From NCBI GenBank assembly GCA_030737835.1, contig CM060848.1, forward strand, positions 14,759,254 through 14,823,253: a stretch of DNA of 64,000 bases. The letters are read 5' to 3'. The stretch's first letter is position 1. Every line of letters starts with the position of its first letter. Below, piece by piece: positions 1 to 64,000 of this stretch. Source of the DNA: Acorus gramineus (lineage: Eukaryota > Streptophyta > Magnoliopsida > Acorales > Acoraceae). Under the pieces are notes generated by a model. The model did not search any database. It saw nothing but the letters and a program-made list of their open reading frames with translations, and was not told where the DNA came from. Both the position numbers and the translations under genes were made by a program.

Positions 1-3000
1 CGGAAGCTGTACGGCGCGCAGTACTCGAACATGATTCTCGAGCTCAACGCGTCTGACGATCGCGGCATCGGCGTCGTCCGTCAGCAGATTCAGGACTTTG
101 CGAGCACCCAATCCTTCTCCTTTGGGTATTTCCTCTACAGTTTGGGTTTTGAATTTATTGTTTGATGGTTTAGTGTATGTTTCCTTTTATTTAAATTTCC
201 TGGCATTGTGTTCAAGGAGTTGTTCGTATGGCATTATTTATCTTATGAGCTCCTTATTTTTTGGTGCCAGTGAGAATATAATGGAAAAATGTTATACTTA
301 GTCATTCTTGTAGTCACTTTTGTAGACCGCACAATCTTTAATTTTTCTTTGAAGTATGTACTTGTCTAATGAAGTAAATACTTGAATGGATTGAATGCAT
401 ATATTTTTATGTTTTTTTTTCGTAATAGAGTGTATACTGACATAGAAAAGTATATACGTGAGGTGACGTGGTGTTTGTGGGAGTGACTGCAGAAGTGTTC
501 GAATGTAACAACGCCCAAATATAATAGCGCATGCTAAGGGTTCCATTAAAATTGGTTGTGTATAGCAGTATGAACACATTCATGGGCGGTGATATATTGA
601 GAATATTTGTTTATATGTGTTATTTGAGATGTTAATTGGGTCAAGATGTACCGTGGTTGTACCTTTTTGCTTGTGGTTACTCATCGGACATAATTTTTAA
701 GCTGTCATTCTGTTTGGTTCTTTTCCCCTTTTATAGAACGAAAGCTTCTGTGAAGTTGGTATTGTTGGACGAGGCAGATGCAATGACAAAGGATGCGCAG
801 TTCGCGTTGCGTAGAGGTGTGTAGAACTCCTGTTTTCAATGTTTATTATTTCGTTGAACTCATTTTATGAGTGCTTTGTCGATAATAAGAGTTTTTGTTC
901 CTCCACCTTGTTTTGGTGTAGTGATTGAGAAGTACACAAAGGGGACTCGTTTTGCTCTCATTTGCAATCATGTGAACAAGATCATCCCAGCTCTGCAATC
1001 GAGGTGCACCCGGTTTCGTTTTGCTCCTCTTGATGCATCACACATCAAGGAACGCCTCCAATATGTTATAAAATCAGAGGGGTAGGCTCTTCCATTTCAT
1101 CTTCCATGTGTTTCAACGTGTGGGTGTGTCTAATTGGGAGATGTTTGGTAATTTCCCCTTACCAATTAGTATTATTACCATCTACAATTTATAAGAGAAT
1201 TATTCTTGGACAAGCTGTTTTCCTGCTTCAATTATGTAGCACACTGTATTTATTCAATGCATGTTTAAACTAAACCATTTATCTTGCATGCTCTCTTTTA
1301 CATTAAAAAAAAGCCATTTTTGAAGAAATGTTTAAAGCCTTTGTACTTGAGGACATTCTTGGTTGGGAGATAGGCACACCACACTATTCAAAGATATTCA
1401 GTGTACTAGGAACTAAGAATTTTTGTCCCACAACAACATGCTTGGCAATTGGCATGCTTTTATTTTGTTTGAATTGTTTTATATGACATTTTTCCTTGCA
1501 TTGTGCAAAGTCATTAGAGATCTAAGTTTTAAGGACATGCACATGCTGTTTATTTGGCTTATTTTCCGACTCTCCTTGGTATATGGGTATTTGTTTATTC
1601 AGTGATATAATGCGTCTGGATATTCAGTTTTTATTAACACAAGTTATTATAATATCTTAGATAGCAAAAGAACTAGTTTCATTTATAGAACAATCACATA
1701 GTGCCCTAGAATTATTGCTGTGTCAGTCATTCTTGGTCCGAGGCTTTCATGGATCATTGACACGTCACAATATCCTATATGGGTCCCTTGTTCTCGACCC
1801 CAAATGTCCATGTCTTTGTAAATGGAGTTTCATGGGATGTGCAAAATTTGAACAATCTTGTAGAAACATATTATCTTTTCTGATACATTGAGCATTAACA
1901 CTTTTTTTTAAAAAAAAGGTACACTATGCTACCATGATTCCATTAATCATAAAACCGAAGTACATTAATCTGAAATTGGGGATGTGAAGAGATAATAAGA
2001 AAAAACAAAGGCCACCATGGCCCAACACAAAACCGAGGTAAAGGCATCAACACATTATCATGCCCCATTTGAAGCTTCTTTTTTCTTTGATGGAAGATTA
2101 GATGTATCAAGCGAAAACAAATTGTCTGGCTTGAAGCTTTTACAACTATCATTTTAATTAGGTATCCTTAAATGACCATGTACATATTTTGTTTGACCGA
2201 CGTTAGAAAACAGTATTATCTAAAAGAAGAAATCACTCAGAGGTTTAAATGAATCCCTCAATAGTTGTTTTGGCTAAGTAGAGTGCTCAATTGATTTCTG
2301 GGGCTTACTACATCAGGCCTCCCAACACCCTGTTTGTTGTTGAGGAATATTGTGTGTTTAGTGCCCGTTTCAGCAAAGCCCTTTTATCCTAGTTTTATCT
2401 GCTATTTGCAAGTATTTAATTTAATTACCAGAATGTGATGCTGTTCACGTCTCAAAATGAAAAAAAGATTTCTTTGGCCTTGGGCATCTACAGTGTTCAT
2501 AAATTGCAAAATAACCTGAAGAAAATGATGACATAAATATCAGCATTAGTTTGCTCCTTTGTGTAGATAGCTACATAATGAAATCGATGTGTACAAATTA
2601 CAGACTGTTTATTTTAAAGTTTCTTCTATTTTCATGTAAGACATCTCGTCATGCATGTAGTCATGATAGGTCTCATACCATTACTGGTCTGTGTTACACA
2701 GCATTTTTGGATACATACAAACTTTCTCTATATCTATACTGACTTATTGTGGAATCTTTTTTGGCTTATTTTGTGTTTATAAATCTCATTTGTTTGTTGC
2801 TGGACCAGGTTTGATGTATCCGAAGGTGGGTTAACTGCCCTCGTGCGGTTAAGCAATGGTGATATGAGAAAGGCTTTGAATATTTTGCAGGTATTTTCTG
2901 ACCGTATGTAAAAAAAATTATCTTGTTAATTTTTTATTTCATTTTTCTGCAATGGCAAACTGTATTTCATATATCCCAAGGGATATGGTGTGTCTATCAC

Positions 3001-5994
3001 AAAGTTATGGTACAAGAAAGTGTCAAGTCTAGAAAAAATGTGGGGTTCTCACAGAAATGCTCTTTGGAGGTTTTTAAGGGGCTTGCAAACTTATTTAGCT
3101 TTGGTTTCTGTAGTTTCTGAATTCATTCCTCTGGGAGCTTTTTTTATGCATGTTTGTTAAATTATTTGCCTTTGTCAATTAAATTATCATTTAGTCTCTC
3201 CCATTATGAAAATTGTTTTTTTTTCTTTCTCATAAGTTTGGTCCAGGTGCTTAAATTAATTAATTGAGTCCAAGCAATTTTACATTGAATCCATAAAGAG
3301 AAAGGCAGAGCTCAGTTGGTGGCCTTTTGTTACCAGGCTTTCTCTACTACTTTGAGCTTGCATGTCCATTTAATGGGATATTTGAATGGTTGACAGTTAT
3401 TGACAGACTGAAAAACAAAGAGTTCTGTGCTGCTTGTTATTCATCATATCTGTTTCATATATTATTCGCCACTAGACATCATGAACAACCTGTGCCTGGC
3501 ATTCTAATTATCCTTTTCTTTAATAATTATTTTTAAGAGTCCCCGGTCATACATTTTAACCAAATTAGTATGTTATCAAGATCGAGTGCTTAATGTGGGT
3601 TGCAAGAGATAAGCAATTGAAGTTGCTTGTGCATGCATTTCGACAATATAAATCAATCAGAATGATCTGTATAGCCTTCTTAAGCATCATTTTGCATATG
3701 ATATTTCATGGAGCATTGGAGTGTGATAGAATTATCTATCTTAATGAATTATAAGGGTGTAAGGGATCAGGCATTAGTGTTTGATTATGCTTTTTGCAAT
3801 CAATTTTCTGCTATGTGAGGTTATGATATAGATGGCATTCAACATGTGTAGTGTCTTTGACCAAACTCATGTTTTATTGCGTATTGATCTTGTTATCTTG
3901 ATCTTTCTGCTTGACGTGAAATCTTTCTGGGCTTATATGTTCTCTAATAATAGAGACTTGACTCAAAATTCTTGTGTATTTTACCATTTCAATTAAAAAT
4001 CCCTGTCCATGCCTTTATATCTATCAGTATAGATAGTAACTGATTTAGTCAAGTATTCATTTTGCACCAGAACTTTTTCCTTTGGGAAAACTAAAGTTTG
4101 TGTTTCCTATGGAGGGATAGCCATCTTTCTAGTGACTGGATTGCCTGAAATTTCTCAATCTTGATTTCAGTTTCTCAATTGTAATACTGACTTTGCTTTC
4201 GTATGTGTGCAGTCAACGCATATGGCTTCACCACATGTAACTGAAGAAGCTGTTTACTTGTGCACTGGGAATCCAATGCCAAAGGATATTGAGCAGATAG
4301 CACATTGGCTTCTGAATGAATCATTTGCTGACAGCTTTAAACGTATCCTGTGTCTTAAGTTATGCATGGAACATTCATATCTCACTTAACATGCTTTCAA
4401 TATATAATATAAAATGATGCACGTGTTTCCCATTTTCCTGAACTTTTTATAGATATATCTGAAACCAAGATGAGAAAAGGATTGGCCTTGGTAGACATTG
4501 TGAGAGAGGTTACCATGTAAGTAAGCTCTTGGGTAAAATTTAGTTTCACCTTGTTTTTATAATCTTGTAGTTGGATGCAATTTCTCATTTTGTATAAGCA
4601 GGTTTATTTTCAAGATTGAGATGCCAGCAGATGTTCGAGTTCAGCTGATCAATGATTTAGCAGACGTTGAGTATGCACCCCTCTACATCCTCAAGATATT
4701 TTCTCTTTTTACTTTTCAGAACATGCATGGAAGGTCAACTATTCTGTTATATATTTCTCATTCGTTATACCACTGTGGACAAATCAGACTTCGTAAGCAT
4801 GAGTACACATGGTTTCCATCTTTTTTTTTTAGTCCATCAGCTGTTTATTCTTTTAACTTATTTGACCTTGCTATCTGCTTCATACAATTTTTCATCTACT
4901 TCATGCTTTTGATACCTTTGTTTAGAAATACAGACAAAGGGAAAAAGATGATTAATCTGATAGACTAATTGGATAAAATAGAGCTATTATATTCCTTTAT
5001 TTGAGATTTTTTTTTTTTGAAAGCATGGTTGGCATGAGCCATTATTTTATTAATCAGAGTAAATGCCCGGAATGAAAGTTACAAGGAAAAGAAAAAACAA
5101 TACAACAGCCAATGGGCTCCCCAGGGCCATGGTAGAGGAGAATTCTACCAACACATGGCCAAATAACTCACTCAAACCTTTATTTGAGATTAGCTTGTTT
5201 TGAGGGAAAACTTCACAGGGCCACAATCTGGTCCATGTTTTATGAAGCAAAATGCTGTCGAACAGCAACATGTCTAAATGTAATGTCTGGCAGAATTGAG
5301 GATCTTAGGATTGATGTTTCATTAAATTAGTTGGGAGATTATTACAATACAACAGGTTTATTAGAAGAAGCGGGGGATTTAATGCAAAATTAGTATTGGG
5401 TAGGTTTGACGTGACACTAAACAGTGGTCAACGGGAAACATAGTAGGGTCTAGTTACTTGGACGATAGTTAGTAACAATGATATGATGTATAATTAACTC
5501 ATCTTAAATGAACTCCGCCAAGAATCGATGGCATCACAGGGATCAAAACTAAAGACCATTGGTAATAGCCTATGCTAAAATTGTTGTTTTGGGGACTCTG
5601 CCTTAACTTTTCAGCTTAAAGATCAAGTACATATACAAGATCAATGTCGGTATAATAATGAACTTGATCTCCTGGAACCTAATCAATATGAAGTTTTGGT
5701 TGGTTGGTACACCCTGAATGGGAGACAAATTGACCATCCACTAGGTCTAGAGGAATATGGACTTGTCAATTCCATTTGCTTTAGGAGAGTCAAATATTTA
5801 CTTCTTTTGGTGCCTGAATCAGGCAGTATATCGGTTATATTTTCACCCATATAATTAGAGAAGCTCAGTAAAGGCTGGTGTTCCTTGTTTACAGATACAG
5901 GTTGAGTTTTGGATGCAATGATAAGCTGCAGCTTGGATCAGTCATCTCCTCTTTCACGCACGCCCGATCTGCTATTGTTGCTGCTGTCAAATAG
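1..5994 (+). CDS. RFC3: Replication factor C subunit 3 (clamp loader small subunit), 5'-partial
   Basis: Small ATPase subunit of the RFC complex, which loads the PCNA sliding clamp at primer-template junctions in the nucleus. Eight exons can be placed: 1-125, 737-816, 922-1081, 2809-2890, 4213-4342, 4453-4516, 4602-4670 and 5895-5994. All have GT-AG borders and consistent phase, giving 269 residues and a TAG stop. Visible motifs are ELNASDDRGI near the start, Walker B LVLLDEADAMT, the arginine-finger SRC motif in PALQSRCTRFRF, the sensor-2 region SNGDMRKALNILQ, and the C-terminal collar ending near FTHARSAIVAAVK. The Walker A P-loop and N-terminus lie left of the window. The match to plant RFC3 (RFC5 in human naming) is recognised from memory along the whole chain. 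Intron 7 carries a short LINE tail. Confidence 0.94.
5009..5176 (-). mobile_element. 5'-truncated LINE 3' end in RFC3 intron 7
   Basis: A T-run (poly-A tail on the minus strand) followed by about 160 bp of sequence is flanked by a perfect 15-bp direct repeat, CCTTTATTTGAGATT, at 4994-5008 and 5177-5191. That is the signature of target-primed reverse transcription. The T-run followed by GAAA and an ATTAAT-rich stretch resembles the other minus-strand LINE tails here. It lies antisense to RFC3. Too short to retain coding sequence. Confidence 0.75.
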
Positions 5995-7955
5995 AGTTCC
6001 CGAAAGCTCAGATGGTTAGTATGTCTATATAAGGGAGGCTTTTTCATGTGGCCGTTCAATTCCAGCAGTATTGGAGGATGGCTTGGTAGTATGTTATGTT
6101 TGGGGTTTCTTTTTTACAGTGTGATTACATCCAAATTGTGATTGCGGCATTTCATTTTCTGAGGGTTATGAATGTTGTATCTGTTTGAAGAGCTTCGTAT
6201 TAGCATTTTGCAGAGTTTTTACAACTACATTGGACATCTTAGAATCAGCTGTTCTCCCATCTTGAATTTGTCAGCCTGCACATTGAAAGGGCCTCAGAGC
6301 ACTAATAAGATGAGAAGAGGCCCAACATATTTGTTGTTTTCTGAGGTGCTGTTACACATAATCCTTAAATGCTGCTCTGCATGTAATCTCATTTTACTAA
6401 TGAGGTGTGTGTTTTATTGGATGAAGTATGTAATTTTCTTTATTTTTTTAATACATATTTTATTCGTGTATGATTCATTTGGTGTTACTGTTCTTAGTCT
6501 TATATATTTCATTAAACAAAACATTTAATATCACTTTTTATGAAAGAGTGTTATATGATTCATTGCATGAAATATACAATTTTAAAAGAAAACCAAAATC
6601 ATGTGAGAACCACAGGTGGGGTTGTGGTGGGCTTACCTAACATTACTCTATTCACCAAAAAAAAAAAAAAAACCATGGTCAGATACGCTAAGTAGGTTCC
6701 ATCAACATCGTCATTTTTTAAAGGGTGAATTGTTTAAATACATCTTCAGCAATCCCTAATATTTCATGTGCTCTCATTCTTTTAAAAAAAAAAAAAAAAA
6801 TTTACCTTTACATGTGCTCTCATTCTTTGAAAAAAAAAAAAAATTACCTTTACAGCAAACACATAATTTTTTTCTACTCTCATCCCTTTAATTTTCTCAG
6901 CCTCACAAGATCGCAGTTTTTCCTCTATAAGTGTATATATGTTTTTTTGTAACTTTTAGAACATAAAATGTAATTTTTGTAAATATTATTTGTAAGTGCA
7001 TTACTATGCATGTCATGTAAAAATGCTAACTTGTAAAACACTAGAGAAACATACACTGATGTATAATATCTAAAAATATTTTATTATAATAAATACATCA
7101 AAGCACTTGAATTCATTTAATGTTTGCATTCTAATGTTCTTTTTCTACTTTAATGAACCAAGATGTTGTATTTAATTTGATCATCTTCATGTCATTTTGG
7201 TTGAAATCAAATCCATTGTTACACCTTCGAGTTAGAAAGTGTACATCATTAGGAAGAAAACGCAGTTCAAACTATATTAGAGATGTAATAATTAGTCAAA
7301 CAATCAAATAAATCAAACACCAACAAGTGTGTACTTCATGACAATATAAGAACCACATATATATTAATGTTATGCATTAATGTATGTTTCTTTAATGCTT
7401 TGCAAGTTATCATTTTTACATAACATAATATGCATTTATATATAATATTTACATAAATTACATTTTGTGTTCTCCAAGTTATAGAAAACATATATACACT
7501 TACATGGGGGAACTACAATTTTGTGGGGCTGGGGAATTAAAAGGATAAGGGTAGAAAAAAAATTAGATGTTCAATGCAGAGATAAAAAAAAAAAAAAAAT
7601 TTCAGGGCACAGGAAATATTGGGGGTTACCTCCAGCCATATTTGGGCAATTCACTCTTTTCTAAATGAAATATGCCACCCCAATATAAATACATTTTTTT
7701 TTCATGGAATCAAAAAAATATAAAATAAACCTGAAAATAATATTTAGTATGGTAAACACCTTTAATTAAGATCTTCTCACAACTACAAAACTCACGATCA
7801 ATTTAAAAAAAAAATGCTCAAAACAGTAAAACCAAAATACATAAATCCATTACTCCACCAATAATAATAACACAACAAAATCTCTAATTTATGCGCGCGC
7901 GCACCCACAAATAAAAATAACAGAACGAACAAGCTTTAAAGCGCGTCCTTTCGAA
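5995..7955. other. AT-rich spacer between RFC3 and the first EF-hand gene
   Basis: The first few hundred bases are the likely RFC3 3' UTR. The rest is AT-rich with several A-runs. A short direct repeat built on CATGTGCTCTCATTCTTT followed by poly-A occurs twice at about 6766-6845. From about 7670 onward the sequence matches the 3' flank of the second EF-hand gene. The open frame at 6172-6528 has no recognisable family and is probably chance. Confidence 0.6.
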
Positions 7956-8396
7956 TCACGAGGACAAGGCGAGCGCGCACTGGATCTTGGCCGCCTCGAG
8001 ATCCGCGGCCTTCTTCAGGAAGCTGAACCCGTCGTCCTCCACGGCCACCTGTATCGGCGCGGACCCGAGCCCGTCCGCAATGGCGAGCATTATGTTCCTC
8101 ATCTCGGCCCGGAACTCCCCGGCGTCGACGGCCCCGCTCCCGTCGCAGTCGAACTGATCGAATATCGAGTCGTACAAGGCCGACACCTGGTCGGGGTGCG
8201 GCGGCGCCACGTCCTCCCCGAAGTGGGTCTCGAAGAGGCGGAACGTCTCGCACGCCCTTCGCAGCTCCTCCCGCGAGAGGACGCCGTTGCTGTCGATGTC
8301 GAGCGCGTCGAACGCCTCGTCCGCGCTCGCGTTGAAGGCCTTCTCGTCGCTCACGAAGGCCCGCACCGTCGACCCGTCTAGAATCACAACCGCCAT
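7956..8396 (-). CDS. EF-hand calcium-binding protein, copy 1
   Basis: Intronless gene for a 146-residue acidic protein starting MAVVILDGSTVRAF. Two canonical EF-hand loops are visible: DIDSNGVLSREE at residues 33-44 and DCDGSGAVDAGE at 83-94, each with D at positions 1 and 3, G at 6 and E at 12. The C-terminal part (IMLAIADGLGSAPIQVAVED) is typical of a plant family of two-EF-hand proteins of unknown specific partner, presumably soluble Ca2+ sensors. The start follows an A-rich leader, and the homologous copy at 18442-18882 begins at the same ATG. The coding sequence is far more GC-rich than its surroundings. The two copies differ at about 12 of 441 bases and 3 residues (D30E, A92V, M99V). 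A longer open frame on this strand in another phase is a shadow. Confidence 0.9.
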   Translation of the reverse strand: MAVVILDGSTVRAFVSDEKAFNASADEAFDALDIDSNGVLSREELRRACETFRLFETHFGEDVAPPHPDQVSALYDSIFDQFDCDGSGAVDAGEFRAEMRNIMLAIADGLGSAPIQVAVEDDGFSFLKKAADLEAAKIQCALALSS

Positions 8397-8476
8397 TTTT
8401 TGTTTCTTTTGTTATTCTTTCTTTGTTTTCTTTTCTTTTTGTATGTGATGATTCTTGATTGTGTTGGTTGGTTGGG

Positions 8477-8485
8477 TATTTATAG
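8477..8485 (-). promoter_or_regulatory. TATA box of EF-hand copy 1
   Basis: CTATAAATA on the minus strand about 80 bp upstream of the ATG. The box and its surroundings are kept in the second gene copy. Confidence 0.65.
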
Positions 8486-8617
8486 TTTTTTTTTTGTGGG
8501 TGGTTTTGTTGGGTTGTTTGGGCACCGGATTCTTTTAATTTATTTGTTTCCAATGGATTTGAGAGACCCTGAATTTCTGAAAGGAGAATATATTCAAAAG
8601 GATTGGTCGGTGTTTTT

Positions 8618-9179
8618 TGTTTGTTTATTCTGACCGACTCGGTTGAAGTGTTCTCATTTGAGTCCTAACTTGTTCCACGGTATTGATAATTCAGTATCGT
8701 TAATATGCATGGTTTTGTGCCTTTAACTTGTTTTCGTGATCATTAATTCAAGTAGAAGGTTTTTTTTTTTGTCTTCTTGATTTTTTGGCTTGGTAATTGT
8801 AAAAGAAAATCGAGTATATGATATAAAAATTAATATTATATTTTTGAAAGGTATACATGCCAAAAACCATAGTTTTTTTTTTTTTTTTTTTACGTGGTCA
8901 AATATACAATCTTCTTTTGTTAGCAGTAACACAATTCGAATGTTTGATTCCTTGATGAAGAGGGAGCATCGCCAGGAGGTGGTTCGGTATTGATTTAAAA
9001 GTTAATTATATTTACATCACATTCACCCAACTGTCTTGAAATTAGTAAAAAAAAATATCTTATCTTGGTATTTGTGGAGTGGACTTTTTTTTTAGCCGAT
9101 TGATTCATAGTTGAACTGATAAAAAAATGTGACCCATGATGGAGATTTCAATAAATGTTAAGGAAGAACCTTTCGTAAA
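8618..9179. other. Spacer upstream of EF-hand copy 1
   Basis: Homology to the promoter flank of the second EF-hand gene stops at about 8617. Beyond it the sequence is AT-rich with several T-runs and holds no gene I can support. Confidence 0.5.
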
Positions 9180-9611
9180 CAGGGGTGGTAAATGAGTCGG
9201 ACGAGTCAAGCTTTGACATGTTCAAGCTCGACTTGTTTATAAATGAGTCGAGTCGAGTCGAGCTCACGAGCCTCAACGAGCATAGCCTTTTTCTTCATTT
9301 TAGGGTTTTTAAGGATCGAAATCAAAATTTTAACCTAAATGAGTGAAGTTCATGAGCTTAAATGAGCATAGCTTTGTATTAATTTAATGTTCTGATCTTA
9401 TAAAGGAGTTTAGTCAAGTTTCAACTAAGTTTTTTATAACACAACGAGTCGAATTTGAACACAAAATGAAGTTCAATCCAGGTCCCGAGCCTAACCGAGC
9501 TTTAAAAATTGTTCAAGCTCGCTCATTTGTTTAATCGAACGAGCCTGAACGAGTTTAAACCGAGTCAAGTCCGAGCCGAGCCCGAGCAATTTGGTTCGTT
9601 TACCAGCCCTA
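9180..9611. mobile_element. hAT-type MITE
   Basis: 432-bp element with imperfect terminal inverted repeats: CAGGGGTGGTAAATGAG at the left, and at the right the complement of TAGGGCTGGTAAACGAA. The subterminal regions are rich in GAGTCGAG and GAGCC units, as in hAT MITEs. Flanking octamers TTCGTAAA and CCTGTAAA agree at 5 of 8 positions, consistent with a decayed 8-bp target duplication. No transposase coding. Confidence 0.7.
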
Positions 9612-10387
9612 CCTGTAAAAACAGATACAAACCCTCCAACCAAATAATTTGCTTTTGAATTTGATTGCTGATTAGATGAAATCTTCATATTTTCACACTT
9701 GTTACAATGGCTAGCGTGTTCTGTCGTAATTATCCAACATTTGTCTTATGCTTTATCCACATGATAACATCCCGTTAAGTAAATTGTAGTTCACATACAT
9801 TGTCCGTGATATTCTTCACCTATCCCTCCTGTTTGATAATGTCCAGTGCATCAAGATCTTATGATAGCGCCCATTGGAAAAATAATTATTACCCTGTTTT
9901 TGTTTACAAGAAAAATCATCTACACCTAGGCCTGACCATTAGTGACGTCCTAGAAAATATCAATGCCAGCAACATATTGAAACATTAAGTTACTTGGTTG
10001 CATATTAATGTTGGTTGAAGTGTGGCATGTGAAGTGACTCAATAGAGATCGAATGAACAATCACATGGAATGCTACCTTGGCATATAACATAAAAACATA
10101 ATGCACTCACCTATTCTAAAGCATATATTTAAGGATATTCTATTGAACTCTTTCTATGTATTGTTTCAAACCGCAACTGAGAGAACATTTGTCTCACCAA
10201 GTCTGTGTGCTTTTCATCAAATATCTTGAGCTGTCTAATGGCCGCAAGATTTTTGATCTCCAACGAAATGAGGGTCACAGCGCTCTGACGTTCACTTGTC
10301 AACTACAGCTCATTGTTTGTGACTCCCTTATTAAGATGTGACTCCCAGTTAGCAAACCTTAGGTCATAAATTTTTTTTTTTTTTTTT
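9612..10387. other. Spacer left of the Copia element
   Basis: AT-rich sequence with no recognisable gene or element. It ends in a long T-run that begins the direct repeat bordering the retrotransposon. Confidence 0.5.
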
Positions 10388-10468
10388 AAATTTGTTCAAT
10401 CAAAGAAGTTTCAATGATGACGCGTTTTTAGGGATTTTGTTATGAGGAATTAATAATAATATGATTAA
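10388..10468. repeat. 81-bp direct repeat immediately outside the 5' LTR
   Basis: This segment abuts the left LTR and recurs at 16401-16481 just beyond the right LTR with 2 differences in 81 bases; the T-rich run before it is also repeated. It lies outside the element and is much longer than the usual 5-bp target duplication. Confidence 0.85.
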
Positions 10469-10799
10469 TGTTGTGAATATGGTGGTGGATAACCACCACT
10501 TCTTTAACCCATAACCTCCCCCACTCTTCAACTCCATAACCCCCTCATTCAACTCCATAACCTCCCCCACTCTTCTATTCCATAACACTCCCATTATTGC
10601 CCCACTATCTCCCTCTCACCTCTATAGACTTGTAACTCTCCACCTTTGGGAATCCTCTATGCATCCTATAAATAGAGGGGTTCTCTCTTGTATACAACCA
10701 ACAAAATAGTGAATAAGAATCTCTCTCTACTTCTCTTCTATATGCTTGTGTGCTTTGTTTATATACTCTTATATATCATATTCTATTTAGTTTACAACA
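10469..10799 (+). repeat. 5' LTR of the Copia element
   Basis: Starts TGTTGTGAATATGG and ends TTTACAACA. Contains a CCTATAAATAGAGG TATA-type promoter about 200 bp in. Confidence 0.93.
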
Positions 10800-11589
10800 C
10801 GTTATCAGCACAAAAAGCTCTTTGTTAAAGAGAAAGGTTTGTATTCGGTGGGTTCTTAATGATCTATATCAAAAATATACTCCCCCTTGATGTTATGTAT
10901 TTTTATGTAAATCATCTACTACATACATATGATTAATTTTTTTCAATATGCATGGAACCGTATGCAAATTATGTGTAGAACTCGTATACATCTATCTTTT
11001 ATTTAATGTACTGCATACATCTATCTTTTATTTTCCATGCATGCAATCCCCGTGAAAATTTTCCATACATATGTTATGATATGATTAATTTATGAAAACT
11101 AGTATGCAATTTTCTCATGCAACAGTATGCGGCATCTATCATTTGATTATTTATTTTTCATGTAACTGTTTCATGTTTGTCATCTTTTATTAAAATTTAA
11201 ATATTATACATCTATGTGTAGAACCAGAAGTTCTTACAAATATCAATTAATTTGATATTTATATTTGATTTGAAATTCATTTTAATGTTACAATGTCATG
11301 TGTCCCTATAGGATCATACAAAAATTGTAATTACATGGATCCCTGAGGACCATGTAGAAGTTATAAATAATGTGTTCCAATTAAGACCATGTAAATTTTA
11401 TTCTATCCCTGAAGGACTACAAAAATTATTACATGGATCCTTGAAGAATCATGTAAAAGATGTGATTAAAAATGTCCCTGAAGCACTATGATTATATTGT
11501 ATCCATGAAGGATCATACAAATTTTATTTTATTATATCCCTGACGGACTGTACAAAAATTATGATTATATGAATTTTTGAAGGATCATG

Positions 11590-12063
11590 TAAAATTTTAT
11601 TTTGTTCTATCCCTGAAGAACTATACAAAAATCATGATTGTTCGTGTCCCTGTAGGACTAAACAAAAGTTATATGATATATTTTTTGAGTCCTTGAAGGA
11701 CCAAATAATAAAAAAAAAAGATCCATGTATCCCAGCAGGAACATGTAAAATTTTATTTTGTTCTATCCCTGAAGGACTATACAAAAATTATGACTGTTCG
11801 TGTCCCTGTAGGACCAAACAAAAGTTATATGATATATTTTTCGGGTCCTTGAAGGACCAAATAATAAATAAAAAAAGATCCATGTATCCCAGCAGGAACA
11901 TGTAAAATTTTATTTTGTTCTATCCCTGAAGGACTATACAAAAATCATGATTGTTCGTGTCCCTGTAGGACCAAACAAAAATTATATGATATATTTTTCG
12001 GGTCCTTGAAGGACCAAATAATAAAAAAAAAAGGATCCATGTATCCCAGCAGGAACATGTAAA
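11590..12063 (+). repeat. Three ~157-bp tandem units in the Copia leader
   Basis: The segment from CTATCCCTGAAGGACT through AGCAGGAACATG is repeated with starts near 11605, 11761 and 11918. The broader region from about 11290 is built of looser CCCTGAAGGAC-type units. No gag-like reading frame is evident. Confidence 0.8.
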
Positions 12064-13464
12064 TTATGATTAGATTTCACCATCATCATCATAATGAAGA
12101 GGATTTAAAGATTAATACCTCATTGACAAAGGTCCACCGGCCATAATGCCTCAAATATGCTCCAGTTGTAGCGATATTGAGAGCATTAATTTTATATATT
12201 CTCGTTGTCGAACAACGATTTTTTTAAAATATCATGTAACTCAACTCAATGGCATAGCATCATTACCCGAAGTAAATGCATTTTATTTTATGTTCGCTAT
12301 GGGAGTTGTGGTCATGAATGATGAGATCATGATTTATATAGTTGAGAAAGCACAACAATCATAAAGTTTGTAAAATATCTCAAATCACTAGAAGTGATTT
12401 GCTATTAAACTAAAGCAAGGCAAAAGTTGCATAACAAACCCCTAAAATGCAAAGAAAAATTATTGTCATCTATTTGGTATTTCATAACATAATTTTGGTC
12501 ACGTACCTGAAGTACGTCCAAATCTTTAAATTGGTTGCATACCTGAAGTACGCTTAAACTCTTTATTGATCATGTACTTGATATATGATTAGATATTTGT
12601 CAATTTTATATTTACGTCTATTTTTTTTATATATGAAATGCACTTTCATATTTATCTTATTTTTTGAGTTTAACATTAATTAATGCAAATGATAATATTA
12701 TTTTTGGTATTATAAACTTGGTTGAAGGCTTCAGAAGGCAGATATCATGTTATCAAGAGATACAATTTTTTTTTATATCAACGATGCATTGTATTCATGT
12801 AGATCCAGAAGAAGTCTACTGAAGATACCTATCTCAACATATGCCATTTTAAAATTATGGAGTATCTATGCATTAATAATGTCTCATGCCAGAAGCATAC
12901 ATTAGAAAAGTTTTATGCTCTCTCCTAAGGGTTATTATAAATATCCATATTCACTCATATAAACTAGAAGTTTTATGATCTTTATGATTTGACATGACCG
13001 TCTCGGATATCCATGGTACACGATGATGCATTGAACTATTCATTTGGGCATATACTAAAGAACTAGAAGATTCTTTTGCTCGATGATAGTTTTTACCGCA
13101 TGATTTGTGGATTTCCATTTTAATGAGACGATATTCCCGTCGTTAGGGGGAGGGAAGAACGTATCTGAAGTACGATCTGTTCCTAAAGGTTCAAAAAAAA
13201 AAAAAAAAATTCATCTCCCCAGAAGTGGAGATCAAATGTAAAATCATGATCTAATAGAAGAAGTTATACATAATGTTCCAGAAGAGATTATGAACAATAG
13301 ATCCACTTTCTCTAAAACTCTAGAAGAGTATAATGTCCATGAAGAGAAACGAGTTCCAGAAGTGACTACACAAACTCTTGAAGAGGAAAAGGTACCTAAT
13401 AATATTAAGATCTCTATATTTTATATGCATATAAGAGAAATGTGGAATCGCAAATAAATGATCA

Positions 13465-15818
13465 TTGATGACATATTTATCATACAAAGTAGATTCTCCT
13501 TCTATTATAAGATATCTTGAACCATTGACAGGGGATGGTTTTACCGCTCGATTTGCGGAATGTCATTTTGATGAGACAATATTCCCGTCGTTAGGGGGAG
13601 AAAATCCGTCGCCAGAAGAACGACGTGAATTTACATGGCAAACTCCATCTTTGTCTCATCTTGATCCTCACACTAATCAATGTGAAACTGAAGTGCAAAG
13701 AATCACCCATCTTCAAAGAATTGCGCATCAATTGCCAGATGCATTCAATGATGCAGCAAAAGTGATGAAATCACATATTCCAGCTGCTAATACTCCAGCT
13801 CGAATTAATGTTCCAATAGGAAAAACTGTTAATATGCCGGCTAATGAATCAACAAAAACACGCCTGAAGCGTGGAAGACCTATAGGCTCAAAAGATTCAG
13901 CTCCCCGAAGGAGAAAAACAATGAAGAATAATTCTCTAGAAGAGTATGAAACACTTGAAAGACCCACAATAATAACTCCTACAGAGGAAGAAGCCTCTGA
14001 AGTGACACAAGTCCTCGAAGAGACTGACGTCCCTGAAGTGACGCCCGTGCATGAAGAACAAGTACATGGAAATGAAGAAATTTCCATAAATTATGCAAAT
14101 TCACAAATATTGTGGGATCGAAAGCAAGTGCTTGTTGATGATATATTCTCATTTGCAGTAGCTACAGAAATCATTTCAGATAATGATTTAGAACCACGTT
14201 CAGTGGATGAATGCAGACAAAAAAATTGTTGGCCACAATGGAAAGCTGCTATTCAAACAGAATTGGATTCACTTGCAAAACACCAAGTATTTGGACCAGT
14301 AGTCCTAACCCCTGAAGGTGTTAAACCAGTAGGATGTAAATGGGTGTTTGCGAGAAAACGAAATGAAAGAAACGAGATTGTTAGATACAAAGCTCGTCTT
14401 GTGGCACAGGGTTTCCTGCAGAGACCTGGGATAGATTTTGAAGAGACATATTCTCCTGTGATGGACACAATCACATTTCGGTATTTAATTAGTCTTGTAG
14501 TCTCAGAAGGACTTGACATGCAGCTAATGGATGTGGTTACTGCATATTTATATGGAAAATTAGATACCGACATTTATATGAAAGTTCCTGAAGGACTAAA
14601 ATTGCCTGAAGCAAAACCACGAAACATGTACTCAATCAAGCTAAGACGATCCTTGTATGGGTTAAAGCAATCTGGACGAATGTGGTATAACCGTCTTAGT
14701 GAGTACTTAATAAAAGAAGGATATGTCAATGATCCAATATGCCCCTATGTTTTTATTAAGAAAACGGAACTCGGATTTACCATTATTGCAGTATATGTTG
14801 ATGATATTAATCTAATTGGGACTCCTGAAGAGCTCGAAAAGGCTTCCGAATATCTGAAAAAGGAGTTTGAAATGAAAGATCTTGGAAAAACAAGATATTG
14901 TCTCGGCTTGCAAATTGAGCAAAGTTCAAATGGGATACTTGTTCATCAAACAACATATGTTGAAAAAATCCTGAAGCGTTTTAATATGGACAAATGTCAT
15001 CCATTAAGTACTCCAATGGTAGTAAGGTTACTTGACCCAAAGAAGGATCCTTTTCGTCCAAAAGAAGATACTGAAAATCTTCTTGGTCCTGAAGTACCAT
15101 ATCTTAGTGCAATTGGTGCCTTATTATATTTGGCCAATGCACTAGACCTGACATTGCATTTTCAGTTAATTTATTGGCCAGATTTAGCTCTGCACCAACT
15201 CGAAGGCATTGGAATGGTGTGAAGCACATTTTTCGTTATCTTCGTGGAACGTCAGACATGGGTCTATTCTATGCAAAGGATTCCAATAATGGTGCACAAC
15301 TAAAGGGTTATGCAGATTCAGGATATCTTTCAGATCCTCACAAGGCTCGCTCACAAACAGGTTATGTATTCACTTGCGGTGGCACAGCAATCTCTTGGCG
15401 ATCTACGAAACAGACTTTGGTCGCCACGTCTTCTAACCACTCTGAGATTCTTGCACTCCACGAAGCAAGCCGGGAATGCGTGTGGATAAGGTCTTTGGTT
15501 CATCATATTCGTACTGCATGCGGACTATCTCTCATTACAGATGTTCCAACAACTATATATGAAGACAATGCAGCATGCATTGCTCAAATCAAAGGGGGAT
15601 ATATCAAGGGTGATAGAACAAAGCATATTTCTCCAAAATTCTTTTACACTCATGAGCTCCAGCAGAGACATGAAATTGATGTTCAACAAATTCAGTCAAA
15701 GGACAATCTTGCAGATTTGTTTACTAAAGCTTTGTCGACATCAACATTCAAGAAGCTGGTGTATGAAATCGGGATGCGACGAGTTTGCGACCAAATTCTT
15801 GAAATCTTGTACTTATGA
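13465..15818 (+). pseudogene. Copia pol remnants (integrase tail, RT, RNase H regions)
   Basis: Recognisable Copia signatures: FTARFAECHFDETIFPSLGG (integrase C-terminal), KWVFARKRNERNEIVRYKAR and AVYVDDINLIG (reverse transcriptase), and the RNase H/terminal region with TSSNHSEILALHEASREC and KHISPKFFYTHE. These are fossil pieces of one element, not a host gene. A short part of the integrase-tail region is present twice (about 13095 and 13541). Confidence 0.88.
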
Positions 15819-16052
15819 GGGGGAGTAATTTTTGATGACATTTTGCGAACTGTACTCTTTTTCCTTCGCCTAGGTTTTGTCCCATTGGGTTTTCCTGGCA
15901 AGGTTTTAATGAGGCAGTGTCAAACGCATACACTATTATACGATAAATTACATTGTACTCTTTTTCCTTCGCTTTGGTTTTTTCCCATTGGGTTTTCCAA
16001 GCAAGGTTTTAATGAGGCAATTTTCTTAGCGTGGTGGTCATCCAAGGGGGAG

Positions 16053-16382
16053 TGTTGTGAATATGGTGGTGGATAACCACCACTTTTCTAACCCATAACC
16101 TCCCCCACTCTTCAACTCCATAACCCCCTCTTTCAACTCCATAACCTCCCCCACTCTTCTATTCCATAACACTCCCATTATTGCCCCACTATCTCCCCCT
16201 CACCTCTATAGACTTGTAACTCTCCACCTTTGGGATTCCTCTATGCATCCTATAAATAGAGGGGTTCTCTCTTGTATACAACCAACAAATAGTGAATAAG
16301 AATCTCTCTCTACTTCTCTTCTATATGCTTGTGTGCTTTGTTTATATACTCTTATATATCATATTCTATTTAGTTTACAACA
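16053..16382 (+). repeat. 3' LTR of the Copia element
   Basis: Near-identical to the 5' LTR, preceded by the polypurine tract. Just upstream, a segment containing TTTTCCTTCGC and CCCATTGGGTTTTCC occurs twice in tandem (about 15850-16025). Confidence 0.93.
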
Positions 16383-16400
16383 ATTTAATTTTTTTTTTAT

Positions 16401-16481
16401 AAATTTGTTCAATCAAAGAAGTTTCAATGATGACGCGTTTTTAGGGATTTTGTTATGAGGAATTAATAATAGAATGATTAA
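16401..16481. repeat. 81-bp direct repeat immediately outside the 3' LTR
   Basis: Second copy of 10388-10468, 79 of 81 bases identical. It continues on the right into unique flank. Confidence 0.85.
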
Positions 16482-16792
16482 TTGAAACCAATTTTTAAAA
16501 ATCTCCGAAGCGTAGTAATGTCACTGTCTTTTTTATTGTTTGAAAAAATCAGGAACTAAATAGAAGAATGCCATCGATTGAGGCTCATCAATGGAGTTTA
16601 ATTTCTGAGGCCCAAGTAGTAGTATTATTTTTTCACATGTCTTAATTTTAATTATAGGAGCCCACAGTTACCATTAGGATTATTACTAACTAAGTATTGA
16701 ATTTTACTTAGTAATCTCATATAAAATTAAAATTCATCCTAAAATAACCCGAACAAACAAGACCAAATATAAATGATCAAAATCAAAAGCAT

Positions 16793-16855
16793 CCATTACT
16801 TTCATATAGCATTAGCGCTCTCTCTCTCTCTCTCCATTACTTTCATATAGCATTA

Positions 16856-16888
<33 letters not shown>
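16793..16888. repeat. Tandem duplication ending in (CT)n microsatellites
   Basis: A unit of about 28 bp (CCATTACTTTCATATAGCAT...AGCG) followed by a CT run is present twice; the second CT run is longer. Simple slippage structure. Confidence 0.8.
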
Positions 16889-16891
<3 letters not shown>

Positions 16892-17129
16892 GGAAGGAGG
16901 CCTTCGAACACCCAAATTTTGAATTAAAAAAAAAAGTGATTTATTTTTTTAGATACCCTGAGTTGGTTCCCTCAACAATCTCATTTTCTCTTTCACCAAA
17001 AAAAAAAAAAAAAACTCGTTTTCCAATAAAGAAATATACCAACCCTATATAAATACATATTTTTTTCTCACAACTACAAAATTCACGCTCAATTTTTTTT
17101 TTAATGAAAAAATGGACAAATTCATCATT

Positions 17130-18260
17130 GGGATTCTAAATCACATCATTCAAATAACAAAACTAAAATTACAAAGAGTTTTTTAGTTTTAAGTACATGT
17201 AAACATGTTTATTTAGGGATCAATCATTTTTTTATATTCTTTTATAAGTCCACAACTTCAATCGTCTATTTCATTTTTTAGTCCCTCCGTCAAATGTCCA
17301 TCCATGTACCGTTATTTTGAAATGTGTTTTTTATTTTTATATCCCTATGAACTATGTTATTTAGTGATCAGTCCTTCATTCATATTTCATTTTAGATCCT
17401 CAACTTTAAATTTTTTTTTCTTATTAGTCCCAGGACAATATGTATGATTTTAAAAGTATTTTGATATTTTAAACTTGTATATAAAATGTTTGGTGAAATA
17501 TCTAAATTATAGGTATATTTGTATTGTTAGGTGTTCAGTAATAATTTTAGTGTTATTCATCACTGCATATACTCACCCAATATGAGATTGCATTCTCTTA
17601 TAGTCTTATATGTCTAATTAAGATTGATATCATAAACTGAAGAAGAATGATTACATAAGAAAATTTTATGTGTCTTGGTTGAAAATTATGAAATATTAAA
17701 TTTTATATTTTGAGTGTGTTTAGAATTTTAAATTTAAAAATTTAAATGTCATTAAAAAAGTTGTATGCGATTACTTTAGTTTTCATGATTCTAAACTTTA
17801 TTTATTTAGAGATAAGTGATTTTATGAGAATATAACATATTTATATTATATATTTATTTATTTAACATTTAAGCTACTGTTACTTTAGTTTTTAATGGAA
17901 TCTAACTTTTTAATTTTAAAATTTCTAAACACATTCAAAAAATCTAATTTAATATTTTACAATTTGTGCTTACAAAATTATACAGACATTATTTTTAAAG
18001 ACTAATAAGAAGAAGAAAAAATGTTTGAAGTTTAAGACTTAAAATGAAATATGAAAAAGAAATGGACTAACTCTATATAATATAGTTTACAAGAACTTAA
18101 AAATAAAAATCACATTTCAGAATCCAACGTTACAATGACGAATGTTTGACAAGGAACTAAAAATGCAATAGGTTGTTGAAGTTGGGGAGTTAAAAGAAAT
18201 ACGAAGATGAGAGATTTATCCTTAAATAGTAAGAGGGACTTAAAATCAAATATCCCAATT
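17130..18260. mobile_element. ~1.1 kb fold-back / long inverted-repeat element
   Basis: Left arm (about 17137-17443) and right arm (about 18000-18258) are imperfect inverted repeats over some 250-300 bp. For example, TTTTAGTCCCTCCGTCAAATG at the left pairs with the complement of the right-arm sequence around 18150, and TCATATTTCATTTTAG occurs in both arms. The AT-rich core holds a second inverted pair around GTGTGTTTAGAATTTTAAA. EF-hand copy 1 lacks this segment, so it is an insertion in the 3' flank of copy 2. No coding sequence. Long-TIR Mutator-like or fold-back class is a guess. Confidence 0.6.
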
Positions 18261-18441
18261 ATAAATCCACTTAAGGACCCTTCGAAACCGTAAAACCAAA
18301 GTACATAAAACACACTGAAAACAAAAAAAAATACATAAAACACACGCCTCTCTCACACAACACAATCTCTAATTTATGCGCGCGCGCACTCAAAAATAAA
18401 AACAGAACGAAGAACAAGCTTTAAAGCGCGTCCTTTCCGAA

Positions 18442-18882
18442 TCACGAGGACAAGGCGAGCGCGCACTGGATCTTGGCCGCCTCGAGATCTGCGGCCTTCT
18501 TCAGGAAGCTGAACCCGTCGTCCTCCACGGCCACCTGTATCGGCGCGGACCCGAGCCCGTCCGCAATGGCGAGCATTATGTTCCTCACCTCTGCCCGGAA
18601 CTCCCCGACATCGACGGCCCCGCTCCCGTCGCAGTCGAACTGATCAAATATCGAGTCGTACAAGGCCGACACCTGGTCGGGGTGCGGCGGCGCCACATCC
18701 TCCCCGAAATGGGTCTCGAAGAGGCGGAACGTCTCGCACGCCCTGCGCAGCTCCTCCCGCGAGAGGACGCCGTTGCTGTCGATGTCGAGCGCCTCGAACG
18801 CCTCGTCCGCACTCGCGTTGAAGGCCTTCTCGTCGCTCACGAAGGCCCGCACCGTCGACCCGTCTAGTATCACAACCGCCAT
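18442..18882 (-). CDS. EF-hand calcium-binding protein, copy 2
   Basis: Second copy of the 146-residue two-EF-hand protein (copy 1 at 7956-8396), intronless, with loops DIDSNGVLSREE and DCDGSGAVDVGE at the same positions. Substitutions relative to copy 1 are D30E, A92V and M99V; none touches a calcium-coordinating position of either loop. Homology continues through the 5' leader and promoter (to about 19082) and into the 3' flank, where a GCGCGCGC-containing UTR is kept. Both copies look intact, so both may be expressed. The role is inferred as a soluble Ca2+ sensor; the partner is unknown. The longer frame starting upstream near 19140 runs through the promoter and is not the real start. Confidence 0.9.
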   Translation of the reverse strand: MAVVILDGSTVRAFVSDEKAFNASADEAFEALDIDSNGVLSREELRRACETFRLFETHFGEDVAPPHPDQVSALYDSIFDQFDCDGSGAVDVGEFRAEVRNIMLAIADGLGSAPIQVAVEDDGFSFLKKAADLEAAKIQCALALSS

Positions 18883-18956
18883 TTTTTGTTTCTTTTGTTT
18901 TCTTTGTATTTTTTTTTTGTTTTGTATGTGATTCTTGATTGTGTTGGTTGGTTGGG

Positions 18957-18965
18957 TATTTATAG
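18957..18965 (-). promoter_or_regulatory. TATA box of EF-hand copy 2
   Basis: CTATAAATA on the minus strand, same position relative to the ATG as in copy 1, embedded in conserved upstream sequence. Confidence 0.65.
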
Positions 18966-19683
18966 GTTTTTTTTGGTGGGTGGTTTTGTTGTGTTGGTTG
19001 GGCACCGGATTCTTTTTTTTGGTTTCCAATGGGTTGGAGACTTGGAGTGAAAGAAGAATATATTCAAAAGGATTGGTCAGTTTTAGAGTGTTGTTACACT
19101 CAGTTTTTTTCTTAGTCCAAAACACATTCCTATATATCACGTTAGAAATCTAGTGAAGCATTTATCTCGTCAGATGTTGTATATACCACATTAAATATTT
19201 TTTTACACTTACTAAAAATTTGTTCATTCAACTCGAAATAAAATAATATATATTTTTTGTCAAATAATATATCTCATTAGATGATGCTTACTATTTAAAA
19301 AAAAAAAAAAACACGTGATATCTGAGTTTTGATCGGTGAATATGACTGAGTCTAATATTTTAAAACTTCAACTTTTACAAGGTAGGGTGTCCCTTGACCA
19401 CTTGAGCAAATGCTCGTGGGATGGTTTTGAAAGGTCTTTGGTGTAGAATTCAAGTGGTTAGAAACTTAGAATATCTATAGTTGATTTATTTTTATTTATT
19501 TATTTATTTATTTATTTTTATAGACCGATTTGCTCTGTTTTGCTTACGAATTGAACGAGTTTATGTGAAGAGTTGTTGATGTTGTTCCATTTGTGCCACA
19601 ATCACTGCATCACCCATTTTGTTGTATGTCGATGTTATGCTAATACTCACTAAGGACAACCTTAATCGGTGTTGCATGTTAAA

Positions 19684-20466
19684 GGGCGGTTTGGATGTAG
19701 GTTTAAGAATTAGGATTTTCTTGAAAATTAAGTTTGTAGAAAGTTGTCTCTCTGCATATTATGAAAAAGTTGACTTTTGAGCATTCATTTTGTAAAATAC
19801 GAAGAAAAAAAAAAAGTAAGCACTTTTTATTTTTTTTGAGAAAATGATAGTCTATATAACTTTTAAGCATGAGTTACAATAAGCTGAATTCTTACCTCAA
19901 AACAAGAACAGGAGAGGATAGAAGAGCCAAAAGCCCCCTTGAATAAATCAAAACAAAGTAAAGAAAAGTACATTTGAACTGAGGACAACCCAGTAAACTA
20001 AAAAAACAAAACTCGAGCTATATACAATGGCAACCTAACCTGGATCAATATAGAGCTCCCCCCTCTCCAACCGAACCCTTCTCCCACCCCCCCCCCCCCC
20101 CCCCCCCCACAAAGCGAGCGTCACCACGTGGAAATAAACGTCACCCCCTCCAAGAATATCTCCTTGTTTCTCCCCAAGCAGATCACCCAAAGTGTCGCAG
20201 GGATGATGATCTTAAGCACATGGGCCTGTGAACTCGAAGCATCGGGTCTTGAATACAATTTCATCTAGTGCCACAACTCCACCCTATTAAGAAAGCTCGT
20301 GTGGATACCTGCTGCCGTTCCAACCATGCTCCACAGAGATGCCAATGCAGGACATTGACCGAGCAGCTTTTAATTAAACTACAATGTTTTTTTGTTTGGA
20401 AACAGGTTTGAAAAAATCAGAATCCTGTAAACTCATAATCTTCCCAAACACACATCCAAACACCCT
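19684..20466. mobile_element. MITE interrupted by a LINE 3' end
   Basis: The left end GGGCGGTTTGGATGTAGG and the right end, complement of AGGGTGTTTGGATGTGTG, form imperfect terminal inverted repeats. The interior is non-coding and is split by the LINE fragment at 19830-20361. Without that insert the element would be about 250 bp. Confidence 0.5.
19830..20361 (-). mobile_element. LINE (L1-like) 3' end, truncated
   Basis: Read on the minus strand, this begins in the C-terminal region of ORF2 (PALASLWSMVGT..., then LKIIIPATLWVICLGRNKEI, the usual plant LINE tail motif), passes one in-frame TAG, and ends in a 3' UTR and poly-A (T-run near 19831). Possible target duplication AGCACTTTTTA / AGCAGCTTTTA with 2 mismatches. 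Contains a run of about 22 C at 20086-20107. Confidence 0.75.
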
Positions 20467-21376
20467 AAAATCATTACTTCTTAAACAAACCAAAAAATAT
20501 GTAGTACTGTCACTAAACTATACACATTACCCAATTGTTTTTCATCTAAAGTGCTTTATCAATCGCATTAATCAGTTGGTGTATCGGTTTCTCTGAAATA
20601 CTATGTTGATTTGCACAGAGAAGCAACCCAAAATTTGGAGGCCTTGGAGTTCGATGTCTACGCATGATTTAGCTCACATTTCTTGCTCTATCCCACTAGT
20701 TGAGTGCCTCATGTACCATTGATGTGGGCATCCATAGCTCATATGAATTCCCATAGATGCGATAAAAGATGGGACGAATGTTGTCGAAGCGAAGATGACC
20801 TGAATACGACTACTTATGTAGATGCATAGAGAGAGAAAGGAGCTATCCGTAGCTTAGTTTTTTAGTAAGCCCTGGGATTTATCATATCTTTCAAGATATA
20901 GACAAAAAAATGATCATTATGTAGGCATTTTTTTATGTCTTAAAAGGAGGTTCATAATAAATAGTGGGTGATAAAAGATTCATATACTTTAACTAAACAT
21001 GCAAGATTGACACGGAAGATCAGGTTATCCACATTGACAATTGATTAAATCATTGTATCCAATACATCTTATTTATAAAAATGATCTTAGAATTTGTGAT
21101 CATAAAATCCTTTTATATCATACAAAAAACGTTGTTGCACAAAATGTAATTCCCTATTTGTATCTGATGTCACTTATTCTCAATTGGAAATTAAATGTTA
21201 TTTTATTATAAATGAAATAGTAGACTTAATGTATTAAATAAATAAAAATAAAAATAATCTTATTAATCAAATAGGAATAACAATAATAACTAGAATTGAA
21301 TAATTATATCACACCTAGGTGCATTCACCCATAAAAAGGGGCCTCCTTTGCCGGCAGAAACAAAGCCCAAGCCTTT
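20467..21376. other. Spacer upstream of the methyltransferase-like gene
   Basis: No gene or element recognised. A CCCATAAAAAGG stretch near 21329 is a possible TATA region for the gene starting at 21461. Confidence 0.4.
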
Positions 21377-21460
21377 GTGCAAAATCACTTTCTCCTTCTT
21401 CTTCCCACATCTCCTCCCAAGGAAGCTCAAAAACAAAAAGCAACTAATTTTCCAAAAAAG

Positions 21461-23914
21461 ATGACCCAACTCTCCATTCCTTCCCTAATCCACAAACCCC
21501 TCCTCAAACCCCCTCCCTCCTCCCCCCTCCAACACCCAAACAATCCCTCCCCAAAAGACTCCTCCTTTCCCCCTCCCTTCCCCTCCTCCCCCAAAACCCT
21601 CCAAGAAGACCCAACCCCATCAAAGCCATACCCATCGAAGACATCATCGAAAAAGACTACTCCTTTATCTCTGCCGCCGAATCCTTGGACCCCCCCGACG
21701 AACTCTCCGACAAGCTCCACCGCATAGTCTCCGCCGGCGGCGTCGACCGCTCCTCCGCCGTCCTCGTGTCGCTCGGGACCGAGGGGTTCGTCGACCGGGT
21801 GGCGGCGGCGGCGCAGCCGGGTGGGCTCGTGGTGGCGGTCCACGCGTCGCTGATGGTGCTTGCTGCGGTCAAGGAGAAGCGGGACGAGGTGAGGTGCTGG
21901 CAGGGGGAGCTCCTGGAGGTGCCTGAGAGGTTCGGGCTGTTCGACGCCGTGTTCCTCTGTTTCCTGCCCGGGATGTCAATGCCGATCGATCGGGTCCTCG
22001 AAGCACTCATTGGACGGTGTTCGGAGGGTAATCCAGCTTTTCCTCTCTCTTTTTTCTTGGAGACGATTGTGAATTTTAGATTTTAGGCCTAATTGAAATT
22101 TTAAAATCATGTGAACCTAAAACTTAAGAGCTATGTTACAATCAGTCTTTTTTAACTGTCTACAATGAAGTCATGTATTCCTTGATGGCCCCTTTTACTC
22201 ATTGTATCGAAGTATATACCTCGTTGAAAATTTTTCACACTTTCTATAAATGATACTCATTAGAGTATATATTTTATTTTTTATAAAAATATATAACTCA
22301 TCCACATCCACATGGGTGGTCTGCATTCGGGGTTGTAAAATGGACTGAGTGTAATATTTTCCAAAACTTAAAAGTTTGTGACTTGTGTGGAAGTATTTGA
22401 AGAACATTGAAAAATTTGGATTGGGCTACATGAAATCTATGATGGGACCCACACGGGGTTGGCTCTTTGGCTAGAAATATGGGTTTGCTCTCTGCATTCA
22501 CTTGATGCACAGGATTGTAGTTACTCTGTATAGTTACTCATTTTGTTTACAAACTCGTTAGATGGTTTGAGTCCCACCAATAGGTCTCAAGTTTGCATCA
22601 CGAGGATTTTACCTGATGCATAAAGTTTGTGGGTGATTTTGCATCTGGGTTCTTCCCAATTAATGTTCAAATCTTTTGTCACTGAAAAAAAAAACAAAAA
22701 ACAAGTGGGGCACGAACGCAATAGATCTATACCAATGGTGTGGTGATTGTAGCTATAATTTTTTAGTGCTAGAAGTGTAGGATGCCTTTACTTTGTGGGG
22801 GCTCCTATTAGCAAATCGTTCAAAATGTTTCATTATTTTACCCCAATTACATACATCTCACACATGGATGATTTGAATTCATCCAAGGAAAAATGTATAT
22901 AGGTGACCAGATCAGCCTCAATTCATGTATCTATGTTTTATCTTGTTGGTTTGGTTTGGCGAATGGCGAGAACTCGCAACCGGGAATTTTATTAGAAATT
23001 GAAGCTAAGCACCAACAGGGAGGGGGGGGGGGGGGGGGTGAGGCATACTTAAAAGTGTTGCATCGCCTAAAGAAGAAGGGGGAAAAAACCTTCTTGTGTG
23101 TCCATGTTACGGAGTGATGTGAACCAATCTTGATTTGTTATTAGAACTGATTATATGTTTTATTTAGGGAGTTGTCCAACGTAATCTCCGTTGTAGCTTC
23201 ATCTGTAACCCTCATTTAATACTTGGTCTTTACCAAGTTTATGCATTTTAATAGAGTATATGAAGTACATACTTCAATTACTTTGTCATATTTCACTCTG
23301 TGAATTATAGAATGTCAGGGAAACAAAGCTGCCTACCAAAAAACTACGTCTAACATTATTCTATATATATGTGTTTGATCTAGCCATTCATGATTGCTTT
23401 GATTGTGCACTGTATCTGTATGAAAGTATCCCAGTGTCTACATTTTTTGATAGGGTGCTAATACACTTAGCCATTCTGCAGTCCTAGGGTGCTAATACAC
23501 GTAGCTATTCTGCAGTCTTAACCTAGTATGTACTTTCTCTAATATTGTGTATATTAGGGTAGGAAAAATGTGTAAAAGCACGCATTTAATCCGTTGGAGT
23601 ATATACTTCATATTTTGTGGAGGTATGTACTATTGAGATTGCAAATATAAGTGCAAGAATGATTGTTCTTAACATGTTGAGACTGCAAAAGTATATAAAA
23701 ACAAACTTATGCAGGTGCAAGGATTGTTATCAGTTATGCCCAGGGCAGAAACATCATCAAACAGCAGCAACAACAGTTTCCTCATATGGTGACATCCGAC
23801 TTGCCCGACAGAAGCACAATAGAAAAAGCTGCAGCCGACCATTCACTCCAGGTGTCTGAGTTCGTCGATGATCCCACTTTTTATCTTGCTGTTTTGCAGT
23901 ACCACAAGGGGTAA
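21461..23914 (+). CDS. Conserved plastid-type protein with SAM-methyltransferase-like fold, frame discontinuity in exon 1
   Basis: Two exons: 21461-22027 and 23715-23914, joined GAGG|GT...AG|GTGCAAGG in phase. The conserved frame reads IKAIPIEDIIEKDYSFISAA, then SSAVLVSLGTEGFVDRV, CWQGELLEVPERFGLFDAV, and across the intron SEGARIVISYAQGRN, ending FVDDPTFYLAVLQYHKG and TAA. This resembles a plant protein annotated as a methyltransferase-superfamily member of unknown substrate. The likely N-terminus MTQLSIPSLIHKPLL, Ser/Pro-rich like a transit peptide, lies in a different frame from the conserved body. The switch must fall in the C-rich stretch about 21500-21620, where both frames are open. In the conserved frame there is an upstream TAA and no ATG before the motifs. 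A one-base homopolymer sequencing error or a true frameshift are the two readings. Function is not established. Confidence 0.75.
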
Positions 23915-24568
23915 ACAATTGCAGGTTGAATTGGGAGTGAGGTTGTTATTGTTGTATTTCTAGGAATTGTTTTGAGTCTCAGTGAACGCAGTCAGGTTCT
24001 GTAAAAAATATTATCCTGTTATCAAGAGGTTGTTGTCGTGCACATATTTTTGTCTCGGTGTAAGCAAGGTGTTCTCTCTTGGATTGAGTTTTTTTTTTAG
24101 TTGGTGCATGTTTCATTTTGTGATTTCGAATGAAGGTCCAGTTGTTTTGATTATAGTGAATTGCATTCACATGAAATTATATGTACCGGTTTTAGAATTA
24201 TGTTGAACTGTGACGCAGGTGAAGATGAAGGGTAGACTTTTCCATACTGGTGATTGGTGAACCTTCTGAAAATTGAAATCATGATCAGAGGTCATACTTT
24301 ACATGAAGATTAGAGGAAGTTTACAGCACAAATATATTTTTGTCTGGGGACCAAAGGCATTAGTCATGATACAGATTGTAACGCTTAAGCTTACACATGT
24401 GATATTGTTTGCTTTGTCTATAGATACCCGGTATTAAACACCTCTTTCATTAGACAATATGAGACTAAAACATGAGGTGGACCTCACCTCACATATATTT
24501 GAATTCAGACATATTTGAACCACATTTTATCGGTCTTAAAATGGGTTGTCACATTTGATCCCGTCCGA

Positions 24569-24846
24569 CTTTGCCTTGGTGGTTAAGGACATCTGTCCCT
24601 CGGGAAGGACACACTGTCGATTCTCGGCTTTGCCTTGGTGGTTAAGGACATCTGTCCTTCGGGAAGGACACACTATCGATTCTCTTTGATCGCAAGATAA
24701 AAGTGGAAAAAGGCCCTTTGGGCTTGTTATGGGTTTCTACAGTATTTATTTGTGGGTCCTTGTTGACCCTTAATTTGTACCAAGTATATTAGAGTGGAAC
24801 TTATAGCCCCTCAAGGGCCTTTTGTTTTACCAAAAAAAAAAAAAAA
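24569..24846 (+). mobile_element. tRNA-derived SINE with duplicated head
   Basis: A 59-bp unit beginning CTTTGCCTTGGTGGTTAAGG and carrying TGTCGATTCTC (box A- and box B-like, about 30 bp apart) is present twice in tandem (24569-24627 and 24628-24686). A non-coding body and a poly-A tail of about 16 bases follow (to 24846). This is the architecture of a Pol III SINE. I see no clear target duplication. Confidence 0.65.
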
Positions 24847-24898
24847 ACTGCAATATATTGGTCAAGAAGGCCATTATAGTTGAGAATAAAAGCGTTAT

Positions 24899-25168
24899 AT
24901 GGTTTTTATTTTCATTGGATACATCACTCTCTTTTTTGGGTGTGACGAGAAACCCCGGTGGTTGCAAGCACTGAAAATTTCACCCTCAAGACTCATGTGG
25001 TGCAAACTCGAAAATTTAAAATTAAACAAAAGTTTGTGTCCCTCGACCAATGAAGAAAAGGAAGAGATGAAGAAAATTCCCTACTCCTATGCAGTAGGAA
25101 GTTTGATGTATATAGTTCTAGACAAAGAAATATGGATTATTGATTTGTCTATTGCATCCAAAGAGTGA
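24899..25168 (+). mobile_element. Copia pol fragment (fossil)
   Basis: Contains KSLCPSTNEEKEEMKKIPYS followed by AVGSLMYIV, a signature of the Copia RT/RNase H linker region. No LTRs recognised nearby. A small degraded piece of an old element, unrelated in sequence to the 10-16 kb element. Confidence 0.7.
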
Positions 25169-25958
25169 AATATCAATATCATTACATGTTCATTAAGTTA
25201 ACGTTTGAAAATTAATTTGAAAAACTTTTGAAAAATCTGCTTTTACAATGATTATACTTAATTTAAACTCATGCCAAATGTCTAAAGATCACAGCTATTA
25301 AAGAAAGCAAAAAAAACATTGCTTATTTATAAATAAAAAAAAAAAAATTTCTAAGAATCTAACAAAAGTTTACTTTGTAGAAAGCAATTTTTTAAAAACT
25401 GCTTTAAACAAAACTTTTTTAAAATTCATTTCTCAACGTAGTAGATTATAATCATTGTGATTTTCACACGAGATTGAATCTTCTGTGTAAATGATACATA
25501 GTACCACATAGACGGTTAAAAATTACTCATGAAAATGTACTTACTTTACAGAAAAACTGTGCATATACATTTTAAAAATGTTATCGTGTCACCTACGTGA
25601 CAACCCATGATTGCGCCCCTCACACAGAGGGTCTTATTTCAAAGCACATATTTAACCCCACTGAAATTTGTGTTAATAGGATGCAGATGTGAATTGGAAT
25701 AGCTGAAACAAAAGAGGCTGAACATAAGAAAATCAGAGTAAACTTGGACCTGCGACAAGCAAAATTAAAGGAGCATGGGACATGTGAGAATCAGAATGTA
25801 ATGGAAAATGACTGAAACTGATCTGCACTCCATCCTAGATGCCCTACAAAAGTATGCACAATTACAGATCAAAAACCCTAATGTGTTGATTTCAGTTCAA
25901 ATAACATGAAAATTGAACAATAACAGTAGATTTTAAGAAGCAAAACATAAATCATGTT
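25169..25958. other. AT-rich spacer
   Basis: No gene or element recognised. Probably distal 3' flank of the minus-strand NST1-like gene. Confidence 0.4.
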
Positions 25959-26078
25959 CTAATCATGCACTAAAGCAACACATAATCTCACCTGCTATAA
26001 AAGTTATACTGAAAATGCCTAATCATGCACTAAAGCAACACATAATCTCACCTGCTATAAAAGTTATACTGAAAATGC
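25959..26078. repeat. Perfect 60-bp tandem duplication
   Basis: The 60-bp unit beginning CTAATCATGCACTAAAGCAA and ending CTGAAAATGC occurs twice head to tail without a mismatch. It lies in the 3' flank of the gene at 26457-35741. Confidence 0.95.
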
Positions 26079-26456
26079 CGTGTGTCAAAAACCCAACTGG
26101 TCTCATGAGAGTCCAGTTATAAGTCAAATCCATACTCAGAAGAACAAGATCACACCCAATGCATGTCCATAATGAATAATTTCATTCAACAATGAGAACT
26201 CCCTGCATACAGGAAAAACTTTCAACACTGTAGATTCTTTTTTAACTCTACAAACAGATTCAATAAAAATATGCAAACGCAAAACAAAAAAACAAAAATC
26301 AATCCAACACGAAAAATATATTGAGAATTCTCAAGGAAAATTATTGTCTACCGAAATTGTAAAATCTCACGACACACAACCAGAGCAGGTTTTCTGTATG
26401 GGGAAAAAAACTCCTCCGCATAACTTCTGGCACACTCATTCCTTTTAATAGTGTCA

Positions 26457-29400
26457 TCAGAAGAACGAAAATCTGCCACCATTGAACAACCTATATTCCT
26501 CCACCGTCGTCTCCTTAGCAGAGATAGAATCAGACGGAAGTTGAGGAATTGCCACCCCATCCCCATTTGGAGCTGCTGGGTTCAAATTCCTCCCAGCAGC
26601 GACAGGCACCGGACCTCCAAAATGGAATAGAGAGAAAGCGGAATTGTTTTCAAGCAATTTGGTAGAGTTACCAATGGTTCCATTTTGTCCACCCAACGAT
26701 GCTTTCTGGAGAACTGATTCATTGCGGGCAACTCGCCTCTCAAGAGAGATTGAACTTTTCGCAGCACCTCCACCTATTGAGTTGACAGCATTGGCCTTGA
26801 TAGGATCCTGGTATGAGGGTTGTATGGGAGCAAGATTGGGTGCTGGAGCCATTATGGGCGGTAGAGCACCATAAGACATGCAGAATTCAGAGAGGGGATT
26901 TGGAGAAAGGCCATATCCGAGTGGACTCTGGTATAGATAATGATTGGGCTGAAATGGCATCAGCCCAGTAGTGGGACCCGCTGACCATGGAGCTGTTGCT
27001 TGATGATGATGGGGATATCCCATCGTTGATGATGCAGGAAATATGGGCAAATGTATGTTCTGGCTATGAAATTGCAGAATGTGTCGCTGCTGAGGAATAT
27101 CAACTTGGGCAAGCTTTGGAGTTGATTCGACTACATCCCTCCGAAATCCGCCCCCCGTACAGCTTATCACAGGGAATCCTGCCGATGTCCCGCTTGGAGA
27201 AGAGCTAAATCCATTCACCTGGCATTTGTTGTCAACCCTCTCATCGAGGAAAGCATTTTCGGTACATGTTTGTGTTTCTCTTGCTTCTGATTGTGGGCTA
27301 ACATCTTCTGAATCCAATGTCGTCGATGAGTCCGTGTTCTGCACGCTAGAAGAGCTACTGCCGCTATCTCCCTCACTCAAACATGAAGAGCAGTTATCTG
27401 AACTGGAAGAATTTATGACAGGAGCAGAATTGTCGTTTATGGATCCAACCTCTTCATCACCCACTTCCTTTGAGAAATGTTGAGGCTTTGTACCCAGGTC
27501 AAATCCATTTAAACCTTTACCATGCATGCTTTGGCCAGAATTTGGGGGGTTCTTTGCATTATCCTCACTGCCTTGGTCTTTATTCAAAGCAGTTGCATCT
27601 TTTAAATGTCCAGAGTCTGCAGACATAGACTTGCATGCATTATGCGAATGTTGAAGTTCATCCGTTTCTCCTCCATCACATGGATGAACCTTTACATCAG
27701 AAGCCTTCAAGGTGACTTCAGAGCCAGCAATGGTTTTTGGGTACTTTTTCCTAGACTCCAAGGGCTCCCACACTTTTTTGGTACGAAGAGCTTCTCCTCT
27801 ACTGGTATTGCCCCTGGGGATTCCACCATTCTCCTGGACATAGCATCCCTTACTGTATTTGGTACTGTGGTATGCTGATCTTGAAACCTCCAAACCAGAT
27901 TCTGACTTGTTAACATTTTTCTCCAACCCTGATCGAATTATTTGCACCCGCTGGCCATCCTTCACTCCATAGTCATTATGTAAAATACATCCACAAGAAC
28001 TGAAGTCGTATCTATCACGCATTCTGTTGGAACACTGAAATTTCTCATTGTGCTTCAGGTCAGCATTGGATTTCATAATATTGCCTCTCGGCTGCCTTGA
28101 TGCTCCACTACACCTAGAAGAAGCAATCAACTTTGGCCCATACTCATTCAGCATGCTCACCCCTCCAGAGTTTGTAATAGATCGCCGTTTATCACACCAC
28201 TTTGAAGATGGATCCAGAGGAGAATCATTCCTGAATCGCAATTTCCGTCTAGAAGACTTTGATTGCTCAGTTATTAATGAACAATTGCCATTCTTTACAT
28301 TAAGATCTCCATCAACATACAATGGGTGCCTCAAACCTTCACTCAACTTTGAATCGCAGTCATTTGTTAATGGTTGCTCATCTGTGGTGTCAGAACTGAG
28401 AGGCTCAGATGACGTATTATCTCCTGGCTCACTAATTGAATCCATTGACTCCATGTGACCATTCACAGATGATTCATTTGCAGTCATTTGTGAATCATAG
28501 GGAAGTGATTGAGATTCGATGTTTTTCCTTTCTCTGTCCCTTTCTTTTCCTTTTAGCCTCTCTTTTCTTCTCAACTTCTTCTCTCTTTCTTTAATTCTCC
28601 TCCTTTCCTTCCGTTCTTCTTCTTCGCGCTTTTCTTTCTCTTCTTCTTCAAGAAGCTTGATCTGTCAAATGCATCAACAGGTCAGGGACACGGAGAATCA
28701 GATACATATTTTCCACTGGTTGATTTTTTTTTGAAAAGATGGTAGGTTTCCGCACTCGTATTAATAGGAGGGAGAAAACCCAAAGTAATTACAAACAAGG
28801 CCCCACATAGGACTTCCACTGGTTGATTTGAATGGAGAAAAAAAAAAAGCATAGTCACCTGTTTCTCTAATGTGATGATTTCTTTGCATGCAACATGTAC
28901 ACGGTCTTCCAGCAATTTCAGGGCAAGGCCAACGAAAATAATATGTGCATTTTGCCGGGCAGTACCTTCTCTGAAAGCCTTTTCCACCTGGAATGAGTAA
29001 ATGTAACTTAAGAGCTCGAACTGTACAGTTTGGGATTGGGATGGTGTTTCTGAGATGCATCCTGGGGAAGCAGCTCCCCATTTTTTTGTGGATGTCTACC
29101 ATTTTTATAAAACCTGGTGGACCTCCCATCTTTTCCATTAAAAAAGAAATCCATATATTGCAAAACAATACCAACAATGATATCTCTACTAAAATGCGTT
29201 GAACAATAGCTCACTTGATGTTTACAAAATTTACTGATAGTCTAAAGGCATTGGTAACTAAGCATATGTCATATGCAGAATGAAAAACAAATAAAAGATG
29301 CCTTGAGTAATCTCTTAAAAAGAAAAGCATAAGCATAAAGGAACTGATAAGACATAAATAGATAGAGCTGATGTAGGAAAACACAAGCATGCTGATTTAA

Positions 29401-32400
29401 TCGATTTTATTGATGCAATTCACCAGCAAATTCAATTAATGTTTTTGTTCTCGTCTTCAGCATCTTAATGTAGCTTCCCATGGAATTATGACAGTTATAT
29501 TATCTGACAAAAATCATTGCATGAATTTCAACTACTCATTAATTATCCTGTGTTTTTTTTCAAATCATGTTAACTATATAGCAAGGATCTTTTTTTCTCT
29601 ATCCTTTATTTTATTTGAAGGAAGTTTGGCAAATATAGGTACTAAAGCTATATGATGGAGGAGTTGTAACATGAATCAATGTTTTTAAATTTTATTCCGG
29701 CTATGAAAACATGAAGCCTGCCTAAGAAGATCAGTTAAGAGTATTTTGGTGAGTGCAAAGGGGGGCGAAAATCCATCCTGAGCTAATTTGATTCCTCAAT
29801 GAGCAAGACCTGCAAACCCAGTATTATAAGGTATGGGCTGAAAATCGAAATTTCAATCTAGATCAGCTGACTGCATTGCCATTCAACATGATGATTATTC
29901 AATCTGGTCCAGGGGGGACCAGAGAGGAAGAACAACTCTCTTTAGGGTGTCCATAAGACTAACTATGGAGTAGGAGTATGTCATACATGTCAACCATGTT
30001 TTGTAGTTTACTTTTCTTTCCTATGTCATTCATCCCTGTTTTATTATAGCTGGTGACCATCTCCAAAAAAAATACATAAATGTAAACACAAAAGAGCAAA
30101 GGCAGTGATAAGTGAATAGCATTTTTCCTTGCGGATGGCAAACTTGTAATTAAACATCACATTGATGGTCCACACTTTCTACTTTCTCCATGGCTTTGAT
30201 CAACTAATGTTTGTTCCCTTATCATTCTAGAGGAAACAAAAATAAAATTATTATTGCCTAGGTCTATAACTTGTAATTGTGTGACCACCAATGTAACAAT
30301 CCACAGATAAAATTTTGGCCTAGTGCTTGCTGAACATAAAACCTAAGGAAAATTCTGGTAATAAATTTCCCAGACAAGATCTGAAATTTATTTATCATAA
30401 TAACAGAGAAACTGCACAAGTACAAAATATAAGAAACAACAGACTAGAGCATACCTGTTCTTTAAATATGACTGTTGCAGCATCTAAGAGAAATTCTCTG
30501 GCAAGTTCAGGACTCTTGGCATGCTTTTGGGGATGCGAGCCATCTCCATCCAGATCACTTCCATCTTTATCCATGGAATCATCATCCTGCATTTGCAATC
30601 GTAACACATTTCAATATTGAAATCTTGGATGTTACTGTAAAACGAGTATTTGAAGAGAAAAAATTACCTCCTCCTCTTCAGCTTCTTCAGCATGCTCAAA
30701 AAACCTTCTGATACTTTCCCCTTTTGTTATAGTCACATACCCATCCCCGACTACAAGCCTACGATGAACACATGGGTGTCCCTTCAATGCATGAGCTTTT
30801 ACTGTAAACTCGGTGCAGCGACCATCTAGCTTCCAAGCTCTCAATGTAATGAAGCATGCACTTAAACCACCAAGATCAAGGCCATGTGCTTGCACATTAC
30901 CATTCATACCAACATCTTCAAACTCCAAAATGTCAGATTTTGCTTCTCCAGTTCCAATAGCCCATTCAAAATGATGATATGTTCCAACTGTGTCTGTGAA
31001 GGATTGGTGCCAGTCAGCCTGGACAGTATCATCAGATACCTGTAAAATAGCATTACATGTTATGGTGGTCAAACTTTAAACAGAATCTTCATTTCTACCG
31101 CACAAGAAACTTTAGTGGCACAAGAAACTTTAGTGGCAGATCTAGAATGGCATGACCTAAGTTTTAATCATTGCAACTTCTTGTGGAAACAAGAAGATGT
31201 TTAACATGTGATGATCTTACTTATAGTACAAATTCCACAAAAAGAAGAAAAAACAATGGAAAAAAAATTGCAAGTTGACATTGAAATTGTGGATCATCTA
31301 CTAAAATGGGAAAAGCACACCTCGTATTGAAAGGCTGTATCTGCAACACAAAACCAATTGGTGCAGCGTGGTTCTCTTCGCATGCGCTTTAGTTCCTTCA
31401 ACTCTTTGAACTCTTTGATAACATTCCTTCTGCAATCTCTGCAAAACCTCTTGCTGTCAAACCTGTGACATGGACATTAGGGTTTTGACACCGTTAAAAC
31501 AATCCAGCATCAATGTGATACAGGCAACACCAGAGTCCACCCATTGCAATTAATAACATGAAATATTAACCACCCTGAAGAACTATAAAGTACTATATGA
31601 CAGGATTCAAGTTACTCAGTGGAGAAAGAAAATCCAGAATTGCATACTTTAAAAAATAAGCCTTATCATTTCTGACAGAAGTGAAGCATCGCTTAGTGGT
31701 TCCAGTCTCACTGAGATATAGGATTCAAAGGAGGAGATCCAAGCATTTGATATCCACTTAAAAAAGATGTCAAAGTGACACCTGACAAACATCTCATCTT
31801 CGGAGATCAAAATAAACCAACCTACTTTTCTGACTGTTGTGTATAATTGAGACTTCAAAATTGGCATCAAAGCAGAACCCAAGAGGGGAATGTGCGGTTA
31901 GTTCATGAGCTTGTGTCTAACCAAGATCTGAATACTAGTGCATCAATTGAACAATAATATCAAACATCCACACAATGGGAATATACTCAAGATAGAGCAG
32001 GATTTTCGTGAAAGAAAGATGGAGCAGGATTTTCGTGAAAGAAATACTGTGAGTGAACTTCTGTTGAATGGCCACTTCATCGATACAGTTCTGACATTGT
32101 GGCCTCCTATATCTCAATTATCCTTTGATAAAAATAAAGTAAAAGAGAGTAACACAATTCAAACTGATTATCACATACATTATAAAAAAATTTACATGTT
32201 ACAATATCTCTAATGAAGTGGGAAAATTCATATGGAAGTCGATTGTGCCTGCCGACCCACACATCAAACCACAAAATTTACAACATACGTAGCTTGAGGT
32301 GAAATCAATCACTGCAAGTGAAGGACCTCAAAGTAGTGGAACAACATTTTGTCAATTCTGCTGGATCCATGTTTGGCCAGATGCGCACCCCCCCCCCCCA

Positions 32401-35400
32401 CTTATATGGGTCATGGTAACATTTTTCTCAAAAAAAGAAAAGAAATACACCTAATTAACAAAAGATGAACCATAAAAATATCCAGAATCACTTTGGAGAA
32501 GTAAATCAACTGTGAGAAACCATCTTTTCTTTTTCTCTACCATTTCACCATGCAAGTTATCTAGTCACCTTCACTCATTAGATGAGGCCAAGCCCTTAGG
32601 AGTCCAAAATTCAGTGTTTCTAGAAGCTTTTGGGCAAAATATCTAATAATGGTGCATTTTCCATCGCAGGGTTCAAGGTTCAAAGTTCTTGTTTCCGATT
32701 TGTTTCAGCAATGTTGTCTGTCATAATGCTGCTCCAATGAGATTTTTCAGAGGAGAGCATCCCCCTGTTTAATCTATCCTAAGAGCCCATTTTCTTGAGT
32801 TCATACAATCTACTGTCCCATTCTACAAGACAAACATGCAAATGTAAACATAAAATGTTAATGGGCATGCGAGATATAACTCCATCCATTTCAGCTAAAT
32901 ATAGGGGTTATTGCTTACAGTAATAAAGTGCTTAGAATTACAGGACAAAGTCTTGTGTTCAAGTCTTGAGATTGAGAGTGGTCGCTTCATTAAAGAAAAA
33001 AAATCAAATGCTAGGATTTTATCCAGTCTCTTCCATCCCAGAGCCCTACTATATGTTGGATCGCTCTAGATGATAACCTTTTTCATTCTAATTAGCCAAT
33101 TTCATCCAGAGGTGATGGTTTGGAAGACATCATAAATTTTAGCCCAGATATTGTTAAAATGGAACAGGGAGATAAAAATGAGTAACATATTCCATTTTAA
33201 CATGCTTAAATATCTAATGTTAGCATACTTCTCAAAAACATGTGTAATAATGTGTATCGTGATTTCCAATGATAAAGCGGACACCGCACCTATACATGAG
33301 CCTCTCAATGAAATCCTCTTCCTTCATACGGAGAAGAGATGCCCGAGTCTCGTCGCTGAGGGCAGACCAAAAATCTACAAGTGTATCACAAGAGAGCCTC
33401 GCAGTGTGAAGAGCACATGTTTCTCGGGTTCCATGCCCCCTTCCATAAGTGGTCATGCCCTGTTGGCTAATCCAACCTCGACCACCTCCACCACAGGCAT
33501 CGGGATAGAGCATTTCTCTATCACGCTCCCTTGACCGAGCACTGTCAAAAACCTGAATGAAATAGATGTGAATAATAAATGAATTTCTTTTTAAGAGAAA
33601 AGGGCAAATTAATTAGGCAAAATATAAAGGTTTCATTTGCTTACATTTTGGAGTGCCTTGAGCGACTTTCCATCTAAAAAACAATCCAAGAGTGTTAGAA
33701 TCCCATCTCGAGTCACTGCCAAACCTCCCCAAGGATGGACAGACGGATCATGGGAATCGTCTTGACATTCTGGCACAGTTCCATTTTTCAAAGTACAAAG
33801 CTTATTTGGAAGGTGAGAGCCCCCTCCATCCCGATGCAATGATTTTCCATACATAATGATCTGAGAGTATCCCTCGAGTAATAAACCATTACAACGCGAG
33901 CAATAGAGGTTCTTGCGTGCCTGCTCGAAGAGGGTCTGTTTGTCAATCCTCAAGAGCTCTCGCCGTTCTTGTGGGGACAGTTCACTCCAGAACTATTTCA
34001 TGCATACATTAATACCCGTATAAGTAAACAAGACTATTTTATAAAGTAGTAGCATTAGCTCTATCAATGGAAATTGTTTTAAAGATAATCATTAGTTATT
34101 ATCGCATCAGCGAATAACTTAAAATGTAAACTCTTTGTCCAAAAAAGAAAAAGTAAATTCTCTGTTATGGAAAAAGAAATATAATGATATGTATATATCT
34201 CAAATAATGCTCAAAGCTGCATCACAAGAATATGGTACAAATATAAAGAAACAGTAGGGCAATTATAGACTCCGATAGTTAAGGATCCAATTGAAATGCC
34301 CTCAAAATATTCATGCAAGACAGAAAAAAACAAATTTTACATAAAGTCTCTCCTCTGAAGTCATTATATTAGCTCTATTGCGTAGCATTATTCCAAAATA
34401 AGCCTTATTATAACACTTCGCTGGCCTCTATAACTTGAAAAGGAAACCCTCATTTTTTTCAAAGAAATAAAATAAGATGAACATGCTTATCTCATATGAC
34501 ACTGCATCTATTCAGAGCTATATAACCAGTACACGTGGCAGAATATGTGCAGATACGAGTTTCCATAAGTACAACTCAATTTTCCGACAAAAACACCGGA
34601 AACATTCCAAAAGATATGGGTAAAATAAAAAAGGTTCAATTGGACGTCAAAAGAAAATTTCCAAAGGTTTACATTTATCTCCATCACTTAACATTGACGA
34701 AACAACATTTCTAAAGCTGTAGCATTAGCTCTAACACTTAACATTGTTCACAAAACAAGCCTTCGTTAGCAACTTAGCATCATTTCAGGGACCTATAGAA
34801 CTTATAAAAGAAACTCTCCATTTGGCAAGAAAAAAATGAAATGACACAATTGCGCCTAACTACTCTAAGACAGCATACATTCAAAGCCACGTTACGGGCA
34901 CATAACGTGGATATGGCGCAAAATATAGATTTTGTAAGTACATATAAAGCAACAAAACATAAATGGGATACATCCTACAGGTTTATGACAAAAATAGCTT
35001 TACGATTCAGGTAAGTAAACAAAAATAAATATGGAAAATGTGCCAAATATTGCTGCTTGAGACAACCCGAAGTTCATCATTGGGTAAACTGCCTTTATAG
35101 CTCCGTACAAATTGCCTCATCAGCTCATTCAATCCAGACCAGAATCTGATTGAAAAAAGGAAATAAACGAGAAGGCCCTCTTTATTATAGAAGAAACAAT
35201 TACAGTGAATCTGATTGAAGCCATATATACCCTCAATACGTATTCATCGTTCATGTAAACAAAACAGGAAACAATTCTCTGGAAAAACAATTAATCATCA
35301 TGAAACGTGGACACATACAGAATCAAAATGAGCATTTTCAGATGATCAGTTCTGTCCGGAGAAGCTCCCAATCCAACACAACCATAAAAAGACATTGTCC

Positions 35401-35741
35401 CGACATAAAAATCCGGATCTAATTAAATTGGTTAACATGCAGCCGAAACCAGGACCATCTCATCATATCGGATTCCGTTTTCGATCAAACAAACAAAGAA
35501 AAAAAAAATAGCACGATCAAATCCAGCCTCCGATTCCGACTCAACAAAACCAATCGAGATATTTATCAGGTTTTAGAAGGTTCACCTTCTGGAGCTGATC
35601 GAAGGTTACGTGATCACCGTGCCTCCCCCAGATTCCGCTCGCCACCAACGACGATGCCGATCCGCCGGCGTCCAACGATGACCCCGGCTGCGGCAAGGCA
35701 ACGATGCCGAATTGAGCATTTCTCTGTATCAACCCAGGCAT
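26457..35741 (-). CDS. Large conserved plant protein, 'stress response NST1-like' group
   Basis: Eight exons from 5' to 3': 35586-35741, 33645-33992, 33290-33552, 31321-31462, 30668-31039, 30455-30586, 28859-28987 and 26457-28661. All are GT-AG and in phase, giving 1248 residues. The N-terminus MPGLIQRN is followed by FWSELSPQERRELLRIDKQT, a Cys pair in NLYCSRCNGLLLEG, HPWGGLAVTRDG, DACGGGGRGWISQ, a second Cys pair in FCRDCRRNVIKEFKE, CFITLRAWKLDGRC, and the acidic patch EEAEEEEDDDSMDKDGSD. A long charged coiled coil (KLLEEEEKEKREEEER, REKKLRRKER) precedes a Ser-rich, probably disordered tail rich in Pro/Tyr near its end. An in-frame ATG 12 bases upstream (35753) would add four residues; I prefer MPGL because homologues begin there. 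I recognise the family but know no firm biochemical role; the basic coiled coil suggests a nuclear protein. Intron 7 carries a LINE tail. Confidence 0.9.
28727..28813 (-). mobile_element. Short LINE tail with 16-bp target duplication, in an intron
   Basis: 87 bp starting with a T-run then GAAAAGATGG, flanked by the perfect 16-bp repeat TTCCACTGGTTGATTT at 28711-28726 and 28814-28829. Poly-A on the minus strand, sense with the host gene. It sits in the 197-bp intron between the last two exons, only about 45 bp from the 28859 splice donor. Confidence 0.8.
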
Positions 35742-36190
35742 GTTTCCCGTCATCAAAACCTCAAACGAAGCTCAGATACTTCCATGCCCGTGCCTCCTAC
35801 GGTGATCGGAACGCGTCGGGAGTTCCGACGCCGAGATCGGGATCCGACGATCGGAGATCGAGATCGAGACCGATCGGAAGCTCTCAACCGTCCGATGAGA
35901 TCGGGAAATCTGGATTGGTTTCTTCGTTTCGAGATCGAAATTCTTTTAGGGGACAAAGAGGTGACGACGTTGGGGTTTTGTGCGTCGATGAGATTTGGTT
36001 TCGCTTTGGCGTCTCTGTTTCAAGAGAAAGAGAGAGATTGTGCGTCTTATATACAAGTCGTGGTGGGCTTATTATGATAGATAGAACGTCGCGGTTAAAA
36101 AAATTTGGAGTCTCTCCCATTGTAATCCTGACCGAAAAAAAAAAAAAAAAAAAACGTGTAATATTTCGTCCGTATTTTCAATAAAATACT
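35742..36190. promoter_or_regulatory. Leader and promoter region of the NST1-like gene
   Basis: GC-richer than the spacer beyond it, with clustered GATCGAGA/GATCGG motifs at about 35835-35890 and CT-rich tracts on the coding strand, as in many plant 5' UTRs. Overlapping open frames on both strands here lack family similarity and look like composition artefacts. Confidence 0.4.
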
Positions 36191-38815
36191 CTACTGTCTA
36201 GAATAAACTCGTGTGTCCTATCTGTTTGACGGTCTGGATTTTTCTGCAAGGCTGGACGTCTGGTGTATCCGAGTGAAATACATTACAGTTGTCTACGCTC
36301 GACTGGAACGGATAGATAGGGTTTGTGGTACATATATTGGACGGCAGATATTGATCGGGAGATCGAGGGTCTACCGTAGGTTGATCCTGAGCGGTTAGAG
36401 ATAACGTTGGCTAAAACGGGAAACCACAAAGGTGGAGCCTCAGTAAGAAATGGTTCGGGGGTCCACGAAACGGGCGGTCCAGATTTGAAAGACCAGTACG
36501 ATCGGCTAACACTGTAATCTGACGGTCGGGATTGATATTCTTTCGGTGTCAGATGGTTGCTGTGATTCTCCTGTGCAAAATGTTGTCACGATTTCGAGAA
36601 AATGTTGTCATTATAGCCGATCTGATGGTTGTGATTCACTGACAATTTTCTGGACGTTGATCATCCTCATTTTTTATTAAAATGACGACAGTGTCCTGGG
36701 ATGCGGTGAAAAGCTTCGGTTTTACTCCGCAAGTTTAAAAAATTGTTTTATATACGTGTCAAATACACGAAAACTTTTAAGCTTCCGTTCGGATAGAAAA
36801 TTAAGTTATTTAAAGATTTATAATTGCTATTAATTCTTTTAGTTGGTAATTGTTTTAATAAAAATTTTATTGTTTAGTTAATCATAGATTAATTGTTGAT
36901 AAAATGTGAATAAGGTATGAATAAAGATTTATAAAAAGTGAAAAATAATTTAACACGTGTGATTTATAAGAATTAATGATAGTAAGATCCACATATTCAA
37001 ATAAGTTGAATAACCTATAATAACTTAATTCGAATGGTAATAATAATGATTATACTACTTTATACCAATCAATTTTGATAACAAATTTTCACTTATTTCA
37101 GTCTTTCAAGCACTCACGAAAGACGGGAATAAATCTTGTTTTAAAATTTTAGAAAATACAATGACATGACTACTCTTATATTATCTATTATTTAAATATA
37201 ATCACATATATTTAATTGTTTAACACTTTTAATTAAAATATATTAATAAATAATAAAATATTTTTTTATTTGTACATGAAGTTTATTGCTATTTTTATAT
37301 ATCTAAATATACCTTTAAGATTTAAATTGTGAAAAATTGAAATTTTTTGTTATAAAATATATTTTAAATATTCTAAACTTTTTAAAGTCTTTTTGGGCAC
37401 TGTAGTATGTTTAATATTATACTAAAAAAATCCTTATGCAATGCGTTTATAAAATATAAATAACAAAAAAATGAAAAAAAACTTTAAAAAGTTAGGAAAA
37501 ATCCAAAAAAAAATCTTATAAATTTATGAATGAAAAATCTGATAATTTTTGCATTTTTTATAGCATACTTAAAAAATTTAATAACATGTAAAATCACTCT
37601 AATATAAATATTATTTCTTATATTAATATTATTTTTCAGTTATATGATAGTTATAAAATGTTTTAAATATGATTAAAGAGAGTTTAAAAATTACATAAGG
37701 GTATGTTAGTCTTTTTAATTTTTAAAATTGTGAAATGAGACTTTTTTTTGTATAATTATAAAAAGTGGCTGATTTGATAATTTCTAACTTTTCTCTTTTT
37801 AAATCTTATTAGTTTGATTATTTATTTTAAAAAAAACTAGATTTTAAATTTATTTGTACAACGTTTGGATCTATACCAAACAATATTTTTTATCCTTTTT
37901 TTGTGTTAATGGTAAACAATTGCTACCTCCATTGCATTAATATTAATGAGATTACAACATCCAATACATAAAGGAAATGAAAACAACTTATTAATATAGT
38001 AAAGACATAGACGAGAGATATACTAAAAAAAAAAATACAAATATAGACCCCTCACGGTATGATATTTTGTATCCTTTAAAAATCCATATTTACAATCAAA
38101 CCTAATAGCTAGTTCAAGCACAGTTTTATAGCGTGCACATGTACATATATATTACAGACACACAGATGTTCATCTTAACTCTTGAGTTGAATATACTGTA
38201 TTGTATATTAGTTTTTGGATGATTTAAACCCCGAGAATGATGAATGATTGAATGTTTTGTGTCCACGACTCAAATAATTAGGACTTAATCACACCTGATG
38301 ATAATTTATATTTGGCTATTAATTGTTTTAAGAAAAAATAAGACACAGTAAGAAAAAATAATACTCATATCCACACCTAGATGTGCTTCAACAATCAAAA
38401 CAGTGAGTGATCTTTTTAAAGCAGGTGCATAGTGAATGAAGGATCTTTGGCCCATATATTGGTGACAAATTTATTTTTTATCTTGCTTTGCAGACACGTG
38501 GGCATGGGTAGGTGGGAGAACAAATAAGGTCATATTTAGAATAATTTTGAAAAAGTTATAAAAAAATAATTTCAATTAGTTTTTTTTTCATAATAACTTT
38601 ACTCTCAATCGGTCATAAAAAATTGCTTTATTGATTTTTTGACACATAAAAGCTAAAGTGCAAAATCAAAGATTAAAGTTTTGAAAGATACATATTTTAA
38701 TAAATTTCTATGGATATTTTACAAAAATTAATGAAAATTTACATGTTTAATATCTTGTTGACAAGGGAGGATGTATGAATCAGAGCAAAGGGGCCGAAAG
38801 GTCCGAGAGTTAGAC
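36191..38815. other. AT-rich intergenic region with a diverged MITE relative
   Basis: Mostly very AT-rich. From about 36782 to 37080 the sequence is a diverged relative of the Tourist-like MITE at 58543-58969, sharing GTGAATAAG/GTGAATAAA, GATAAAGATTTATAAAA-type stretches, GTGATTTATAAGA and CCACATATTC in the same order. No gene seen in the remainder. Confidence 0.5.
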
Positions 38816-39053
38816 TAAGGATGTGTTTGGATGTGAGATTGAAACTCTCAGATTCTTAAAATCTTATGTTTCAAATTCAGCTTTTAAAAAGCTATGTTTT
38901 ATTAGATTTTCAACCTCAAGATTTTTTGGCCTAAAAAATAAAATTATGGTTTGAAAAACTAAACACTGAAAATGTGTTTGAATTTGAGTTTTAAAATTTT
39001 TAGTTTTTTAAACGGAGAATATACATAAACTCATATCCAAACGGACCCTCATA
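38816..39053. mobile_element. MITE, about 240 bp
   Basis: The left end AGGATGTGTTTGGATGTGAG and the complement of the right end, GAGGGTCCGTTTGGATATGAG, are imperfect inverted repeats. The AT-rich core has no coding. The terminal GTTTGGAT motif resembles the 19684-20466 element. Target duplication unclear. Confidence 0.5.
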
Positions 39054-39739
39054 GATAAAAATAATAATAGCTATAAATATATGATAATTATGTTAAGATA
39101 AAATTTAAATAGTTTGATAATAATCAAGCCCTTGAAATAACGTCAACTCAAATCGAAAGTTTTTTTATTTCTTTGTTGTATTTAGTGATTTGCAATAATT
39201 TATACAAGAATTACAAGAAAATTTTGAAATCTCATTATTCTCATAGTAAAAAAACAATAATAATAAAAAATTAAAAAAAAATGAAGCTTCAAAATTTGAA
39301 AAATGAATATGAAGAAAATAATTGATCAAAAAACAAACAAGAATACCTTTAAGCTTATATTTTGAGAAGAAATCTAAGAGACTTAAATTAGCAATCATTA
39401 AAAATTAAAATAAACAAAAAAATCGCTACATAATCCAAATCATTGATTTTTAAACTCCTAAAAACCAAATATCAATATTCCCTTGAAAACAAAAATTTTC
39501 ACTTTCTTCAAATCTCAAAATTTTCAATGGACATCTATTAAACTCTAACCAATTTGCAGCCATATTTGCATTCACCACATCTACTACGATATATAAAATT
39601 GGTCAACATGGTGTATATTCCTCCATCTCTATATACACTATTTATTTAAAATATAAATTAAATATATATGCATTTATTTCATATGAACATGTACTTTATT
39701 TTTTAAAATATTAATATACTTCATTATATTACACTTAAA

Positions 39740-40400
39740 AAAATCAAATGCATGTGTGGAGGAAAAATCTCGCGCTCTTTCCAAAAGTGTCACGTGTCTT
39801 CATAAATCGGGTAAACGGGTAGCTTAGCCCGGCCCAAAAGTTTGCAACCGAATATTGACCAGCTGAGGAGGGCAACTTGAACGATCGACTATTCGTTCGA
39901 AGAGTCCAGATTGATAATTGACTCCACACTCAAGGTAGCTCGAGCGATCGACCTCTTCCTGGTGAGGACAACTCAGAGTACAAATTCCCCATCAAAGATG
40001 TATCACTGAAGATTAGCCGAAGACAACCAGATCAATAACAACTTGAGGAGGATCAGGGTAAGCCACTAGAGGAGGGTCGGAGTCAGCCATTCTAGCCCCC
40101 TCTGAAACACGATCGTTGGAGCGTCCCCCAGCCCAACTAGCTGAGTGTAGGTCTTGACCTAGCCCTGACCACAAGAGGAGGGGAACCAGTGATATCGTGG
40201 GACAGGGTCAAGACTGCTTTGCCCCGCTGAACTGGCAGAGACGCATCCTGAACTCGACAAGCAATCTGCCACTGCTCATTGTAGTCGCAATTAGAGCAAA
40301 TGAGACGATGTCATGTGGTCACGACATCATAACAAACCTCCATTTTATGTACCTCACGAAATCTTCTATGTTAAAAGAAATTCGCCGAGACAAATAGACA
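39740..40400. other. GC-rich island, possible solo LTR or repeat fragment
   Basis: About 650 bp clearly richer in GC than the surrounding spacer, with AACGATCGAC / GAGCGATCGACC and GAGGAGGGTCGG-type repeated words and no credible protein. It has the feel of a Gypsy-type LTR, but no TG...CA boundaries or flanking duplication can be fixed. Confidence 0.3.
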
Positions 40401-41334
40401 ATTGGATGAAAAAAACATGACCACTCATTTAATTAAAGGAAAAAAAATGAAAAGAGAGGGGACATTCACAATAAGCACTCAAAACATTTCCCCAATCTTT
40501 TGGTTCTAATCATCTTCTTCACTCTATTAATTTATAATTGTATGATGGATTACGCACGGACTGTGTGTAACAATGTCCATTTTAAAATAGTTTATAATGA
40601 AGCTACTATTAAAAGTATTTTTATACTTAAATTTTTTTAAAAAAAATTTGAACAATTTTTAGAGATTAAGCTTTTGAAAAATAATGTTTAATCTTAACCC
40701 GTTATCAATTTTTTTATGCAATCCGGAATTTTAAAGAAATTTTTTTTTATACATAATAATTTCTCCAAAAATCTAATCGTTAATCTTAAAGAATTAATTT
40801 TAAAAATTATTCTAAATGACAAAACTCATTTTTGAAACACGCAATCCTAAAAAAGAGATGACATAATATTTTTATTGCTTTTATAAATCCCACGCAATTT
40901 CAATCTTGTTCATGTGACCCAAAAAATCTAACCACTGAACGGCACACAAGAAGACACGTCGATAGGGTCACAATTGAAGAGTAATATAAGTTCTTAGATT
41001 ATTCGATCATTTGATTTTTTTTTTTTTTTCAAGATCTACAAACTTTGAACGGGCGATAACAGACACGTGCCCTTTTTCACGTCATGAGTCAGACTGAGCC
41101 GTTAAAAAAAAGGGGAACAAAAAGAAAATAAATATTCCTCTCTCTCGTTCTCGATTTTCAGGTCGACCAACCTAAAATCAAAACCCTAAAAATCACTACT
41201 TCCTTTCATCCATCTCTTTTTTTCAGGCACTCTTTCGATCTCCACAGCCTTTTCGATCGACAAGAAACAAAGACCGAATCGATATTTCGTTTCACCCGTC
41301 TTTTTCTGGGGTTTCCACGGCGGTCCATCGAGAG
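40401..41334. other. Spacer and promoter of the MLK/PPK-type kinase gene
   Basis: AT-rich to about 41040, then GC-richer with CACGTGCCC near 41064 (G-box core) and a CTCTCTCTCG tract near 41140. Transcription of the kinase gene probably starts in the last 250 bases. No other gene seen. Confidence 0.4.
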
Positions 41335-41364
41335 ATGATCGGGAACACAACGGGGATCCGGTGA
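41335..41364 (+). promoter_or_regulatory. Upstream ORF 1 of the kinase gene
   Basis: ATG-initiated 9-codon frame (MIGNTTGIR, TGA stop) entirely within the leader. Ribosomes meet it before the main start at 41412. Confidence 0.5.
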
Positions 41365-41373
41365 GGGCGGGCG

Positions 41374-41457
41374 ATGAAGTTTGGATCCCCGGCTTGCATG
41401 GGTGAAGAAGGATGCCTGAGCTCCGGACTGGGGTACGCCGACGAGGCCGCGCCCTGA
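41374..41457 (+). promoter_or_regulatory. Upstream ORF 2, overlapping the kinase start
   Basis: 27-codon frame beginning [13 protein letters not shown] and stopping at TGA 41455-41457. It overlaps the main ATG (41412) by 46 bases in another frame, so ribosomes translating it bypass the kinase start. The main start is supported by the family N-terminus MPELR. Confidence 0.5.
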
Positions 41458-44400
41458 AGACGACCGTCGATCCGCCTCGGAACACCAGGAGGGCTACCCG
41501 TGGCAGTCCGATCGCGGCGGCTGCCACAGCGGCGGGGAACCGCGTGACGACGAGAGCCGCGGCGGCGCGGAAGCCGAGGACGAGAGCCGCGGCCGCGGCG
41601 GAGGCTGAGGAGAAGAAGGAGGAGGAGGAGGAGGAGAAGAAGCAGAAGAAGAATCTGGTAGAGGAGGAGGAGGAGGAGAAAGGGAAGGTGAACGCGGAGA
41701 GTCCTGTTGAAAAGAAGGAAGTAGGGATCGTTGAACGAGGTGGAAAGGGGGTTCGGGTTGAAGAGGAGAAAAAAATGGCTGGTGATAGTGGTGGATTGAG
41801 TGCTAACAAGGCGGGGACTCAAGAGGATGAGGGGAGCACCACTCCTTTCCCTGAAAAGGTGAGTTTTGATCCTCAACAATGTGATTTATTTTTACACTAT
41901 TGTGATTCTTTGGGTTTTGATATTTCAAGGAATAGGTTGTTTTCTTGTTTGCCGAGACTATGATTTTGGTCACTGCTGTTTACTATAAATATAATCAGTT
42001 TTGGATTAGTTTTATCAAACAATTCATGTAAGCGATTGATCGATCAAAAAAATTACAATCAAAATTGGGACTAACAATATGGTATTGATAGTTGTCCGGG
42101 TTTGAATGAATTGATGTGGTGGTTGAATTCAGTGTCAGCCAATCATTTTATATATTCTTTAGAATAATGTCTTTGTGTGAATGTGTTAAATGAATGATAA
42201 AACTCAGGAATATATTTGCCTTAGTAATCTCGTGAAGTCGGGGAGGGGCAGTTAGCCGTTTATTCATTGTTTAGAGCAATGGGCTGGTCCTGTGCATTGT
42301 TTTGCTTTCTCAGTGGCATGGTTATCTTATCAATTATTTAATTATTATCTCATTGTTCTTGTAAATTTGTGGTCTTTTTTCACAGCATTTTATCAAGTAA
42401 ATGATCTCTTGAAAACTGCTTTTCTCAGTGTGCATGCTTTAATCGATTTGACAATTTTTTCTCTTTTCATCCAGCTGATAAATTTGTTTTTGTTATGGTG
42501 GCTTTTCCCTCCTTTCATTTTTTTTTTTGAAGTATGTTTTTTGTTAACTCGTTCTTAAACTGTATTTTTCATTTTCTTTTAACTTCGGCATGGGTATCTA
42601 CACGTGCTATAATTCATCAAGATTTCTTTTTCTTAATTATTGGTCATTTTTGGTTTTCGTCATTTATATAATGTCTATGTTGTAAATTTACCATGGCTTG
42701 TACGCATCTCATGGACTGCTATAGGTGGCTGATGAAACATGTGCATTCATTTCACCATCAGCTGTCACCCTGTCAAAATTCATAGCTTTTATCATTGGGT
42801 CATATAGTGTTCTCTCCCTCTCTTCCTCCTTGTGTCGTCCATAAAGTAGACATTTAACCTGATGGGTGCTGACCCATAATTTCTTGTGTCATTCTCCAGG
42901 TCCAGGTTGGTGGATCTCCAGTCTACAAGATCGATAGGAAGTTGGGAAAAGGGGGGTTTGGACAGGTTTTTGTTGGTCGCCGCGTCACTGGAGGCAGTGA
43001 ACGTGCAACAGGATCAGGGGCTTTGGAGGTAATGCCTTTCCTATTTTGGATGTTAATCATATTATCATCGGGATTTTTTATATTAAATGAGCTCCAAATA
43101 TTCCATTATTCATGTGCATATATAATCTCCCATCGTGTGCTACTTTCATAAATACTTTGTACTCTTTTTTTTTTTTTTTAATAAAGATTCAGAGGGCTTT
43201 CATTTTATTTGATAGGGAGTCCCTAGTTGCCATTTCAAAAAAAAAAAAAAATGAAAGAAAGAAAGAAAGAAGAGAAATAAGAGAAGAAAAGAAGATAGGG
43301 ATTCCTAGTTTCGCTCAAAAAAGAAATCTTTTATAACAGAACACTTTTTTTTTTTTAAAAAAGAAACTTCCCAACTGTCAGCTGTTTTACTCTTTGTAGA
43401 TTACTTATTTACTTCTATTTCAGGTTGCTTTAAAATTTGAGCATCGGAACAGCAAAGGCTGCAATTATGGTCCTCCATATGAATGGCAAGTTTACAGGTA
43501 CATGTACCCTCTGCAGCTATAACATCGTATGCACATATATTTGTGATCTACGTGTGCTTGATTCTTCTCATTTTCCTTCGAGCAGCACTCTTGGTGGAAG
43601 TCATGGTGTGCCCAAGGTGCATTACAAAGGGCGTCAAGGTGACTACTATATAATGGTATGTTGTCTTCTATGGATGTACTAATTTTTCCCTAATGGAATG
43701 CAGCTCGTAACATCTCATACATTCTTTTTTATGTTTTCTTGATTGTTTGTCTTGCTAGGTCATGGATATGCTAGGTCCTAGTTTATGGGACAAATGGAAT
43801 GCTTCAGGTCAAGCGTGAGTATCTTTCCATCATGTCTCCTAAGCTTTGAAGCATTGAATAAAATGAATGCACTTTGCCACCATTAAAATAGCTTATTATT
43901 AATCCAAGCTCTGTTTTAATAAATTTATTTAAGGATGTAAGGGATATTATTGCAAAGGTTTAGAGACGCCAACTCCAAGAGCTTGGGAATATGCATAAAT
44001 TTTTTTGACACGATACATTTTTAGAATCAACTTGTTGTATTTTTGTTTGTTAATTTTAATTGGCTGTTAAAGTGTCTCAAATTGTAGACCATATCTGAAA
44101 TGTGCTTTATTGTCTTCTCGTTTAGATGTTACAAGTCTAGTTGAGTTAAAGAAGTATGCATGAGCTTAATTTGTATAGCCAAAGACCCTACCTGTTAAAT
44201 GGTCCTGGCTAAATAATTCAAGTGGGTTTCTCACACCACCTGACCTTTTAGAAACTTTGCACCATCCATAGAGGGTTGATTTCAACATTCATAGTTCAAC
44301 GATGTCTGAAGACTTTTTAATCTCTTTACATGGACTCAATAGGCTGGCACACTCTTGTAATGACTTGTTGTTTTCATTTTCTCATTCAAAAAATGTGCGA

Positions 44401-47400
44401 CAATATTTTATGATAACACGTATGTAAAATAGAGATTTTCCACATATCGGAGCCCTCTTAATGGAGGTCATCTTACTAGGATGAAGCATGACAGATTTTT
44501 TTTTTTTGGTTCTATTTTTTTTTGTGAAAAATGGTAGACAAATTTCCCCTTGATTTATATTTCTCACAAAGTGAAGTATTAAGGTTTGAGTTAAGTTGTA
44601 AAGCCTAAAGAGGGAAAGGAACAAAAGTATCACCCCCTCCGGCGGCCCTGAGATATAAGAAACCGATGACTTCCACGTTCAAGCAGAGGAGAGATCCATC
44701 TGAGAGTGTTGAGGCCAAACAATCCTGCAACACTTTGACTCGCGACATGTCTCTCAAGATGTCAATCCTTTTAGCCCCCGCAATATGTTGACCCCTATCC
44801 GATATAAGACTCGTTGTCAATTCCCATGGATTGTCGGTCTCGATGCCGACTAGGCCTGTCGCGAGTCGGGGTTTGGTCTGGATCAGGGTGGACCCATACC
44901 CGACTCAACAGGGTACAGGGGGTCCATCTGATCCGGGTCCAATACAGGATTCGGTGGACCTTGGTGGAAACACGCCTGGGTCCGGACCTGGCAGACCCGG
45001 GTTTGACCTGATACATGAAGTGCTTCTTCATTTTCCCTGTTTGGCACAACACAACCATGGTTGATTTTTAGAGGGCGACAACCCCATTTCGTGATAAGAA
45101 GAGGGCGTCTATGTGTGATCGATTCTTAAAGGGCAGCAGCCCGGTTTTATGATTCAATTGTGTTGTGTTTTTCAATCACTTGTAGGATTTCATTCTTTCA
45201 TCCTTTGATTTCTTTAGTTGTGCATGCGTTATGTGCCTGTGATAAACTCATGTTGTTCATAGGAAACAATATCACTTTGGATGAAGGTGTTTTAATATGC
45301 TAAATGGGATTAAGTTGTAAGGAGATCCCCCGTCTCCTTTTTTCGGGGGTTTCTTGGAATAAGATTCACCTATATTTTCTTTTAAAAAAATGCTGAAAGG
45401 GATAAAATTACTCAAACTAGTGAATTAGAAAGAAAAAAAATGAAAAATTTATCATATATGAAAAGCTATATGCATGATTTGATCATGGTGGTTCAGAACT
45501 TCATATTCGGCCGGTGGTGACAAAGAAGGGGTGTGGGATGAGGAGGCTTAGGAGCAGAGTGGGACATGTGATCGTGGTGGCGGAGGAGAAATGTTGGCTG
45601 TTTGTCATGTATGCATTTCTAAATGTGTTTCATGCATTTAAGTGTTTGAGGAAATGTCTGTTCATATTTGTCGAGTCTGGATCTATGGGAACGGGATGTG
45701 GTGGACCCGACTTGATTTCTCTAACAAGTCAGTCGGGTTTGAACCTACTTTGGTCATGGGTCCACAATTTCGGATCTGGAGCTCTCTTACCTATTGACAG
45801 GCCTAGCCCTGACACATCCCCGAGCAATGGCCATAACTGCCATAACTGCCTTGTCACTGAGCATTGGCACATCAAGTGATCAACTGTCTTTGAAACTCAT
45901 TCACATCGGCTCCTCCGGTCTCCATTTAGATCTATACACCTTCGTTAGAATGCCTCTGAAATACCAACCACTTGAGCCCCTTGACTTTGATGGGTATCTA
46001 AGGGCACCGGAATTCTTTCACCTTCTCCTGTCATGCTGTGATTTGGTTCGACGAGTTTCCTCCACCATTGGTATCCTTCACAGACACAATATCCCCCTAT
46101 AGGCTTGATCGATCGTACCGCCATGTTTGAACATATGGCTGATGAATGCATCATTTTTTATACTTGTGTAGGGGTGTGTGTATTTTTTTTTTTTTTTTGA
46201 AAATAGGTTAGGGCATTATATCATCAAGTAATGAAACCATGCCCCACACAACAGGAACGATGGCTCTCCAAAACAGGAAAAAGACCACACTGATTACTCT
46301 ACAAATGTTCCACTTGAAACAATTTTATTTTACAACCTACCCTCCCCCCAGAGTGGACATTATATCTTCATTCCTTATTATATGAATTTCATAATCCTGA
46401 AGCAAATACAATATACCTGCCCAGATGTTTTCTCAATATGCTTTCATTCTTGAATATCACCTCGTTACATGCACTCCATGTTCCTCAACACACATGAGGT
46501 ATATATATATACTTATGTAAATAACATTACTTATTTATTCATTTAATGCCGTGTCTTTGCTGTATCATATCCTTTTTTTTTACTATATGTGTCATCATGC
46601 CTGTCTCGTGTTTGTGTCCATCCTTTATAGCCTAGAGGTAAGTATTGCATTGATGATGCGGATATAGCACACAAGACATTAATTTGGCCTATTACTGTAT
46701 AATCTTCACATGAGTGGGAATTTTTATTGATTCATACTATGGAGGGGCACATGTAGAATATGCAGAGAGGTGTAGAGCACTTGGATGTTCCACATAATTT
46801 ATGTTTAGTTTTCTGCTGATGTATTTTTTTTATTAACTATGACTTCATTATATGTGGAATGAATGTTTGGGATTTCAGGATGTCTTCTGAAATGGTGGCT
46901 TGTATTGCTGTTGAGTCTATTTCAATCCTTGAGAAGATGCACTCTAAAGGGTAAGTAATTCATCAAATGTTACAGCTATGAAAATTTTCTTACAGTTTGT
47001 CCTTTATGAAGCAGATTCTTCTTTTGTGTATGGTTGTTCTTTTCTTTCAAGAGGATTTTATGGCTGCTGTTTCACTTGATTTTTTGCATCATGTTTGTTT
47101 TTGATGTTAGTTATGTTCATGGAGATGTGAAGCCTGAGAACTTTCTACTTGGCCAGCCATCCACCACTCAAGAGAAGAAGCTATTTCTTGTCGACCTAGG
47201 ATTAGGTATAAAAATCTTACTTTGGGTGTTGTTCTGGTTTTTTGAGATGTAATCTTTCTTTCTTCGTGAATTCTCAATATACAATGGATTTGCAGCAACA
47301 AAATGGAGAGATGGTGGAACAAGTCAGCATGTTGACTATGATCAACGTCCAGATGTTTTCAGGTGGGCAAGTGGTTTTTGTTGTTATTTAGTAGAGTAAG

Positions 47401-50400
47401 CTGAAAGCTAAAGATTATATTTTGGTCATTCATGCTATAATTTTTTTGCAGAGGAACAGTTAGATATGCCAGTGTTCATGCTCACTTGGGAAGAACTGCA
47501 AGCAGACGAGATGATCTGGAATCTCTTGCTTATACCCTCATTTTTCTTCACCGGGGCAGGTTACCATGGCAGGGATACCAGGTACTGAATTCTTTCATTC
47601 TTCTTTTATGTTCACATATCAAGAAGAATGTCCAAAATCTCATTTTATTTTGAACTTACATCATCTGTCTTCTCAGGGTGACAACAAATCTTTCCTAGTT
47701 TGCAAGAAGAAGATGGCGACCTCTCCTGAAATGCTCTGTTGTTTCTGTCCACCACCTTTTAGGCAGTTTCTTGAGATTGTGGTGAACATGAAATTTGATG
47801 AGGAACCTAACTACTCCAAGCTAATATCATTATTTGATGGCTTAATTGGACCAAACCCAGCCACTAGGCCTATCAATACTGAAGGTGCTCAGAAGGTATT
47901 TTTCATTTGTATGCATGATCACTGCTGGTAATGTGATATAGTCTGGCATCTTTTCATTCATTGGTTGATAAATGCTTGGCATTCTGTAGAATATATATAT
48001 ATTTTTAATGAATGAATGTTGTCGAAATATTTGCTTGCTAGATAATCTACCAGGTTGGTCAGAAACGGGGTAGGTTAACCATCGATGAAGAAGATGATGG
48101 GCAACCTAAGAAGAAGGTTCGTATGGGGGTTCCTGCAACTCAGTGGATATCGGTCTACAATGCCAGGCTACCTATGAAACAGAGGTGACTTGTACCCTGA
48201 AAAGTCATTAGCAAATATTGTAAAATGATTGTGCATGCATACTCATGGTAGTTATGACTCCATTACCTATTAATTTGGAGAAATATTAGATGTTTAGCCC
48301 CTACTAGGTTTGGGAATTAGAATGATGAATAGAAATAGCTATTATTGACAGTTTAAAGTTACTTGAACCCTCCTATTCGAATGATTATTCTAAGTTTTAT
48401 ATTCTCCAAACATTAAGAAAATTGATCTGTGTCGTGCACTGTAGGTGGGAATAGGGTCAAACCAGATCAAATGCATTTTTGTGCCACCAATGGAATAGAG
48501 CACAGACCTATCTATATTCCTATCCTTATTCAGGGCTGTTGATGTACACAGTGGGGTGCTCAGTGCCAGTTTTGAAGGCTACTTTTCATTCTGGAAGGTC
48601 TGCGTGTTGATTGGAGTTCGTGTTCCTCTTTCATTTTTTTGCATGTATGCCCTCCGAAAAGTGGCAGTTTGCAGAATTACCCATTTTCAAACCTGATATC
48701 TCCAATACCCTCTAAATTGAAAGCCGTTGCTCTCCCCCCCCCCCCGAAAATAATAATAATAAATAATAATAATAATAAAAAAAAATACAGTGATCTATAG
48801 AAGCGGTCAATTTCTTATGAACCACTCTTGGCAGTCTTGTATTTATTTTTTCTTTCTATTACATTGTATCAAGCAGTAGTCTATCATTTCAGTAGAATTG
48901 GTGGGTACCACCTTTGAGTAAAAAAATATCATTCTTGAATGCTGAACTATATTGTTTGTAATCCTTGCAATCATTTTTTTTTTGCCCAAAACTGATTACA
49001 GTCTTTAATTAATTATCAGCCCCACCACTACATTGACCGAAGCTTACTTGCTTTGTTGTTTTTCAATTAGGTATCACTACAATGTGGCAGATGCACGATT
49101 GGCACAACACGTGGAGAGAGGGAATGAAGATGGTCTGCTCATAAGTTGTGTAGCATCCTGCTCCAATCTCTGGGCACTCATTATGGATGCTGGGACTAAT
49201 TTCACGTCCCAGGTCTATGAACTGTCACCAGTCTTCCTTCACAAGGTAAGATCCACAATTTCAGATGGAGTAAACGTTTGCTGTGCATGTGCTTGCTGTG
49301 AGCGCAGGGCATTTTTAACTCTAGATCTCCCAAGTATTGCAGGAATGGATCATGGAACAGTGGGAAAAAAATTATTACATCAGTTCTATTGCTGGTTCAA
49401 ACAATGGAAGCTCTCTTGTTGTGATGTCAAAAGGTGAGAATCACCTTTTTTTTCGTGGAGCAGTCTTTGATTCCCCCCCCCCCCCCTGATCAGCGATGAT
49501 TTACCATCTAATCTGACATGTCCTGAGATTTTAATTCAGTCGTCATATTTTTGCTAACTGTTTTTTGTTTTTATTTTTCCTGGTTGATTTTTCTCCTGAT
49601 GGCATCCCAGGACCCCTCAGTGAAAAGGGGTACTCTACCTGCCAAGAGGTGTTATCATTTGTGTTAAAGCATTTGATATATGGAATTGTTATTGTGGTCT
49701 TCAACTCCTTGTTATTGTCATCATTGATAATGTTTTTTTGGGACATCTCATTTTCTCAGTAGCATCTGATATATGAACAATTTTTTATTCATGATAAAGA
49801 ACTTCTAGTTCGTTTTTAATTTTGATAAATCTCGACTAGTGCATTATTTAGCTCTGAGAATTAGTGGTGCGATTTGCTCTTTCTGGAATTCTATTTTTTA
49901 TGAGCCTGATGATGTGTTTTTGGGTAAACATCTGGTAATCAATATTTTATTTTTCCAGGCACTACTTATACACAACAGTCCTACAAAGTGAGTGATTCTT
50001 TCCCCTTCAAATGGATAAACAAGAAATGGAGAGAAGGATTTCATGTAACATCAATGGCCACTGCTGGAAGCCGTTGGGGTATTGTTATGTCTCGCAATGC
50101 TGGATTTAATGATCAGGTATATCTGACTATTTCAAAATCCATTGGCTGCTTATCGGATTGACTTATAATTGATCCATGACAAACTTGCACTGAACAAAAT
50201 CTTAAAGCTTTTTTTTATTTGGCCATTTCTTGTAATTTTAGAATGTGTGTCAATGCTACATTCTTCTGGTTAACTATAGTCACTTTCAGCTTCTTCTTTT
50301 TTTTCCCCCACGGTGAAATTGTATTATCAAACTGTAGAATTTCAAGTTCATTGACTGCAATGATTTTCCACGTGGTGGTGCCCCCTTTTTTTCCGCAGGG

Positions 50401-50815
50401 GGAAGAGGGGGGGGGGGGGATTGTTGTTAAATTAACATCTTTTTTATTCTGTCATTCAGGTTGTCGAACTTGATTTCCTCTATCCAAGTGAGGGCATCCA
50501 CCGGCGTTGGGACAACGGGTTTCGAATCACAGCAACAGCCGCGACGTGGGACCAGGCTGCTCTGATCCTTAGTGTCCCAAAGCGCAAGCCCGGGGATGAA
50601 ACTCAGGAGACGCTGCGCACATCTGCATTTCCTAGCCAACACGTCAAGGTGAATAAAAATCAAACTAGTAACTAATAAGTAAATTATCGTATGAAATCTT
50701 CTCACATGCTGTTTTGATCTTGGGCCAAAAATTAATCTGGATTGTGGTGTTACAGGAAAAATGGGCCAAGAACCTCTATCTTGCATCAGTGTGCTATGGT
50801 CGTACAGTATCTTAA
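41412..50815 (+). CDS. MUT9-like / photoregulatory (MLK/PPK, HD16-type) casein-kinase-1-like Ser/Thr kinase
   Basis: Sixteen exons: 41412-41858, 42900-43028, 43424-43497, 43586-43655, 43759-43814, 46879-46950, 47111-47205, 47296-47362, 47452-47581, 47677-47895, 48042-48184, 49071-49245, 49343-49433, 49959-50116, 50460-50648 and 50756-50815. All are GT-AG and in phase, giving 724 residues. The family N-terminus [13 protein letters not shown] is followed by an Ala/Arg- and Glu-rich low-complexity region (likely nuclear). The kinase domain has glycine loop GKGGFG (166-170 region), VALK with Lys196, catalytic loop HGDVKPEN (286-293) and DLG instead of DFG (311-313). HGD and DLG replacing HRD and DFG are typical of this branch. 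The C-terminal domain ([20 protein letters not shown] through [19 protein letters not shown]) is the MLK/HD16 hallmark. Relatives phosphorylate histone H3 and clock/photoreceptor proteins and affect flowering. Two uORFs precede it; intron 5 is 3.06 kb and holds transposon pieces. Confidence 0.95.
44851..45805. mobile_element. hAT-like non-autonomous element in kinase intron 5
   Basis: Perfect 10-bp terminal inverted repeats TAGGCCTGTC / GACAGGCCTA. Subterminal regions carry GGGTCC, GACCCGGGT and CCCGACT words as in plant hAT elements. Flanking octamers ATGCCGAC and GCCCTGAC match at only 4 of 8 positions. No transposase motifs seen. Confidence 0.55.
46180..46497 (-). mobile_element. LINE 3' end in kinase intron 5
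   Basis: The T-run at about 46178-46198 is the poly-A on the minus strand. Upstream on that strand, a 3' UTR follows an ORF2 tail reading [20 protein letters not shown], ending in TGA. The matching part is truncated on the 5' side near 46497, where an in-frame stop also occurs. Antisense to the kinase gene. Target duplication not clear. Confidence 0.65.
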
Positions 50816-53800
50816 AACCATTCCCCCCTTGAGATAGCACTGAAAATTTGTGCTGGTTTTCTGTTAAGCTCAGCGTTATGTACATGTAAGGAGGGTTTTT
50901 TTTTCCTTTGTTAGGAGGAAATCAAAGAAAGAGAAAATGTGGGAGATCTTATATATTTTATTTATATATTTGTTTTACTCATCTGATAGCTGTGTACTTT
51001 TTATTTCTTCTTTCCTTCCAAGAATATGGTACAAGGAGCTGAAATGCAGTGTGGAGTCAGGAAATTGTGCTTCCATGTATTAGATATTTTGTGTTTCCAA
51101 GAGGTTTTAAAAAGGAAATAAAAAATCAAAATAGGTTACTCATCAAGGGCCATGTTTTTCTTGTTAGTCCCCTCTTGTGTCGAATCACATTGTGTTTTTT
51201 ATTTGCTTTTTTTAATTTCTCTCACCTCCCTTGCATTGCTCAGGCTTGTACTTCCACTTTTACAATATAAATGCAACCTCTTTCAAATTCTGATTAGGTC
51301 CTTCCATGTGGCCATTTGAGTTATGTTGATGTAAACTTTGTAAGATCAAATAATCAGATATACTTCGTATTGATTTGACATGCGAAAATAAACTCATATG
51401 GAGGTAGGTCTTTGTTATGATTTTTTTTAAAAAAATTCTAGTTGGGTATATATCCATTGAGCATGTATAACAGAACTCATTCACCATTCACTTTTTTTTA
51501 TAAAAGTTGTGTGGATAAGTTAAATCTGAAGGAGGGATCTTTTAGTGCTTATATGGGAACACCTTATAATGTATGTCACGTTTCAAAATAATATATCTAT
51601 GGGTAAAACGGACAATATCACACGTATAAATCTTTGACTTTGCTATTGATAATGGGATTGCAATTTAGTTTGATAAATTCTTTAGCCTAATCTTAATGTT
51701 CTGCCATTCGGGATGGTGGATTCCTTGTCGGACATCTTATAGTTTAGTGCAGAATCACCTTTCTGGTAATTGAGAGTAGTCAATATCATCTAATAACCAT
51801 CATCTATCATGACAGTCATAAAAGTATGTTGTCTACACATGCCCACAACAAATTTTATAGATTCACCCTGGGAGCTCTTGATTGGAAATACTCTTGTTAA
51901 CCACTAAGGTATTGGTCCAAACCTCTAAATAATAATTATCATTTGCAACATGAGAACTTTTCAGGCTTAACTTCAAAGTATTAATGAGATACAGTGAATT
52001 AGTGTTGTATGATCGCACCAAATATCACATTTATTTGAATATCATATGTTCAATGATAAAAAAAATCATATAATCATGCACAAACTGATTCATTAACACA
52101 TAATATTCAATTAAACATAAAATGCCTTAGGCCATAATTCTAACAATGTAATCTTCTTTGTTACCCAGTTTTCCTAATTCGGCACTCATTCATGAAGATT
52201 GAGAAACGTGTCATATCAATGTTTTATTTATAGAAGTTTCTTTTACTTTAATAGTAGAAATTGAAACTAATCACTGATATCATATCAAGTCAAAGTTGTC
52301 ACATTTTTATAATATATATTAATATGAAAGATTTTGAAAAAACTAAAACAAAGATCCAACAAACGTTAAGATCCTTTAACAAACCACAATTCTCAAAGAG
52401 AATAATAAAACTCAGAAATATATTATTAAAAACTGTCAACCCTAAATTACAAATATCCCTTTTAGAAGATTTTCGGATTTGATTTCAGTTAAATTCGAAT
52501 TACTATGAAGGAGAAATGCAAAATCTAAAATATTACTAAAAATAGCAAAATGCCATTTTGAGTGCCGAAAAATGGAAAAAATAGAAAAATAAGCGCGTGT
52601 TGTGGCATAGCCACAAATTTTGTAGATCTCCTCGATATCTACCTCCAGTAAAAATTTCAGGCGATTCAGAGTTCGAGGCGCCATATTTCTAATAGCCGAT
52701 TTTTCTGTAAATATTTAGAAATCTCAAATGGACCCTTTCAGGTTCATCGCTCTTGAAACGCGTCCGCCACCCGTTCTGCATCATGTACCTGAAAGGAATA
52801 AATTTAACAAGGAAAAATACTTAAAAAATACTTTTATCAAGATATAGATCTATGTCATTGCCTTGAATATCTTTCTGAATGAGTTAGCATATGAAGATAT
52901 GCTAAATTTTTATCAAGATCTAACACCTCCCCTCAAGTTAAGCAAGAGTGGACAAATGGTTACTTGTCTCTTAATTGTTGAAACCATGGTGAGCAAAAGC
53001 TTTTATGAAGATATCGATGATTAGATCTTTAGAAGAAATAAACCGTGCATCAAGGGTTTTTTGAGCAACTTGTTCTCATACCAAATTATAATCAATTTCA
53101 ATATTTTGTGTGAGCATGAAACACTTGATTAACAATTAGATTTGTGACACCCAATCTATCACACCACATTATTGGAGGAGAACAAATGCGGAGTTCATGC
53201 AAAAGAAGAAAAAGAAACATACACACACAAGAGACTACATTTTGAATATTATTTCTTCATAATCAAATATGACATAGTTTCTATTTATAAACATAATGAC
53301 CTAAGTTTGGATAGACTCAAATCAACACAAAGTTTGTTAACTCAATCATTTAGTTGAGATTTGATTTAATCCTATTACAACTCTGTCAAACCTTTATTCC
53401 TAATACCCTCATACAATCATATGTTTCTTTAATAAAATAATGTGATTGTTACATATAATCTACATCCTTAAAGAACCTGATTGTGTGAATTAATTAATAG
53501 TCACCGTCTGTCTTTTAAGATTAATCACTTTGCTCCCGCTCTTCTTGAATCTATGGTCCACTATCAAATATTTCATGATCTCTCTCAATAAACACTTAAA
53601 TCAGATATTTAAATAAATTTAAAAGATATTTGGACTTGAATGAATAAAAGGGGGGGCCTTCATAAAAAAATGTAAAAATCAAGATCACACCATATTAAAA
53701 TCTGATATCGCTCAAATGCAATAATAATCTTATGAAATCATACATCTCAAGTTTGAGTGTCTCATACTAATATAAAAAAGATTTTGAACTACCAAGGATC

Positions 53801-53899
53801 TCAATAAACCTTATCTTGTTCAACAATTTTATCGAGATATAGATCTATGTGATTGCCTTAAATCTCTTTTTGATTGAGTTGAATCTTGACTAGGGTTTG
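50816..53899. other. Kinase 3' flank and AT-rich spacer
   Basis: The first few hundred bases are probably the kinase 3' UTR. The rest is AT-rich with no recognisable gene. A 54-bp imperfect direct repeat containing AGATATAGATCTATGT lies at 52832-52885 and 53827-53880; an ACCTCCCCTCAAGTTAAG stretch near 52925 recalls plant Copia elements, so 52.8-53.9 kb may be an old repeat. Confidence 0.4.
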
Positions 53900-55640
53900 A
53901 CAATCCCATTAACAAGTCTAGTGTCAATAGATATATGCTTGCATCTCTCAAGTCCGAATGGCAATCCAGCTATCAGGCAGATTATAGATTAAATGGTCAG
54001 CTTATACCATCGATCTTATGATAATATCCACTACAACTCCAACACAATGTTATCATGTTCGCAGAATTCTTAATGAAACTCAAGCCTTCACTGGTCTCTC
54101 TGTGAATTGGAACAAGAGTGCAATTAAGTTCTCACCCGCTATTCCAAGGAGAATTTAGAGATGGTTGGCTCGAATTCTAAAAGTCACCATATATCTTGGG
54201 ACATATTTGTATCATGGCAGGGCTCCGAGATCCTCTCTATCACCTTTAATTGCCCTTACTTTGGATAGACTAGCCCATTGGAAAGCTTCACTCCTTTCAA
54301 TGGTAGGTCGGTCTACCCTTATCAAATCAGTGCTTCAGTCAATGCCATTACATATGATGCAAGCAGCAAGCATATCACCAACAGAGGCTGAGAGAAAAAA
54401 TACAGATGGAATGGCAATCCATGGGAAGTGTCAAGAGTGAGGACATCCTCAGCAATATGGAAAGCTTTATGTGGTGAACTGAAGATAATTAGAAACTATA
54501 TTTGCAAAATTCCAGGGGATATCCACTCAACTTTCTTCAAGATGGTTGGCTTACGCCAATACCTTTTTCACGAATCCCCCCACTTGAATTCTGGGGTAAG
54601 TAAATAGCTAGCAGTTCACTGTTGAGGTCCCAACTAGAGCGGATAACAAAACAGTGTTGGGTTAGAGAAATTCCTAAGCCTGGGGAGGCATATATGTGGA
54701 TTTGGAAAAGGATATGGACATTGCTTGTTTTTCCAAAGGTTCAAATGTTTTTATGGCAATTAATGAGGAATAGACACCCAACTAGTGCCTTATTGGATTC
54801 ATTTGGCTTACAACTGGATCTTTTTTTTACCATTATGTGTGAAAGTGGAAACATCAACTCACCTGTTTAAAAGATGTCAGCTTGTTACAGAATATTGGAG
54901 AAAAATTTCAGTTAGCACGCTTCTTCTCAATCTATTTGGATAGCTGAAAGTTGGGTTGATGTTTTTAGAGACTCAAACTTATTTAGAGGTTGGTGTTCTT
55001 TGCACTTATTAGCCTCTGAAATATATGATTGGTGCCTAATAAAGTTGTTTTTAATGCTCGTTGACCTACTATTAATCATATTATAGCGAGTATTGGTACA
55101 ATTGGGAGAATGTACAAAGGAACAAGTCCAGAGGGGAATGAAAGAAAGATGGAGATTGCTTTTTAGCACCCGAAATTCAGCAAATTCTGTTAGAATGCAA
55201 TCAACTGTCAGTTCAAGTAAGAATAGTGCTTCGTTGTTGTAACGGAAGCAAGTGTGCGAATGGATTACCCATGAAGCAAGAGCAGGTTTTGTAATTTTCC
55301 GGGCTACAGTGCAGGTTTTCATCATCATCCCTAAGACACCATTTCCTATGGAACGGAGGCTATTTATCAATGAATTCAGCATGCTGTGCAGTGGGGACTT
55401 TCAAAGCTGTGTGTTTGCTCTGATGCAAGCAATATCATTGATCTCTTAAACAGTGGGGAGCCTAGACCAATCCATCTACAGGCTCGCATGGAACAGATTA
55501 GGAAAATGGACCCCAAGGAGAGTCTTTCAGGTTTCTTAAAAGTATCATGTGAAGCGATACAAGAACTTACAGTTTTGGCTCGTTTTACAAGATCGAGCAA
55601 GATCAAATGGGATTACCAAGTATCTTTTATTAGACTCTAA
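53900..55640 (+). mobile_element. LINE (L1-like) ORF2 fragment, decayed
   Basis: Pieces in order on the plus strand: end of the reverse transcriptase (SVNWNKSAIKFSP-like near 54100), YLGTYLYHGRAPRSS and LAHWKASLLSMVGRSTLIKS (54190-54340), the zinc-finger/RVT tail WIWKRIWTLLVFPKVQMFLW (54700-54780), and an RNase H-like end (about 55160-55640). The pieces are in different frames with several stops, so this is a dead copy. Poly-A and target duplication not identified. Confidence 0.8.
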
Positions 55641-56312
55641 TGTTGCGACATTTTATTTATAACTATTCTAACATAAATAAAAATATAATACTTTTTAATT
55701 TTTTTTTATTGTATTTTAAATTATTCTCACTCAAAAATATAATAATAACGATTTTTATTGTTAAAATAAAATAAAATATAAATTAAGATTTATAAAAAAA
55801 TAAAAAAAATAATTGATTTTTAAAATACGATCCCAGTTAATTTAACTATGAACCTACGTATTTTTTTAATTTAAATAATCTAAAATAATTTAATTCTAAT
55901 AAATTTATATTTCATTTTACACTAATTAATTTTAACATACAAATTTTCATTTATCCTAATAATCTATAATAAAACTATTCTAACTAATTTTAATTTATTC
56001 AAATTTATTCTCAAATCAAATGTATTTTCAATCAATCTATTTTTCAAATTATAAGCTATAATAACATAATATTTATTATACTATCATAATATATATTATA
56101 ATTTTTTATAAATCTTTTTTATACTTTAATTTTTTTATATACTATAATTTTTTTCTATATTACACTGACATATTTTAATATATATTTCATTTATTATAAT
56201 AAGATGTATCTCACATGGTGAACGTATATCCTTTTGGTTTCAACAATACAAATGGCTTACTAGCTTTACTGAACCAAAAAAAAGACCCAAGAAACATAGT
56301 TTCTTTGTAAAA
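55641..56312. other. Very AT-rich spacer
   Basis: Almost pure A/T to about 56200 and no gene seen. The right part may contain the 3' end of the minus-strand snoRNA transcript. Confidence 0.45.
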
Positions 56313-56423
56313 GGACGGATCAGATTTCTGGCTTGGTTTTTTACCCTCCGAAGAGGGAAAAAAACATGGTAGCACAGTATAATCAGAGTCGATCATTTGG
56401 GGAAAGGATGATCATTTCCATTC
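56313..56423 (-). ncRNA. C/D-box snoRNA-like RNA, tandem copy A
   Basis: On the minus strand: a stem, box C-like ATGATCA (56409-56415, one base off RUGAUGA), the conserved run TCCTTTCCCCAAATGATCG, D' CTGA, a hairpin CCCTC-TTCG-GAGGG, AAACCAAGCCAG, and box D CTGA (56320-56323) closed by TCCGTCC. Last in transcription order of three related copies. The hairpin stem differs from copies B and C but stays paired. Confidence 0.72.
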
Positions 56424-56560
56424 ATTTTCCAAAATATTTATTACAAAATCAAACTTCAATCTGATATATCAGGCGACATCCAAATTTTAATCTAATTCAA
56501 CAATACTAAAAAAAAATCTAGTGAACGTTAAGAGAGTTCTATAAACATAATTAAAATTGA

Positions 56561-56667
56561 GGGATGGATCAGATTTCTGGCTTGGTTTTCTCCGAAGAGA
56601 AAAACATAAAAAAGCGCACATTATAATCAGAGTCGATCATTCGGGGAAAGGATCCTCATTTCCATCC
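56561..56667 (-). ncRNA. C/D-box snoRNA-like RNA, tandem copy B
   Basis: Same layout as copies A and C. Terminal stem GGATGGA/TCCATCC is perfect; box C-like ATGAGGA (56653-56659, one base off); D' CTGA; hairpin TTCTC-TTCG-GAGAA; box D CTGA (56569-56572). Confidence 0.72.
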
Positions 56668-56759
56668 TTTTTTGTTCATTCAAACAGCAATGAAAACACA
56701 TTTGAAATGATTCAAAATCATATAATATAAACCAAAAACTTAGAATCGATTCTAATTTG

Positions 56760-56863
56760 AACGGATCAGAGTACTGGCTTGGTTTTCTCCGAAGAGAAGA
56801 CATTACAAAAGCGCACAGTATAATCAGAGTCGATCATTTGGGGAAAGGATCATCATTTCCGTT
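56760..56863 (-). ncRNA. C/D-box snoRNA-like RNA, tandem copy C
   Basis: Best-formed copy, 104 nt. Terminal stem AACGGA/TCCGTT, consensus box C ATGATGA (56850-56856), D' CTGA about 22 nt later, a TTCTC-TTCG-GAGAA hairpin, and box D CTGA (56766-56769). Relative to copy B the terminal stem has two compensatory pair changes. I do not recognise a named snoRNA or recall an rRNA match for the stretches next to D or D'. Confidence 0.78.
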
Positions 56864-56944
56864 ACATCCAACGATCCAAAACAAAAAACATCAAAATTTC
56901 AAAAATCTTTGACAAAAGACAAACGAACGAACCTAGAAGAAATG

Positions 56945-57075
56945 TTTCCAGATGTGCTTGATCAGGCCATATCGGCCGTCTGACCTAGGTTTTTTTGGCA
57001 GACCTGGATTGAGAGAGAATATCGCGTCGGCTCATACACAGCAATCACGAGATCATTCAGAGAGCCGGTAATCAG
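56945..57075 (-). ncRNA. Possible H/ACA-type RNA
   Basis: On the minus strand, hairpin CGGCTC...GAGCCG is followed by a second hairpin with nested stems CAGG...CCTG and GTCTG...CAGAC, then ACA three bases before TCT. This fits two-hairpin H/ACA design, but no clear H box (ANANNA) was found. Same strand and array as the C/D copies. Confidence 0.3.
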
Positions 57076-57336
57076 TTTTTTCGACGCCAAACAAACAAAA
57101 GAAATCATTCAAAACCCTAAAAAATAAAAAAACATAATCGTCGGCGAATAGAAACCCTAATTGAAGAAACAAAGCAATGAGAAAACATATATATTTTTAC
57201 GAAAAATAAATTTTCCATCAAGATTAAATTAAATGAAACTGAAAAACAAAAACAAAGTGCAAACAAACATAGGCCTTCATTTAAAGACCTATTGAGGTAA
57301 TATTTGATTCTCTCTGAATTTGATGAATTCTTAGTG

Positions 57337-57480
57337 ACTGTGGGATGAACAGAGATGTCCGAGCATCTGAATGCGGGCTCCGTATGATAGATGGAGACTG
57401 CCAGAATCTCTGGCTCGGTTCGATCTCGGCAACGTACAGCGCTGTATACGCCATTGAATACGCGTATCAGAGACTCTAAT
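57337..57480 (-). ncRNA. Possible H/ACA-type or other structured RNA
   Basis: The minus strand is GC-richer than its surroundings and carries several short perfect stems (ATACGC/GCGTAT, GCCAG/CTGGC, GAGC/GCTC) and ends CCCACAGTC, an ACA with three trailing bases. Ambiguous H box. No coding potential. Confidence 0.3.
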
Positions 57481-57549
57481 TTGTTGCCTCAACAAAAAAA
57501 AATTCAAAACCGTGATAGATCGATTTAACAAAGAAAACATAAAAACAGA

Positions 57550-57639
57550 GGGCTCAGAAGGTGATTAGAGATATCGACATAGAAAAGCAAAATCTCTTCG
57601 GCGTTTGATGGTATACACTTTTCACATTCATCATAGCCA
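57550..57639 (-). ncRNA. C/D-box snoRNA candidate, different from the triplet
   Basis: On the minus strand, GGCT precedes consensus box C ATGATGA (57628-57634). About 70 nt later comes box D CTGA (57554-57557), whose last base with GCC pairs with GGCT. About 90 nt overall. The stretch before box D is ATATCTCTAATCACCTT. Confidence 0.5.
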
Positions 57640-57894
57640 CAAATACCAAACATAAATGAAAATTAAGAACGAAAACAACAAAATCATATGGAGATAGGGT
57701 TGTGAAAGACCTCAGAAAGCTAGAGATTTGTGCACATCAAGGGAGATCTTACAGATCTCATCAGATGGTACGGACAATTCTCACATCACAGGCCGTTTTT
57801 ATGATGATCAGATCTCGAACGAAATTGAAACAATAGACGAAAATAAAAGCGGATTTTGGTGTACAATGAAGAGGGAGAAACGAAGAGAAGAAAT

Positions 57895-57951
57895 TTAGGG
57901 TTTGTAAACGCTGGCGTGTGAAAATGGTGGGTTCGTCGGTGGTTTATATAG
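57895..57951 (-). promoter_or_regulatory. TATA box and telo-box of the snoRNA locus
   Basis: Minus-strand CTATATAAACC (57941-57951) with AAACCCTAA (57895-57903) about 40 bp downstream, close to the expected start site. A second telo-box-like AAACCCTAG lies on the plus strand at 57959. Telo-boxes are characteristic of plant ribosome-biogenesis and snoRNA promoters. No credible ORF follows, which fits a non-coding transcript. Confidence 0.6.
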
Positions 57952-58212
57952 GGGACGTAAACCCTAGAAATTGATCTGCTGTAAGGAAATTACGATAAAG
58001 GACAAACTATTTTAGTTAATCACGGCTGAGGTTTGATTACTGGGCGCTGTTATAGCCACCCGACAAACTTTCCTAACCCACATCTTTTATTTATAAATAA
58101 ATATATTTTGTTACATTTTTTTTCACAACTAACTCACTCCAATACTATCCATCCCAATGGTACACCCTACTCACCCCAAACATTACCCACCAAACACATC
58201 CCCCATAAATCA

Positions 58213-59143
58213 TATGGAGATTTGGTTCGACATGATCCATGGCTTTCTGGAATCATAAACATTTGAAATGTTCTGTATTCCGTTCGACATGTTCCATGTC
58301 TTCCGTGTTTAATTTGGTTTGACATGGTCCATGTCTTTCTGGAATAAACAAACATTTGAAGTGTTATGTATCTCGTTCGACATGGTCTATGGCTTTCTGT
58401 TTGATTTGGTTCGACATGGTCTATGGCTTTCTGGAATCAGAAACCTTTGAAGTGTTATGTATTATATTCGACATGCTCCATGTCTTTTGTGTGTGATTTG
58501 GTTCGACATGGTCCATGGCTTTCTGGAATAAAAAAACCTTTGGCCCCCGTTTAGAACGGGAATAGAACTTATTATTGGATATACATTTATTCTGGCATAA
58601 ATGAGGATAAAATGATTTTGCATTTGGTTATGTTTTGAATTATTCTCGTTGGTAAATGTAAGAATAACTGTTTTGTTGTTTGGGTAAAATGTGAATAAAA
58701 TATGGATAAAGATTTATAAAAGGTGAAAAAATAATGATAGTTGATTTGACATGTGATTTATAAGAGGTGATGACAGTGGACCCACATATTCTTTGGGTGG
58801 AATAACCTAGGATAACTTTAATTCAAGGGGTAGGTTGGAATCCATATACCACTTTATACTAATTTATTATGACATACTTTATCGCTGCCTATTCTATGTT
58901 TCCAAACACCCTTTATCCCTTATTCTCCTTTATACCATGTTATCCCTTATTCCCATTCCAAACAGGGGCTTGAAGTGTTCTGTATCCCATTCGACATGCT
59001 CTATGTCTTCCGTGTTTGATTTGGTTCGACATGGTCCATGGCTTTCTGGAATAAAAAACCTTTGAAGTGTTCTGTATCCCGTTCGACATGCTCCATGTCT
59101 TCCATGTTTTATTTCGTTTGACATGGTCCATGGCTTTTCTGGA
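58213..59143. repeat. Tandem array of GTTCGACATGGTCCATGG units
   Basis: About five units of some 95-110 bp, each with two related half-units (GACATGGTCCATGGCTTTC and GACATGCTCCATGTCTTCC) joined by CTTTGAAGTGTTCTGTAT or TTTGATTTGGTTC. It lies entirely inside the Mutator-like element and is interrupted by the MITE at 58543-58969. Confidence 0.85.
58543..58969. mobile_element. Tourist-like (PIF/Harbinger) MITE nested in the array
   Basis: 427 bp with imperfect inverted ends GCCCCCGTTTAGAACGGGAA and, complementing the right end, GCCCCTGTTTGGAATGGGAA. Flanked by TTG on both sides. Neighbouring array units preserve the empty site CCTTTGAAGTG, so the 3-bp duplication is certain. TTG differs from the usual TTA/TAA preference. 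Confidence 0.8.
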
Positions 59144-59290
59144 ATAGTGGATGGGGTGGGGTGGAAATGATTTGGGTTGAATATTTATATAAGGGTGGGT
59201 TTATGAAGTAGAGATATATGCCTGGGTGGGGAAGTAAAAGGGGTTGGCAGGAGAGTTTGTGGGGTGGCTATAGCCGCACCCTTGATTATA

Positions 59291-61046
59291 TGGTTGTATA
59301 GCGGCCTCTCGGGAGTATTGTTATTCAAACATACACTCACTGTCCCCCTTGTGATGGAGAATTAACAAGGAACATGAGTGAATATTAGAGAATGACCCTT
59401 ATACGTTGTTTGTTTTTGTCAGATAAATCTTTATAGCTGTATGTAAATAAATTAGAATAAGATTTGATAACTATTCTAATGAAATGCAAAAATTGTTTAT
59501 CAGAGCTTTCTATGTCAATCGATAAAATTACTCTTTTTTATCATTTTAAAAAATTATCTTACCTAACAGTTTCATATATATATTCCAAAAAACTATCAAT
59601 TCTATCAAATCAGTCATGCATCTCTCACACTTATTTAAGGGTATAGTTGTCATTTCATAAACTCTTATTCATCTCTTATCCACCACTTATCATTAATTTT
59701 ATCCAAAGTGAACCAAACAACAAAAATATCACTTTTACATTTCTCAATTAGAATAAAAAAAAAATTACTTATTTAACATGGATTATTATCTATCCCGGTA
59801 TAACTATCAGGGACGAATAAGCCTATGTCACAACCCATTCGGGGTTTCACCGCTACTCACTATTGCATCGGTGATTAGGGTGACGAGGAGTAACAAGGGA
59901 AGCAACAACGATGAGGGTAGTAGAGGCTGTCGCTTGAGGAGAACAAATGAAGGTACTGAATGGTGTTGTAGGGTTTAGGGTTTCTCATTGGGTCAAATTG
60001 AGGGGCGGTATAATGGTAATTTCACACCTTGGGTTTAAGTCAGGTTAATTTTGGGTTACTTTATCTGATAGAAGGGGTGATTTGGATTTTTTATAAGTTT
60101 GTGAGGGGTTGTGGATTTTGGTAAAATGTAGGGGGTCGTCTGGATTTTCACATATTTGGAGGGGGGGGGGGGGGGGGGTTGTTGTTGGGTTGGTATATGG
60201 ATTCTTTCCTTAAAAAAACCAAAACAAATGATGCAAAATGAGGCTGAACGTTTTATATATATATATTTTTAACCATTTTTATTTTTGCGGTTGATTAGTT
60301 TTATTCAGATAATCTCTTTTTATTTCGTGCATAAAGAAAAATAGTCTTAATTCTTGTTTAGAGATTAGAATAGATACAAAAGTTAGAATAACTCATATAA
60401 TAGTTGTACCTAGTCGAGGCAAGTACAAATTATTTTTTATTATTCATTAACAATTATGACTATATCTTAATAAGACAAATTCACCCAACCAAAAATCATC
60501 TAATTATCTTCTATCATCTCACATTATTTTATGTTTGTATAAGCTATCCAAGAAACTGAGTTAGCATATTCCACCTACCTCTTTCAGTTTTTCAAACAGA
60601 AACAGCTACCAGAACCGAAACCCTCTTTCAGTTTTATGCTCATCATCTACCCAGTCTTTGCAACATCAATACAACAGATCTTTAAATCAGCATTCACCTC
60701 AGATTTGAGTCTCCATCAAGTGTAAATCCACAAATCCATTGATTTCATGTTACAATCCATAGGCCACCAACATCTGGATTGCCAGGATTTAACAATGTCT
60801 GATCCATCAATGGAGAGAGTAAAAGATGAAATGCGTTTTAATAACACGTATATCAACAGATAACTGTAACCTTACATAATGAATATACTTCCTTCACAAT
60901 CCAGACCCGTGGAAAAGAATTGACTGGCATATATTTTGCACCCACCAAGAGTGACAGAGCTCAGACAGACACCAAAATTTTATACCAGAATAGGCGTATT
61001 TTCTTTATGCATCTCTACAACACACAACAAGGCCAGATATAACCTC
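59291..61046. other. Spacer between the Mutator-like element and the MTP gene
   Basis: AT-rich with a run of about 18 G near 60163-60180. No gene recognised; the short frames show no family motif. The part nearest 61046 is the 3' flank of the minus-strand MTP gene. Confidence 0.45.
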
Positions 61047-63211
61047 TTAAGGCTGACTGTTGGGCAGCTTGATGAGTATGGAATGCTCAGGTTTGTGATC
61101 GCAGTCGAAATCAAGGTGAACGAAAGCTCGCTCGACTTCGGGGAGCTCTTCGATCTTGATCTGCAATGTCTCTCCTATGGTGTGGGCTTCCTTCAGAGGT
61201 AGATCTTCTGGGAGCTGAATGTCGACCTATTTTTGTAGGAAAATGAAGGTGCAAGATATTGAGAATGAATAAATCAATAAAATTGTGCATGGATTTACCA
61301 AGTAAATAAGTAATAAAACATCACCCAGAAGGGCTCCTTAATCAATGATAAAAAGTCTAAAATAACTGAAAAGCCATGTTTATATGAAAGTTGGACAATG
61401 TTTACATATATGTATACAAGTAAATACAGAAGAAACAATTGAAAGGCCCATGTATATCATAACCATACACTTGCAGCCTTTATGTCAGGTGCTGATACAA
61501 TCAGTCATACTTGTTGTCCTCACTTCCCCTAACCAAGTGTATACAAGTTAGGCTAGGAAAAAGCAAAAATGTATGCATTTAATTCATTCATTTTTTGAAA
61601 ATGTAATGTGCTTCTTCAGACAAGTATGCAAGAATGACTGTCCCTAACATTTTCCTTTTTTGTCAGATCAGTTTTAACATCCTCAGTCATTGATCAATTT
61701 GACTGTTGCTCTGCAACAATGTAATAGTTTGAGTCTCACAAACTGGGTTCTAAAAATTCTCATTTCATAATTACACAAACTTAAGCTCCTCAGAGAGAAG
61801 CCATTTGATTCTCTGACAATCTTGGACATTCTGTAATGATTTCCTAACATCTCTCCCACATTTCCACTGCATAATTTCATCAACTTCATTCCTTGATTGG
61901 GGAAATCTAACATTAATCTCTTAGTTCTTAACCCAGTTCTTATATCTCTGTTGCTGAAGAACAATATAAGAAATTGAACGATCATATAGCTAGTTGCACA
62001 AAGTGTGAAGGGGCGCAGGAGTGTGACTGCAAGAGTATGTAATTAAGAGTATCCTAATTCCTAACTAGTTCATGAATCATCACTTAACAGACTGCATCAA
62101 TAATAACACTTGAATTGGTTTTGAATTTTGGTATATGTTTTACATACTGCAACTCAAATCATTTGCAAAAAAACAACCGTCACCAATAATCTAAGGAAAA
62201 AGTGATCTTCGAGATTCAAGGAACTTTATTCTGTATATACATCTCTCTCCATTCTTCGACTAATTCCATTCATATGCCTCTGTTTGTCCGAATTAGATGG
62301 AGGGGGAAACCTACTCTAGTTGAGAAGCAAAAATTAGATTTTGAATTAACATCAATGTTGTTCTGAATAGATACCTGATTCCAAATCAATGTTTTTGGAC
62401 AGAGAAGACAAAGCTAATAGTTAAAGTCCATACTAGTATTAAGATGATGATATTTATCACTTAGCTGTTATATTATGGAGCCTGATTTCTGTGCGCATAA
62501 TATTGTTGGCGCTCCTTCGAGCTCCCCTTTGAACTCGCGGGGATCTTTGTGTGATATTATTATAAAAGAATATCTCATGTTTTTTATTAAACTTTAGGGT
62601 TTTTATTTTTGTTGTGGCCATTGTAAAAACTTCTCGAAGACAGTGGATTGACCTCTGGTGGATTCTGTGGATGTAGGCAAGGTTTGCCGTTAATTCTTGT
62701 GTCTTTCTTTTGATTTGTTTGATTATTTTATAGATCAATTGGTTCCCAAGATCCTCAATTCCTAATTCTAGTCTTTGCATATTGAATGTGGAATTTAGCT
62801 TATACTTATCCAATCAGAACTAAAAGAGATTCATACAAACAGACAGCCCCAGGGGTCAGTACAGATATGGCGCCAAATGCAGAAATATAGGACATCAAGA
62901 TCTACATACTCATTAGTTTCTACATCATTCAAACTAGAGTAAAGGAAAATTCCAGACTTGCTTATGGACAAAATTTGCATCACTTCATTTAAAATTCAAC
63001 CCAACCTTAAAAAGTGATAAAATTCCAAGATTCTGTCATTTAGTTCTATTGTAAATGAACAATATAAAATAACTAACCTCAACAAAATAAAGAACACCAA
63101 AGGTGTATGCTCGAACAGTGTCAACATGTTTAATTTGAGGATCATGCCTTATGACCAGGTATGTCAACTTCTGCAGCACTTCAGGAGGAGCCGATTGTCC
63201 CACAAGAGATA
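61047..63211 (-). CDS. Metal tolerance protein (CDF family, Mn-type MTP8-11 clade), last two exons
   Basis: Two exons on the minus strand, 63078-63211 and 61047-61226 (TAA stop), joined GAG|GTTAGT...AG|GTCGAC. They read [60 protein letters not shown] and end IKLPNSQP. This is the cytosolic C-terminal domain of cation diffusion facilitators, closest by memory to the plant Mn-CDF group (MTP9/10/11-like), which export Mn2+ into vacuole, Golgi or pre-vacuolar compartments. The six-helix membrane part and its DxxxD metal sites lie beyond the right edge; 63212-64000 looks like intron. The 1.85 kb intron contains an LTR-like fossil. Confidence 0.9.
62470..62780. mobile_element. Possible Copia LTR-like fragment in the MTP intron
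   Basis: Contains GTGGATGTAGGCAAGGTTTG followed by TTCTTGTGTCTTTCTTTTG, a word order I associate with the R/U5 region of plant Copia LTRs. No partner LTR or coding part found. Fossil, boundaries uncertain. Confidence 0.35.
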
Positions 63212-64000
63212 CTGCAACCAAGTGGATACATATTAAAAAAATTCATAAACCAGGAGAATTACATCATGAAGAGAAAGATTTGTAAATGATAAAAAAAAAA
63301 ACCAAAAGAAAGCACAAGGAAAATCTTTAAATGACGGGTTTTAGAAACAAAGAAGTCTCACAAAACTCAAAAGTCAAATTGTACAATCCAAAAGGTATTG
63401 GACAATAGATGTTACAATAATAATTACGATTGTGCTTGTTATATTTAGATCATAAACACTAATAACAAATATCAGAACTAATATCTTTTTCCAGGTTGTG
63501 ATCCAATGATACATAAATTTCTACCTTCAAATTACAAATAACATAATGCAATATTCCTATTAAGGTTTTTTATAATTTCATACTTGATAAGGAGGATAGA
63601 AAACTAGACCAGATTGATTGAAAATGTGAAGATAAAGAAAGGGGAAGACTTTAAAAATCCCCGATAACAAACCACACATAATACAAATGAAGTCTACTCC
63701 AGAAAACTCCAAATATTATCCACTAAATCATTCATGTTATAAATGAGGAAATCTAACTGTATGAATAGAAATAATGAACTGCAGCGATAAGGCACCCATA
63801 ACAAAACAAACTGCATGTAACATGGCTTAATTGCAATAGATGTCAACTAGAAAAATCTAAGATTTTAAGTCATGCTTGTAGCAGGTCAGATTTCCACACG
63901 AGAAAAATTAGCGAGGAGGGGTTTGAGAGAAACTTAATAGGGGAATACATTTTTAGTTAACACCCTCATAGTGTGATGACGATTCAGTAAAATAAGCAAA
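63212..64000 (-). other. Probable MTP intron running off the window
   Basis: AT-rich with no coding match to the MTP membrane domain in this stretch. An intron acceptor borders it at 63212. Confidence 0.5.

What the first reader, a model, noticed from the sequence alone, without database searches (positions are those of the whole stretch)
56313..56863. Three tandem copies of a structured C/D-box RNA with compensatory base changes
On the minus strand each copy has box C, D' and D, a terminal stem and a UUCG-capped hairpin. Between copies B and C two terminal-stem pairs covary (U-A to C-G, G-C to A-U). Between A and B/C the hairpin changes from UUCUC/GAGAA to CCCUC/GAGGG, keeping pairing. The loop is UUCG only on the minus strand. 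Covariation within tandem copies is direct evidence of a selected RNA fold. At about 105-111 nt it is longer than a typical plant guide snoRNA.
Basis: partly seen in the sequence, partly recalled or inferred. Interest (0 to 1): 0.85.

Follow-up and report, generated by a model that had tools for sequence, protein, structure and literature searches.

The report
Three tandem plant snoZ103 snoRNA genes
These are three side-by-side copies of a small guide RNA family already catalogued in plants, in what looks like an ordinary snoRNA gene cluster; the mildly new point is that the RNA resembles an animal and yeast RNA that acts on the large ribosomal RNA near its catalytic centre.

Summary
On the minus strand, 56862-56761 (A), 56665-56564 (B) and 56421-56315 (C) all match Rfam snoZ103 (RF00149) at 100.1, 94.9 and 83.4 bits, cut-off 44. 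Cores are 79-89% identical while flanks are at shuffle level, which suggests selection. The compensatory changes are there. Box C is canonical only in A. The length is normal for the family. Upstream on the same strand lie snoR117, a sub-threshold snoR116 match and one or two H/ACA-like stretches, behind TATA and telo-box motifs. Guide plus D'/C' core aligns in register with SNORD12 and snR107, below those families' cut-offs. CUUUCCCC can pair with helix 73 of LSU rRNA, and the D' spacing points to the G methylated by human SNORD12 and fission-yeast snR107. The target is inferred: complementarity of this length is not rare by chance, SNORD73 matches the core equally well, and Arabidopsis Gm2396 is assigned to snoR28. 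New copies of a known family; low interest.

The parts
56761..56862 (-). snoZ103 copy A (box C AUGAUGA 56850-56856, box D CUGA 56766-56769)
   Evidence: RF00149, 100.1 bits, model 1-100 of 100; boxes
56564..56665 (-). snoZ103 copy B (box C degenerate AUGAGGA 56653-56659, box D 56569-56572)
   Evidence: RF00149, 94.9 bits
56315..56421 (-). snoZ103 copy C (box C degenerate AUGAUCA 56409-56415, box D 56320-56323)
   Evidence: RF00149, 83.4 bits
56840..56847 (-). Antisense element 1 CUUUCCCC of copy A (also 56643-56650 in B, 56399-56406 in C)
   Evidence: identical in three copies; pairs with GGGGAAAG of the eukaryotic LSU consensus
56834..56837 (-). Proposed box D' AUGA of copy A (also 56637-56640, 56393-56396)
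   Evidence: register with the SNORD12 and snR107 models; position
56821..56833 (-).
   Evidence: identical in three copies; aligned with C' of SNORD12 and snR107; position
56785..56798 (-). UUCG-capped hairpin of copy A (also 56588-56601, 56344-56357)
   Evidence: pairs listed; position
56776..56782 (-). Conserved CCAAGCC of copy A, candidate second antisense element (also 56579-56585, 56330-56336)
   Evidence: identical in three copies; 7 bp with GGCUUGG of the LSU consensus; 7-nt matches also occur in 2 of 6 control stretches
57707..57794 (-). snoR117 C/D snoRNA in the same cluster
   Evidence: RF01423, 53.2 bits, cut-off 42
57550..57639 (-). snoR116-like C/D snoRNA in the same cluster
   Evidence: RF01422, 39.3 bits, below cut-off 47, E 2.7e-05
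57353..57489 (-). H/ACA-like two-hairpin stretch, ACA at 57358-57356
   Evidence: fold z -2.32 (folded 57352-57489); no Rfam match to an H/ACA family; no strict ANANNA in the hinge
57896..57966 (-). Promoter-like stretch: TAGGGTTT from 57966, TATATAAA from 57950, AAACCCTA from 57903
   Evidence: motif positions; role is inference from recalled plant snoRNA promoters

Best explanation
Three tandem snoZ103 box C/D snoRNA genes form the distal part of a plant polycistronic snoRNA gene of about 1.6 kb, transcribed on the minus strand from a TATA/telo-box promoter near 57,900-57,970 and cut into single snoRNAs. Each RNA is packaged by the C/D core proteins and uses CUUUCCCC, two bases before D' AUGA, to pair with helix 73 of 25S rRNA; this places the 2'-O-methylation on the third G of GCGGGG (Arabidopsis G2396 equivalent). 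A second conserved element, CCAAGCC, pairs with GGCUUGG about 10 nt upstream on the same rRNA and strengthens binding or shields the helix. Shown: family membership, same-strand clustering, conserved parts, in-register similarity to SNORD12 and snR107, complementarity to the LSU consensus. Inferred: transcription, processing, target and the role of CCAAGCC.
For: RF00149 at 100.1, 94.9 and 83.4 bits, cut-off 44. Core 79-89% identical, 80-nt flanks 51-57%, shuffled flanks 53-54% on average. snoR117 and a snoR116-like match upstream on the same strand; TATA and telo-box motifs. A 27-nt block agrees with the SNORD12 consensus at 20, 19, 20 positions (A, B, C; 0, 1, 0 of 500 shuffles as good) and with snR107 at 19, 20, 19 (0 of 500 each); four control stretches reach 13-15. 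LSU consensus GGGCUUGG-8 nt-GCGGGGAAAG: 8 bp in A and C, 9 bp in B, plus 7 bp with CCAAGCC. The D' spacing points to the equivalent of yeast G2395, fission-yeast Gm2483 and human Gm3878 (PMC8536666 passages; PMC11971394 passages). Gm2396 exists in Arabidopsis (PMC8053127 Table 1); yeast U2421 against Arabidopsis U2422 supports the +1 offset.
Against: Complementarity alone is weak: an 8-nt match to the 83-nt LSU segment occurs in 177, 218 and 223 of 2000 shuffles of A, B and C, with a second disjoint 7-nt match in 38, 42 and 65; 7-nt matches also occur in snoR117 and in the H/ACA-like stretch, 2 of 6 controls. SNORD73, with a different guide, matches the core even better (23, 21, 23 of 27; 0 of 500 shuffles each; 23.6 bits, E 0.033). 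SNORD12, DdR2 and snR107 scores are below cut-off, and snR107 is listed for copy B only. Arabidopsis Gm2396 is assigned to snoR28, a separate Rfam family. No plant genome, plant 25S record or RNA data were available.
Confidence: 0.5

Rival explanations
1. It is snoZ103 but acts only as a pre-60S chaperone, like budding-yeast snR190: the two antisense elements hold helix 73 and its 5' neighbour apart during early assembly, without methylation, while snoR28 methylates G2396.
For: Arabidopsis Gm2396 is assigned to snoR28, which the copies do not match at E up to 10. snR190 pairs with the same helix without methylating it (PMC8536666 passages). Box C is degenerate in two of three copies.
Against: The register between antisense element and D' is the one expected for methylation, and fission-yeast snR107 and human SNORD12 do methylate the equivalent G (PMC11971394 passages). 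The snR190 second element pairs with domain I, not beside helix 73.
Confidence: 0.2
2. Copies B and C are decaying duplicates of a working copy A.
For: Box C is AUGAGGA in B and AUGAUCA in C; the Rfam score falls from A to B to C, 100.1, 94.9, 83.4.
Against: Antisense elements, proposed D', C' and D are unchanged in all three while flanks have diverged to shuffle level. The hairpin changes in C are compensatory, and C has the most significant fold (z -3.01).
Confidence: 0.3
3. One reading: CUGA in GACUCUGAUUA is D' and UGAUCGACU upstream of it is the guide, so the target lies elsewhere and the likeness to SNORD12 is only the shared C/D core.
For: UGAUCGACUCUGA is identical in all three copies, and SNORD73 shows that the core alone can give a strong match.
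Against: SNORD12 and snR107 carry C' at this place in an alignment that also matches the guide. Pairing of this stretch was not tested against a whole rRNA.
Confidence: 0.15

Closest known systems
snoZ103 (Rfam RF00149)
   Same: Full-length match of all three copies, 83-100 bits; family consensus also reads as a UCUC/GAGA hairpin
   Different: Loop is UUCG where the consensus has UUug; box C degenerate in B and C
SNORD12/SNORD106 (RF00581, animals)
   Same: UUUCCCC, two bases, D', GAUCGAC and C' in one register; target Gm3878 by PMC11971394
   Different: Only 16.4-21.8 bits of 43; the extra UUCG hairpin and CCAAGCC were not compared because that part of the model is not printed
snR107 / snR190 (RF04328, fungi)
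   Same: AUCGACUnUGA at the same spacing from the guide; antisense element upstream of D' against helix 73
   Different: 15.3 bits of 44, listed for copy B only; fungal second element pairs with 25S domain I, the plant one would pair beside helix 73
DdR2 (RF01569, Dictyostelium)
   Same: CUUUCCCCG and AAGCCA in a gapped alignment, 28.8 bits
   Different: Cut-off 80; ungapped identity equalled by 73-84 of 500 shuffles
snoR28 (RF00355, plants)
   Same: Assigned to the predicted target, Arabidopsis Gm2396
   Different: Separate family of 78 positions; no match in the copies at E up to 10

Membership tests
snoZ103 (RF00149) | Covariance score at or above cut-off 44 | tested here: met
   100.1, 94.9, 83.4 bits
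Box C/D snoRNA | Box C RUGAUGA | tested here: inconclusive
   AUGAUGA in A; AUGAGGA in B; AUGAUCA in C
Box C/D snoRNA | Box D CUGA next to a terminal stem | tested here: met
   three of three copies; copy C with one mismatch and one U-G
Box C/D snoRNA | Binds Fibrillarin and the other core proteins | not testable with these tools
   no RNA or protein-binding data
SNORD12 (RF00581) | Covariance score at or above cut-off 43 | tested here: not met
   21.4, 21.8, 16.4 bits for A, B, C
snR107 / snR190 (RF04328) | Covariance score at or above cut-off 44 | tested here: not met
   15.3 bits, copy B only
snR107 / snR190 (RF04328) | Antisense element before D' complementary to LSU helix 73 | tested here: met
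   8-9 bp with the RF02543 consensus; 9-11% of shuffles also reach 8
snR107 / snR190 (RF04328) | Second element before D complementary to 25S domain I | not tested
   no full plant 25S sequence was available
snoR28 (RF00355) | Covariance score at or above cut-off 45 | tested here: not met
   no match at E up to 10 among 22 listed

The most novel reading that the evidence does not exclude
snoZ103 is the unrecognised plant orthologue of SNORD12/snR107/snR190, a guide and pre-60S chaperone of LSU helix 73, with its second antisense element moved from 25S domain I to the sequence directly beside helix 73, so that both elements clamp one rRNA stretch.
Probability: 0.35. Interest if true: 0.4.

Novelty: new member of a known kind. 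Interest (0 to 1): 0.2.

Why it matters
As annotation it adds three copies of a known plant snoRNA family in a mixed cluster. If the helix 73 assignment holds, it links a poorly described plant family to a conserved guide and chaperone near the peptidyl-transferase centre, predicts its target nucleotide, and gives a second candidate guide for Arabidopsis Gm2396 besides snoR28.

Tried and rejected
Plant relatives of the snoRNA core could not be found: a viral contigs pattern gave 0 and no whole genome is held for the window. Recalled LSU patterns gave 0 in viral contigs, 0 in genome contigs and no match in plasmids. A shorter pattern gave 8 loci; 1 of 8, L003, holds a eukaryotic LSU fragment. 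The idea that snoZ103 is Arabidopsis HID2 was dropped because PMC8053127 gives HID2 as U31 (passages). My memory that snR190 box B pairs with the peptidyl-transferase centre was wrong: the paper places it in domain I. A second possible partner of CCAAGCC in the peptidyl-transferase loop rests on my memory of 25S and was not tested. DdR2 as a relative rests on a gapped alignment only. (pair counting) was off register and not used for the pair lists. Pfam and NCBIfam gave nothing for the neighbouring 59-aa frame at 61050-61226. In print, in the library held: 'snoZ103' 0 papers; 'Z103' with snoRNA and plant 0; 'snR190' with Arabidopsis and snoRNA 5 papers, passages read in two of them, neither naming a plant counterpart. 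The rice paper that I recall as the source of Z103 and the Arabidopsis nucleolar RNomics paper are not held.

Full report
What is there. Three copies of one RNA lie on the minus strand at 56862-56761 (A), 56665-56564 (B) and 56421-56315 (C). All three match Rfam family snoZ103 (RF00149) over its full length with 100.1, 94.9 and 83.4 bits against a cut-off of 44. Pairwise core identity is 89% (A-B), 79% (A-C) and 81% (B-C); 80-nt flanks share 51-57%, the level of shuffled flanks (53-54% on average). The duplications are therefore old relative to their flanks and the core has probably been kept by selection (inference).

Surroundings. On the same strand upstream are snoR117 at 57794-57707 (53.2 bits, cut-off 42), a snoR116 match at 57639-57550 that stays below its cut-off (39.3 of 47, E 2.7e-05), an H/ACA-like stretch at 57489-57353 (fold z -2.32; ACA at 57358-57356, no strict ANANNA in the hinge) and a weak one near 57090-56940 (z -1.29 and -1.10 for two cuts). 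TATATAAA starts at 57950 and AAACCCTA at 57903. This is the layout of a plant polycistronic snoRNA gene (recalled knowledge); PMC5122169 states that plant snoRNAs are frequently clustered (abstract; cluster section). In Arabidopsis snoR116 and snoR117 are assigned to 18S U123 and 25S U2114 (PMC8053127 Table 1).

Anatomy, corrected. In the SNORD12 and fungal snR107 models that place is C' (UGuUGAU, UGAcGAU), and the guide is followed by two bases and D' (the C' and D' names of snR107 are from PMC11971394 passages). In the window the same layout reads CUUUCCCC, AA or GA, AUGA, UCGACUC, UGAUUA. Box C is AUGAUGA in A, AUGAGGA in B and AUGAUCA in C; box D is CUGA in all three. The family consensus itself reads as a UCUC/GAGA hairpin although Rfam's structure line marks only the terminal stem. 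Whole-RNA folding is unremarkable for A (z -0.28), marginal for B (-1.77) and significant for C (-3.01). PMC11971394 also describes a predicted stem-loop downstream of C' in snR107, whose deletion had only a marginal effect on methylation (passages).

Relation to SNORD12, snR107 and snR190. Without gaps a 27-nt block agrees with the SNORD12 consensus at 20, 19 and 20 positions (A, B, C; 0, 1 and 0 of 500 dinucleotide shuffles as good) and with snR107 at 19, 20 and 19 (0 of 500 each). Four other stretches of the same cluster reach 13-15 against these two. DdR2 reaches 16, which 84, 73 and 73 of 500 shuffles equal. SNORD73 reaches 23, 21 and 23 (0 of 500 each), because it shares CCCAAAUGAU and CUGAUUA but not the guide, so part of any such match is the common D'/C' core (all). 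By covariance score none of these families is reached: SNORD12 21.4, 21.8 and 16.4 of 43; snR107 15.3 of 44 and for B only; DdR2 22.0, 28.8 and 17.8 of 80; SNORD73 16.2 (A) and 23.6 (B) of 42. On copy B alone the E-values are 0.011 (DdR2), 0.019 (SNORD12), 0.033 (SNORD73) and 1.1 (snR107). The claim is therefore 'works like', not 'is a member'.

Target. The Rfam eukaryotic LSU consensus, shown through an LSU fragment in locus L003, reads GGGCUUGG, 8 nt, GCGGGGAAAGAAGACC. CUUUCCCC pairs with GGGGAAAG (8 bp in A and C, 9 in B; -15.1 and -17.3 kcal/mol for the A and B forms) and CCAAGCC with GGCUUGG (7 bp, -13.5), 10 nt apart, 9 in B. The fifth base before D' AUGA faces the third G after the C of GCGGGG (counted by eye). 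PMC8536666 names yeast C2392 as a base whose change should weaken snR190 pairing and G2395 as the predicted site (passages), which fits this spacing. PMC11971394 (passages) reports that snR107 methylates the equivalent G2483, names SNORD12/B/C and snR190 as orthologues, and gives G3878 for human. The Arabidopsis table lists Gm2396, assigned to snoR28 (PMC8053127, section 12 read); that it is yeast G2395 rests on a +1 offset, supported by yeast U2421 and Arabidopsis U2422. PMC2780460 (passage) gives snR190 and HBII-99 for the Neurospora equivalent and a dash in the column that elsewhere holds plant names (header not seen).

Chance. An 8-nt match to the 83-nt LSU segment occurs in 177, 218 and 223 of 2000 shuffles of A, B and C, with a second disjoint match of at least 7 nt in 38, 42 and 65; of six control stretches of the cluster, two (snoR117 and the first H/ACA-like stretch) have a 7-nt match and none an 8-nt match. 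Complementarity alone is thus weak; the register with D' and the agreement with the animal and fungal guides carry the inference.

Limits. No plant genome, plant 25S record or RNA data could be reached, so conservation across plants and expression were not tested. snoR28 is a separate Rfam family of 78 positions and does not appear among the 22 matches of the copies at E up to 10; whether snoZ103 and snoR28 share the job is open.

Verdict. A real and well-read observation, but an ordinary one: three copies of a known plant snoRNA family, with a plausible and testable link to a conserved helix 73 guide and chaperone.

Noticed in passing
58219-58535 and 58970-59146: Two arrays of a 92-bp tandem repeat (3.5 and 1.9 copies) lie upstream of the snoRNA cluster.
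   Followed up: no
57489-57353, minus strand: H/ACA-like two-hairpin RNA candidate with no H/ACA family match in Rfam at E up to 10; a weaker one near 57090-56940.
   Followed up: partly
13465-15222, plus strand: 585-aa frame with a reverse transcriptase domain RVT_2 (E 9.3e-61), a retrotransposon fragment.
   Followed up: no
18442-19140, minus strand: 232-aa frame with EF-hand domains (E 8.7e-12); 7 of 9 frames searched in that call had no Pfam family.
   Followed up: no
61047-61226, minus strand: 59-aa frame that resembles the end of a plant metal tolerance protein from memory only; Pfam and NCBIfam found nothing.
   Followed up: partly
L003 about 10945-11223, minus strand: A contig filed as viral ends in a eukaryotic 28S rRNA fragment (RF02543, 186.6 bits), probably a chimera or contamination.
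   Followed up: no
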